A DNA stretch of 44,083 bases, taken from positions 1 through 44,083 of the IMG/VR virus record IMGVR_UViG_3300047476_000542, one strand, 5' to 3'. Source of the stretch: a virus. Both the position numbers and the translations under genes were made by a program. The notes below the pieces were generated by a model. The model saw only the letters and a program-made list of their open reading frames with translations, did no database searches and had not been told where the DNA came from. Of the stretch, positions 1 through 44,083 are shown piece after piece (position 1 is the first letter of the stretch; the number at the start of each line of letters is the position of its first letter).

Positions 1-102
1 GAGCAACCCATCGCTTGCCTTCTTGCGCTTAGGACGTAGTGCTGTAGCCTGACGCAGTACTGCCTTAGCAGCAGGGCTGGCTGTCTTTGCTAATGGGATC
101 AC
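1..102 (-). CDS. Endolysin, 5' fragment cut by the window edge (left copy)
   Basis: This is the first 34 codons of the gene that is complete at 41441-41893. It begins at a GTG (100-102), where the right-hand copy uses ATG, and runs off base 1. The peptide begins VIPLAKTASPAA and ends in the same KRKKASDGLL stretch as the complete protein. The GTG overlaps the TGA of the holin gene (99-101), as in the right copy. The zinc-binding catalytic part is not in the window on this side. Confidence 0.85.
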   Translation of the reverse strand, partial: MIPLAKTASPAAKAVLRQATALRPKRKKASDGLL

Positions 103-299
103 TGCTTCTCCTTTGTGATGATGTCATAGATAATATCCACTTTGGTCTCGACCCTTGTAAGTCGGTCATTCATAGAGCTACCAGAATTAGGCTTGAGTTC
201 AGCAAGGTAATGCTTGATAACCCAACGGATAGATGCGCCAGCTGCAACAGTGACAGCAAGTATTCCTGAGATTGTGGTAGACCAGTCAGCGATTGACAA
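99..299 (-). CDS. Holin-like single-TM protein (left copy)
   Basis: This 66-residue protein has one hydrophobic segment at about residues 8-26 (TTISGILAVTVAAGASI), then a basic stretch and a polar C-terminal half that looks like a coiled coil (LTRVETKVDIIYDIITKEK). Size, topology and position directly ahead of the endolysin gene fit a phage holin or holin-associated membrane protein. The start is TTG (297-299) with GGAG seven bases upstream, and the right-hand copy keeps TTG. The stop overlaps the endolysin start. Holin function is inferred from context. Confidence 0.75.
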   Translation of the reverse strand: MSIADWSTTISGILAVTVAAGASIRWVIKHYLAELKPNSGSSMNDRLTRVETKVDIIYDIITKEKQ

Positions 300-308
300 T
301 GTGAACTC

Positions 309-2273
309 CTATGCGGTTCGGATAGTGATAAGCAAGATGCCGCCAAAGCCGGAGTATCTCTTATCTGTAGGTGTCTTGTTAATGAAGTCCATCTCTTCGA
401 TAAGTCCAAGGTAGGACTCGCCAGTACGGAAGTCTTCGACTCGCACTAGATCTCCGATGTCTTCAATGTTTTGCATAACAGATAGACGGTTGAATGCGTA
501 ACCGTCATAGCCTGTAGGGTTGTTGAACTTATCCATCTCGTAGTCATACATAAAGACTGGGTACTGGATAAGGCGCTGACGTGGAATAGATGGCAGCGTG
601 TTAATCTGGTATCCAGTAAAGACTGGACCCTGAGTGCTATCAGTTGTTGAACGAGTAAAGGTGAACTTGAACCCAAGGAACTGCTGTGCTCCTTGTGGAT
701 ACGAGACACCTACCTGACCGATAAATGATCCTTGGTCATAGGAGCCAAGGTTGTACTCGTTATCGTTCTGGTCAATAGATACAATGCTGAGTCCACCGTT
801 GGTTGTGTTAAAACGTGGTGTAAGCAGCTTGAAGATCTTGTTCTCAAGTGTGTTGTAGCGGATATAACCAGTACGCAACTGACCAGAGGCAACCAAGGTA
901 TCTGCTGACTCAAGGTAGTTGGTTCCATCTTCTGCACCGTTGTTTGCTGTACAGAACGCTAGGCGATTTGTATTGCCAAGGAATGAACAGGATGTAGTAA
1001 GGAATCCTGTACGGGTTGGGTCATACAAGTCCCAAGCGTAGGCAAAGATTAGGTTGTTACCGATAGGTGTAGACAGGTCAACACGAGTAACACCAGGATT
1101 ACCATCAACGTTTGTGGTAGCCCATAGATACTTGTCGTACCCTGCTACGTCATAGACTGGCTGCTCTGATTCAAAGAGCAACGGGCCATAGGCAATAGAT
1201 CCGTCTTGGTCTGAGACCTGTGCAATACGTAGACCGAGGCTAGTACCAATAGCCATATAGCCAAGGTAGTAATAGATTCTAAAGACTACTTCACCTACTG
1301 GTAGCTCAGCTGCTGTGATAGCAGATGTTAGAGTAGGCATAGCACCTGATGTGTTCAGGGTAAACTTGTAGATATTGGATTGGATACCTGAGTAGCCAGC
1401 AATGTAGATAGCAGAACCAGATGAGGTGATGCTAGTAAAGATATGATCTGGGTCGTTGTGGCTGTATACAGCAGTAGGCAGAACTGTTGCTGATGTAGCA
1501 AATTCATAAACCTTGTCGTTGACTGCCATAACGATACGCTCTTTGGTATATTCCATAACAGCGTTAGCTACTGTGATACCAGGCTTATCAAACATAAGGG
1601 TACCTGCGGTGCCAGATGTAGCGGTCAGCGCTTTCTTGAACACTTGAAGCTTGCCGCCGACGGCATCGTTAGTTACCCAATAAGCATAGACTCCGTCGTC
1701 GCATATAGCATATACACGGTCGTCAGTACCTGCGTTGTAGTCAATGAAGTGGACAAGTGTGCCGTCAGCTTCAATCTTATCTACGTCATACTCGTCCCAT
1801 AAAAGGACAGCGTCTATATTGTTGTAACGGATAGAACGCATAATCTGGAACGGACGATCATTTGTTTGCAAGTTACCAGTAGTGATGTGCGTTGAATCCA
1901 CATCGTTGAGCAGGGTTACTTGACCCTTCTCCCAGATATTGCAACCCTTAGACCAGGTGTACTGGAAGCGTAGTGATTCATCCTGTGCTGGCTCAAAGAA
2001 CTTAATGCCTTGGCCATAGTGGAATGTAGACTGGCTACGTAGCCACCAACCTGTGAGCGTCTGCTCACCTGGTTCACGTGACATATCAACTTGGTTCTTA
2101 CGGTACTGGGCTGTGACTCTACGATACGGAGTTTCGTCAGTATTGTTTAAGAAGAAAGGTTGAGCAGCAATAGCAATGTCATAGGCCATACCAGTAGCTG
2201 CATAGTTCTGACCACCTGCTGGGTTAGATAATGGATATGGTATTGGATCTGTTATGTCGGAACCGTAGGCCAC
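309..2273 (-). CDS. Large tail protein, nozzle/beta-propeller-like (left copy)
   Basis: This 654-residue protein has no clear catalytic motif. It is rich in Tyr, Gly, Thr and Asn, with repeating short hydrophobic strands separated by turns (for example DGVYAYWVTND, YDKYLWATTNVDG, NTNRLAFCTANNG), which suggests a beta-propeller. It sits between adhesin genes and the lysis cassette, and a short-tail adaptor candidate lies at 4046-4948, so a podoviral nozzle (T7 gp12-type) or tail hub is a reasonable inference; a receptor-binding role is the alternative. Start GTG (2271-2273) has AAGGAGA upstream. A homologue with mostly silent changes lies at 42100-44067. Confidence 0.7.
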   Translation of the reverse strand: MAYGSDITDPIPYPLSNPAGGQNYAATGMAYDIAIAAQPFFLNNTDETPYRRVTAQYRKNQVDMSREPGEQTLTGWWLRSQSTFHYGQGIKFFEPAQDESLRFQYTWSKGCNIWEKGQVTLLNDVDSTHITTGNLQTNDRPFQIMRSIRYNNIDAVLLWDEYDVDKIEADGTLVHFIDYNAGTDDRVYAICDDGVYAYWVTNDAVGGKLQVFKKALTATSGTAGTLMFDKPGITVANAVMEYTKERIVMAVNDKVYEFATSATVLPTAVYSHNDPDHIFTSITSSGSAIYIAGYSGIQSNIYKFTLNTSGAMPTLTSAITAAELPVGEVVFRIYYYLGYMAIGTSLGLRIAQVSDQDGSIAYGPLLFESEQPVYDVAGYDKYLWATTNVDGNPGVTRVDLSTPIGNNLIFAYAWDLYDPTRTGFLTTSCSFLGNTNRLAFCTANNGAEDGTNYLESADTLVASGQLRTGYIRYNTLENKIFKLLTPRFNTTNGGLSIVSIDQNDNEYNLGSYDQGSFIGQVGVSYPQGAQQFLGFKFTFTRSTTDSTQGPVFTGYQINTLPSIPRQRLIQYPVFMYDYEMDKFNNPTGYDGYAFNRLSVMQNIEDIGDLVRVEDFRTGESYLGLIEEMDFINKTPTDKRYSGFGGILLITIRTA

Positions 2274-2282
2274 GTTGTCTCC

Positions 2283-3191
2283 TTAGACTGCTGATTTTAG
2301 ATAACGAACAATTACAATTCCAGATCCACCTGTACCACCAGTTCCTGATGAGTTACCTGCGTAACTACCACCACCACCAGATCCTGTATTAGTAACACCA
2401 TTTGTGCCATTGCCAGCATAGATAGGTCCAGTATCTGGATTTACTGCGGTACCACCAGCACCACCACCGCCTACACCACCGCCACCACCAGAGCCACCGT
2501 AGTTGATTGCTCCACCAGCACCAAAGACGTTGTATCCACCACCACCACCACCACCTGCGTATGCACCGCTAGAACCAGTTGTTGTTGCAGTTGCCCAAGA
2601 AGAAAGAGTTAATCCTGCTCCACCGCTACCACCATTAGTTGCGGCAGAAGGTGTACCGTTTTGTGCTCCAGTTCCACCTATGGCTGTAGCACCACCACCT
2701 CCACCACCTCCGGCTGATGCACCACCACCGTTGTAACCTTCTACTGGGGTGTAGCCACCAGCGTTTCCAGCTCCGCCAGATCCGCTAGATGAACCGCTAC
2801 CTCCGCCTGAACCGCCTGAGCCACCAACAGTTGAAGGTCCTGCTCCACGTCCACCACCTGTGGCGTTAAATGAACCAAGCACTGAGTTGCTACCGTTTGA
2901 TCCTTGTGAGCCACCTGCTCCAATAGTTACAGCGTGACTAGCAACTGAAAAGTTTTGGCTTGTTAAATAGCGAACACCACCGGCTCCACCGCCACCACCC
3001 CAAGCAGCACCACCAGCACCTCCGCCGCCACCAGCTACTACCAAGATGTCCGCTGTTAATGCAAATCCTGAAACAGCCAGTGTTCCGTTACCAGTAAAGG
3101 TACGGTAAAAGTAAGTACTGTCAGATGTAAGAGTTCCGCCAGTAACAGTAGATCGCGGACGCGATGCTAAAATTCCTAGGATTGGACTCAC
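2283..3191 (-). CDS. Glycine-rich tail adhesin (short form)
   Basis: This 302-residue protein is dominated by glycine runs from residue 55 on, ending in the strand [10 protein letters not shown]. Ahead of the runs is a short module, [16 protein letters not shown] then LVVAGGGGG, also found in the proteins at 7029-8402 and 8413-9672. It lacks their N-terminal jelly-roll-like domain. Glycine-rich domains of this kind form polyglycine-II sandwiches in phage adhesins such as the S16 gp38 tip, so host attachment is likely. The GTG start (3189-3191) overlaps the TGA of the upstream gene (GTGA). The first codons of its counterpart's 3' end (TAA at 44077-44079) are visible at the right edge. Confidence 0.75.
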
Positions 3192-4036
3192 GCTGATAGG
3201 TCTCCTACCACTGTAAAGGTGTTAGTTCCGGTGCAGATAATTGTTGCTGCTGAGAACTTTGTGCGAAGCTTGGTTCCAGTACCTGTAAAGGTTGCTGTAC
3301 CGTCACCTTGAATAGTTGTCTGGCCGTCACCAATTTGCTGGACATTGACATAATCACCTGCAGCAAAGACTCCGTTAGGAATAGTTACTGTGTTAGCAGC
3401 AGCGTTGTTAAGAGTTACCAACTTGTCACGGTCACCGATAACTAGGTTGTAGTTTGTGCCAGTCTGTAGGTTAAAACCTAGTGTTGTCTTAGGTGTAGTA
3501 ATTACTGGAGATGTCAGAGTCTTGTTAGTAAGTGTCTGAGTACCAGTAAGGGTTACATCACCTGTTGCTGGTGTTGCCCACTTGAGACCCTTTGGCTGTG
3601 CTGAGTCAGCGGTGAGTACCTGCCCGTCTGTTCCTACTACTAGACGTACTGGTGTGCTGGCAGCTGAGGCTGCAATGATGTCACCCTTAGCCGCTACGAT
3701 AGTAGGCTGGATAGCAGTGTTGAAGTAATCAAGATCATTAGAGGTCATTACGTGACGAACCAGCGCACCTGAGTTATGTGAAATACCAGATGTACCAGAA
3801 CGAGCACGAACGATTGTGAAGTTATCACCAGAGTTAGCAGTGATAAAGACAATCTCTTCGCTGGCTGTATCAGGGTCAATAGCAACTGTGAACTGATCTA
3901 CGTTGCCAGCGGCAAGTGATACGCCGCCAAGAAGGGCGGCTGCAGTACCTGTTGCTACTGGCATTGTTGTCTGTGAGTTTGTGATACCAGCAGATAGTGT
4001 TGTCTCTACTGAGATGGAGGAGTATAGGCGGGTCAT
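3188..4036 (-). CDS. Tail fibre/spike protein
   Basis: This 282-residue protein is rich in Thr, Ala, Gly and Val and has no Trp-rich or catalytic signature. The central stretch [19 protein letters not shown] is a motif widely seen in phage tail fibres. The N-terminal part (residues 1-110) contains [20 protein letters not shown] and [15 protein letters not shown], which look like beta-strand attachment domains; the C-terminal part resembles repetitive beta structure. It lies between the adaptor gene and the short adhesin and overlaps the latter by four bases, so both are probably translated in a coupled way as parts of one tail appendage. ATG start at 4036. Confidence 0.7.
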
Positions 4037-4045
4037 TGGTTTTCC

Positions 4046-4948
4046 TTATCGGCTGTAGTGGACACGGATTGGGAAGCGATCCTGAAGCTTTGTGGATTCT
4101 TCCTGAAGTCTCTGTTGGTATAGGGCAAAGATGTACTTAGATGCAGTAGCACCAGCAGTTGATGGCAACTTAGTATCGGCATTGTCTGCCTCTGCTGACA
4201 TCAGATTGATACGACCTGTATCAAGATACGACAGCAATCTGTACGCAGCACCAAGGGTGACCACATCTCGTGAGGTTTCTGGTAGACCTGAGACAGTAGC
4301 AAAGTCATCATTACTGTTAGTGAGGCTATTTGGGATAATTGAATAGTAGACTTGAACTGTACGTCCAGGCACAACCTTGTCATAGATATTAACCACCTTG
4401 TTAGTGTTGAAGGCGCTGACGTTGGCCATACGATCTAGGCCCCAACGGTTTACTGGTAGCCATTCCTTAGAAGGGCCAGGTGTCTGCCAAGATATGTAGA
4501 GCACATCGCGTGCATCATCTGGTAGTGGGTATGCAATCTGTGCTGCGTTATATGGGAATGTCACTGACGATACACCGAACAACTTTGGATACAGGGAGTT
4601 GATGGTGTCGTTGAGAGCCTGCTGAATTGTCACCTTTGGGAATGTAGGTGTCAAAGTAATCTGTGCGTTCTCTGAGTGTGGGCTTGGTGTCGTACCCATA
4701 TAGCCACGGCCAAAGCCGGGCATTACATTCAGTGTTAAGTTCTGTCGGTCAAAGCTGGAGATAAAGATAAGTTCATCGTCAATCTGGATAAGACCTTTAG
4801 CAAGGTTGTCTGCTTGACCAATCTTGATGCTGAGATCTGTAGTAGTAATTCCACCAGGGGTGGCAAGGTTGGTGATTCGGTCTTGTCGAAGTGAGTAACC
4901 TTGTAGGTTAGTCTGCACCTCTGACATCAGTTGACTTAGCGTTGGCAT
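4046..4948 (-). CDS. Head-tail adaptor-like protein
   Basis: This 300-residue protein has a beta-rich first third with short-loop strands (LIQIDDELIFISSFDRQ) and helical segments later (TIQQALNDTINSLYPKLFGV; residues about 265-290 near KYIFALYQQRLQEES). This is the pattern of phage adaptor or tail-tubular A proteins (T7 gp11-like), which bind under the portal. The next structural gene downstream in transcription and the nozzle-like gene at 309-2273 would complete a short tail. No direct homology can be shown by eye. The 5' end overlaps the glycosyltransferase gene by 41 bases. ATG start at 4948. Confidence 0.55.
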   Translation of the reverse strand: MPTLSQLMSEVQTNLQGYSLRQDRITNLATPGGITTTDLSIKIGQADNLAKGLIQIDDELIFISSFDRQNLTLNVMPGFGRGYMGTTPSPHSENAQITLTPTFPKVTIQQALNDTINSLYPKLFGVSSVTFPYNAAQIAYPLPDDARDVLYISWQTPGPSKEWLPVNRWGLDRMANVSAFNTNKVVNIYDKVVPGRTVQVYYSIIPNSLTNSNDDFATVSGLPETSRDVVTLGAAYRLLSYLDTGRINLMSAEADNADTKLPSTAGATASKYIFALYQQRLQEESTKLQDRFPIRVHYSR

Positions 4949-5993
4949 CTATTTTCCCTTGATAGAACTTGACGTTGCTCTGTAATCTTTCATCATCAGG
5001 TGTTATTGCTAACGCCTTCAGGCCGTGCTCTAGTGCTGTTGTAAAGTCCCCAAGTTGCCACGCACTGACTGCAACAAGATCATCTGCCATATGTGTCCAA
5101 GCCCATCCTTCAGCTAGGAACTCCATTGGCTTTTCAGTAAAGACCAGAGCCTGCTTTGCAACTAAGTTGCACTCGGCCCACTGCTTTTCTAGGTAGTAAT
5201 AGTTAGCCAGAGCCAGCATTGACTCTCGGCACTGATACTCTTCTGTGGCTTTGAGGAACCACTCTTCTGCATTAGCAGGATCTGTTTTACCTAATATTCG
5301 GCAAGCTGCACTACGCTCTTGAGGAAAGATAGACTTCTCTAAGTACTTCTTGAGTGTCTCTGTCGCCTCATCAAAGCGTTGATAGTAGGTATACTCACGA
5401 CCTAGGTAGTACAAGTTTCTGGCGTCAGGGTTTTCCTTGACTGCCATCTCTAGTAACGGTAGGTATTGCTTACGTGAGGTTTCCTTGTTCTGGTGATGGT
5501 GAATCTCAAAGCCAGTAATGCGCTCCTTGACTTCTTCACCTGCGCCGTACCACTGAGGTACTTCGTGGATAGGATAGTTCCACCTGATACCAAACCTGCG
5601 GTGTACCTTGAATCCATCGAACTCACTATCAGGTGTACCGTCTGCTTTGAATGCTTCAATACGGCGATACGTTGGTCGATCTATACCAGCGATGAAGGCT
5701 TCGTTCAAAGCCTCACGCCAGCCTGGTGCTAGCACTTCATCTACATCTAGTGCAATGCAGTAATCCACATCACTTGGTACTAGTAGTAGCGACGCATTCC
5801 TTGCATCATCGAACCTAAACGGATTGAGAGCAATTTGATGAACCGTGATTCCAAGACTACGTGCCAACTCAACTGTGTTGTCTGTTGATCCTGTATCTGT
5901 GAGGATGTGGTAGTTTGCGTCTCTAGTAGACTCATACCACCGTTCAACGTGCTTCTCCTCGTTCTTACATATAGTATATATTGCTATCTTCAT
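4908..5993 (-). CDS. GT-A glycosyltransferase with C-terminal TPR-like repeats
   Basis: This 361-residue protein opens as a family-2-type glycosyltransferase: KIAIYTICKNEE at the N-terminus, DTGSTDNT at residues 33-40 for nucleotide-sugar binding, and DVDEV at 83-87 as the metal-binding DXD motif. From about residue 175 it becomes helical, with repeats of aromatic and Ala/Leu residues (LYYLGREYTYYQRFDEATETL, split here for length) resembling tetratricopeptide repeats. The likely reaction is transfer of a sugar from an NDP-sugar to a protein or polysaccharide. Its place among adhesin genes suggests a virion protein as acceptor, but host-surface modification is also possible. ATG start at 5993; it overlaps the adaptor gene by 41 bases. 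Confidence 0.85.
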   Translation of the reverse strand: MKIAIYTICKNEEKHVERWYESTRDANYHILTDTGSTDNTVELARSLGITVHQIALNPFRFDDARNASLLLVPSDVDYCIALDVDEVLAPGWREALNEAFIAGIDRPTYRRIEAFKADGTPDSEFDGFKVHRRFGIRWNYPIHEVPQWYGAGEEVKERITGFEIHHHQNKETSRKQYLPLLEMAVKENPDARNLYYLGREYTYYQRFDEATETLKKYLEKSIFPQERSAACRILGKTDPANAEEWFLKATEEYQCRESMLALANYYYLEKQWAECNLVAKQALVFTEKPMEFLAEGWAWTHMADDLVAVSAWQLGDFTTALEHGLKALAITPDDERLQSNVKFYQGKIDANAKSTDVRGAD

Positions 5994-5995
5994 CC

Positions 5996-6220
5996 TTAAA
6001 GGATAGCAGTAATCTCTTCTCCGGTTAGGCCTAGCGCTGCCAGTTTTGCCTGAGCAGATAACTTAGCATCTGCCTTGGCAGCCTCCGCTGCCTCACGCTC
6101 TGCTTTCTCAATGGCTGCGTTCTGTGCATCAACTGCACGCTGTTCAATCTCTTCAGGCGTCAGGTCCACATAAGTCTGTGTACCCTTTTCAAGATCTACG
6201 ATTAACTTCTTATCAGCCAT
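5996..6220 (-). CDS. Small helical protein of the tail region
   Basis: This 74-residue acidic, alanine-rich protein has a short strand-like start (KKLIVDLEKGTQTYVDL) and a long heptad-like helix (about residues 22-60), then a short helix ending GLTGEEITAIL. This looks like a small tail-assembly factor or chaperone, but I do not recognise the family. It ends three bases before the glycosyltransferase start and begins right after the gene at 6222. ATG start at 6220. Confidence 0.7.
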   Translation of the reverse strand: MADKKLIVDLEKGTQTYVDLTPEEIEQRAVDAQNAAIEKAEREAAEAAKADAKLSAQAKLAALGLTGEEITAIL

Positions 6221-6221
6221 C

Positions 6222-6524
6222 TTATTCTCCCATAATGATTACGTGTGAAGCATCTGAGCAAGACCAACGACAGGTCTCTTCATCTAGTGTTATTAGGTCT
6301 GGGTGGCAATCAGGCTTTGGTGCGATGAACGCATCACGTGCCTCGTCATACTTGTACCCAATACCTGCAAAGTTCTTACGGATGTTTCCGTTGTAGCTGG
6401 TCTTAATCCAGCGACCACCAAGGTTCTCGATTAGCCAATCGTAACCCTCGTTAGGATCACTGTTGTTTCCTACTAGAACTCGGAGAACTGTGTTATCTCC
6501 ATCTACTTCTGCCCAATGACTAAT
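6222..6524 (-). CDS. Conserved tail-region protein with a non-ATG (ATT) start
   Basis: The protein, SHWAEVDGDNTVLRVLVGNN onward with a GGRWIKTSYNG motif and a Cys/His C-terminus, resembles a small family common in marine and freshwater phages near tail-fibre genes. Its function is not known to me. There is no ATG near the 5' end. The likely start is ATT at 6522-6524, in frame, with GGAGA eight bases upstream inside the HNH gene, whose TAG overlaps it. A TTG at 6542 is in frame but has no ribosome site. The intact SD and ATG probably once used by this gene now sit in front of the HNH gene (7019-7021). Confidence 0.6.
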   Translation of the reverse strand: MSHWAEVDGDNTVLRVLVGNNSDPNEGYDWLIENLGGRWIKTSYNGNIRKNFAGIGYKYDEARDAFIAPKPDCHPDLITLDEETCRWSCSDASHVIIMGE

Positions 6525-7017
6525 TTTGGTTTCTCCATTCAACTAAAAGTTTAGCGTTTTTAGATGCGTTACACTTGAAGCATAACGTCATTATGTTTCC
6601 CACCGAATGATTTCCACCACGAGATATTGGGATAATATGATCGAGGCTTTGATTCTCCGTTGACCCACATTTGAAGCAAGGAGAGTTGTATATCCTGCGG
6701 AGTTCCTTATCTAGTATTAGATATTTCTTCTCTGCAAGAATCTTATTTCTTACACGCTGCCTAGCATTCTTACTAGGCCTGTACTTTTCTTTATTCTTTT
6801 GTCTTGACTCTCGCTCTATCTCAAGCCTACGTTCGTAGTTGTCTTGACGATATTGCCTAGCCCATTCTATATTGTAATCTTTATTAGCTTCGTAGTCTTT
6901 CTTATGCCGGAGTTTTTCACAAGACTTGCAACGTGCGTTAAGGCCAGACTTGACCTTGTTGCACGCAGAGTACTGGCTAAGGGGTTGATCCCTTTTGCAA
7001 GTACTACAAGCCTTCAT
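6520..7017 (-). CDS. Free-standing HNH homing endonuclease
   Basis: This 165-residue protein has an N-terminal zinc knuckle (CSTCKRDQ, CKSC), a highly basic middle with many Arg/Lys/Glu (residues 35-100) and a C-terminal HNH nuclease: CFKCGS, SLDHIIPISRGG, NHSVGN and CFKCNASKN. It would make a site-specific double-strand break or nick that promotes its own spread. The gene lies between two tail genes. Upstream AAGGAGAT ATG is followed after one extra base by the HNH's own ATG (7015-7017), so the insertion appears to have landed just behind the start codon of the gene at 6222-6524. Confidence 0.85.
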   Translation of the reverse strand: MKACSTCKRDQPLSQYSACNKVKSGLNARCKSCEKLRHKKDYEANKDYNIEWARQYRQDNYERRLEIERESRQKNKEKYRPSKNARQRVRNKILAEKKYLILDKELRRIYNSPCFKCGSTENQSLDHIIPISRGGNHSVGNIMTLCFKCNASKNAKLLVEWRNQN

Positions 7018-7028
7018 TCATATCTCCT

Positions 7029-8402
7029 TTATACTGCGTATCTAATAATGATAATGCCTGAACCGCCATTGCCGCCTGAAGCTACAGTGCTTCCACTCCA
7101 CGATGCTCCGCCGCCAGAACCGGTGTTAGTTGTTCCAGAAATACCTGCAGCGCTAATGGATGGCCCTGCGTTTCCTCCGCCACCTGCGCCGCCATTTCCT
7201 GGTGTACCCCCATTATAGAGTGCACCACCTCCACCACCAGCGTAGTAATTGCTAACGCCAGTATTAGTAGCTGATGCAAAAGCAGAAATTGCTACGCCCG
7301 CACCACCTGCGCCTCCTGCAGAACCACTTGGGTTTGCAGTGCCTACTGCACCAGCACCACCACCACCTGCGGATGGATAGTTTGGTGCTGTTGGGTTAGC
7401 AGTACCACCGGCATAGCCTTCATTAGTTGTGCGAGCACCGCCAGTTACGTTATTAGCAGCGCCACCACCACCGGAACCACCTGATAGTGCAGCACCGCTA
7501 GTGCCTCCACCACCACCGCCACCAGTAGTTGATACTGTTGATACGGATGAAGCTGTTCCTGATGTGCCTCGGTTTTCTCCACCTGCTGCACCGCCTGAGC
7601 CACCTGAGCCAATAGTTACTGCGTATGCTGTACCGGAAGCAAATGAAATTGCAGACTCTAGTGAACCACCACCGCCTGTAGCAGTTACAGTTGAGCGAAG
7701 GCCACCAGCTCCGCCTCCACCGCCGTTACCAGATCCACCTCCGCCGCCTCCAGCGACTACTAGGTAATCACAGCTAAGTCCTACCTGTGGAGTAAAAGTT
7801 CCGTTGCTAAGGAATGCGTGGTACCAGTATGTGCCATCAGTTGCAATGACGTTACCGCCGCTAGCCTTTGGTGCAATAGCAGGTGTAGTGCCGAGTTTGG
7901 CTACGCCGTACAAGCTGAAGGTAGATCCGATTGCAAAGACAGAATAAGGATTTAACCGTAGGCTTGTAATAGCTGCAGTGCTAGACCATAGCCCAGCGGA
8001 TAGACGCATACCAGTATTGGTAGCGTTTGATTCTGCCACACCATCAATACTAAAAGACTTAAAAGTACTGGATGTGTAGTTAGGTATGTAGATTTCTACG
8101 TTGCTAAATGTGTTTGCCGTATCAGAACCCATATCAATAACGTTAAACATAGAAGTATCTGAATAAGATGCCACGTTTGAACCGTTGCCGAATATGCTTC
8201 GTTGAGTAATATTTGTGCTCAACCCGTTAGGCAAAATGGTAAATGAATACCCATTCCAGTTGGCACCTGCTGTTGATGTATCTCTAGCAGACATTACTAA
8301 CTTCAGATCAGTGTAACCAGTCTGAGGAATGTTATCGAAGGTAACAGATGTAGCTGTAGCATTGAGTTCAATACGGTCTAAGAGTACGTAGTTATTTGGC
8401 AT
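7029..8402 (-). CDS. Glycine-rich tail adhesin with N-terminal jelly-roll-like domain
   Basis: This 457-residue protein has two modules. Residues 1-170 form a beta-rich domain with the signature ATSVTFDNIPQTGYTDLKLV and the strand TFSLYGVA; a similar domain occurs at 8413-9672 and 9672-10295. A linker (GTYWYHAFLSNGTFTP, then LVVAGGGGG) leads to about 240 residues of glycine runs, ending GGSGIIIIRYAV. The fold suggests a virion anchor plus a polyglycine receptor-binding tip. The linker and C-terminal end are shared with 2283-3191. ATG start at 8402. Confidence 0.8.
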   Translation of the reverse strand: MPNNYVLLDRIELNATATSVTFDNIPQTGYTDLKLVMSARDTSTAGANWNGYSFTILPNGLSTNITQRSIFGNGSNVASYSDTSMFNVIDMGSDTANTFSNVEIYIPNYTSSTFKSFSIDGVAESNATNTGMRLSAGLWSSTAAITSLRLNPYSVFAIGSTFSLYGVAKLGTTPAIAPKASGGNVIATDGTYWYHAFLSNGTFTPQVGLSCDYLVVAGGGGGGSGNGGGGGAGGLRSTVTATGGGGSLESAISFASGTAYAVTIGSGGSGGAAGGENRGTSGTASSVSTVSTTGGGGGGGTSGAALSGGSGGGGAANNVTGGARTTNEGYAGGTANPTAPNYPSAGGGGAGAVGTANPSGSAGGAGGAGVAISAFASATNTGVSNYYAGGGGGALYNGGTPGNGGAGGGGNAGPSISAAGISGTTNTGSGGGASWSGSTVASGGNGGSGIIIIRYAV

Positions 8403-8412
8403 TTACTTTTCC

Positions 8413-9672
8413 TTATCTCGCATAACGAACTATGACTACGCCTGAGCCGCCGTTGCCAATTTTTGCATAACTGACTCCTGAGCCACCGCCACCTGAACCG
8501 GTATTGATTGTTCCTACGGTTGCGCTGTCTGCTCCGCCATTTGTGCCAGTTCCACCGCCACCAGAACCGCCAGCTCCACCAGTGGTAGAAGCACCGCCTC
8601 CGCCACCGCCAGCAAAGTAGTAACTTGATGAAACAAGTTGACCAAATCCAGAAGCTGCACCAATGGCATTAATAAAAGATGACGTTGTTCCAATGCCACC
8701 AGTTCCTCCAGCAGTACCAGAACCCGCACCACCATTGGCAGCTGAACCTGCACCACCGCCTGCGGCAGAACCAGAACCTGATCCGCCAGTATATGTAATA
8801 CCCGCAGCTCCACCAGTAAGAGGTGCTACTCCTCCGTACCCACCAGCGCCAGAAAGAACAGCGCCAAGAGATGAAGCAGCTCCAGCAGATCCATTTGCAG
8901 CGTTAGTAACTGTTCCAGCTCCGCCTGCACCAACCGTTACTGTGTAATTTGTCGCGGTCAAACTTGATCCAGTTGAAACTGCAACTTGTCCTGCTCCTCC
9001 GCCTGGTCCCCAAGAAACTCCTGATGTTCCACCAGATGATCCACCACCACCACCAACTACCAGTAGATCAGCACTAATTGACTGTGTTGGTGTGAATGTA
9101 CCGCTGCCTGCAAAGACGTGGTAAAAGTAAGAAGAATCTGAGTAGATAGTTCCACCAGTTGCCTTGGCTCCTACTGAAGTTGCGGCTACGCCATAGATTG
9201 AAAAGGTTGTTCCTGCAGTAAATGTACTAGAGCCTGTGATAATTTGAATTGAAGTAATTGCAGCCGTTGAGCGCCACATACCTACTATAGCAGCAGTACC
9301 GTTTGCCGCATTGTTTGCTCGACTCAATACCGTCTTGTTGGTAGTTGTGTTGGAATAGTTTTGTACTTTTACAAGCATATTTGTTGCGTATACAGAATCA
9401 AAATAACCAAAGTAGTTTAACAATATACTGGAAGTGTTGCTGCCTCTTCCAGAAGATGCCGCAGATCCGCTTCCCGTTAAATATGTGTAAGAATAGTTTG
9501 TAGCCGTATCCGAATTAAATTGAATTAAAGCGTTATTGGTACCCGATGTTGTTGACCCGTTGATAACTATTTCAAGATCAGTGTAGCCTTGCGGAATAGA
9601 AGTGAAAGTTACTGACGATGCAGCGGTACCAAGAGTCTGGGTAGCAAGAGCGACGTATGTATTAGTTGCCAT
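8413..9672 (-). CDS. Glycine-rich tail adhesin, paralogue
   Basis: This 419-residue protein repeats the architecture of the 7029-8402 product. A jelly-roll-like N-domain carries AASSVTFTSIPQGYTDLEIV and TFSIYGVAATS, followed by the linker SSYFYHVFAGSGTFTP, LLVVGGGGG, and a glycine/serine-rich C-terminal half ending GGSGVVIVRYAR. The domains are diverged in sequence but aligned end to end, so the two genes arose by duplication or module exchange. It probably contributes to receptor recognition. Its ATG (9670-9672) overlaps the stop of the upstream gene (TAATG). Confidence 0.8.
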   Translation of the reverse strand: MATNTYVALATQTLGTAASSVTFTSIPQGYTDLEIVINGSTTSGTNNALIQFNSDTATNYSYTYLTGSGSAASSGRGSNTSSILLNYFGYFDSVYATNMLVKVQNYSNTTTNKTVLSRANNAANGTAAIVGMWRSTAAITSIQIITGSSTFTAGTTFSIYGVAATSVGAKATGGTIYSDSSYFYHVFAGSGTFTPTQSISADLLVVGGGGGSSGGTSGVSWGPGGGAGQVAVSTGSSLTATNYTVTVGAGGAGTVTNAANGSAGAASSLGAVLSGAGGYGGVAPLTGGAAGITYTGGSGSGSAAGGGAGSAANGGAGSGTAGGTGGIGTTSSFINAIGAASGFGQLVSSSYYFAGGGGGGASTTGGAGGSGGGGTGTNGGADSATVGTINTGSGGGGSGVSYAKIGNGGSGVVIVRYAR

Positions 9673-10295
9673 TATTTAACTCCGAACAGTGCAAATTGAG
9701 TTCCAGATACAAGGCTTCCTGCCCCAGCTTGAGGCGTAAAAGTTATTGAATTTATTGCTGTTGATGAATTATACCAAGCACCACTATAATAAATTACATA
9801 CCCTGAGCCATTATTATCTACACCTGTTAATGCTCTAAATGTTTTATTTTTTGATGTGCTTGCGTAGTCAAGTATGTCAATAATATTTACAGCAAAAACT
9901 CCTGAAGTTTGAGTAGGGCTTGAATCAACTCCAATAGTAATTGCTGTTGTTGATGCTACTGCACCTGCTGATACACTTCCTCCATCAGCAAGCAATCTAT
10001 GCCAAGAGTAGTTTGATCCAGAGTCACCATTAACTGTAGCTAATAAATCATTAAAGTTACCAGAAGAAGTTCTAGTAATTGCACGAATCTGAAGATGCTT
10101 ATATCCAGTAGGAATACCGGAAAATGTTACAGATGCAGTTGTAGCACTGAGAGTTACGGTAGCCAAAGCATCGAAGGCACCAGTAGGTGACCAAGGATTC
10201 CACGTGGTGTTACCAGCAAGCATATCGTAATAACGGGTAAGGCTTTTGAACCCACCCGCATTCGATAACTTAAAGATATGGTTTTCAGAAGCCAC
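9672..10295 (-). CDS. Tail protein with only the jelly-roll-like domain
   Basis: This 207-residue protein contains the same N-terminal domain as the two adhesins downstream (TTASVTFSGIPTGYKHLQIRA, split for length; GTQFALFGVK at the end) but has no glycine-rich tail. An extra 40 residues at the front (ASENHIFKLSNAGGFKSLTRY) may attach it to the virion. The start is GTG (10293-10295), directly overlapping the TAG of the endonuclease VII gene. AGAGG lies about eight bases upstream, inside that gene. The GTG may be a degraded ATG left by the endonuclease insertion. Confidence 0.75.
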   Translation of the reverse strand: MASENHIFKLSNAGGFKSLTRYYDMLAGNTTWNPWSPTGAFDALATVTLSATTASVTFSGIPTGYKHLQIRAITRTSSGNFNDLLATVNGDSGSNYSWHRLLADGGSVSAGAVASTTAITIGVDSSPTQTSGVFAVNIIDILDYASTSKNKTFRALTGVDNNGSGYVIYYSGAWYNSSTAINSITFTPQAGAGSLVSGTQFALFGVK

Positions 10296-10762
10296 TAGGA
10301 GATCCTCTCAGAATAAAATTGGAGATACTCGATTGCCTTAGCCATACGATCTGTATCCTCTCCAAGAAATCCGATTGCTACGTTACAGTTTTGACAAAGC
10401 AAAGCTCGCACCGCACCTGTTGTGTGGTCGTGATCTACTGCCAAAAACCTTCCAGTAGAACAAGGCTTGTCACAAATGGCGCATACGTTGTTTTGTTTTG
10501 CAAGCATTTTTTCATACTGTTCGATTGTTATGCCATACTTCTTTTTATAATTAACTTCTCTGGCTATTCTTGCTACTTTTTCTTTATTGTTTCTTTGCCA
10601 GTTCGAGGCGTGCATTCTTTTCTTCTCAAGATAATCATCCGATTTTGGCCTTGATTTTCTCAAAGTGTATTCGTGCTGCAAATAACACGGATAACATTTG
10701 CGACCCTTAAATTTAATTGAGTCTTTTTCTGCTCCGCACGTTACGCATCCTTTAGAATTCAT
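10295..10762 (-). CDS. Endonuclease VII-like HNH nuclease
   Basis: This 155-residue protein has an N-terminal zinc knuckle (CVTCGAEK, CYPCY), a lysine-rich linker and a recombination endonuclease VII domain: CAICDKP, LAVDHDHTTG and LLCQNCNVAIG. The family includes T4 gp49, which resolves branched DNA, but free copies of this size in phage genomes mostly act as homing nucleases. The gene is inserted between two tail genes with a one-to-three-base overlap on each side: its ATG (10760-10762) shares TAATG with the upstream stop, and its TAG abuts the downstream GTG. Confidence 0.85.
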   Translation of the reverse strand: MNSKGCVTCGAEKDSIKFKGRKCYPCYLQHEYTLRKSRPKSDDYLEKKRMHASNWQRNNKEKVARIAREVNYKKKYGITIEQYEKMLAKQNNVCAICDKPCSTGRFLAVDHDHTTGAVRALLCQNCNVAIGFLGEDTDRMAKAIEYLQFYSERIS

Positions 10763-11067
10763 TAAGTTAATTCTACCCCGGATATACTAAAATTGATGCT
10801 GGTAGCAGAAGCTCCACCCTGGATTGTCTGAGTAGTAGCAAGTACCTGCTTGAGTGGAATAACAGTTGTGTCGTATGCACCAACGGTTACTGTCTCAGCA
10901 ATCTTGGTACCGCCAAGGGACAAGGTAAATGATCCGACAGCACCAGCTGTGTTGGCTACTAGAATGTCAGTGACAACAGTTGTTGTTGACGCTGGCACTG
11001 TATACAACGTAGTAGTTACAGTCGTTGATGCGGCACCTCTGAAAAGAGCCTTAGATGTTTGTGGCAT
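10762..11067 (-). CDS. Small beta-rich tail protein
   Basis: This 101-residue Thr/Ala/Val-rich protein has alternating strands (TTTLYTVPASTTTVVTDILV, NTAGAVGSFTLSLGGT, SATSINFSISGVEL). Similar small all-beta proteins are frequent beside tail-fibre genes of actinophages; the exact role is unknown. ATG start at 11067, preceded by AGGAG. It is followed immediately by the endonuclease VII gene through a TAATG junction. Confidence 0.7.
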   Translation of the reverse strand: MPQTSKALFRGAASTTVTTTLYTVPASTTTVVTDILVANTAGAVGSFTLSLGGTKIAETVTVGAYDTTVIPLKQVLATTQTIQGGASATSINFSISGVELT

Positions 11068-11077
11068 TAGTTATCTC

Positions 11078-12068
<991 letters not shown>

Positions 12069-12069
<1 letters not shown>

Positions 12070-12359
12070 TAGACAAGCACCTCACGAAGAGCCGCTGCTG
12101 GCTCAAGCTGTGTAGTACCAGCGATAGCATTGCAGACACCTGCAATATCTAACCACTGGGATCTATCTGTTACACCGTTGATAAGGTTAAGTACACCTAC
12201 TAGGTCTGTGACTGTTCCAAGTGATACTGACTTAGCCGCAGCCCAAGCCTGTGCTGCACCTGCCTGATCGAGATAATCCTCACGAGCAGGGTAGGTGCCA
12301 CCGTTTGCTAGACGATTAAGTTCGTCGTTGAGTGTTGACCCATATATTCCTAATGACAC
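12069..12359 (-). CDS. Small helical virion-region protein
   Basis: This 96-residue protein is alanine- and leucine-rich, with the helical segments TLNDELNRLANGG, AGAAQAWAAAKSV and GVCNAIAGTTQLEP. I do not recognise a family; its place between capsid and fibre genes suggests a structural or assembly role. GTG start (12357-12359) with a GGGG run upstream. Confidence 0.65.
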
Positions 12360-12377
12360 CTAAACCCCGTTTCGTTA

Positions 12378-12488
12378 TTAAGCTTCTGACTTTTCAGTTA
12401 GTTCGTTCTTCCAGGTCATCTCACCCTTGCCAGCGCCTGTCTGAAGATCATCGTATGTTGCGTATCCGCAACCGCAATTTGCACAAAT
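12378..12488 (-). pseudogene. Small double-CxC protein gene severed from its start codon by an HNH insertion
   Basis: Directly behind the endonuclease gene is an open frame reading CANCGCGYATYDDLQTGAGK and ending KNELTEKSEA, 36 residues from an ATT at 12486-12488. There is no ATG, GTG or TTG start in frame. Upstream of the endonuclease, at 12966, a TAATG junction begins a short frame with codons for M-C-A-Q-C, almost the same as the I-C-A-N-C here. The original gene therefore probably began ATG TGT GCA AAT TGC. It may still be translated from ATT at low level. The Cys pattern suggests metal binding. Confidence 0.55.
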
Positions 12489-12489
12489 T

Positions 12490-12936
12490 TTATTTGCCTG
12501 CTTTCTTTAGATATTTGATTGCTTTCTTTAATGTTTCCACACTATCTTTAGAATGACCTAGCATTAAATTGCAATCTCTGCAAAGGATTCCTCTTACGCA
12601 TTTACCACAGGATTTACTGCCTGGGCAACAAGCGTGGTCGTGATCCACTACTAGGCCATATCTTGTAATTGTGAAATCATAAACATCATCAAGACCTTTT
12701 TCACAGACTCCGCATTTACCATCTTGCTTAGCAACAAGTGCAGCCAGATCTTCAATACGTAATTTGTATAACCGGTATAGATGTTCTTTGTAATTTACTT
12801 CTCTTGCCTTGGCTTTAATCTCAGGTTTCTTGCGATGCTCCGAGTCGTACTTGCTTTTGCAGGACTTGCACCAAGGCGTTCCTTTTGAAAAAGCTTGTAT
12901 GCTTTTTTCTACCTTACATTTAGCACAAAGTTTCAT
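12490..12936 (-). CDS. Endonuclease VII-like HNH nuclease with expanded zinc loop
   Basis: This 148-residue protein has an N-terminal knuckle (CAKCKVEK, CKSCKSKYD), a basic linker and an endonuclease VII domain: CGVCEKG, VVDHDHACCPGSKSCGKC, then GILCRDCNLMLG. The extra Cys pairs inside the DHDH loop distinguish it from the copies at 10295 and 34551. It is probably a free-standing homing nuclease. Its insertion separates a tiny gene from its start codon (12378-12488). ATG start at 12936. Confidence 0.85.
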   Translation of the reverse strand: MKLCAKCKVEKSIQAFSKGTPWCKSCKSKYDSEHRKKPEIKAKAREVNYKEHLYRLYKLRIEDLAALVAKQDGKCGVCEKGLDDVYDFTITRYGLVVDHDHACCPGSKSCGKCVRGILCRDCNLMLGHSKDSVETLKKAIKYLKKAGK

Positions 12937-12964
12937 ACACTAATTGTAAGACATTGAGCACACA

Positions 12965-13120
12965 TTACTTGCCTCCTGATTTCTTGCCACCAGAAAAGCT
13001 TGGCTTTGATCCTGATGTTGTTACTGGTACTCCACCACCAACAGGCATAGAGGCAGGGATTCCAGCCTTGTTCACTCTGTCGAATGGTACGAAGTCAGTT
13101 GACTGTGACTTATCTGCCAT
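12965..13120 (-). CDS. Small basic Gly/Ser/Lys-rich protein
   Basis: This 51-residue protein begins MADKSQSTDFVPFDRV and ends in a Gly/Ser/Lys tail (GSKPSFSGGKKSGGK). It has a good SD (AAGGAGA six bases before ATG at 13120). It could be a minor virion protein or a DNA- or RNA-binding peptide; I do not recognise it. Its TAA forms a TAATG with the vestigial start of the small gene that the downstream endonuclease has split. Confidence 0.65.
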   Translation of the reverse strand: MADKSQSTDFVPFDRVNKAGIPASMPVGGGVPVTTSGSKPSFSGGKKSGGK

Positions 13121-13134
13121 TTGTTTCTCCTTGT

Positions 13135-13395
13135 TTATAGTGCGTTACCATCAAAGGCAACACCTGTATCGTTTGATAACCGGACTGCCGCTTGAATATC
13201 TTTTGTCTTTGTTGATACTGGTTCGATACCCTGACGCAAAGCGTCGTAGTAGGAACCCAACTCCTTATCGTGTGCCTTGGCACTCATTACTCCATCGTGG
13301 CGTGCATCGCCTCGACTGAGTTCTAGTGTTCCCAGCTTGCACCCGAAGCATCCTTCAACAAACTCTGGGTGGACTTGCCTGCGGTGTAATGTCAT
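13135..13395 (-). CDS. Conserved small protein with an N-terminal CxxC
   Basis: This 86-residue protein starts TLHRRQVHPEFVEGCFGCKL, with a CxxC and preceding His that could bind zinc, followed by LELSRGDARHDG and a polar helical half. Similar short proteins occur near the capsid genes of actinophages. Function is unknown. The ATG overlaps the stop of the upstream gene by four bases (13392-13395). Confidence 0.65.
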   Translation of the reverse strand: MTLHRRQVHPEFVEGCFGCKLGTLELSRGDARHDGVMSAKAHDKELGSYYDALRQGIEPVSTKTKDIQAAVRLSNDTGVAFDGNAL

Positions 13396-13718
13396 ATGAT
13401 TGGCTCCACATAATCTCCGTAGCCTGCTGCAATTAGAATTGCTGCCTGCTCATCTGTTATCTCTTGTGTATGCCCACCTAAGATGTACCAGTCTGCATCA
13501 TATAAATCGTTCTGATATGGATACATAGTTGCTTCAACGCTAGATCCGTTGACAATCAAAGTAACGCCACGTGCGATATCAGTCAGGTAAGGGTTAATCT
13601 CACCTGTGTATGTACCACCTGTAATGGGACGACCTGATAGACGTGAGTACTTATCTGGCCACGCTTTGCCTGCACCCCAAGTCTGATACTCCCAAGGTGT
13701 TGTTGCTTGATATGCCAT
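13392..13718 (-). CDS. Small virion-region protein downstream of capsid
   Basis: This 108-residue aromatic protein (TPWEYQTWGAGKAWPDKYSR; SVEATMYPYQNDLYDADWYI) has strands in the middle and a helix plus strand at the end (TDEQAAILIAAGYGDYVEPI). Position directly after the capsid gene suggests head completion or decoration, but this is inference. ATG start at 13718 with AAGGAG upstream. Confidence 0.65.
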   Translation of the reverse strand: MAYQATTPWEYQTWGAGKAWPDKYSRLSGRPITGGTYTGEINPYLTDIARGVTLIVNGSSVEATMYPYQNDLYDADWYILGGHTQEITDEQAAILIAAGYGDYVEPII

Positions 13719-13743
13719 TAGTTCTCCTTAGTGAACTTACTCA

Positions 13744-13790
13744 GTGGCAGTAGGAATATGACCGTACGAAACGGGTTCACCTACTGCCAC
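13744..13790 (-). promoter_or_regulatory. Long hairpin just downstream of the capsid gene
   Basis: The arms at 13744-13754 (GTGGCAGTAGG on the minus strand) and 13780-13790 pair perfectly over 11 bp around a 25-base loop. There is no T-run after it, so it is not a standard terminator. It could be a leaky terminator, an RNA-processing site or a 3' stabiliser that lets capsid mRNA accumulate above downstream messages. Confidence 0.55.
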
Positions 13791-13809
13791 CGCGTCAATC
13801 AACTACTGA

Positions 13810-14739
13810 TTAACCGTTTGTTGCTGCTGTCTCAATGCGGTAGAGTGCTGCCTGACGGAGAAGGTTGAATCCTCCGAAATAGTACCAACCGATTGTGTGG
13901 TAGCGACGCAATGCGTCAATCTGTGGACCGACAACTGTTGAGATGTCCTGTCCCTGTGCTTCAGCAAGCGCTTCACGACCAGCGATAACAGCCTTGTAGA
14001 CGTTAACGGAACCTGAGTTAGCTGCGAAAGGTACACGTGGTGTCTCGACGACGAATGCGCCTTCGATAACTCCGACTGCGCCAGCCACGAATGGTGTGCG
14101 GTCTGTGTACTTTGAGAGGTCCTGGAATCCACCAGTACCTGTTTCAGCGCGGAGATCCGCTGTCTGACGTGGGTGTAGGTATGCTGCGTAGAGTTCGCCA
14201 ATGCGTGGAAGCGCCTTGTTTGTGCGAAGTTCTGTAACAGCCTCACGGATGTCCTGAACGCTCATCTTCATTGCTGAAGTGATTGTGTTGGTTGTTGTTG
14301 CTGTGCCTGCATAGATTACGTTTGAACCTGATGTAAGGACACCTGCAACTACAGCATCAATAGAGTCTGCTGCGTTGTAAGCGATGATGTCAGCAAGTGC
14401 TGCGTCAACATCGTTGAAAGAAGTCATATTGAGCTTCTTTGTTGTTGTTACCGCTGAACCATATTCGTTAAGTGTAACGGTGATCTGGTTAGGGTTTCCG
14501 AGAGCGATTGAAGATACATCTGATGCTTCTGTCAAAGTCGTTGTCGCCTGAGCGAGGTCTGAGTAGATTGAGAATACAACTGATGAACCTGGCATCGCCT
14601 GCTGTACCGGCTTGACATCTGCAAGAGCGCGCATTACTGGAATGCTACGAAGTGCCATACGAACGTACTGATCGTACGCTGTTTGCACCAAGTTGCTAAT
14701 AGCGGATGTACCGGTGAGTGTTCCACCTGGAATTGCCAT
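13810..14739 (-). CDS. Major capsid protein (N4-gp56/HK97-fold type)
   Basis: This 309-residue protein shows hallmarks of the N4-gp56 family of HK97-fold coat proteins: TAYDQYVRMALRSIPVMRAL near the N-terminus, VKPVQQAMPGSSVVFSIYSD at residues 42-61, TTTKKLNMTSFNDV around 100-113, YLHPRQTADLR around 187 and a C-terminal aromatic strand (IGWYYFGGFNLL). It forms the icosahedral shell. The gene follows the scaffold-like gene, is preceded by an untranslated gap of 25 bases and is followed by a long hairpin. ATG start at 14739. Confidence 0.9.
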   Translation of the reverse strand: MAIPGGTLTGTSAISNLVQTAYDQYVRMALRSIPVMRALADVKPVQQAMPGSSVVFSIYSDLAQATTTLTEASDVSSIALGNPNQITVTLNEYGSAVTTTKKLNMTSFNDVDAALADIIAYNAADSIDAVVAGVLTSGSNVIYAGTATTTNTITSAMKMSVQDIREAVTELRTNKALPRIGELYAAYLHPRQTADLRAETGTGGFQDLSKYTDRTPFVAGAVGVIEGAFVVETPRVPFAANSGSVNVYKAVIAGREALAEAQGQDISTVVGPQIDALRRYHTIGWYYFGGFNLLRQAALYRIETAATNG

Positions 14740-14764
14740 TTAGGTTGTGCCTTTCGGTTGTTGG

Positions 14765-15235
14765 TTAGAGTCCAGACTGGCGAATTACTTCGTCAAGTTC
14801 TTCTTTAGAATTAGCAGATAACAGGCGACGCATAATGTCATCTGAAGCGTCAGGCGTAATGCCCTGCTCAGTAACGTTATTCATCTTCTGGTATGCTGCT
14901 GCTTGCGCTGGATCAACGCTAGCCTGGTTGGATTCAGTGGTTGAGTATCCGAAAACGTCTCCGTTATCGTCCAACCACTTAGACAGTGACTCCTCAGTTG
15001 GGTCAATGTCCGACGGAATAAATTTAGCAATTTTGCTATTTACTCCACGAGATTCGAGGGCGTCTTTGATAGCCCGTTCTCTGTTAGCTTTGGATATAGA
15101 TTCAAACTGGGAACGAAGTTCCTGTAGTTCTTTATCCTTTTGCTTTGCTGCTTTACGCAGTTGTTTGACGAGATCATTCCCGTTATCACTTGTAGTGATA
15201 TCGTCTTCGTCGTCCTCGTACTCGAAATTGGACAT
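14765..15235 (-). CDS. Scaffold-like protein
   Basis: This 156-residue protein is very acidic at the front (FEYEDDEDDITTSDNGN), then has a coiled-coil region (about residues 22-55, VKQLRKAAKQKDKELQELRS) and a polar C-terminal part with AQAAAYQKMNNVTEQGI. This composition and the place just before the major capsid gene are typical of phage scaffolding proteins, which guide procapsid assembly and then leave. ATG at 15233-15235 has GGGAG eight bases upstream; an in-frame ATG at 15274 lacks such a site. Confidence 0.75.
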   Translation of the reverse strand: MSNFEYEDDEDDITTSDNGNDLVKQLRKAAKQKDKELQELRSQFESISKANRERAIKDALESRGVNSKIAKFIPSDIDPTEESLSKWLDDNGDVFGYSTTESNQASVDPAQAAAYQKMNNVTEQGITPDASDDIMRRLLSANSKEELDEVIRQSGL

Positions 15236-15275
15236 AGTCCATCTCCCATTCATTTTAGTTGAATCGCAGACCACA

Positions 15276-15298
15276 CATAGACTTGGGGTTTGTCTATG
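15276..15298 (-). promoter_or_regulatory. Hairpin in the leader of the scaffold-capsid unit
   Basis: CATAGAC (15276-15282) and GTCTATG (15292-15298) form a perfect 7-bp stem with a nine-base loop. The surrounding untranslated stretch (15236-15362) also contains smaller complementary pairs (CCTTGG/CCAAGG, ACCGG/CCGGT) and a repeated AGACCGG. It may hold a promoter or RNA-processing site that boosts scaffold and capsid expression; no clear -10/-35 pair is visible. Confidence 0.45.
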
Positions 15299-15362
15299 CG
15301 GCTTCTACTACCGGTCTTAAAGTTCACTCCTTGGAAGCCGGTCTTTCCCAAGGTAGGCTTAG

Positions 15363-16565
15363 TTAGTAGGAACCGAACCCTGACTGGGTGTTCCCATAGT
15401 TAGAAGCACGGTCACGCCCAAGCGCACCGACTCCTGATGATCCGCTAAAAGATGCGGTCTCAAGCGCACTTAACTTCTTGCGCTTCTTCGCAGCCTCTGC
15501 TGCACCTGATGTGTTAAATACTTCGGCTTCAGCCTGTGACTGACCGTATGTGCCTTCTCCATAGATAGCAGCAAGTTCAGAACCGCGTGGCGCAATTTGT
15601 GCTACATCTGCATAGCCTGCCTGCGCGGCAGCCTTGGTAACACCAAGACCTGCAAGTTCCTCAGCGCGTGTAACGCCAGCTGTGAGACCCTGAGCAAGTG
15701 CTGCTCCGCCAATCTCGGCAGCGGCAACCTTACGCTGGATTTCCTTAAGAGCGTTCTTTGGATCTAATACATAACCCAAGATGTCTCCATCTGAAATACC
15801 TGGGTAAAACGCCTTGAGAGCCTGTGCCACTTCTGGGTTGGCGTTAAGTACTCGGTCCTTAGCCTGGAAGATTCTGTCTTCAAGTTCCGTGTTTGACACA
15901 TCGTTCTCAAGTAACTTCTGAAATCCTACCTGAGTGCCAAGTGAATCCTTTGCGTAGTAAGACTCTGGCAAACCATAGTTACGCATAACTTCTTGGTACT
16001 TATCTTCCATACCAAGGTACGCGCTTTCGCTTAAAGCCTTGAGTCCTTTGGCAACGCGTCCTGCGTTGGCAGCGAATCGCTTCTTGTAAGCATCTGTCTC
16101 ACGAAGGCGAAGTGTGAACTCTTCTCCTGAGATGCCATCGCGCACAAAGTCACGCAGTGGCTCTACTAGGGAACCAAGTCCATAGCTAGCAAACTCTGCA
16201 TACATCAAGTCAAATGCTGACTGGCTTGAACGCTTGGCTGTGTCAAATGCGTCTTCCTTGTTACCAAGGTAGCCCACGTATGCTGCGTAGGCAGCAGGAT
16301 CTGCGAACACAGTTCCATCCGGTGCAATAAGCTTGGCTGGGTTTCCATCACCAGTTGATTTCTTTTCTGGCGCTACTGGGTTAGGTGTTTCAACGCCAGC
16401 ATTTTCAGAACCGTATAACACGCCAGATTCACGTAGCAATTCATCTGTTGTAGCAGCCGCTACGACTGGCGCAAGCACTCCTTGATTCTCTGAACCGTAC
16501 AACTTACCTGACTCACGGTTGCGTTCCGTAGGAGTAGTCTTTGACCGCTTCTTTGTTGTAGCCAT
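15363..16565 (-). CDS. Putative internal/virion protein with N-terminal repeat
   Basis: This 400-residue protein begins with a basic stretch (TTKKRSKTTPTERN) and two near-copies of a motif (RESGKLYGSENQGVLAP and RESGVLYGSENAGVETP, residues 17-60). The remainder is helical and alanine-rich with few aromatics, ending in a Ser/Gly tail. It forms a run with two larger proteins between portal and scaffold, where podoviruses often encode internal core or ejection proteins. No enzymatic motif is visible. ATG start at 16565. Confidence 0.55.
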   Translation of the reverse strand: MATTKKRSKTTPTERNRESGKLYGSENQGVLAPVVAAATTDELLRESGVLYGSENAGVETPNPVAPEKKSTGDGNPAKLIAPDGTVFADPAAYAAYVGYLGNKEDAFDTAKRSSQSAFDLMYAEFASYGLGSLVEPLRDFVRDGISGEEFTLRLRETDAYKKRFAANAGRVAKGLKALSESAYLGMEDKYQEVMRNYGLPESYYAKDSLGTQVGFQKLLENDVSNTELEDRIFQAKDRVLNANPEVAQALKAFYPGISDGDILGYVLDPKNALKEIQRKVAAAEIGGAALAQGLTAGVTRAEELAGLGVTKAAAQAGYADVAQIAPRGSELAAIYGEGTYGQSQAEAEVFNTSGAAEAAKKRKKLSALETASFSGSSGVGALGRDRASNYGNTQSGFGSY

Positions 16566-16567
16566 AA

Positions 16568-17479
16568 TTACCCCTGTAGTCCAAAGTCACGAAGAACCTG
16601 CATAGTTGCGCCAGCAACTTCTTTGCGAGCCTTCTCGGTGTACTGCCAGCGTGGGTCCTTGCGTAGTTCACGCTCAAAGTCGTAGATAGATTTGGTACCA
16701 ACTGCTCCATCGGGCATTGTATATGAAAGAGCGCCACGAATCTTCGGATCGAACAAGTCAATGCTTGTTGCGGGTACCTCAAGGATGTCGCTCATTGACT
16801 GGATATAAGGATCAGCCAAAGTCTTAAGGTTAATGCCACCCTTAATCTTGTCAGCAAGTGAAGGGAAGGCATTTGCTGCTGACTCACGTACTGTGTTGAT
16901 AGCAGTGTTCTCGTCAATTACTCCGGCAACAATCTGGTTAGCGTAAGCAGTAGCTGCATCGTCTGATAGACGAAGACCGTTATTGCCAGCGAACTCCTTG
17001 AGTGCAATGAAGTACTTGCCTGAAGGTCCCTCTGGGATATTAAGAGCGTTAGTTACTTGGTTTCCACCAAGAAGGTTGGTCTTAAGTTTGTCAGATAGCC
17101 AAGTAGTAGGATCTGCACCTTCTGCTGTTAAGTACTCAGTACTAATCAGTTGACCCTTTTTGTATGTGGTCTTAACTGTAGTCTTAGACTTGCCAGACTT
17201 GTCCTTGTACTGAGCAAGTACCTGCGGTGTCCATTCGGCTAATTCTGTCTCAGATGCGTCACGACCATAATACTTTTGGAAAGCGTCGTTAACTTTTTCG
17301 GCAATAGCCTCGTTATCAGGTATGCGAGAAGAAGTCTGTGTTGTTGTATAAGTACCAGACTTAAGCGGCTTGTTTTCTGTTGTGCTTTTGGGATCTGCAT
17401 CTTTTTCCATTGCAGCAATTTGAGCATCGGTAAAGCCTTGAGTTTTAAGGTAGGCCTTGAGTGCCTCTGAATATGCCAT
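16568..17479 (-). CDS. Putative internal/virion protein
   Basis: This 303-residue mostly helical protein has a segment YYGRDASETELAEWTPQVLA (residues 69-88) that resembles the short DUF4214-like repeats of phage structural proteins, and a later alternation of helices with PSGKYFIALKEFAG and LRLSDDAATAYANQIV. It is likely packaged with the 1539-residue protein. The ATG (17477-17479) shares TAATG with the large upstream gene. Confidence 0.55.
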   Translation of the reverse strand: MAYSEALKAYLKTQGFTDAQIAAMEKDADPKSTTENKPLKSGTYTTTQTSSRIPDNEAIAEKVNDAFQKYYGRDASETELAEWTPQVLAQYKDKSGKSKTTVKTTYKKGQLISTEYLTAEGADPTTWLSDKLKTNLLGGNQVTNALNIPEGPSGKYFIALKEFAGNNGLRLSDDAATAYANQIVAGVIDENTAINTVRESAANAFPSLADKIKGGINLKTLADPYIQSMSDILEVPATSIDLFDPKIRGALSYTMPDGAVGTKSIYDFERELRKDPRWQYTEKARKEVAGATMQVLRDFGLQG

Positions 17480-20400
17480 TACTTCTTCTCCTTAGAAACT
17501 TCCGCCTTTGGCGTTAAGTACTTATCATAGATAAGGTCTTGTGATAGAAAACGATCATAGACGTAAGCAAAACCCATCTTGTCGTCATTCTTCAACTTGT
17601 TAACCATAACGTCGTAGAACACTTTAAGATCCTGATTAGCCTTGGCTTCAATAGATTTAACGTCACGAAGCTTGAGTTCTTCCACCATAATCTTGCGGAA
17701 CTCTAGGTAGGTCTTGACTGACTTCCAGGTAGGGTTGTCGTTATTCTTTTCGATAAACTTCTTATCGTCCATAATCTTGCCCAAGCCTTGGATAACTCGG
17801 TTTGTCTTAGATCCGTCAGAATCCAAGTAATCGTCGTACCAAGCTGTTGACTTGAACTGACCAGTCTTAGGGTCAACAACTGGCTCGCCTTCAGCGTTAG
17901 TCTGAATAGCCAACTTCTGAATCATTGCTGCTTTCATTGTGGCTAAGTCTTCAGCGCCTTTTTCCTGTACAGATGAAAGGCCACGGTTCTTTAGTTCGTC
18001 ATCAACAATGTCCATTAACTGGTTGTACTTAATCCAGCCCTTTTCTGCATCTGTCTTACGCTGCGCTTCAGCAGGTGACTGAGATGAAAGGAATTTGTCA
18101 GGTGAATCTGGTGCTACCTGCTTGTTGTACAAGTAGTTGTACGATGCCTGTGAGAAGTCGTAACCGTTCGGATCATTGGCAATAAGGCCAACAAGCTTTG
18201 GTTCAATCTTGACTAGGTCGGCTACCAAGCCTGAGTGCTCTTTAAGGTTTTGGACTGTAGCCAAAGATGACTGGACACCAGTAGGGTTCTTTGACAAGGT
18301 TGTTGTAAAGTCAAAGAAGTCTGGGTAGTCATTAAGAAACTTAGCGTCTGCGTTGATACCGTAGATACGACGATACTCACGAGCCTTATCAAGATAGAAC
18401 TTGTAAGGGCTGTTGAACTGTGGAGCAAACGGCATAAGAAGGTTAGCAGCAGAACGCATATTCCAATACTGCTTAGTCATCTTCATAATCTTGTTGCCAT
18501 CTACCTTGTCGCCAAGACCGGCTTCTCTCATCTTCTGCTTTTCTGTTTCGTAGATGAGTTGGTAGGTACGAGCAAACTGTGGATCTGATTGACCAGCAGC
18601 CTTGGTAAGTTGCTTCTGCAACCAAGAAGGTAACAAGCCAGCAGCGGCGTTCTTGTATGTACCAAAAGGTAGCGCCCACTTGAAAGACTCTTCTAGGCTT
18701 GGCTGATCCTTAACAATCTCAGAAATTGGGATTGCTACGTAAGGCCCAACTGGAAGTATGTCGCTTGCAAAGTTTGGGTTGCCCTTGTTGAACAAAGCAT
18801 CCATACCGCCTTGGAAGATAATGTCCAAAGATCCCTTTGGGATACCAATAGTAGTCAATGAGTTAAGACCAGGAATCTTGGTAAGACCCTTTGGTGCTTC
18901 AAACCACATAATGTCGTTACCTGTGGTCTGGCCAGCAGGAACTGGATTACCTTCGTAATCTGTTACCAAGCCAGCACGGTTAGGCGCTTGCCAGATATTG
19001 TAGGCACGGTTAGCAATAGCGGGATTAGCTGCTACCAACTTAAGCCAAGTTTTGTAAGAGTTCTCTTGTGCAGAAAAGAATGGGCTGATGTACTTCATAG
19101 CAGCAGCAAGGTTGCTGCGACGCTCAATGTTAAACAGTACGTTCTTCATATTGCGAAGTGCTACCTTGTGAGCAACAGCCATAGCCTTAGCCTGCTCTTC
19201 AGCAGTAAGGCGACCATCGTCTTTAAGACCAGCAATTACGTTTACTCGACGCTCTACTTCTTCACGATAGTAGTGACGGTAGAGTGGGCTACGCGCCCAA
19301 GCATCTTCAGGCATAGTGCCGAGCAACTTAAACGCTCCGTTGATAGCCTTTTTGATGTGCTTGTCAGATGCGTTAAAGACTGCATCTTCTAGCAAGTGAC
19401 CGTGGATTACTGGTAGGTCTGATGGATCTTGAAAAGTTGTACGCAGGTCGTCTGCTGTCAACTCGCGCATCTTGCCGCGAAGACCGGACTCTACTGGTAG
19501 GTACTGGTCTAAGAAGTTGTTAATACGTGTGACGTACTCAGCTGCGTCGCCCGATGGAATGCTTAATTCTTTACGAAGCTCACGACCCTTTGGCGAACTA
19601 ACAAGCCAGTCTGTAATATCTTCTAGTGACTTGCCTTCTGTAATCTGGCGAACAACTGCTGAGTTACCAAACTGCTGGCGCATAGTCTGCGCCCACTGGT
19701 CAAAGTAGCCCTTGTCTGTAGGGCGAATAGCCTGAATACCTTTAGATGCAACTGTGCGTGCATACATATCTGAGTTGCTGTCAACCATACGCTCAAATGA
19801 ATTACCAGATGAGGCAATGCGACGGAACATATCACCGAGTGGGCCACCAAAAGCATCGTCGAGAATATACTTCTCGCCGTCTGCTGTGACAACCTCAAAT
19901 GATCCAGTGCCAATACGCTGCTTAGGTGTTGCCTTCTTGCTACGAGCAAGGACACCTGCGTTGTGGTTGTAGATGTCTAGTTTCTCAGCACGTAGCTGAC
20001 GCATAGTATTAAGTTCTGTGGCAAGTTCAGCGTCGTCTGGGTACAAAGAAACCTTTGCTTCTAACTCACCAATCTTTGCCTTGAGCAAATCAAGACTTGC
20101 AACTAACTTAGTAGACTGTTCGTTAATCTCAGCGAATGTGCGGCCTGAATCAATCTTGCGGTAACGGTCAACAAGGCGTGCTGGCTCTTTAACTGTATTG
20201 TAGACAAAGTTCTTAAGACCAGGGCCAAGGCTACCAAGAGAGTTCAAAGCGCCTACTGCTGAGATCATACGAAGCTGTGAGTCAACACCGTTACGAATTG
20301 TGTAACCAAGGCGAAGCAATGCTCCAGCCTTGAATGCATCCTGCATAACATCTGCATAGTGAATGCCCTTGTCCATACCTTTACCGAATGTCGCCAAGAT

Positions 20401-22098
20401 AGTCTTGCCGTCACGCTTGAGAATCTTATTCATCAAAGCAAAGTCCATTACAGGAAGGTAGTCAGCCAACTGTGATTCAAGCTGGGGAACCTTAAGGATT
20501 GACTCATTTATGTCAACCATATAGCCCTTGTCTTGAATAGACTTCATAGCAGAGGTGCGAGCACCTGTGTAGCCGTTGTAAATCTTAGTGGCTTTTTCTT
20601 CGTCAATGCCGTATTTAGCACACAGGTCACGGAAAATCTTGCTTTCCATATTTTGTGTAACAAGGTTGCGCTGTGCTGGAGTTGAAGCACCCATATAAGA
20701 ATCAAGCAACTGGCGTGATTGCTCTGGTGTGTAGCCAAGCAACTTCTGTGTCTGATTTACGGTAGCAAGAATTTCTTTGTATGAGTCTGCGTCATTAAAA
20801 TCTACAAGGCCAGCAGGACGTTCTGCCTGTAGCCAAGATACCTTTTGATATAAACGGTGAAATGGTGTTGGCTGATAAACCTCAACCTTTGCAGAACCTA
20901 CAGATTTATCGTAGAACTTAGTAGCACGACCCTGAGCGATAAGGTCTTCAACACCTTGACCGAGCTTGCCGGTAGTACGTGTAAGAGATCCGCCGCCTTC
21001 TCCAAGACCCATCAATTTAGCAAAATATTGATCTGATTGAGCAAGAGCCTTGTAGTTGTCTTCGGCTTCTTTAATAACAGCAGGGTTGTCGTTAAGGAAT
21101 GGAATCATTCCAGTTCCGTCTGGTGCTGCAAACAACTTGTATTCATCTACTGCGCTGAGGTCGCCACGAGCAGCCTTCAAAGCGTCAGTAATATCTGCAC
21201 GAGCAAAAGCCAATTCGTCCATAGCAGCAGGATCACCGAGTGCCGAACGCAATACTAGGGATGTCTCGTCAACCGTCTTAGACTGACCAAGCATATAAGC
21301 CAAGAGTCCAGGCTGTGAAGAAGACTTCACCATTGGGTGGCTAATAGCGTAGGCTGAATCGTTAGCAGTAAAGTCATCAAGCACTTTAGTAAAGCGGTTC
21401 TTCACGCCGTACTGAGCCATTGTAATATCTTCAGCGGCCTTTGCTACAACGTCTGCATTCTTGAGAGTACCGACACCATATTGAGATGCCTTAAGAACTT
21501 TGCCAGCTTTACCAGCAGCAAGTGTGACATCGCCAAAGAACTGAATGCCTAAATCAATAGCACCTGATGAGTACTTGCCCCACGCAGACTTGTTAAATGC
21601 AGCCTCGCGTTGAGCAGGATCATAGATGTTAAACTTTGGGTCATAAACATTGCGACCAGCGCCGACTATTGCCTGACCAAATGAAATATCCTGAGCGCCT
21701 TTGTAGGCTTTGCGCCATACGTTAGGGTCAAAGAATGCCAACTGATTTGTCTTGTTGATTTCCCCCTGAACCAAAGCTACAGTTGTAGCAGGTTCACGAA
21801 TGTATTCTTGGTTAATCTCGTTAATCTTCTCAAATGTAGAAGAAACGCCAGGTACCTTCATAATGGCACCACCGGCAGAAGCCAATGGCTTAACTACTCG
21901 TGACGTTGCATCTTCACCAGCAGACTTAAAGGTGTTGATAAATCCGTTGTATTCCTTGTCATCATTCCAAGGAGCAGTGGCTACGTCCCACGCAAAACGT
22001 GCTGGAGCGGTTGCTGCACCAAAAACTTCGCCAGTAAATTTAGCGCCGTTCTTAGTTACTGTAGTTGCTACCTCACCAATTCGATTCCATAAGCTCAC
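17479..22098 (-). CDS. Giant internal virion (ejection) protein candidate
   Basis: This 1539-residue protein is the largest in the genome. It is largely helical, with alanine-, lysine- and aspartate-rich segments and few cysteines. Weakly hydrophobic stretches occur near residues 195-215 and 595-620. The C-terminal part contains proline/tryptophan-rich motifs such as PAGQTTGNDIMWFEAPKGL. No nuclease, transglycosylase or protease signature stands out. Its size and its place between portal and scaffold genes fit a podoviral internal core protein injected with DNA. It cannot be a tape measure if the tail is short; a tape-measure role would need tail-tube genes, which are absent. Start GTG (22096-22098) overlaps the upstream TGA. 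Confidence 0.6.
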   Translation of the reverse strand: MSLWNRIGEVATTVTKNGAKFTGEVFGAATAPARFAWDVATAPWNDDKEYNGFINTFKSAGEDATSRVVKPLASAGGAIMKVPGVSSTFEKINEINQEYIREPATTVALVQGEINKTNQLAFFDPNVWRKAYKGAQDISFGQAIVGAGRNVYDPKFNIYDPAQREAAFNKSAWGKYSSGAIDLGIQFFGDVTLAAGKAGKVLKASQYGVGTLKNADVVAKAAEDITMAQYGVKNRFTKVLDDFTANDSAYAISHPMVKSSSQPGLLAYMLGQSKTVDETSLVLRSALGDPAAMDELAFARADITDALKAARGDLSAVDEYKLFAAPDGTGMIPFLNDNPAVIKEAEDNYKALAQSDQYFAKLMGLGEGGGSLTRTTGKLGQGVEDLIAQGRATKFYDKSVGSAKVEVYQPTPFHRLYQKVSWLQAERPAGLVDFNDADSYKEILATVNQTQKLLGYTPEQSRQLLDSYMGASTPAQRNLVTQNMESKIFRDLCAKYGIDEEKATKIYNGYTGARTSAMKSIQDKGYMVDINESILKVPQLESQLADYLPVMDFALMNKILKRDGKTILATFGKGMDKGIHYADVMQDAFKAGALLRLGYTIRNGVDSQLRMISAVGALNSLGSLGPGLKNFVYNTVKEPARLVDRYRKIDSGRTFAEINEQSTKLVASLDLLKAKIGELEAKVSLYPDDAELATELNTMRQLRAEKLDIYNHNAGVLARSKKATPKQRIGTGSFEVVTADGEKYILDDAFGGPLGDMFRRIASSGNSFERMVDSNSDMYARTVASKGIQAIRPTDKGYFDQWAQTMRQQFGNSAVVRQITEGKSLEDITDWLVSSPKGRELRKELSIPSGDAAEYVTRINNFLDQYLPVESGLRGKMRELTADDLRTTFQDPSDLPVIHGHLLEDAVFNASDKHIKKAINGAFKLLGTMPEDAWARSPLYRHYYREEVERRVNVIAGLKDDGRLTAEEQAKAMAVAHKVALRNMKNVLFNIERRSNLAAAMKYISPFFSAQENSYKTWLKLVAANPAIANRAYNIWQAPNRAGLVTDYEGNPVPAGQTTGNDIMWFEAPKGLTKIPGLNSLTTIGIPKGSLDIIFQGGMDALFNKGNPNFASDILPVGPYVAIPISEIVKDQPSLEESFKWALPFGTYKNAAAGLLPSWLQKQLTKAAGQSDPQFARTYQLIYETEKQKMREAGLGDKVDGNKIMKMTKQYWNMRSAANLLMPFAPQFNSPYKFYLDKAREYRRIYGINADAKFLNDYPDFFDFTTTLSKNPTGVQSSLATVQNLKEHSGLVADLVKIEPKLVGLIANDPNGYDFSQASYNYLYNKQVAPDSPDKFLSSQSPAEAQRKTDAEKGWIKYNQLMDIVDDELKNRGLSSVQEKGAEDLATMKAAMIQKLAIQTNAEGEPVVDPKTGQFKSTAWYDDYLDSDGSKTNRVIQGLGKIMDDKKFIEKNNDNPTWKSVKTYLEFRKIMVEELKLRDVKSIEAKANQDLKVFYDVMVNKLKNDDKMGFAYVYDRFLSQDLIYDKYLTPKAEVSKEKK

Positions 22099-22517
22099 GA
22101 ATAGTCTCTTAACTTGCGGATAGCCGCACGTGTCTCAGGAGATGTAGATGAAAGACCTGCAACGTAAGCCAATACTGGCATATACTCAGCAATCTTCGCA
22201 CGAAAGTTATTGTCATCAGGCTGCTGCATCATAAGTGCATCAGATCCCGGGCCATCGCCTTGGTCAATACCAGCTGTTACTGGCTCATCTGGGCGCTGTG
22301 TTGGGTCGTATAGACCTGGTGTTGGTGTTGAAACACGTGGTGCTTCTGAAAGCATAGGTGACTTCTGTGCTGTTGCAAGTGGAGCACCGCTCTTGGCTGC
22401 GTTATAGGCAGCCTTGTCACCGTAACCGGTTGACTGCACTTCAAGATCAGTGCGCTTTGCAAACTTGCCAGGACCTGATACACCCTGCATAGGGTTAGTA
22501 GCGTCTTCAAGCGCCAT
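22095..22517 (-). CDS. Small proline-rich virion-region protein
   Basis: This 140-residue protein is disordered-looking at the front (ALEDATNPMQGVSGPGKF, then Pro/Thr-rich SEAPRVSTPTPGLYDPTQRP), with a helical end (AKIAEYMPVLAYVAGLSS, ETRAAIRKLRDYS). It is perhaps a linker or assembly factor next to the portal. ATG at 22517 has AGGAGGA upstream. It overlaps the giant gene by four bases. Confidence 0.65.
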   Translation of the reverse strand: MALEDATNPMQGVSGPGKFAKRTDLEVQSTGYGDKAAYNAAKSGAPLATAQKSPMLSEAPRVSTPTPGLYDPTQRPDEPVTAGIDQGDGPGSDALMMQQPDDNNFRAKIAEYMPVLAYVAGLSSTSPETRAAIRKLRDYS

Positions 22518-22731
22518 CTGTATCCTCCTGTATTGTTTCTAAATCTTGTGCAAACTCGTCCCAGATCTTATTGACCTTGGTAGTACGGTTTGAATGATAA
22601 ATTGATAATTCCAAAAGCGATTCAAATAATGTCGCTACAACTTGGCTAATGTTGTATAGGAACTCAGCCACTATTACTAACCCGTCGGTGGGGCGTACCG
22701 GACGTGGTACGTCTTTATGATCGTGATTCAC
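22507..22731 (-). CDS. Small helical protein
   Basis: This 74-residue protein has an N-terminal polar stretch (NHDHKDVPRPVRPTDG), an amphipathic helix (residues about 19-44, IVAEFLYNISQVVATLFESL) and an acidic end (DETIQEDTDGA-like). Start GTG (22729-22731) has GGGAGG six bases upstream. It overlaps the next gene by 11 bases. Function unknown. Confidence 0.6.
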   Translation of the reverse strand: MNHDHKDVPRPVRPTDGLVIVAEFLYNISQVVATLFESLLELSIYHSNRTTKVNKIWDEFAQDLETIQEDTDGA

Positions 22732-22755
22732 GTCCGGCCTCCCATCTAAAGTTAT

Positions 22756-22896
22756 TTACTTCTTTACCTTCTTGCCTGGACGAGCTGCTCCAGCGTATGG
22801 CTGCTCAACTTTTCCACCTGTTACCTTTGCTCCTGCGCCTGATGCGCCGTGAATTGGCTTTGACATTGGTGCTGGTGCTTGTGATCCCTTGTTCAT
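22756..22896 (-). CDS. Tiny basic Gly/Ala/Lys-rich protein
   Basis: A 46-codon gene begins MNKGSQAPAPMSKPIHGA and ends YAGAARPGKKVKK. ATG at 22896 follows a strong SD (AAGGGGGTG). It lies directly after the portal gene. The disordered, basic sequence resembles the small proteins at 12965-13120 and 24851-25000, so the phage may use several such peptides as head cement or DNA-binding tails; this is inference. Confidence 0.6.
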   Translation of the reverse strand: MNKGSQAPAPMSKPIHGASGAGAKVTGGKVEQPYAGAARPGKKVKK

Positions 22897-22913
22897 ATTT
22901 CACCCCCTTAGAG

Positions 22914-24662
22914 TTATGCCGCGCCGCCGATTGAAGCGAGCAATGATGCAATATCTGGTTTTCCTTGTGGACCGCCAGAAGCAGGGGCTGCACCGCCAGG
23001 TTGTTCCATACTTGGCTGCGAGGCAGAGGCGGGAGCCATACCTGCTACTGGTGGTTGAGGTGCCATTGCTGGCATCTCAGGTTGAGGTTCTGGCGTAAAC
23101 GCCTTTTCCACAACAGTCTCTATACTCATTCCCTTTTGACGCATCTTAATCATCTCAGAGAACTTGCTAAGGATAGCCATTGGATCTTGTCCTTGTGCCA
23201 CCATCTGTGGGACAGCAAGGGCAGTCTGCCCAATCGCTGCACGAAGTGCATCGCGCATCTCTTCAATATCAACCTTCTGCTCTTCCTGAGTAACGTTAAT
23301 CTCGATAGGAAGTTCACGACGGACATAGTCACGTGATACGAGTTTATCCGAACGCATCTGCAAGAGTGCAACAGTTGCATTGTTTGGATTCATACCAGAC
23401 ATAATGCCGTAACGGACATCTACGGTGTAATCACCATTGATAGCCTTACGTGGGTTGTACTTAAGGGTGTACGGTGTTCCATCGTCAACGCCGCGAATTT
23501 CTTTAAGGGTGTTGCCGAAAACTTTTTCATCTGTCTTAAAGCAGATAGCAATAAGTTCTACAAAGAGGCGTGCAAACTGTGCCTGTGCTGCCTTGATCTG
23601 TGTATCAAAGCCTGCCTGTAGAGCCTGAACTCCACGACCTGTAACAACAGATGCATCTGTTTGGCCAGAACGTGTCTCTGGATAACGAGCACCCATACGA
23701 AGTTCACGCTCAAGAACGCTGGACTCACCGAATACACCGTTAGGTAGTTCTAGTGGGACACGGCGGATAGCCTGTGGGTTAGCAGAACGCATAATGGAAT
23801 CTGGACCAAGGGCCAATTCCTGCACATCTTGTGGGATAGCGATAGGAGCTTGGATAGACTTCTCTGCTGCTTGGATTTGGAGTACTGCAAAGCGTGCTCT
23901 TGCAAGCTGAACGCCAAGTACATCGTCATACTGACCACGAGCCTGACCGTCAATAGACGGACGCATTGCTACTCGGACCATACACTCACCAATTGGGTTA
24001 GGTGTCTTAGAAAGAACTAGGTTCTTACGGTCTGGCAAGTAGATAAGGTCCTGATCCTTGTCGTGGTAACGAACCATTGAAAGATAAGGTGAACCTGGTT
24101 GGTACTGGTTCTTATTAAGAATCTGATCTGCGTACTCTGGGTACATTGAAGCCAAGGTCTGGCCGTCCATACCGACAATCTGGGTCAAAGATAGGCAACG
24201 ACCAAAGCGATCTAGTTCAGGATATGCACCGAATGGGTTAATAGTCTGAATGATTGGGTTGTTATCTTCGTAATCTAGTTCTACTCGTGCGATTAACTGG
24301 CCATATGTGTTGTACCAGTCTGCTGCGGTGTACATCTGTACGCCCAATTCAGACTTGTCTACATAGAAGTTGGCAATACGTCCACGAAGATCAGCGGCCT
24401 TGCGTGCTGAGTCAGATACCATATTGGCTGCGGAGCAGTTAAATGATGGTAGTGGTGCCATTGCTTCTGCGAGGTCGCGTGCAGATACGTCAATGATGTT
24501 AGCAACTAGAGGCTTAGAATAGTCCTCTGAAAACATCGCAGGGTAAACCTTTGAGATGTCACCCTGACGTACCTGAAGGACGTCACGCATACGCTGATCA
24601 CGCTGGGCGTAATGAGTTTGTAAGCGTGCAACCTTTGCGGTTACCTCTTTAACATTTAGCAT
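22914..24662 (-). CDS. Portal protein
   Basis: This 582-residue protein has the features of a podoviral portal. A long helical N-terminal part includes LQTHYAQRDQRMRDVLQVRQ, followed by GDISKVYPAMF, a central region with YDDVLGVQLARARFAVLQIQ and repeated Arg/Gln helices (QTDASVVTGRGVQALQAGFD, AAQAQFARLFVELIAICF). The C-terminal 90 residues are Pro/Met/Ala/Gly-rich and probably disordered. The dodecameric portal forms the packaging vertex. The gene sits two short genes after TerL, the classical order. ATG start at 24662. Confidence 0.85.
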   Translation of the reverse strand: MLNVKEVTAKVARLQTHYAQRDQRMRDVLQVRQGDISKVYPAMFSEDYSKPLVANIIDVSARDLAEAMAPLPSFNCSAANMVSDSARKAADLRGRIANFYVDKSELGVQMYTAADWYNTYGQLIARVELDYEDNNPIIQTINPFGAYPELDRFGRCLSLTQIVGMDGQTLASMYPEYADQILNKNQYQPGSPYLSMVRYHDKDQDLIYLPDRKNLVLSKTPNPIGECMVRVAMRPSIDGQARGQYDDVLGVQLARARFAVLQIQAAEKSIQAPIAIPQDVQELALGPDSIMRSANPQAIRRVPLELPNGVFGESSVLERELRMGARYPETRSGQTDASVVTGRGVQALQAGFDTQIKAAQAQFARLFVELIAICFKTDEKVFGNTLKEIRGVDDGTPYTLKYNPRKAINGDYTVDVRYGIMSGMNPNNATVALLQMRSDKLVSRDYVRRELPIEINVTQEEQKVDIEEMRDALRAAIGQTALAVPQMVAQGQDPMAILSKFSEMIKMRQKGMSIETVVEKAFTPEPQPEMPAMAPQPPVAGMAPASASQPSMEQPGGAAPASGGPQGKPDIASLLASIGGAA

Positions 24663-24671
24663 TGTAATCCT

Positions 24672-24851
24672 TTAGTAAGTAAGGCCGTTAACCTTTGTTG
24701 GCCACTCGACCTTATCTGTAGCAAGAGCCTGTGCCTTGCCAGCTGCGTACTTAGCATCAACTGATGGGTTGTACTGGGGCGTAGTTACTGCACCCTTATC
24801 AATGTATTCTTCTTCTGTGCCTTCAGCCTTGTAGCTTGGTGTGATTGCCAT
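24672..24851 (-). CDS. Small protein between TerL and portal
   Basis: This 59-residue protein starts MAITPSYKAEGTEEEYID and ends VEWPTKVNGLTY. It is polar with no membrane segment. ATG (24849-24851) shares TAATG with the gene at 24851-25000, so the pair are coupled. Similar small proteins occur between terminase and portal in actinophages; function unknown. Confidence 0.65.
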   Translation of the reverse strand: MAITPSYKAEGTEEEYIDKGAVTTPQYNPSVDAKYAAGKAQALATDKVEWPTKVNGLTY

Positions 24852-25000
24852 TAGATTGTTCCCTTTCCAAATAAGAATCCTGGACGATCTGTTGCGTCCT
24901 TGTAAGTCTTCTTAGGCTTTGGTGTTGCCTTTGCAGTTGGCTTTGCAGCTGGGGCCTTTGGCTTTGCTGTTGGCTTTGCTGGCTTCTTCATTGTTGCCAT
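24851..25000 (-). CDS. Lys/Ala/Pro-rich basic peptide
   Basis: This 49-residue protein is made of Ala-Lys-Pro repeats (KKPAKPTAKPKAPAAKPTAK) followed by DATDRPGFLFGKGTI. The repeats resemble histone H1-like or linker tails and suggest nucleic-acid contact. AGGAGA precedes the ATG at 25000. It sits ten bases after the TerL stop. Confidence 0.65.
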   Translation of the reverse strand: MATMKKPAKPTAKPKAPAAKPTAKATPKPKKTYKDATDRPGFLFGKGTI

Positions 25001-25009
25001 TTTATCTCC

Positions 25010-26869
25010 TTAAACGAAATGTTTATTCTGCTCTAGTAGGGCTTCATCAATATTTATTACAACTCTTCTGCCCATTTCAGCTCGTGAAAGGAACGGATTC
25101 TTCATATGGTGGGTTGCATACTGGCCGTAGTTGAGCATCTCGCGTGCTCGGATCTCACAGAACCATAAGGCCATTACCATATCGGTCTTACCTTTAGTGG
25201 TCGGAGTCCACGTAATCAACTGCTCGATAAGAGCCTTGATGTTTTCGGACTGATCACTAGGTAAATGTATTAAGTTATCTCGGTGGTGCTTTCCGTCTGG
25301 TTGTTTAGTCCCAAAAAGGGTAGACATCGAGGCAACACCGAATCCTGAATCCCACTTATTGCTACCAGTATGGTGTTCCTTGAGGATAACGCCACGTGAA
25401 GCTAGGTGCTGTTTGATTCCTTCGTCTTGAGTTAAGAACGCCTGAAAAGCATTCTTCTCAATAATCCACTCTGAAGGACTATAAAGGCTAGTCCAGTTAA
25501 TAATAATGTCACGAATCTGCTGCGGAGAAGGCCGCGTAATTTTAATAGCATCGAGGATGTACCTTTTAGAAGTGTTACGGTCAATGGCATAAGCGATAGC
25601 GGCGGTATCTCCCACAATGGCTGGGTCCATACCGCAGATAACTGTAAAGCCTTGTACATTTGCTGGGTGTCCTGGGTAACCAGGTTCCAATCGGCCAGCT
25701 TTACGCATACCATCAATCGAACCTTTTACTACTACAGGATCAAAGGCTGCGTTTTCTGAGATGTCTTGCTGCTGATATACCAAAGCCCAGGTACTTGCAT
25801 CCATTGCTTGGCGTTCGTTGTACAAGTTTCGACCAGACCAGCGCGGATAAAGGCCGTTCTCGTCTTTATCGTCTTCACCTTGTCCATCAAAGGGCATATC
25901 TGACTTTGGCCACAAAGTAACCCACTTATCAGGGTCTTCATCTGCTTCTAGCAGGGCTGGCATTGCCAGATATGTCCACGGTACTAACCCACCTGGGTAG
26001 CGATCTTCGGAGCGAAGCTCACGATATAGGTCAATGGAAGCCACACGGGTTCCAATAATAATCAATTTACCAGTAGGGTTAAGACGGGAACGCACGTCTT
26101 GGGTTAACCAGCGGATTTGCTTCTCAAACTCATTGGCGTTCTTCAAAGTAACGGCGTCATCCACAATGATCATATCTGCACGCTTACCGTAAATCTGACC
26201 GCCGATACCGACGGCTTCGATGTTCGGGTCCTTTTCAGATGACTCACGGAGTTCATCACCGAAGGTGACGCGGGTTGCAGCCCACGTAGCTGACTTACTA
26301 TTAAAGCCGACACCAGCGGCGTAAGCCTGCTGGAATGCCTCATACTGTGGGTGGGTCAAACGCTGTTTAATAGCGTAGAGAAAGTCTGCCGCCAACTGCT
26401 GGGTCTGAGAAACAATCAAGACTCGGAAGTTCGGGTTCTGGGCAACCTTCATTGCCACATACTCAACGGTAATGGACATCGACTTGGCGTGGTTCGGCGG
26501 GATGTTGATCAGGATACGGTTGCCGTTAAGACCCTTTTCAAACTTCATATTAGGATGTAACCAAGAAGGTTCCCGACCTTCAATGACATCTACCAGGTTC
26601 TGCTGGTGTGGAAAGACCTTGTGGTTCATATAGCGTTCGCAGAACTCGGCGTAGCTCAAGTCGTGAGCATCGGCTTCAGCAAAGTTCTTGGTCTTCAGGC
26701 CCAGTCTAGTACGGTCTGCCTTATCAGCAAAAGCCTTATCGGATCTGCGGTAGTACTCGTAGGTCTTACCGGACTTGCCAGCTGCGGCGCAAGCCGCCTC
26801 CACTGTCATACCTTCTGCCATAGCGCCGAGAATAATTCTCTTGGCTATATCGGCTGAATTCTCTGCCAC
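25010..26869 (-). CDS. terL: Terminase large subunit with N-terminal small-terminase-like HTH
   Basis: From the GTG at 26867-26869 this is 619 residues. The first 60 (IAKRIILGAMAEGMTVEAAC, KSGKTYEYYRR) resemble the helix-turn-helix of small terminases. The ATPase has a Walker A-like PPNHAKS at about 124-130 and Walker B IIVDDA at about 234-239. An RNase-H-like nuclease begins with GMDPAIVGDTAAIAY at about 413. The enzyme powers DNA packaging and cuts the concatemer. GGAG lies seven bases ahead of this GTG; a GTG at 26896 is in frame but lies inside a terminator hairpin and lacks an SD. No separate small terminase gene is seen, so the fused domain may replace it. Confidence 0.9.
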   Translation of the reverse strand: MAENSADIAKRIILGAMAEGMTVEAACAAAGKSGKTYEYYRRSDKAFADKADRTRLGLKTKNFAEADAHDLSYAEFCERYMNHKVFPHQQNLVDVIEGREPSWLHPNMKFEKGLNGNRILINIPPNHAKSMSITVEYVAMKVAQNPNFRVLIVSQTQQLAADFLYAIKQRLTHPQYEAFQQAYAAGVGFNSKSATWAATRVTFGDELRESSEKDPNIEAVGIGGQIYGKRADMIIVDDAVTLKNANEFEKQIRWLTQDVRSRLNPTGKLIIIGTRVASIDLYRELRSEDRYPGGLVPWTYLAMPALLEADEDPDKWVTLWPKSDMPFDGQGEDDKDENGLYPRWSGRNLYNERQAMDASTWALVYQQQDISENAAFDPVVVKGSIDGMRKAGRLEPGYPGHPANVQGFTVICGMDPAIVGDTAAIAYAIDRNTSKRYILDAIKITRPSPQQIRDIIINWTSLYSPSEWIIEKNAFQAFLTQDEGIKQHLASRGVILKEHHTGSNKWDSGFGVASMSTLFGTKQPDGKHHRDNLIHLPSDQSENIKALIEQLITWTPTTKGKTDMVMALWFCEIRAREMLNYGQYATHHMKNPFLSRAEMGRRVVINIDEALLEQNKHFV

Positions 26870-26885
26870 TGTATCTCCTACTAGT

Positions 26886-26917
26886 AAAAGCCCCACCAGT
26901 CTCGGAAGACGGTGGGG
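26886..26917 (-). terminator. Intrinsic terminator/attenuator immediately before TerL
   Basis: On the minus strand CCCCACC pairs with GGTGGGG (26891-26897 with 26911-26917), and above a single bulged base GTCT pairs with AGAC around a four-base loop (26903-26906). CTTTTA follows. The hairpin ends about 20 bases before the TerL start. A terminator inside a leader, ahead of the first late gene, suggests that readthrough is regulated. Confidence 0.65.
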
Positions 26918-26932
26918 AGCTACATTTACGAT

Positions 26933-26957
26933 GGGCCGAAATCGGCTCTTCTTTTTA
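26933..26957 (+). terminator. Plus-strand intrinsic terminator
   Basis: GGGCCG (26933-26938) pairs with CGGCTC (26943-26948) with one G-U, followed by TTCTTTTTATAC. It reads rightwards, where no plus-strand gene lies to its left. It may stop antisense transcription out of TerL before it enters the control region. Confidence 0.6.
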
Positions 26958-27011
26958 TACTAGGCGGAAGGGTTTTGTCTCAAATACTGGGATTAAGATT
27001 TTAATAGATCT

Positions 27012-27146
27012 TGGCAACCTGTAGCACCGTAAGGTGCTGCTTCGGGCTTAGCGCCCGAACGAGTCACAACGAAGTGAGGGGTAAGACTGTACTCGGCCTA
27101 GGGGCCTCGTTAGAGGCCAACCGTACTGCTCGAAAACTACTTGCCG
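27012..27146 (+). ncRNA. Candidate structured RNA with several hairpins and a closing stem
   Basis: Four hairpins follow each other: 27021-27040 (8 bp with GUAA tetraloop), 27041-27059 (TTCGGGC with GCCCGAA), 27060-27095 (CGAGT with ACTCG) and 27103-27118 (GGCCTC with GAGGCC). UGGCAA at 27012-27017 pairs with UUGCCG at 27141-27146, closing all of them. Two of the pairs are G-U when read as plus-strand RNA but would be A-C on the minus strand, and GUAA is a GNRA loop only on the plus strand, so the plus strand is favoured. A plus-strand terminator follows at 27173. No known RNA family is recognised. Confidence 0.5.
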
Positions 27147-27168
27147 TACTTTTCTTCCCTACTATATA
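27141..27168 (+). promoter_or_regulatory. Promoter-like element in the control region
   Basis: TTGCCG (27141-27146), a 16-base spacer and TATATA (27163-27168) read as a sigma-A-type promoter. The alternating TA box reads equally on the minus strand, where a weak -35 (TATGAC) lies 18 bases away, so a leftward late promoter is also possible. The assignment is by pattern only. Confidence 0.3.
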
Positions 27169-27172
27169 TAAG

Positions 27173-27203
27173 ACGCAACATTAGTGGTCATATTGCGTTT
27201 TTG
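27173..27203 (+). terminator. Plus-strand intrinsic terminator behind the structured RNA candidate
   Basis: ACGCAA (27173-27178) pairs with TTGCGT (27193-27198), followed by TTTTTG. The six-base stem with a 14-base loop is modest, but the T-run is good. It would give the RNA candidate at 27012-27146 a defined 3' end. Confidence 0.5.
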
Positions 27204-27294
27204 TCTTGTGATGTGTAACACAGTACTGTGATCACGGCAAAAGTGCTGGTCAGCAGCTATATCCGGCTTCGACTTTATCAAAAATATTTTATTG

Positions 27295-27310
27295 GGGAGT
27301 ATATACCCCC
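27295..27310. promoter_or_regulatory. Operator-like palindrome
   Basis: GGG, A, GTATATAC, C, CCC form a 16-base inverted repeat with a single mismatched pair, beside an A/T-rich run (27279-27293). A dimeric phage regulator, or a replication initiator, could bind it; WhiB (37971) and the sigma-like protein (33675) are encoded candidates for control in this region. Confidence 0.4.
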
Positions 27311-27333
27311 GCGACAGTAAATTCAACAACGGG

Positions 27334-27440
27334 GGGTCGGCTTTTTGGCGGGGCAGGGCAGGGCAGCCCTTGGCTGCGGTTTGGGTGGACAGTTTGCGGG
27401 GGAATTGTCTGCCGTATGGGGCAGGGCAGTTGGGGTAAGG
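27334..27440 (+). other. G-rich runs with quadruplex potential
   Basis: GGGGGG at about 27334 is followed by GGGG and repeated GGGCA units (27351-27366), then GGGGG (27398-27402), GGGG, GGG and GGGG up to 27436. A hairpin GACAGTT/AATTGTC (27389-27411) presents one of the G-runs in its loop. Four closely spaced G-runs can form a quadruplex on the plus strand; such structures occur at replication and transcription control sites. Confidence 0.45.
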
Positions 27441-27450
27441 CGGGAAGGAC

Positions 27451-27718
27451 ACTAACTAACCGGCACAGCTAACCGGCTCTCTCTCTAACCCCTAACCCTT
27501 TTAATATCTCCCAATACCTAACCGATAGCCACCGGCCTACCTCCACCGGCTAGCCGATAGCCCTAACCCTTAGCCGGTGATAGCTCCACTATCTGCCACC
27601 GATTACCGGCTAACCCTTGTACCTCCCGGCCACCGGCTAACCCGGCACCGGCTACCTATCCCCACCTAATCGCCGGGCCTAACCCTGCCACCGGGCCACC
27701 GATAGCTCATATATAAAT
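27451..27718 (+). repeat. C/A-rich array of short iteron-like repeats
   Basis: About 270 bases with little G are built from imperfect copies of CTAACC (nine), ACCGGC (seven) and CCGATAGC (three), often joined as CACCGGCTAACCC. The spacing is irregular, so it is not a simple tandem repeat or CRISPR. Strong strand asymmetry and clustering of one family of words next to an A/T-rich patch are typical of replication origins or multi-operator control regions. Confidence 0.6.
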
Positions 27719-27874
27719 TGGATCGTGTACCTATTTACCCGGCAATACCGCCGGCGATACCCTTGAAGATAATTGGATAAATCTTCCCATAAGAGTTGAA
27801 AGGTATGCGCTAGTACGTTACCCTCTACCTAGTGGAATAGCTCCACCGCATTACATATCGAAAGAGGTTTTAAT

Positions 27875-28246
27875 ATGTCTATTATGTGTGAAGAATGCAA
27901 GTGTTCAGTATTCAATAGCGATAGCGGTTGCGATAATGGTTGCGGATGTTGCAACCGTGAGGGAATTATGGAATTACTAGCAACACGTACCGCGCAACTC
28001 TTAGCTATTACGGAAGATGACCGCGATGAATACAGCGATGAAAACCCTATCTTTCACGCAGAACAAGGCCCTAGCCGCTTTTATATTATGTCTATGTTTT
28101 TTACTGATAATGACGGCGTAAGAATTCAAGAAGACTTAGATGTTAATGAGATTACCGTGACCCTCTTTAATGAAGAGACAGAACAAGAGCTAACTGAGGG
28201 CGCACTATATGAGTGGGCCATTAATCACTACAAGGAGAACAACTAA
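27875..28246 (+). CDS. First early gene: Cys-rich N-terminus, acidic protein
   Basis: This 123-residue protein opens with a cluster of cysteines (CEECKCSVFNSDSGCDNGCG, then CC) that probably binds metal, followed by an acidic domain (EDDRDEYSDENPIFHAEQGP) and a helix. ATG at 27875 has AAAGAGG eight bases upstream. As the first gene behind the control region it is a candidate host-takeover or regulatory protein; I recognise no family. The TAA overlaps the next ATG. Confidence 0.7.
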   Translation: MSIMCEECKCSVFNSDSGCDNGCGCCNREGIMELLATRTAQLLAITEDDRDEYSDENPIFHAEQGPSRFYIMSMFFTDNDGVRIQEDLDVNEITVTLFNEETEQELTEGALYEWAINHYKENN

Positions 28247-28707
28247 TGACTACAGGGGCAACCATTAAAAGCGTACTTTCGACAGTCACCGCAGACTCTA
28301 TGCATACCGGAGGAGCTCTAGGCTCTATGGCTAGTTTATGGGAATTGCTCCCGGATAACGTGGCCGGCCCTCAGTGGGTAGGGGAGATAGTGGCCGCCGC
28401 CGATACTTTCGCAGACTGGCTAGATGATAGCCGGGAATATGACTTAGACGATTTACACGGTTTGACTTATGAGCTAGCTAGTAGCGAGGTGGAAGATTAC
28501 TATTCCAATATAAACCGCCGCGTACAGGAGCTAAGCCTATGGGCTAGCGTGGAGCTAGACGAGGAGGTGGCTAGCGCCTATGACTCACCTATCGTTACCT
28601 ATACCGATATGAACAGCGCCTACCTCTATTGCGCTATGCGTGGCCTGTACTACGTATTGGCTCAGTGGGCTATGGATATTGCGGAAGATATGGAAGAGGT
28701 GGCCTAA
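28246..28707 (+). CDS. Acidic helical early protein
   Basis: This 153-residue protein has many Asp/Glu and aromatic residues and a helix-rich pattern (WLDDSREYDLDDLHGLTYEL, SAYLYCAMRGLYYVLAQWAM, DIAEDMEEVA). The strong negative charge would fit a DNA mimic or inhibitor of a host nucleic-acid enzyme, but no family is recognised. Codon choice here (many CTA, GCC, CCG and GAG) looks unlike the late genes. The ATG overlaps the previous stop (TAATG). Confidence 0.65.
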   Translation: MTTGATIKSVLSTVTADSMHTGGALGSMASLWELLPDNVAGPQWVGEIVAAADTFADWLDDSREYDLDDLHGLTYELASSEVEDYYSNINRRVQELSLWASVELDEEVASAYDSPIVTYTDMNSAYLYCAMRGLYYVLAQWAMDIAEDMEEVA

Positions 28708-28708
28708 C

Positions 28709-28831
28709 GTGGGAGCTGTCGGCAAACTTATACAAGCCGGCCTATTGGCCGGAGGTATCGTTTACTTTATCCCCTACTTATGGGAGGGAGCGAAAGAGCT
28801 AGCGAGAGAGATTACGGAGGAGAGAGAGTGA
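28709..28831 (+). CDS. 40-residue single-TM peptide
   Basis: From GTG at 28709 the peptide has one membrane segment (LIQAGLLAGGIVYFIPYLW, residues about 7-25) and a charged tail (EGAKELAREITEERE). The GTG lies one base after the previous stop with GAGGTGG upstream, and its TGA overlaps the next GTG. It could be an early membrane protein, for example for superinfection exclusion; that is inference. Confidence 0.55.
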   Translation: MGAVGKLIQAGLLAGGIVYFIPYLWEGAKELAREITEERE

Positions 28832-29016
28832 GAGTGCAATTCAACATCTACCGGGAGGGTAATAACGTAATCGGATCATTCTACCGGGTAACCGCGTGGG
28901 AGGGAGAGAGATATCTAGGAGAGGGTATCTATGCCGGCTATACCCGCAAGGAGAGCTTAAGCCTAGCGCGAGAGAGTGTGAGAGAGCGCGGAGGCCTAGG
29001 TATATACGCTAACTAG
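28828..29016 (+). CDS. Small early protein
   Basis: From the GTG at 28828-28830, which overlaps the preceding TGA (GTGA), this is a 62-residue protein with strands (RVQFNIYREGNNVIGSFYRV) and a helix (KESLSLARESVRERG). An ATG at 28780 is in frame but would overlap the membrane peptide. GGAGGAGAG precedes the GTG. Function unknown; purine-rich coding as in its neighbours. Confidence 0.6.
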   Translation: MRVQFNIYREGNNVIGSFYRVTAWEGERYLGEGIYAGYTRKESLSLARESVRERGGLGIYAN

Positions 29017-29023
29017 CTAGTGA

Positions 29024-29058
29024 CTATCGCCTAGGGGAGCTATTACCCTAGGCGGTGG
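29024..29058 (+). promoter_or_regulatory. Very stable intercistronic hairpin
   Basis: CTATCGCCTAGGG (29024-29036) pairs over 13 bp (two G-U) with CCCTAGGCGGTGG (29046-29058) around a nine-base loop. A second small inverted repeat (CCGG...CCGG, 29059-29073) follows. There is no T-run. It lies in a rare gap between early genes and could be an RNase site, a stability element or a leaky terminator. Confidence 0.55.
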
Positions 29059-29091
29059 CCGGTAGCTAGCCGGAAAGAGAGAGGGAAAGTT

Positions 29092-29205
29092 ATGACTATG
29101 AAAGAAAATATGGAAGCGGAACTTCAAGAGATGATCCGCACACTAGAGAAAGCCAACGGTGCGCTAGCGCGTATCTTTAACGTGGAAGAGGGAGAAGATG
29201 AGTAA
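29092..29205 (+). CDS. 37-residue helical peptide
   Basis: The frame begins MTMKENMEAELQEMIRTLEK and ends FNVEEGEDE. It is a single amphipathic helix with an acidic tail. AGAGAGGGAAAG precedes the ATG. The next gene starts inside its last codons (ATGAG at 29198). Confidence 0.5.
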   Translation: MTMKENMEAELQEMIRTLEKANGALARIFNVEEGEDE

Positions 29206-29326
29206 CGACTTGGACCTTAAAGAGTGGGCTACCGGTGAGTCGGTAGGCAACTGTTGGAATTGCAATTCTTGGTGCGACAGCTTAGAAGTAGGTATCTGCC
29301 AAACTTGCATTAAAGAGGAGGAGTAA
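29198..29326 (+). CDS. Zinc-ribbon microprotein (CxxC...CxxC)
   Basis: A 42-residue peptide with CWNCNSWC at residues 19-26 and CQTC at 34-37. Two CxxC knuckles at this spacing are typical of a minimal zinc ribbon. It is the first of three different double-CxxC microproteins within 640 bases. GGGAGAAG precedes the ATG, and its stop overlaps the next ATG (TAATG). Likely role: binding nucleic acid or a host protein; inference. Confidence 0.6.
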   Translation: MSNDLDLKEWATGESVGNCWNCNSWCDSLEVGICQTCIKEEE

Positions 29327-29445
29327 TGGCATACGGTATGTGTTATGTCTGCACTACGATAATGTCCGGCGATAGCCAAACCAAAGAGGGCAAGGTTAAG
29401 TGTGATAATTGTGGATGGATATCAAAGAAAGATGGGAGCTACTAA
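29326..29445 (+). CDS. Zinc-ribbon microprotein (CYVC...CDNC)
   Basis: A 39-residue peptide, MAYGMCYVCTTIMSGDSQ and KVKCDNCGWISKK, with CxxC pairs 17 residues apart. It is joined to both neighbours by TAATG overlaps, and GGAGGAG of the preceding gene serves as SD. Function unknown. Confidence 0.6.
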   Translation: MAYGMCYVCTTIMSGDSQTKEGKVKCDNCGWISKKDGSY

Positions 29446-29687
29446 TGTTAAACCAATACCATAAGCCTGCGCTTATGATTCAGTACCATATTGTGAACGC
29501 TGAGGGAGAGGGCGTGTGGGAGGGAGGCAACCCGGCCTATGCCATTGAAGCTTTCAGATCATCCCCCAAAGATTGCCGCCTATTGGTATCAGGCTGGGAG
29601 ACGGATGGGATAGAGACTATGCCCACCGGCCAACCAATAAATATAACCGCGCTAGTAGGCGCAGTCAGGGGAGGATGGGTATGGTAA
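29445..29687 (+). CDS. Small early protein
   Basis: An 80-residue protein from ATG 29445 (TAATG junction): LNQYHKPALMIQYHIVNAEG, then EAFRSSPKDCRLLVSGWETD and a C-terminal Gly/Trp end (VRGGWVW). Two strands, a helix and a strand pattern. I do not recognise the family. An in-frame ATG at 29409 would extend it into the previous gene without an SD. Confidence 0.6.
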   Translation: MLNQYHKPALMIQYHIVNAEGEGVWEGGNPAYAIEAFRSSPKDCRLLVSGWETDGIETMPTGQPINITALVGAVRGGWVW

Positions 29688-29833
29688 GCGAGTCTTACGC
29701 CTACCGTAACGGTAGCGATCCGGCTTTCTATGAGCAGGCCGATATGATTAAGTGCAACGTATGCGAGAGAGAGTACGACTACAAGGAGTACCACTCGTTT
29801 ATTTGCTTTGAGTGCGAGAGTGAGGGAAAGTGA
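29681..29833 (+). CDS. Zinc-ribbon microprotein (CNVC...CFEC)
   Basis: A 50-residue peptide with a polar start (VSESYAYRNGSDPAFYEQAD) and CNVCEREYDYKEYHSFICFE as a two-knuckle ribbon (the second pair is CFEC). GGGGAGGATGGGT precedes the ATG. It overlaps the previous gene by seven bases, and its TGA overlaps the next ATG (TGATG). Confidence 0.6.
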   Translation: MVSESYAYRNGSDPAFYEQADMIKCNVCEREYDYKEYHSFICFECESEGK

Positions 29834-30141
29834 TGCCAATAGTTAATCGCGGGAGAAACTTGCGTGTAAAGGTAAATCACCCAACAGTAGAAGCAGTATC
29901 TATCGGGTTAGATAATCGCACACCAGGAAGGTTTGACGGTATGCACTATGGCTTGAAAGATAACTCCGAGTTAGAGATCGCAATGCTTGTAGAGGGTGGC
30001 CTTATGCAAGAACCGCTAGAGGAGTTCGCTGATTACTGGGATGGGTGTGGAGTCTACGCCTATGTTCCTATTGAGAAAGTTAATCGTTGGCTATATGAAA
30101 ATGGGGCAGATGAGTTTGTCTCAAGAAAAGAGGTAGAGTAA
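29833..30141 (+). CDS. Small early protein
   Basis: This 102-residue protein has a strand-rich first half (NLRVKVNHPTVEAVSIGLDN) and a helical acidic second half with IEKVNRWLYENGADEF. No family recognised. ATG at 29833 is preferred over a GTG three bases earlier because of the TGATG junction and spacing from GAGGGAAAG. Confidence 0.65.
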   Translation: MPIVNRGRNLRVKVNHPTVEAVSIGLDNRTPGRFDGMHYGLKDNSELEIAMLVEGGLMQEPLEEFADYWDGCGVYAYVPIEKVNRWLYENGADEFVSRKEVE

Positions 30142-30476
30142 TGAGTCAATTACAAGGTATGTATATGAACGGACCTAGCGCAGGGAGAATCATCTCGTTG
30201 CCAGATCCACCACCAGAGAGAATTACCGTAGCTGTGAACCTAGTATGGTGTGAACACAATATGCCAGAGGGTATGCCTATGGCTATGACTACCTATAAGG
30301 TGCTTAAACCGGCTAACCCTATGCTGCCCTATGTAATCACGCTTGATTCAGAGTGGGATGATACAGGCTACTGGTGCGTAAAGTGTAAATCTCAAGCAGA
30401 AGTTAAGTACAAGATGGACAAGTTGCGCGAAATCTTAGAAGATGATGAGGACGATGAAGATGAAGAGGAGTGGTAA
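30141..30476 (+). CDS. Early protein with CxxC and acidic tail
   Basis: A 111-residue protein: an N-terminal strand region with WCEHNM, a central strand (PYVITLDSEWDDTGYWCVKC) with CVKC that may pair with the upstream Cys/His in a zinc site, and a C-terminus of almost only Asp/Glu (DDEDDEDEEEW). TAATG junctions on both sides. Function unknown. Confidence 0.65.
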   Translation: MSQLQGMYMNGPSAGRIISLPDPPPERITVAVNLVWCEHNMPEGMPMAMTTYKVLKPANPMLPYVITLDSEWDDTGYWCVKCKSQAEVKYKMDKLREILEDDEDDEDEEEW

Positions 30477-30544
30477 TGAGCTGGTTATTCTTTACCTTAA
30501 TTGCGGTAGTATTTATCCTATGGATGGAGAGGAATAAGTGGTGA
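30476..30544 (+). CDS. 22-residue membrane peptide
   Basis: MSWLFFTLIAVVFILWMERN with a single hydrophobic stretch and a basic end. The TAATG start junction and GTGA stop junction, in line with all its neighbours, are the main support that so short a frame is real. Confidence 0.45.
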   Translation: MSWLFFTLIAVVFILWMERNKW

Positions 30545-30828
30545 GTGAGCGAGCAAGCGTTGAACAAGCGGTACATCACCGTAACTACCAGAGGGCGAGA
30601 GCAAGGGCGCTAGTGCGCCTTAGCCTTGTCTATAAGGACCAGTATAAGCTGTTCCTTCAAGAAGAAAGAGAGAAGGATGACGCGCTGGGTAAAACTTGGG
30701 TTGGTATTGACCACAATACTGGTAGCCCTATCACTATTGAGTCATATAAAGACGCCATTGAGGGAAGTTCATATACCGATCCCGGTAATCAAGGAGAGAA
30801 CACAAGCTACTATGGAGGAGAAGAATGA
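30541..30828 (+). CDS. Conserved small actinophage-type protein
   Basis: A 95-residue protein from GTG 30541 (GTGA overlap): basic helix NYQRARARALVRLSLVYKDQ, then YKLFLQEEREKDDALGKTW and an acidic end. The RARARAL...Y...FLQEEREKD pattern recalls a small protein family frequent in actinophage early regions. Function unknown. The last 150 bases are shared, in another frame, with the start of the transglycosylase gene at 30677. Confidence 0.65.
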   Translation: MSERASVEQAVHHRNYQRARARALVRLSLVYKDQYKLFLQEEREKDDALGKTWVGIDHNTGSPITIESYKDAIEGSSYTDPGNQGENTSYYGGEE

Positions 30829-31117
30829 GAATCGAAGAATCGCAAGGGAATATAGTAGAGCTCTCGGTTATTCGAGAAAAGAAATTGCGTGCCTCATCAC
30901 CCTTTGGACCCGTGAGAGTAGGTTTGACCACCTTGCCCGACCAAGAGACAGTGAGGGAAAGCCAACTAGCTCAGCTTTCGGGATTGCTCAGCTCCTTAGA
31001 GAGCGCAGTGGAGAGCCTGAACTACAAATCCTTCGAGGCTTACGCTACCTTGATGCTCGCTACGGAAAATCTGCGTGCAGTGGTTTACGACACAGTGATC
31101 GATTCGGATGGTACTGA
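30677..31117 (+). CDS. Membrane-anchored lytic transglycosylase/SLT-like lysozyme
   Basis: A 146-residue protein with a signal anchor (WVKLGLVLTTILVALSLL, residues about 4-22) and a C-terminal SLT-type fold: LITLWTRESRFD with the catalytic Glu, SSAFGIAQLL, then ILRGLRYLDARYGKSAC and a terminal GWY. This pattern is characteristic of actinophage soluble-transglycosylase-like enzymes that cleave peptidoglycan. GAGAAGG lies directly before ATG 30677; an internal ATG at 30812 would give a form without the anchor. It overlaps two other frames almost completely. A role in DNA entry or in lysis is possible. Confidence 0.7.
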   Translation: MTRWVKLGLVLTTILVALSLLSHIKTPLREVHIPIPVIKERTQATMEEKNENRRIAREYSRALGYSRKEIACLITLWTRESRFDHLARPRDSEGKPTSSAFGIAQLLRERSGEPELQILRGLRYLDARYGKSACSGLRHSDRFGWY

Positions 31118-31124
31118 TGAGTAG
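30825..31124 (+). CDS. Overlapping frame inside the transglycosylase gene, uncertain
   Basis: A 99-codon frame starts ATGA-linked to the gene at 30541 (30825-30828), with GGAGGAG upstream, and ends eight bases into the methyltransferase gene. Its product has a soluble helical look (LSGLLSSLESAVESLNYKSF). The other frame of the same DNA encodes the well-supported SLT domain, so this is either genuine overprinting or chance. The good SD and ATGA junction favour translation. Confidence 0.4.
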   Translation: MRIEESQGNIVELSVIREKKLRASSPFGPVRVGLTTLPDQETVRESQLAQLSGLLSSLESAVESLNYKSFEAYATLMLATENLRAVVYDTVIDSDGTDE

Positions 31125-31584
31125 TATGTTTAACGAAGGTATGCGTAGCTCCGCAGATAGTACGTGGACTACGCCGCCTGAGTTCTTTGCCAAACTAGAT
31201 GAAGAGTTCTCTTTTAAGTTAGACGCAGCTGCATTGTCTACATCCACATTGGTAAAAGATAATTGGTTTGGCCCTGATCATCCTTATCTATGGCGCAGAG
31301 ATGCCCTGGATAACGACTGGACTCTTTGCGCTGAGGGTGGGCCAGTATGGTTGAACCCACCATATGGAAGGGTGATCAAAGATTGGGTGGCCAAAGCCGA
31401 CTATGAAAGCAAGCAAGGTCTAACCGTAGTGTGCCTTGTACCAGCCCGTACTGATACTAACTGGTGGTGGGATAGCTGCATCCATCACGAGGTTCGTTTT
31501 ATTAAGGGAAGGCTTAAGTTTGGTAGCAGTAAGAACAGCGCACCATTTCCATCAGCAGTAGTTATTATGAGAGGCAAAGTATGA
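31117..31584 (+). CDS. Phage DNA adenine-N6-methyltransferase (Dam family)
   Basis: A 155-residue protein with TPPEFFAKLDEEFSFKLDAA at the N-terminus, VWLNPPYGRV as the catalytic NPPY motif (about residue 76-79) and LVPARTDTNWWWD and GRLKFGSS in the C-terminal half. This is the signature of the short phage Dam family (PF05869). It methylates adenine in DNA, probably to evade host restriction. ATG 31117 shares TGATG with the transglycosylase stop. It overlaps the next methyltransferase by four bases. Confidence 0.85.
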   Translation: MSSMFNEGMRSSADSTWTTPPEFFAKLDEEFSFKLDAAALSTSTLVKDNWFGPDHPYLWRRDALDNDWTLCAEGGPVWLNPPYGRVIKDWVAKADYESKQGLTVVCLVPARTDTNWWWDSCIHHEVRFIKGRLKFGSSKNSAPFPSAVVIMRGKV

Positions 31585-32219
31585 AGCTATTAGATTTGTA
31601 TTGCAAAGCAGGGGGAGCGAGCAAGGGTTATGCTGACGCTGGCTTTGAGGTAACGGGCATTGATATAAAGAAACAAAAGCGCTACCCATATACTTTTATA
31701 CAGGCTGACTGCCTAGATATTATGCAGGATATGGAGTTCCTTAGATCCTTTGATGTGATTACCGCAAGCCCACCTTGCCAAACACATTCAGCTACTAAGC
31801 ACTTACGGGTAGCACAAGGCAAGAGCACTGACAAGGTGGACCTTATCCCTCAAACTAGAGCTGCGCTCATTGAAAGCGGTAAGCCATATGTAATAGAGAA
31901 TGTTCCAGGTGCGCCATTGATCAACCCGGTACAGTTTTGTGGCTCATCCTTTGGCTTGAAGGTACGCAGGCACAGACTCTTTGAGTCTAACCTGCAACTG
32001 GTTGGCTCTGTCTGTGACCACAAGACACAGGGTAGGCCGGTGGGTATCTACGGGTCTATGCGTGATGAGATTCCTGGCGGTGGTCATACTGCCAAGACCA
32101 TAGAACAGGCACGTGAAGCTATGGGAATTGACTGGATGTTATGGGGAGATTTAGTAGAGGCAATTCCGCCACGCTATACCTATGAAATAGGTAAGCAGTT
32201 GATGTCCGTGCTACAATAA
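31581..32219 (+). CDS. DNA cytosine-C5 methyltransferase
   Basis: A 212-residue protein with the C5-MTase core: LLDLYCKAGGASKGYADAGF (SAM binding, motif I), ITASPPCQTHS with the catalytic Cys in PPCQ (residues 64-67), and YVIENVPGAP (ENV motif, 106-108). At 212 residues it is compact, with little room for a target-recognition domain, as in many actinophage versions. Together with the adjacent Dam enzyme it may protect phage DNA from restriction. ATG start at 31581 (ATGA overlap); followed by a strong hairpin. Confidence 0.9.
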   Translation: MKLLDLYCKAGGASKGYADAGFEVTGIDIKKQKRYPYTFIQADCLDIMQDMEFLRSFDVITASPPCQTHSATKHLRVAQGKSTDKVDLIPQTRAALIESGKPYVIENVPGAPLINPVQFCGSSFGLKVRRHRLFESNLQLVGSVCDHKTQGRPVGIYGSMRDEIPGGGHTAKTIEQAREAMGIDWMLWGDLVEAIPPRYTYEIGKQLMSVLQ

Positions 32220-32238
32220 TCTTGCCTCCTAAGTAGCA

Positions 32239-32277
32239 AGCCCTCACCAGAGTTAACCTCTTTCGCTGGTGGGGGCT
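32239..32277. terminator. Terminator between convergent transcription units
   Basis: AGCCCTCACCAG (32239-32250) pairs with CTGGTGGGGGCT (32266-32277) over 12 bp with one G-U. It lies 20 bases after the plus-strand methyltransferase stop and 37 bases beyond the end of the minus-strand gene. The flanks have only short T-runs, so it is probably a bidirectional terminator helped by stem strength. Confidence 0.65.
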
Positions 32278-32313
32278 ATTACTTGTGCGAACTATAGTTC
32301 TAATATACGAACT

Positions 32314-32904
32314 TTACTTCTTACGTATCCAGACCTGTGTGTTCTTAGCCAATAGTTCGTACTCTCCTTGGTGTCGATGGAGGAAGAGGTCGATACCAAC
32401 CATAGGTGCAAGGCGTGGATCGCCAGACTCGTGACCCCAAGTGTAATCATCAAAGGCGATAATGCCACCAGACTTCAGCAGTGGCCAACTCAACTCAGCG
32501 TCTAACAGAACACCAACAGTGGTGTGGTCTGCATCTATATAGATGAAATCAAACCGCCATTCTTCTAACTGTTCAATATCTTTCTTAACAGTTCGCGTAA
32601 GGTAATCAAAGGTAGACTCACGGTGCCATTCAGTATCGCCACCAACTCTATCTAAGTATAGACAATACACATCACCAAAGTTAAGATCCTTGTGAGCTAT
32701 TTCATCGCTGCCATCCCACGTATCCACATCCACAAGTTTGCAATACTGACCAGTCAGTATGTTATCCAGTAACCATACGCTAGCATCACCAGTGTATGCA
32801 CCAAGCTGCAAGAAACGCAAAGCATCTTTGCCCTTGAACTCAGGTAAGAACTCTTCAAAGTTATACTGGGCAGACTGAGCAAACCAATTAGGATAGTCTG
32901 TCAC
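32314..32904 (-). CDS. Class I SAM-dependent methyltransferase
   Basis: A 196-residue protein with a Rossmann motif RFLQLGAYTGDASVWLLDNI (residues about 30-49), an acidic loop after the second strand (VDVDTWDGSDE), and FDFIYIDADHTTVGVLLDAE plus GGIIAFDDY as the later strands. This matches the Methyltransf_24-type group, often acting on small molecules or sugars. Substrate unknown; it might modify a surface glycan in concert with the phage glycosyltransferase (inference). The GTG at 32902-32904 overlaps the upstream TGA. Confidence 0.8.
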   Translation of the reverse strand: MTDYPNWFAQSAQYNFEEFLPEFKGKDALRFLQLGAYTGDASVWLLDNILTGQYCKLVDVDTWDGSDEIAHKDLNFGDVYCLYLDRVGGDTEWHRESTFDYLTRTVKKDIEQLEEWRFDFIYIDADHTTVGVLLDAELSWPLLKSGGIIAFDDYTWGHESGDPRLAPMVGIDLFLHRHQGEYELLAKNTQVWIRKK

Positions 32905-33080
32905 TTAGGATTGTCCGTGCTATAGAAGCCACTGCCCTTAAACGAAACACTGGGCGCAGTCCACTTACGTCTGAACTCATTGCAACACTGGGTGCAAATG
33001 ATAGTCTCTTCAGGGTCGGTCATCTTGCGTTCGATCTGGCGCACATCACCACACCCTGGACACTCGTACTCATAGATCAT
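32901..33080 (-). CDS. FmdB-like zinc-ribbon protein
   Basis: A 59-residue protein: IYEYECPGCGDVRQIERKM, then ICTQCCNEF, and the ending VSFKGSGFYSTDNPK. The YEYxCxxCG start and the GSGFYSTD ending are distinctive of the small FmdB regulatory zinc-ribbon family. Cellular role unclear. ATG at 33080 overlaps the previous stop (ATGA), and its stop overlaps the next GTG. Confidence 0.8.
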   Translation of the reverse strand: MIYEYECPGCGDVRQIERKMTDPEETIICTQCCNEFRRKWTAPSVSFKGSGFYSTDNPK

Positions 33081-33460
33081 AGCTTCACTGCCTCACTTAT
33101 GTCGAGATAACCTACTAACTTATCTACCTTGTAACGGTTAGAGAACTCACTGGTTGCTGGCATACGGTGTGTTACCCACTGTGGTTCAGGTACATCCATC
33201 AGATCAAAACTGAAGATACCTTCAGGTGTGGAGTTGATATAGTAAGGAGTCAGGTCACGTTCAGCTGCCTGAGTGATGAGCTTCTTGTACTTCATCTCTT
33301 CTATAAGTAGCGTAGAATAATGGGTATAGCGACACTTGAGTTCGATGTAGTGACCAGCCTTAACACTGATACAGTCGAAGGCATCGTAGATACCGGGTGA
33401 CTTCTCTAAGTCTGGATACAAACTCTCTTTAAGTTTATCGAATAACTCTTGCTCTTTCAC
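33077..33460 (-). CDS. Possible PD-(D/E)XK nuclease-like protein
   Basis: A 127-residue protein with a helical start (EQELFDKLKESLYPDLEKS), then GIYDAFDCISVKAGHYIELK followed by CRYTHYSTLLIEEMKYKKL. The D...ELK arrangement on adjacent strands followed by a helix resembles the active site of the restriction-endonuclease superfamily. The rest is small for that fold, so catalytic activity is uncertain. ATGA overlaps on both sides. Confidence 0.6.
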   Translation of the reverse strand: MKEQELFDKLKESLYPDLEKSPGIYDAFDCISVKAGHYIELKCRYTHYSTLLIEEMKYKKLITQAAERDLTPYYINSTPEGIFSFDLMDVPEPQWVTHRMPATSEFSNRYKVDKLVGYLDISEAVKL

Positions 33461-33678
33461 TCAAGCTCCTTCTCAATAGCCTGAATGGTAGAGCAAGGAT
33501 AATCGTCAACACATTCTTCGCAGGTTGGAACGTGTTCTCTATCGCATTCACAATTTTCTTCCATTGGCTTATGCAATTCCGCTACTGCACGAAGGGCATA
33601 CAACCTTTGTAATGGTGATGAGCCAGCATAACCATTCTCATCGTTACTTAACTTCGCCAGCAATTCATCGTGTGTCAC
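33457..33678 (-). CDS. Small Cys-containing protein, MTHDELLAK family (copy 2)
   Basis: A 73-residue protein starting MTHDELLAKLSNDENGYAGS with LRAVAELHKP, CECDREHVPTCEEC and YPCSTIQAIEKELE. The same beginning and end occur in the gene at 34300-34554. These small proteins are common in actinophages; the Cys pairs may bind zinc. Function unknown. ATGA overlaps on both sides. Confidence 0.75.
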   Translation of the reverse strand: MTHDELLAKLSNDENGYAGSSPLQRLYALRAVAELHKPMEENCECDREHVPTCEECVDDYPCSTIQAIEKELE

Positions 33679-34307
33679 TGATAGGGAGACCTTCCACCTA
33701 GTAGGTCTAGTAACTCACGCATAGCGTGGTCACATCTGCGATCTGCAGTGGTTGGATGACACTCTAACGCTGCACCAATCTGTGCAAGAGTCATACGTTC
33801 GTGATAGCGCAGCGTAAGTATCTGCCTATCTTCTGCTTGTAACTTAACAAACTTCTGCTTGATATCCATCAGCGTAGCAAGCAATGACCCGCCTTCAGCT
33901 GGGCTGCTTGACCCTCTAGGCTGGCCATCTAAGATCATCTCTTGTGCTGCTTCTAATACTGTTCCATCTATCACCGAAGCAATAACAAAAGGTAGCAACG
34001 TTGCAAGGGTAGCAGTCTGATAGAAGGCTTCATCACCCGGCTGATAGCCAGAGCGTATTGCCTTCTCTTTGCGACAGTAACGTTCAGCAATACGTGTCAT
34101 CTGCCACGCCAGCTTCTGCTCGTTATGCTTACGCTTTTCTGTATCAGGTTCGTTGAGTTGTTCTTCGATCCACTTGGTTCTACTCAATGCCCAGATGTAA
34201 CACTCTTGCTTGACATCATTCTTATCTACCCAAGCTTGATACTTCCTAGATACAACCCTAGATACACTAGGGATCAGTTCATCTATGAACGGGTGAACAT
34301 CAGTCAT
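33675..34307 (-). CDS. Sigma-70-like RNA polymerase sigma factor
   Basis: A 210-residue protein with a region-2-like start (SRKYQAWVDKNDVKQECYIW) and a region-4 helix-turn-helix near the end (LQAEDRQILTLRYHERMTLA, then QIGAALECHPTTADRRCDHA). The middle is variable and acidic. It probably redirects host RNA polymerase to phage promoters. It is flanked by the two copies of the MTHDELLAK family. Whether it still binds core polymerase is not clear, as region 2 is weak. ATG at 34307; overlaps of 8 and 4 bases with neighbours. Confidence 0.75.
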   Translation of the reverse strand: MTDVHPFIDELIPSVSRVVSRKYQAWVDKNDVKQECYIWALSRTKWIEEQLNEPDTEKRKHNEQKLAWQMTRIAERYCRKEKAIRSGYQPGDEAFYQTATLATLLPFVIASVIDGTVLEAAQEMILDGQPRGSSSPAEGGSLLATLMDIKQKFVKLQAEDRQILTLRYHERMTLAQIGAALECHPTTADRRCDHAMRELLDLLGGRSPYQ

Positions 34308-34554
34308 TTGGCCACTTCTTTTCGATGGCTTGAATAGTAGAACAAGGATAAAGAACTGGCATTACTTGTAAGTTGTGTTGTTCCGATATATCCCAGCAAA
34401 CATTACAAAAAACAGTGTCATTAGTGGCTATAGGTTTGTGCAACTTTACTACTTCATAAAGTGCTTTAGGTGAAATAGGGACATTCCCACACCAGTCTTC
34501 ATAGGTCGAAGCATATTCAAAATGTATTTTTGCTAGCAATTCATCGTGTGTCAT
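34300..34554 (-). CDS. Small Cys-containing protein, MTHDELLAK family (copy 1)
   Basis: An 84-residue paralogue of 33457-33678: MTHDELLAKIHFEYASTYED, YEVVKLHKP, CNVCWDISEQHN and YPCSTIQAIEKKWPND. Only the ends and Cys spacing are conserved, so the duplication is old. The ATG overlaps the stop of the endonuclease VII gene (ATGA) and keeps an SD-like GAGG about seven bases away. Confidence 0.75.
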   Translation of the reverse strand: MTHDELLAKIHFEYASTYEDWCGNVPISPKALYEVVKLHKPIATNDTVFCNVCWDISEQHNLQVMPVLYPCSTIQAIEKKWPND

Positions 34555-35006
34555 TGAGCTACCTCGCTATGTCGTTTAATGTATGCAGCAATAGCATCGA
34601 GTGATACATTCCTATTCTCTATGTTGCCTAGCATATGGTTACAACCAACGCATAGCAGTTCACGCACAGCACCGGTAGTGTGGTCGTGATCTACTGCAAG
34701 TATGCTGGTTGTGCCGTCCTTACGCTTCTTAGTTTCAGGCAATCCACATATAGCGCATAGGTGATTCTGCCGTTCTGACATAGCTTCATAGTCTTCAACA
34801 GTAATACCATAACGTTTTTTGTAATGCTTATTTCGATTAGCATTGGGATTCTTTGCAAGCCAATTAGCATTATATTTGCGACGCTTTTCTTTTGCCTTGT
34901 CAGGGTTCTTGTCATAGTATTCTTTTTCATATGCACGTTTCTTCTCAAGGTTCCTAGCCCTGTATTCACGTGCATAAGCAGCAAGTTCATCTTTACTTTT
35001 AGGCAT
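34551..35006 (-). CDS. Endonuclease VII-like HNH nuclease
   Basis: A basic protein with a long helical Arg/Lys/Glu region (KKRAYEKEYYDKNPDKAKEK), KKRYGITVEDYEAMSERQ, then CAICGLPE, LAVDHDHTTGAVRELLCVGC and NHMLGNI. Likely a free-standing homing nuclease. I favour ATG at 35006 (MPKSKDEL, 151 residues), eight bases before the end of the upstream gene; an ATG at 35021 is also in frame. In contrast to the three late-region copies, the downstream gene keeps its ATG. Confidence 0.85.
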   Translation of the reverse strand: MPKSKDELAAYAREYRARNLEKKRAYEKEYYDKNPDKAKEKRRKYNANWLAKNPNANRNKHYKKRYGITVEDYEAMSERQNHLCAICGLPETKKRKDGTTSILAVDHDHTTGAVRELLCVGCNHMLGNIENRNVSLDAIAAYIKRHSEVAQ

Positions 35007-35379
35007 CTGGCCATTTTCCATCTAACACAAGCAAAGCAATAGCTGAATAGTTCAAGAGATCTATGAATGAGTCACGTAATGATTCATTCTCAGGCGTTGC
35101 ACCTGAGTCAATGAGGTGGTTGATACGGGCTGTCTTGTCGTGCATACGCACGCGCAGTCCGTTGAGTGGGCCACCAGGTGAGCGACTGATGTTTGTCGGA
35201 CCGTAATCTTTGTGCTTACTAAGGAGTAGGTTACCTGCTGAGTCGAGGATTTCCCACATATCTGCTGCAAACTGATTCACCTTGCCTGTATCGGGCGTAC
35301 TGTTATTGTCTCTGTTGATAATTCTTGATGGATTATCTGGAACCCAGCCTCTTGGATAAGGATTAGCGTACTCAGCCAT
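34999..35379 (-). CDS. Nmad1/DUF1599-like protein
   Basis: A 126-residue protein with ILDSAGNLLLSKHKDYGPTN, SPGGPLNGLRVRMHDKTARI and LRDSFIDLLNYSAIALLVLD. This combination (helical, KxxDYGP, RxxDKxxR, DxxxDLLNY) matches the DUF1599/nucleotide-modification-associated family common in phages that carry DNA-modification genes. Biochemistry is unproven; a role in nucleotide pools or DNA modification is presumed. ATG start at 35379. Confidence 0.8.
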   Translation of the reverse strand: MAEYANPYPRGWVPDNPSRIINRDNNSTPDTGKVNQFAADMWEILDSAGNLLLSKHKDYGPTNISRSPGGPLNGLRVRMHDKTARINHLIDSGATPENESLRDSFIDLLNYSAIALLVLDGKWPDA

Positions 35380-35389
35380 TCGTCTCTAC

Positions 35390-36037
35390 TCACTCTCTCT
35401 CGCCCACTAATAAAGTCCTTGTCATCTCAGCACCGTGTGCCAAGTAGTAATCATTTATATCCATACCGGGTGGTAGTGTAACAATAGTTGAGTTTAATAT
35501 CTCGTTAGCCACGCGCTTTGCAAACTCCATACCTGGGTTCGATCCGTCTTCTTTAATATCGTTATCGCCTACTACATAGACAGTATCGTAACCATTGAAG
35601 AGCTTGGCAAAGTGTGGCTTCCAAGCCTGTACACCAGGTACTCCCACTGCTGGGATACCAACCATACCGCTAGTAATAACAGTATCTAGTTCACCTTCGC
35701 AGACCACAATGTATGGCGACTGCAACAGTACATCGGTGACGTTATACAGGTGTGCCTTCTGCCCTGTAGGGCTACCATACTTAGGCTTACCATCATCTAA
35801 CCTACGGAACTTAAAGCCTACGCACTGATCTAACGCAGTGATATAAGGAATGCTAATCCAACCCTCATACATCTCGTGACCATTGATAGGGTCAGTGATA
35901 GTACCGAGCTGGAATCTAGCAGCTACCTCCTCAGAGATCCCACGTTCTAGTAGCGCGACGATTGCCTCCGGACTTATTTCCTGTGCGTATCGCTGCGCCG
36001 CTTCCGTTAGCAATTTCGATTGCGCGTTTGAGGCCAT
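35390..36037 (-). CDS. Primase, TOPRIM-domain polypeptide
   Basis: A 215-residue protein: a helical start (KLLTEAAQRYAQEISPEAIV), a WISIPYITALDQCVGFKFRR strand region and the TOPRIM core with CEGELD (113-118) and VGDND (156-160), the Mg-binding acidic residues, followed by LPPGMDINDYYL. It should synthesise RNA primers together with the zinc-binding polypeptide encoded upstream. The two genes overlap by 107 bases in different frames; ATG 36037 lies within the other gene. Splitting of primase into two overlapping genes is known in actinophages. Confidence 0.85.
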   Translation of the reverse strand: MASNAQSKLLTEAAQRYAQEISPEAIVALLERGISEEVAARFQLGTITDPINGHEMYEGWISIPYITALDQCVGFKFRRLDDGKPKYGSPTGQKAHLYNVTDVLLQSPYIVVCEGELDTVITSGMVGIPAVGVPGVQAWKPHFAKLFNGYDTVYVVGDNDIKEDGSNPGMEFAKRVANEILNSTIVTLPPGMDINDYYLAHGAEMTRTLLVGERE

Positions 36038-36308
36038 CCTTAAACTCCAAGTTCTCTAGTATGCAGACAAGGTTCGCTGCGTTGCCACCTTTACCGCAGG
36101 TGTGGCAGTAGTACAAGTTGTCGTACGTGTTGATGACTGCCGACCTGCGGCTGTCGCTATGTAAGCAGCACCTTACTGATGCTGACTTACCTTCCCTGAC
36201 TTCGCCCCCGAAATGTTGGACGATGGCTCCGATGGGGATTGCGTTGGCGTCAACGTCGCCCTTAAAGCCTTTTTGTTTACGTGACCTGGACCAGTCTGAT
36301 GTTGACAC
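35931..36308 (-). CDS. Primase, CHC2 zinc-binding polypeptide
   Basis: About 125 residues with VRCCLHSDSRRSAVI and LYYCHTCGKGGNAANLV, the zinc-binding CHC2 finger of bacterial/phage primases (a Cys pair and His, then CxxC), followed by a basic Arg-rich end. It recognises the single-stranded template for the TOPRIM partner. A GTG at 36314 is in frame, but AAGGGG lies only one base before it; GTG 36306-36308 has proper spacing and is preferred. It overlaps the Cys-rich gene before it and the TOPRIM gene after it. Confidence 0.8.
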   Translation of the reverse strand: MSTSDWSRSRKQKGFKGDVDANAIPIGAIVQHFGGEVREGKSASVRCCLHSDSRRSAVINTYDNLYYCHTCGKGGNAANLVCILENLEFKDGLKRAIEIANGSGAAIRTGNKSGGNRRATRTWDL

Positions 36309-36361
36309 GGACACCCCTTACATTCTCTATGCATCTTATGTGTGCAGCTATTGCAGATCAT
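36173..36361 (-). CDS. Small Cys-rich protein overlapping the primase start
   Basis: A 62-codon frame begins MICNSCTHKMHRECKGCPCQ, a small zinc-binding pattern (CxxC, C, CPCQH) seen in tiny actinophage proteins; the rest is polar and could be a by-product of the overlapping primase frame. The ATG (36359-36361) shares TAATG with the gene upstream, which supports translation. The overlap with primase is about 135 bases. Confidence 0.5.
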   Translation of the reverse strand: MICNSCTHKMHRECKGCPCQHQTGPGHVNKKALRATLTPTQSPSEPSSNISGAKSGKVSQHQ

Positions 36362-36504
36362 TATGCTTGGTCTAACTCTTCTGCTTCAGGCAGTTCTACC
36401 TCTTCTAACTCTGCTACCGCAGCATCAAAGTCTGCAATATCTTGCGCTTCTTCAGGATCTACTGGACCTGTTGACGTACTGATAATTCCTTCTGGTACTG
36501 GCAT
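36361..36504 (-). CDS. Very acidic 47-residue protein
   Basis: MPVPEGIISTSTGPVDPEEA, then a helix with many Glu/Asp and no basic residue at all. TAATG junctions connect it to the nuclease gene before it and the Cys-rich gene after it. Such acidic peptides can be DNA mimics or inhibitors, but there is no direct evidence. Confidence 0.65.
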   Translation of the reverse strand: MPVPEGIISTSTGPVDPEEAQDIADFDAAVAELEEVELPEAEELDQA

Positions 36505-36860
36505 TATTCTTTCTCCTTTATCCATTGTTCAAGTGAGCAGATTACCCACGCTTTACTTATGCTGGAGTTGCGACGCTTCACTATTACGTAAGCCGGTGGC
36601 ACTTCCCCAATACCCCTAGCCTTCGCATAGTTCTGCGCCTCAACTTCAGCCTCAGCCCAGAACTCTGGTAAGTTCAAGGACTTCCTGTTCTTTAACTCTA
36701 GGATGTAAGTCTTTCCCGCGACTATCACCACTAGGTCCCCTTCATCCTTGCTTCCGGCTTTAGTCAGGCGTTCCGCCAGGACACCTGGTATACCTCGCAA
36801 GAATTTCATAACGTCAGTCTCAAAGACTGCGCCCTTTACTCGATCATACTTACTGGCCAT
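36504..36860 (-). CDS. Holliday-junction-resolvase-like PD-(D/E)XK nuclease
   Basis: A 118-residue protein: YDRVKGAVFETDVMKFLRGI with Glu14, KAGSKDEGDLVVIVAGKTYI with Asp, and LELKNRKSLNLPEFWAEAE with the E-x-K pair, then YAKARG and a strand YVIVKRR. The E...D...ExK order matches archaeal Hjc/RecB-like resolvases often found in phage replication modules. It may resolve recombination or replication intermediates before packaging. ATG 36860 is preferred over 36899, which is deep in the upstream gene. Confidence 0.7.
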   Translation of the reverse strand: MASKYDRVKGAVFETDVMKFLRGIPGVLAERLTKAGSKDEGDLVVIVAGKTYILELKNRKSLNLPEFWAEAEVEAQNYAKARGIGEVPPAYVIVKRRNSSISKAWVICSLEQWIKEKE

Positions 36861-37008
36861 CTTTACCAGTATCGTAGATAGCGTTACCTTCGTCATCAAT
36901 CTTTACCTTGAATACCTTGAGTTCAATCAATGCCATAACCATATTACGCATATCGTTTTCTAGCTGGTTGATTCTCTTCTTCAAGTACTGGATCTCAGTG
37001 TTAGCCAT
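36850..37008 (-). CDS. Small coiled-coil protein
   Basis: A 52-residue protein, mostly one helix (IQYLKKRINQLENDMRNMVM) and then VFKVKIDDEGNAIYDTGKDG. ATG at 37008 shares TAATG with the previous gene. Function unknown. Confidence 0.65.
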   Translation of the reverse strand: MANTEIQYLKKRINQLENDMRNMVMALIELKVFKVKIDDEGNAIYDTGKDGQ

Positions 37009-37148
37009 TACCACTCAACTCCAATCCAGAAGACACCAAGGTCTATGCCTGCTGTCCATCCGTCTATGTGAAAACCAATACCGAATGACTTGAATCTGGT
37101 ATACCCAAACAACACGGTAACACTCTTGGTTCTAAACTCTTTACTCAT
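37008..37148 (-). CDS. Small beta-rich protein
   Basis: A 46-residue protein: SKEFRTKSVTVLFGYTRFKS, then FGIGFHIDGWTAGIDLGVFW and IGVEW. A pattern of short amphipathic strands. Similar tiny proteins with GFHID...IDLG..WIGVE occur in phages, function unknown. ATG 37148 overlaps the helicase stop (ATGA). Confidence 0.65.
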   Translation of the reverse strand: MSKEFRTKSVTVLFGYTRFKSFGIGFHIDGWTAGIDLGVFWIGVEW

Positions 37149-38029
37149 TCGTCAATCTCATTTCCGTACTCATCGTACTGTGGTATGTAATTGTTACTGG
37201 TATGACCAGCTCTAGCATCTCTTTCTAGCATAGCTCCAAAGGCATTTCTATCTGAGATTTGGCAAGACCCATAGTTTACTTTCAAACCTACATAGTCTGA
37301 GGCATCTGCTGTATGTGGACCAAAGCGGTTCTTAACAGCGGCAATGTTCAGGTCTGCATTGAATGGGTCATAGCCTAGCGTTAGGATCAGTGCAGGTAAC
37401 TGACTGACCTTACCGTGGATAGCACGTCTAGCAGGTGGCTTGGTAGGCGATCCATACTCTGATTGCTCAGAGACGTGGTGCAATACCAGTACACACGCTT
37501 CTGTCTTACGTGCCATATCGTGAAGCTCCATCATAATTGCACGCAGTCCAGCCCATTCATTATCTGTCTCGGCTGCTACGTTCATTAAGTTATCTATGAT
37601 GATTAACTCTGGTGCCTCACCGTAGAGTTCTACGTAGGCTTTAATCTCTAACTCGATATCATCTAGTGATGGTGATGAATCAAAGACCCACTTGATGTGC
37701 TTCAGTTTGTCAAAGTGCTTATCGTAATAGTGGCTGTCTGCCGATAGGTTCTGCTCAACACCTGTCTGATTGTGACCGGATGAGTGTGCTGCTGCACGCA
37801 TCATCACGGTAGTAGTATCAGTATCAGCTGAAAAGAACAAGGTAGGTACCTGTGCCTTGATTGCATACACCAAAGCAAACATAGACTTACCAGCGTTGGG
37901 TGCGGCTGCAACCATACAGACCTGTCCTCTACGGAACTGGATCTGCTTGGTTGCTAGCCCCTTCCAAACATCAGGTAGAGGTGTGGCCTTCGTGAGAACT
38001 GTTCCCCACGCCCGTTGCAAAGTTAACAA
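37145..38029 (-). CDS. DnaB/RecA-fold replicative helicase-like ATPase
   Basis: A 294-residue RecA-core protein: Walker A APNAGKS (43-49), LFFSADTDTTTVMMRAAAHS, Walker B LIIIDNL (142-148), VLVLHHVSEQS as sensor His motif and RRAIHGKVSQLPALILTL later. It lacks the DnaB N-terminal domain, so it resembles short actinophage DnaB-like helicases. It probably unwinds the fork or loads with the split primase. Start TTG (38027-38029) lies in the WhiB gene behind AAGGAGG, a strong SD; overlap 59 bases. Confidence 0.8.
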   Translation of the reverse strand: MLTLQRAWGTVLTKATPLPDVWKGLATKQIQFRRGQVCMVAAAPNAGKSMFALVYAIKAQVPTLFFSADTDTTTVMMRAAAHSSGHNQTGVEQNLSADSHYYDKHFDKLKHIKWVFDSSPSLDDIELEIKAYVELYGEAPELIIIDNLMNVAAETDNEWAGLRAIMMELHDMARKTEACVLVLHHVSEQSEYGSPTKPPARRAIHGKVSQLPALILTLGYDPFNADLNIAAVKNRFGPHTADASDYVGLKVNYGSCQISDRNAFGAMLERDARAGHTSNNYIPQYDEYGNEIDE

Positions 38030-38309
38030 CGCCCACCTCCTTTACCGTTATATTGAGACGCCTGCGAATTGGTTCACGCTCACCTTCGGTAAGCCCTCCC
38101 CATATTCCAAATCGCTCGTGCTCTAGCCCCCATTGCTTACATTCAGTTTTGTGAATGCAGCTATTACAAACTGACTTAGCGAGTAGAACTTCTGGTGCTG
38201 AGTAACTAAAAAGTTTGATCTCACTTGCATCAAGACTTCTTTCAGGAAACCAGAACTCTCCTCCTACTGAAGCGCACCCTGGACTTTCATAATTCCAAGG
38301 CTCGCGCAT
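37971..38309 (-). CDS. WhiB-family iron-sulfur transcription factor
   Basis: A 112-residue protein with the four cluster-binding cysteines C12, C48, C51 and C57 (VCNSCIHKTEC), the GIWGG turn (68-72) and basic RRRLN region for DNA contact. WhiB proteins bind a [4Fe-4S] cluster and act with the primary sigma factor in actinobacteria; phage versions can alter host gene expression and exclusion. It is the main taxonomic marker in this window. Its 3' end carries the SD of the helicase gene. ATG start at 38309. Confidence 0.9.
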   Translation of the reverse strand: MREPWNYESPGCASVGGEFWFPERSLDASEIKLFSYSAPEVLLAKSVCNSCIHKTECKQWGLEHERFGIWGGLTEGEREPIRRRLNITVKEVGVVNFATGVGNSSHEGHTST

Positions 38310-38313
38310 CTAA

Positions 38314-38697
38314 CTAGCGAACCCAGATAGTTTCGCACTTGTCTGGCGCACCCTTTGGTGACGCACACATCCAGCCCTGCCAAGGACCCTTAGCGGATGT
38401 ACCAGACTTAAATGACATAGCTCCGTGCTTACACTGCTTGCCACCGTCTGCTGCTGGTGCAGCCTGTACTGGTGCTGCTACTGGTGTAGCAAAGCCACCT
38501 GCTGTGAGGGCTGCTACAGCTGATGCTGTCGCTGATCCGCCAAGGTCAGCGCCTGTTGACTTGATAAGGGATGCAAGCATTCCAAGATCTGCAAGACCTG
38601 TCTCAAGATCCTTTACATCTGTTGCATAAAGATTGATAAGTGTTCCGTCAGATAACTTGTAGTTAACCTGGAACTTAGTTGTATCTGGTGCAGCCAT
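38314..38697 (-). CDS. Conserved protein with C-terminal zinc-binding motif
   Basis: A 127-residue protein: an N-terminal domain (KFQVNYKLSDGTLINLYATD, DLETGLADLG), an Ala/Pro linker and a C-terminal zinc-like module CKHGAMSFKSG, WQGWMCASPKGAPDKC. Proteins with this CKHG...C..PKG.PD.C ending sit next to the Cas4-like nuclease in actinophages. Nucleic-acid binding is likely; function unknown. ATG start at 38697. Confidence 0.7.
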   Translation of the reverse strand: MAAPDTTKFQVNYKLSDGTLINLYATDVKDLETGLADLGMLASLIKSTGADLGGSATASAVAALTAGGFATPVAAPVQAAPAADGGKQCKHGAMSFKSGTSAKGPWQGWMCASPKGAPDKCETIWVR

Positions 38698-39657
38698 TTA
38701 TTTTCCTCCGTTAGTTTTGATGTTCATTCTTACTGTTTCATTACCGACAACCTTCGGTATGAATCCTAGAAGTTTCTCAACTTCCTTACTATCAACTGTC
38801 TCACGACCTTTAACAGTTGTCCAGCTAATCTCGATACCGCTACGAGTAGTACCGGTAGTCCCTTCGAGTGAAGCCTTGAAGGAATCCCGTTCCTTCTCCA
38901 GCTCCTTTATCTTTGCATCTAACTGTAGATAATGCAAGGCATTCTTGTCAACTTCTTCGTCCTCAATAATTACTTCACTAAGGACGATACGTTCTTTTTT
39001 TAGACCACCGCAACCCATCTCTTCTGTTGCGTCGTAGTACTGGCAGTAGTCCTTGCAGAAGGACTGATCCTTCTCAGGTGCTGGTAGTCCTTCTGCACCC
39101 TTGACTTCGTTCAACCATTCAAGAGCATCAAGTGCTACGCCCTCGTCATAAGGTTCTGTATGTACCTTAACGTCCTTCTCAGAACCATCACGTGCAATAG
39201 CAACCAAGTTAACTGTCTTAACATCGTACCCATTCTTTGCCAGTAGGTAACCGTAAACTTGTACCTGCCAGCGTTGTTGCTTTGATGGGAAGTATGAAAG
39301 GTTCTTTACCTTGCTGGTTTTCCAGTCAATGACAGCACCAGTACTAGGTACGAATAGATCAACGTGTGCTTTCATATCACCGTAGGCAACCTCGGTCTCA
39401 ACCAAGTACTCCTTGCCTTCAGGATCTATATGACCGATAGCATCTTCGATAGCTGCGTGGATAGCAGTACCCATAATCGCTGCAAGCTTTGACTGATTCT
39501 CATTAGTCTCAGGCTGTGCATTCAATCGGTACCACACCTTGCGACGGCAACCACCAATCTCTGATGGTCCTACCTGTGTTTGTGTACTACGTGAACGACT
39601 AGCATCCTTGGTGTGCAGTACGTGTAACAGTAGCTCTTTCGGATCTTCAATGGCCAT
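38698..39657 (-). CDS. Cas4/RecB-like PD-(D/E)XK exonuclease
   Basis: A 319-residue protein: an N-terminal Cys motif (GPSEIGGCRRKVWYRLN), TEVAYGDMKAHVDLF then GAVIDWKTSK as the active-site D...DxK, RWQVQVYGYLLAKNGYD with a conserved Gln/Tyr helix, and C-terminal cysteines (SFCKDYCQYY, GCGG) that with the first could hold a 4Fe-4S cluster as in Cas4 and AddB. Probably a recombination exonuclease. ATG 39657 has AGGAG seven bases upstream; an in-frame ATG at 39684 lies in the preceding gene. Confidence 0.8.
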   Translation of the reverse strand: MAIEDPKELLLHVLHTKDASRSRSTQTQVGPSEIGGCRRKVWYRLNAQPETNENQSKLAAIMGTAIHAAIEDAIGHIDPEGKEYLVETEVAYGDMKAHVDLFVPSTGAVIDWKTSKVKNLSYFPSKQQRWQVQVYGYLLAKNGYDVKTVNLVAIARDGSEKDVKVHTEPYDEGVALDALEWLNEVKGAEGLPAPEKDQSFCKDYCQYYDATEEMGCGGLKKERIVLSEVIIEDEEVDKNALHYLQLDAKIKELEKERDSFKASLEGTTGTTRSGIEISWTTVKGRETVDSKEVEKLLGFIPKVVGNETVRMNIKTNGGK

Positions 39658-39922
39658 TGCAACTCCTGTCCAAAGCCTTATCAATGATGCGCTCTAGTAT
39701 CTCAACCTTTGCATCAAGTTTATTGTTGCGTTCATTGGAACGTTCGTACTTGTCTTTCCAATAAACAACCTTGGCCTCAAGACTTTCTGGTTCTTGTGGC
39801 AACATACTGTTAATTAAACTGTCGTAACCACGCGTTAAAACATTATTACCATAAGAAGTCATTGTAACCGCTATGTGATCGTCTTGCTTTTTCTTTGGTG
39901 CAGCTTTCTTTTTTACTGCCAT
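39647..39922 (-). CDS. Small coiled-coil protein with basic N-terminus
   Basis: A 91-residue protein from ATG 39922: AVKKKAAPKKKQDDHIAV, then a long helix AKVVYWKDKYERSNERNNKL that looks like a coiled coil. GGAGG lies 12 bases upstream, within the membrane peptide gene. It overlaps the nuclease gene by 11 bases. Function unknown. Confidence 0.6.
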   Translation of the reverse strand: MAVKKKAAPKKKQDDHIAVTMTSYGNNVLTRGYDSLINSMLPQEPESLEAKVVYWKDKYERSNERNNKLDAKVEILERIIDKALDRSCNGH

Positions 39923-40008
39923 TTGTTGTTGTCCCTCCAGACAAGCCACGTATCGAAACCGTAAGCTCCGACGAATCCTAACAACAAACCAAACAGAAAT
40001 GCAAGCAT
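39913..40008 (-). CDS. 31-residue membrane peptide
   Basis: LAFLFGLLLGFVGAYGFDTW followed by LVWRDNNKWQ: one hydrophobic segment and a polar end. The stop overlaps the next start by ten bases. The ATG is one base after the metallopeptidase stop. Size makes the call tentative. Confidence 0.5.
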   Translation of the reverse strand: MLAFLFGLLLGFVGAYGFDTWLVWRDNNKWQ

Positions 40009-40009
40009 T

Positions 40010-40336
40010 TTATTCTTCTTTCTCTTCATCTCGTTTACCGAATAACCATTCTACTAACGCTGGATTATCTTTAAGAGTATCCACAATGTGATAGCCCACT
40101 AGGTCACAGACTTCCTCTACATCAAATCGTTTTCTATTAGCAAGCAACGACTCGTGAATGACAGCGTGAGTTACCTCGTGCATTAGCACGTGGATCATCT
40201 TATCTTCGGGAAGGTTATGCCTAAGAGATATGCGATTGTTACCAGATATGGTCACACCATAGCTGTCCTCGTCGTGGTGCTTGTAGTCAATCTTGTACTT
40301 CTGTCCGAAGATCTTGACCGAATAGATTCTAGGCAT
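40010..40336 (-). CDS. HExxH metallopeptidase-like protein
   Basis: A 108-residue protein: RIYSVKIFGQKYKIDYKHH, ISLRHNLPEDKMIHVLMHE and the zinc motif HEVTH (53-57), then a helical end (EEVCDLVGYHIVDTLKDNPA). This is the minimal ImmA/IrrE- or SprT-type zinc peptidase fold seen in mobile elements and phages. ImmA-type enzymes cleave repressors; here no repressor gene is seen, so a host regulator may be the target. First gene of the minus-strand early unit. ATG at 40336. Confidence 0.75.
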   Translation of the reverse strand: MPRIYSVKIFGQKYKIDYKHHDEDSYGVTISGNNRISLRHNLPEDKMIHVLMHEVTHAVIHESLLANRKRFDVEEVCDLVGYHIVDTLKDNPALVEWLFGKRDEEKEE

Positions 40337-40388
40337 AGGTTAATGGTAGCACGGCGTGTCTCGGTCCTTCTACTGGGTTGAGTATGTC

Positions 40389-40395
40389 TATAATA
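40389..40395. promoter_or_regulatory. TATAAT box between divergent genes
   Basis: TATAAT (40389-40394, plus) overlaps TATTAT (40390-40395, minus) in the 114-base gap between the metallopeptidase and the gene at 40451. Neither has a clear -35, but position favours promoters for the minus-strand replication unit and for the plus-strand small gene. Confidence 0.35.
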
Positions 40396-40450
40396 CGAGC
40401 CGTAGGCGAGTTACAGTATGGCCCTCACGGGCCGACAGAATGGAGGCCCA

Positions 40451-40708
40451 GTGAGCCGGTTCCGTCTACTCACCCTGCCAAGAATGCGCGGCAGACGCCG
40501 CCTCTACGATGTCCTTCCTGAGCCTTTTGGGGCCGATCTGAGGGACTTTGGCCCTATCCACGTCTGTACGTGTGGGTCTCAGGTCTTTAACGTGGCAGCC
40601 TCCTTTGAAGAATACGAGCTGGTCTGGTATGCCCTTGACGCTACCTGCTTCAGTTGCGGTGCGCTGGTGGTAGTTCCTTGCCCAGTTGACAACCCAGATC
40701 ATATCTAA
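40451..40708 (+). CDS. Zinc-ribbon-like conserved protein
   Basis: An 85-residue protein from GTG 40451: SRFRLLTLPRMRGRRRLYDV, then CTCGSQVFNVAASFEEYELV and CFSCGALVVVPCP. CxCG and CxxCG ribbons with a central FEEYE strand resemble a small family in actinophages. GGAGG is five bases before the GTG; an ATG at 40418 is in frame but within a hairpin (GGCCC/GGGCC, 40420-40433) and without an SD. Confidence 0.65.
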   Translation: MSRFRLLTLPRMRGRRRLYDVLPEPFGADLRDFGPIHVCTCGSQVFNVAASFEEYELVWYALDATCFSCGALVVVPCPVDNPDHI

Positions 40709-40835
40709 TTACTATTACGCCACAATCGGGCCGATGGAGACATCGCTTCCTGAGAGTGCTGGACATTACCCACGTTGACGGCCTTATCTGATTGGGTTCA
40801 GGTAAGGAAGATATGGTGGGTTTTGTTCTGTCTGG

Positions 40836-40867
40836 GCAAAAAGAAAAAGGCCCCCACTAAGGAGGGC
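40836..40867 (-). terminator. Intrinsic terminator, minus direction
   Basis: On the minus strand GCCCTC (40862-40867) pairs with GGGGGC (40850-40855) and CTTTTTCTTTTT follows. It lies downstream of the main late terminator (41230-41261) and would stop residual late readthrough before the replication unit. Confidence 0.7.
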
Positions 40868-40881
40868 TGATAGGATTAAGT

Positions 40882-41247
40882 GTGCATAAGTTAAGCAACA
40901 TTAATGAAGAGCAACGCAGTGCTGATTGCACTGAATGTGGTGCTGTAAAAATTAAGCCAAGATCTAATGGTAAATGGCGTTGCAAGACTGGCTGGAGAAA
41001 AGGTTCAAAGGTATACAGATCCAAGAAACGATACGACAAGCCATACAGAATCCATAAGAAAGACATATGCGAGCAGTGTGGATTTGTACCTATACATACA
41101 GTTCAACTTGATGTTGACCACATAGATGGCAACCATTACAACAATGATGTAAATAACTTGCAAACGTTGTGCGCCAACTGTCACAGGCTTAAGACATATA
41201 TAAATAAAGACAATATAAAACAAAAAGAAGCCCCCGCCCAGGATTAA
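40882..41247 (+). CDS. HNH endonuclease
   Basis: A 121-residue protein: CTECGAVKIKPRSNGKWRCK, then CEQCGFVPIHTVQLDVDHID and GNHYNNDVNNLQTLCANCHR, a complete HNH motif (DVDHIDG, N, CANCH). The gene is on the opposite strand from the late genes it adjoins, and its 3' end runs through the late terminator hairpin. Start GTG 40882 with AGGA upstream is the best fit. Likely a solitary mobile endonuclease; a packaging-linked role, as for HNH proteins next to terminases, seems unlikely at this position. Confidence 0.8.
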   Translation: MHKLSNINEEQRSADCTECGAVKIKPRSNGKWRCKTGWRKGSKVYRSKKRYDKPYRIHKKDICEQCGFVPIHTVQLDVDHIDGNHYNNDVNNLQTLCANCHRLKTYINKDNIKQKEAPAQD

Positions 41248-41261
41248 ACCTGAGCAGGGGC
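41215..41261 (-). terminator. Directional terminator of the late operon
   Basis: On the minus strand GCCCCTGCTCAGG (41249-41261) pairs over 13 bp with CCTGGGCGGGGGC (41230-41242) around TTTAAT, with two G-U pairs, followed by TTCTTTTTGTTTT. On the plus strand the same two positions become C-A mismatches, so the hairpin folds better leftwards. It lies 25 bases after the last lysis gene. Confidence 0.85.
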
Positions 41262-41285
41262 CATAGCCTCGCAGTCAAACCTTTA

Positions 41286-41444
41286 TTACTTTGCTGCCTT
41301 TACCTTTGATGGATTACCACCAGCAATGAGCAATGAAACTACACAAGATAGGATCACCTTGTAGTCAAGTGCAAAGTTTGTTGCTTGCCAGGTTACTAGG
41401 AATCCAGTAGCACCAAACATAATCTGCTTAGAATTTAACTTCAT
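41286..41444 (-). CDS. Small membrane protein at the end of the lysis cassette
   Basis: A 52-residue protein: KLNSKQIMFGATGFLVTWQA, then FALDYKVILSCVVSLLIAGG and NPSKVKAAK. Two short hydrophobic stretches suggest a hairpin or single membrane span, so a second holin or antiholin is possible. ATG overlaps the endolysin stop (ATGA). It is the last late gene before the terminator. Confidence 0.65.
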   Translation of the reverse strand: MKLNSKQIMFGATGFLVTWQATNFALDYKVILSCVVSLLIAGGNPSKVKAAK

Positions 41445-41893
41445 TTTGCCTCTTTCTTTTTTGGCAAAGGCTTAACTGCTGCCTTCACTTTGTTTATCTT
41501 GGTTACTTCACCAAGCCAAGGAAACCAAGGCGAGGTGTCGTCTCCACAAGTCTCCTTGATGGAGATGTGAAGATGCTTGTTGTGTTTGTTAGGTCCGGTG
41601 TAGTCACGGTTGCCTTTCTCCTTAGACCAGATCTTGCCTGCAAAGATCAAGTACTTAACACGTGGGTCTTGCTGCAGCTTAATAAAAGCAAAGGCACAAT
41701 CGATACCGAATACTGGGTCGTGAGTAATGTCTACTGCATAACCTGAGTTGTGGTCAGAGTTTGGGTTCTGATGGACGTGTGCTTTGGATGGGAGTAACCC
41801 ATCGCTGGCCTTCTTGCGCTTAGGCTTTAATGCTGTGGCCTGACGTAACGCTGCTATAGCAGCAGGTGCTGCTCTCTTTGCTAATGGGATCAT
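41441..41893 (-). CDS. Endolysin, M15-like peptidase
   Basis: A 150-residue protein with a basic N-terminus and an M15/VanY-type zinc peptidase core: NSDHNSGYAVDITHDP with H48 and D55, and KHNKHLHISIKE with H107 and H109. Such D,L- or L-alanyl-D-glutamate endopeptidases cut peptidoglycan stem peptides. The C-terminus is Lys-rich. It overlaps the holin gene before and the membrane protein gene after by four bases each. ATG start at 41893; the left copy has GTG instead. Confidence 0.8.
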   Translation of the reverse strand: MIPLAKRAAPAAIAALRQATALKPKRKKASDGLLPSKAHVHQNPNSDHNSGYAVDITHDPVFGIDCAFAFIKLQQDPRVKYLIFAGKIWSKEKGNRDYTGPNKHNKHLHISIKETCGDDTSPWFPWLGEVTKINKVKAAVKPLPKKKEAK

Positions 41894-42090
41894 CGCTTCT
41901 CCTTTGTAATGATGTCGTAAATAATGTCTACCTTAGTTTCAACCCTAGTAAGTCGGTCATTCATACTGCTGCCAGAATTGGGTTTGAGTTCAGCAAGGTA
42001 ATGCTTGATAACCCAACGGATGGATGCGCCAGCTGCTACTGCTACGGCTAAGAAGCCTGAGATAGTGGTGGCCCAGTCTGCGATAGACAA
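41890..42090 (-). CDS. Holin-like single-TM protein (right copy)
   Basis: The 66-residue homologue of 99-299, with one membrane segment (SGFLAVAVAAGASIRWV) and the same coiled-coil-like tail (LTRVETKVDIIYDIITKEK). Only six or so residues differ, all conservative and mostly in the membrane region. TTG start at 42090 with GGAG upstream. Its stop overlaps the endolysin ATG. Confidence 0.75.
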   Translation of the reverse strand: MSIADWATTISGFLAVAVAAGASIRWVIKHYLAELKPNSGSSMNDRLTRVETKVDIIYDIITKEKR

Positions 42091-42099
42091 GATGAACTC

Positions 42100-44067
42100 C
42101 TATGCTGTTCTGATAGTTACTAGAAGCAAACCGCCGAATCCGGAGTATCGCTTGTCGGTAGGTGTCTTGTTAATAAAGTCCATCTCTTCGATGAGACCAA
42201 GGTATGACTCGCCAGTACGGAAGTCTTCGACTCGTACTAGATCGCCAATGTCTTCGATGCTCTGCATAGTTGATAGTCTGTCGAATGCATACCCGTCATA
42301 ACCTGTAGGGTTATTGAACTTATCCATCTCGTAGTCGTACATAAAGATTGGATACTGGACAAGGCGCTGACGTGGGATAGATGGCAGGGTGTTAATCTGG
42401 TAGCCAGTAAATACTGGACCCTGAGTGTCATCAACTGTTGATCGAGTAAAGGTAAACTTAAACCCAAGGAACTGCTGTGCTCCTTGTGGATATGACACAC
42501 CCACCTGACCGATGAATGATCCTTGGTCATAGGAACCAAGGTTGTACTCAACGTTGTTCTGGTCAATAGATACGATACTCAAGCCACCATTGGCTGTGTT
42601 AAAGCGTGGTGTCATCAACTTGAAGATCTTGTTCTCAAGTGTGTTGTAACGGATGTAACCAGTACGCAGCTCTGCTGACGGTACTAGAACATCTGCTGAC
42701 TCAAGATAGTTAGTGCCATCTTCTGCACCGTTGTTGGCTGTACAGAATGCTAGACGGTTTGTATTACCAATGAACGCACAAGCTGTAGTGTTAAAGCCAG
42801 TACGAGTTGGGTCATACAAATCCCAAGCGTAAGCAAAGACGAGGTTGTTGCCGATAGGTGTAGACAGGTCAATGCGGCTAACACCAGGGCTGCCATCAAC
42901 GTTAGTGGTAGCCCAGAGGTACTTGTCATATCCTGCTACGTCATAGACTGCCTGCTCTGATTCAAAGAGCAACGGGCCATAGGCAATAGATCCGTCTTGG
43001 TCTGATACCTGTGCAATGCGTAGACCTAGGCTAGTACCGATAGCCATATAGCCAAGGTAGTAGTAGATCTTGTAGGTAACTTCACCTACTGGTAGTTCAG
43101 CCGCTGTGATAGCAGATGACAAGGTAGGCATAGCACCAGTTGATGAGGTCAATGTAAACTTGTAGATGCTTGACTGGATACCGTTGTAGCCAGCAAAGTA
43201 GATAGCAGTACCGCTAGATGTAATGCTACTGAATACGTGGTCTGTATCGTTGTGTGTGTAGACAGCAGTAGGTAGCACTGCCGCTGATGTGGCAAACTCA
43301 TAGATAGAGTTATTGACTGCCATAACGATACGCTCTTTGGTGTATTCCATAACAGCGTTAGTTACTGTGATACCCGGCTTGTCAAACATAAGGGTTCCAG
43401 CAGTTCCTGAACCAGCGGTAAGCGCCTTCTTGAATACCTGCAACTTGCCACCGATAGCATCGTTAGTTACCCAGTAAGCATAAGTTCCGTCATCGCAGAT
43501 AGCAAAGACGGGAGCTGCGGTACCTGCGTTGTAATCAATGAAGTGGGTAAGTGTGCCGTCAGCGTCAATCTTATCTACGTCATACTCATCCCAGATAAGG
43601 ACTGCATCCTTGTTGCTGTAACGGATAGAACGCATAGTTTGGAACGGACGATCATTAGGCTGCAAGTTACCAGTAGTGATGTGCTCTTCTACTACATCCT
43701 TGAGCAGTGTTACCTGACCCTTATCCCAGATGTTGCAACCCTTAGACCAGGTGTACTGGAAGCGTAGCGATTCATCCTGTGCTGGCTCAAAGAACTTAAT
43801 GCCTTGGCCATAATGGAATGTAGACTGTGAACGAATCCACCAACCTGTGAGCGTCTGCTCACCAGGCTCACGTGACATATCAACTTGGTTCTTACGATAC
43901 TGCGCTGTGACTCTACGATACGGAGTCTCGTCAGTATTGTTTAAGAAGAACGGTTGAGCAGCGATAGCAATGTCGTAAGCAATACCAGTAGCTGCATAGT
44001 TCTGACCACCTGCTGGGTTAGATAATGGATATGGTATTGGATCTGTTATGTCGGAACCGTAGGCCAC
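42100..44067 (-). CDS. Large tail protein, nozzle/beta-propeller-like (right copy)
   Basis: The 655-residue homologue of 309-2273. The first 110 residues and the last 60 are nearly identical; most changes fall in the middle (for example VVEEHITTGNLQPNDRPFQT against the left copy's VDSTHITTGNLQTNDRPFQI), and one residue is inserted near TLTSSTGAMPTLSS. The pattern, many silent and few amino-acid changes, shows that both copies were maintained by selection. GTG start (44065-44067) with AAGGAGA upstream as in the left copy. Confidence 0.7.
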   Translation of the reverse strand: MAYGSDITDPIPYPLSNPAGGQNYAATGIAYDIAIAAQPFFLNNTDETPYRRVTAQYRKNQVDMSREPGEQTLTGWWIRSQSTFHYGQGIKFFEPAQDESLRFQYTWSKGCNIWDKGQVTLLKDVVEEHITTGNLQPNDRPFQTMRSIRYSNKDAVLIWDEYDVDKIDADGTLTHFIDYNAGTAAPVFAICDDGTYAYWVTNDAIGGKLQVFKKALTAGSGTAGTLMFDKPGITVTNAVMEYTKERIVMAVNNSIYEFATSAAVLPTAVYTHNDTDHVFSSITSSGTAIYFAGYNGIQSSIYKFTLTSSTGAMPTLSSAITAAELPVGEVTYKIYYYLGYMAIGTSLGLRIAQVSDQDGSIAYGPLLFESEQAVYDVAGYDKYLWATTNVDGSPGVSRIDLSTPIGNNLVFAYAWDLYDPTRTGFNTTACAFIGNTNRLAFCTANNGAEDGTNYLESADVLVPSAELRTGYIRYNTLENKIFKLMTPRFNTANGGLSIVSIDQNNVEYNLGSYDQGSFIGQVGVSYPQGAQQFLGFKFTFTRSTVDDTQGPVFTGYQINTLPSIPRQRLVQYPIFMYDYEMDKFNNPTGYDGYAFDRLSTMQSIEDIGDLVRVEDFRTGESYLGLIEEMDFINKTPTDKRYSGFGGLLLVTIRTA

Positions 44068-44083
44068 GTTGTCTCCTTAGACT

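Follow-up and report, generated by a model that had tools for sequence, protein, structure and literature searches.

Among the described systems closest to the element studied here, CopA/CopT of R1 and the phage oop RNA are structured antisense RNAs that are convergent with and complementary to the leader of their target and end near the target promoter. The phi29 pRNA is a phage packaging RNA that is encoded near the genome end and needed by the packaging ATPase. To our knowledge, very few small RNAs of actinobacterial phages have been described, and none were found, in the papers searched, for the phage group considered below. The put RNAs are about 70 nt long, consist of two stem-loops, and suppress both intrinsic and Rho-dependent termination (PMC9378689). 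The put RNA of phage HK022 (putL, putR) binds the beta-prime zinc-binding domain of the polymerase and suppresses termination. GOLLD and ROOL are ornate non-coding RNAs, some of which come from lake metagenomes and phages (PMC12286853).

The element lies at 27012-27203 of the IMG/VR virus record IMGVR_UViG_3300047476_000542, the whole of which (44,083 bp) was analyzed and is called the window. It occupies a non-coding stretch with TerL, the large terminase gene, on the minus strand on one side and a cos-like site on the other; the rightward genes begin beyond this stretch, at 27875. Its layout, judged from sequence, appears to be the convergent, leader-complementary one of CopA/CopT and oop, from which it differs by a strongly conserved loop. 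Like HK022 put RNA, it is short, built of stem-loops and placed in a phage control region, and it could act on the polymerase in cis. However, put is present in two copies behind early promoters, whereas the core hairpin of the element (PA) occurs once in the window, by pattern as well as by covariance model, and antisense to TerL; no relationship by sequence was shown. PA and hairpins P2 and P3 together span 27051-27118 (~68 nt), in a fold that differs from the published put fold and could not be aligned with put RNA. Like phi29 pRNA, the element is encoded near a (here putative) genome end, but the types of terminase and of genome end differ. GOLLD and ROOL are likewise non-coding but large RNAs. 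The element matches no Rfam family: the window yielded no match at the gathering threshold in Rfam 15 (4227 families), and a permissive search of 26880-27880 yielded just two sub-threshold matches, both outside the element. No tRNA or tmRNA genes were detected in the window by ARAGORN. The features of the locus are as follows.

25010-26896, minus strand: TerL, neighbor of the element in all relatives.
27021-27040, plus strand: hp1, a GNRA hairpin (GTAGCACC-GTAA-GGTGCTGC).
27041-27059, tentatively plus strand: hp2, TTCGGGC-TTAGC-GCCCGAA.
27051-27082, plus strand: PA, the 32-nt core hairpin, supported by compensatory changes with controls, unaided RNAalifold, G.A replacement and a covariance model.
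27095-27106, plus strand: P2, GGCC-TAGG-GGCC, less well supported than PA.
27103-27118, plus strand: P3, GGCCTC-GTTA-GAGGCC with a GNNA loop, from the reading of 102 sequences.
27132-27154, minus strand: P4 hairpin, just inside the putative start of the TerL transcript.
27157-27174, no strand assigned: near-invariant CCCTACTATATATAAGAC, from the alignment.
27161-27166, minus strand: -10-like TATAGT inside CCCTACTATATATAAGAC, a putative promoter element.
27173-27204, plus strand: P5, inverted repeat ACGCAA..TTGCGT with a T-run; the repeat is kept while its sequence differs by lineage.
27207-27222, no strand assigned: CRP/GlxR-like palindrome TGTGATGTGTAACACA, centered at about -61 from the putative minus-strand start.
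27440-27469, no strand assigned: cos-like site, candidate virion DNA end, placed in the window by analogy.

The closest named relatives of the TerL protein were those of Planktophila phages (ct2KA10, 46-47%) and Streptomyces phages (44%; Immanuel3, 46% identity). The window also codes for a portal, a major head protein, a DnaB-like helicase, an exonuclease, a sigma region-4 protein (33675-34307) and a WhiB protein (37974-38309). WhiB counts as a marker of actinophages (PMC10202952), which makes an actinobacterial host likely. The hosts of the large group of uncultured viruses carrying the element are probably actinobacteria. For Planktophila, relatives of this phage group have been brought into culture (PMC10202952); the element was not present in detectable form in the two isolates.

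More than 160 IMG/VR contigs yielded control regions related to 27012-27203. A TerL search of IMG/VR gave 80 loci, and the element was matched in nearly every one with enough upstream flank; an exact 19-base core pattern gave at least 120 stretches, and a TerL profile search added more distant relatives. In four of these (L258, L259, L264 and L267), an extra reading frame, which could encode a small terminase subunit, apparently lies between TerL and the control region. TerL was located to the left of the element and on the opposite strand in all 163 distinct sequences with a placeable TerL start, at 190-790 bp from the core. When queried by blastn against named phages, the control region gave no match, neither a TerL relative nor the PA pattern was found in a bacterial genome collection, and the covariance model detected nothing up to E = 5 in Immanuel3 (L199) and Planktophila phage F5 (L200).

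PA was the best-supported part of the element. Its outer part consists of G51.U82, C52-G81, a bulged G53 and CCC54-56 paired with GGG78-80; the middle part of tandem G.A pairs (57.77 and 58.76), A59-U75 and C60-G74; and the apical part of an internal loop (GA/GAA), G63-C70, U64-A69 and the loop CACA. The window segment folded alone adopted exactly this structure (-7.0 kcal/mol). Among 46 distinct sequences, pair 27059-27075 was A-U in 26, G-C in 11, G-U in nine and A-C in none; pair 27060-27074 was C-G in 27, G-C in 16, U-A in one, U-G in one and mismatched in one; and pair 27064-27069 was C-G in 40, U-A in four and U-G in two. The covariation score of PA was 0.255, compared to 0.118 in shuffles (none of 500 as high) and at most 0.039 in slid controls. 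When 102 sequences were read by eye, two PA positions always co-varied, and a count showed pairing in all 102 (AG/CT 49, GC/GC 15, GG/CT 13, GC/GT 11, AC/GT 10 and four rarer). When the tree was computed with the PA columns left out, we counted 18 joint changes at the inner pair (27060-27074) and, at the outer one, 14 changes from A-U to G-U with none to A-C; recombination may inflate these counts of independent changes. When covariation was scanned without guidance against a tree null, 27060-27074 ranked first, above every null value, and no other pair in that scan reached significance. RNAalifold run on the focused alignment alone predicted PA and added two pairs, one of them A-U in 15 and G-U in 31 sequences. 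A global RNAalifold run of the full alignment over the whole region was weak; differences in length and competition between hairpins made it uninformative.

The tandem G.A layer between the two stems of PA was present in 43 of the 46 sequences. In three relatives that came from the TerL search and were not selected by RNA features (L235, L264 and L273), this layer was swapped for Watson-Crick pairs, TC/GA or TT/AA (U-A/C-G or U-A/U-A). A dedicated scan found such replacement in 11 contigs, which were chosen for pairing and are thus not independent evidence. A lineage of about 14 sequences (e.g., L019 and L030) carries a short hairpin, CCGC-ATTTA-GYGG, in place of PA. A K-turn reading of the tandem G.A pairs was ruled out, as the three-base bulge is absent. 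Since G-U is tolerated and A-C absent, the plus strand is the strand that folds, and the sheared G.A pairs and GNNA loops point the same way. Single-stranded DNA of the plus strand, if structured, would leave the same G-U signal. PA is very probably a real conserved structured element or RNA of the plus strand. The PA loop and AGGGGTAA were conserved well beyond the needs of base pairing. The first-pass annotation had called this region a possible new structured RNA and had named a lack of covariation among relatives as one refutation; PA does show covariation. The plus-strand compensatory changes, the constant genomic position and the lack of an Rfam match support the claim. That no protein frame fits also held: the region is non-coding, and no frame survives the indels across lineages.

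On the minus strand, P4 starts right behind the TATAGT at 27161-27166. Of 118 distinct sequences, 108 gave a more stable P4 as minus RNA and seven as plus RNA, and its G-U pairs numbered 110 on minus versus 31 on plus. In relatives it takes the form GGG-GA-stem-GA-CCC, with a sequence that differs between lineages while the pairing is kept. It was flanked by GA..GA on minus (TC..TC on plus) in 62 of 121 sequences, the same architecture as in PA. The CRP/GlxR-like site scored at least 8/10 in all 169 relatives tested, compared to 3.8% in shuffles, and 27207-27222 was the only 9/10 site in the window. Its offset from the core was 31-32 bases in 108 relatives, 45-47 in 57 and 26 in four; the two main classes differ by 15 bases, which does not correspond to an integral number of helical turns. 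Upstream of TerL, Streptomyces phage Immanuel3 carries the same two signals, TGTGACGTAGAACACA and TATAGT, at similar spacing. Two CRP/GlxR-like palindromes were noted upstream of TerL in Immanuel3, and also near TerL in Planktophila phage F5. P4, TATAGT, the CRP-like site and the Immanuel3 signals together make a minus-strand promoter for TerL likely, with the element as its leader reversed. The CRP/GlxR-like sites suggest, at the level of sequence, host cAMP-type regulation of these phages.

The remaining parts of the element were less uniform. Hairpin hp2 (27041-27059) was confirmed, with a stem of at least 5 bp in 97 of 119 distinct sequences (82%) versus 5% in shuffles. Because it draws on the 5′ strand of PA, only one of the two hairpins can form at a time, and hp2 could be a switch partner of PA or a folding intermediate. 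P2 and P3 showed lineage-specific compensations, but they overlap each other and align poorly. Pair 27096-27105 of P2 was G-C, T-A or C-G by lineage, with several sequences unpaired in this alignment, and its region includes a conserved CCTAGGGG. In place of P3, other lineages have a longer stem with a GAA/GAA or GTA/GTA internal loop. Many sequences could pair the conserved UAUCCCC block with GGGGUA over a long range (88 of 119 have the motif), but the 3′ side hardly varies and PA uses the same GGGG, and this pairing was set aside.

The four-hairpin fold of the first-pass annotation differs for the most part from the conserved fold, and some of the structure belongs to the opposite strand. 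Within the set of sequences read, its GNRA hairpin (hp1) occurred only in the window and the close relative L004, with unrelated hairpins or none at that position in other lineages. Its third hairpin (UCAC-AACGAA-GUGA) is not the conserved form, the same bases making PA instead. The enclosing long-range stem was dropped as not conserved, relatives having a different conserved block, ATAGAACTATCCCCACTAAAAG, at that place. Folding energy alone could not pick a strand: 27000-27215 (216 nt) gave z-scores of -2.54 for the plus RNA and -3.67 for the minus RNA. The statement that G-U pairs fit only the plus strand applies to PA, fails for 27132-27154, where minus RNA is more stable, and is mixed for the P5 hairpin (27173-27198), where counts of pairs and G-U favor neither strand. 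As for the terminator said to follow, a hairpin with a T-run does lie at 27173-27204 and is a candidate plus-RNA terminator or operator, but with mixed G-U counts it is not decisive proof of termination. The T-run follows P5 in most lineages and is missing in several.

An RNA that is cis-antisense is expected to lie opposite the leader of its target, to have a fold of its own with strand selection, and to be transcribed and pair with the target RNA. As to the first two, the element is antisense upstream of TerL in all 163 placeable sequences, and compensatory changes maintain the PA pairs with a preference for plus RNA. Three features favor a regulatory RNA acting on the TerL/late leader: an antisense position that never varies, the close spacing of the TerL start and the putative promoter (down to 190 bp), and the plus-strand fold. 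We therefore propose, with a probability of roughly 0.35-0.38, a previously undescribed phage RNA family in which a plus-strand regulatory RNA controls packaging and late genes. A small RNA containing PA would be encoded between the TerL start and the putative TerL/late promoter, beginning upstream of ~27020 and ending at P5 (~27204). It would be complementary to the 5′ leader of a TerL/late transcript starting near 27154 and could act on that transcript by leader pairing, convergent transcription or both. Late and packaging genes would be held down until an activator at the CRP/GlxR-like site switches the late promoter on. A pure antisense RNA has no need of so conserved a loop, which points to a further partner; a protein or a second RNA may contact the PA loop, and the exclusivity of hp2 and PA may provide a two-state switch. 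Speaking against control of the leader, the P5 T-run is missing in some lineages and PA is replaced in one. We also looked for a plus promoter upstream of the element and identified none; there is little conservation upstream, and no clear -10 is present in the conserved block. That the hp2/PA switch and a CRP/GlxR-dependent late promoter form a new class of control RNA, with host signals and RNA together timing packaging and late expression in abundant uncultured actinophages, seems rather unlikely.

It is possible, if somewhat unlikely, that the element is instead a cis-acting leader of a rightward plus transcript that would run, on circularized DNA, through P5, the cos-like site and the C-rich stretch into the genes from 27875. 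Within such a leader, the hairpins might modify RNA polymerase like HK022 put RNA, or form a riboswitch or attenuator on P5. Compact conserved hairpins upstream of a terminator-like hairpin would suit it, the layout would permit such a put-like leader as well, and the plus strand of 27500-27699 is rich in C and poor in G (GC skew -0.44 and -0.40), the kind of sequence that Rho uses. However, transcription would have to cross the cos-like site and 670 nt between P5 and the first rightward gene, the window has a single PA copy versus two in HK022, and no promoter was found upstream. A trans-acting small RNA or protein-binding RNA, with a PA loop that binds a phage or host protein to regulate elsewhere and an adjacency to TerL that is historical, would account for conservation of the PA loop and AGGGGTAA far exceeding pairing needs, but leaves the invariant position opposite TerL (163/163) unexplained, and we consider it distinctly unlikely.

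The location between TerL and the cos-like site would also fit a packaging or replication element, either RNA or plus single-stranded DNA (which would tolerate G-T wobble too), serving the terminase in a role like that of phi29 pRNA or priming. This is unlikely: the element lies ~250 bp from the cos-like site amid promoter-like signals, evidence of an origin is lacking, and we know of no packaging RNA in cos-type tailed phages. Conserved DNA operator or promoter motifs that resemble hairpins by chance would dispense with an RNA altogether. Several conserved blocks (the core, the CRP-like site and perhaps P5) are probably DNA signals, and the global RNAalifold result was weak, but the PA pairs co-change in all distinct sequences except one, with G-U allowed and A-C never seen, and Watson-Crick pairs stand in for the G.A layer in three relatives, which makes a DNA-only explanation very improbable. 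If the regulatory RNA proposed above does control the late switch, it would be the first RNA-level timing mechanism in these abundant viruses. PA is compact, covaries on both sides and keeps its place next to the terminase across many uncultured phages, and is a ready test object.

Of 55 nearby right ends of contigs, 17 clustered at 250-299 bp to the right of the core, and several of these ends share one motif, GGGC..C^T..CGGC, which is a candidate cos site of the phage group. To the right of the cos-like site, the plus strand of 27470-27700 is C-rich and G-poor with ACCGGCTAACC-like repeats; this stretch could be a region of Rho use or hold terminase binding sites. Just upstream of the TerL ribosome site, a GC-rich hairpin (CCCCACC..GGTGGGG, 26892-26916) with a T-run on minus was not seen in most relatives. 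Between TerL and the element, 26956-26996 and the corresponding stretch of relatives contain two to three copies of TACTAGGC / TACTGGGC motifs, which could be operator sites. Finally, an AT-rich, partly palindromic block, CACTTTAGCAAATATTTTTT..GGGGAGTATATACCCC, at 27285-27315 was conserved in all lineages.
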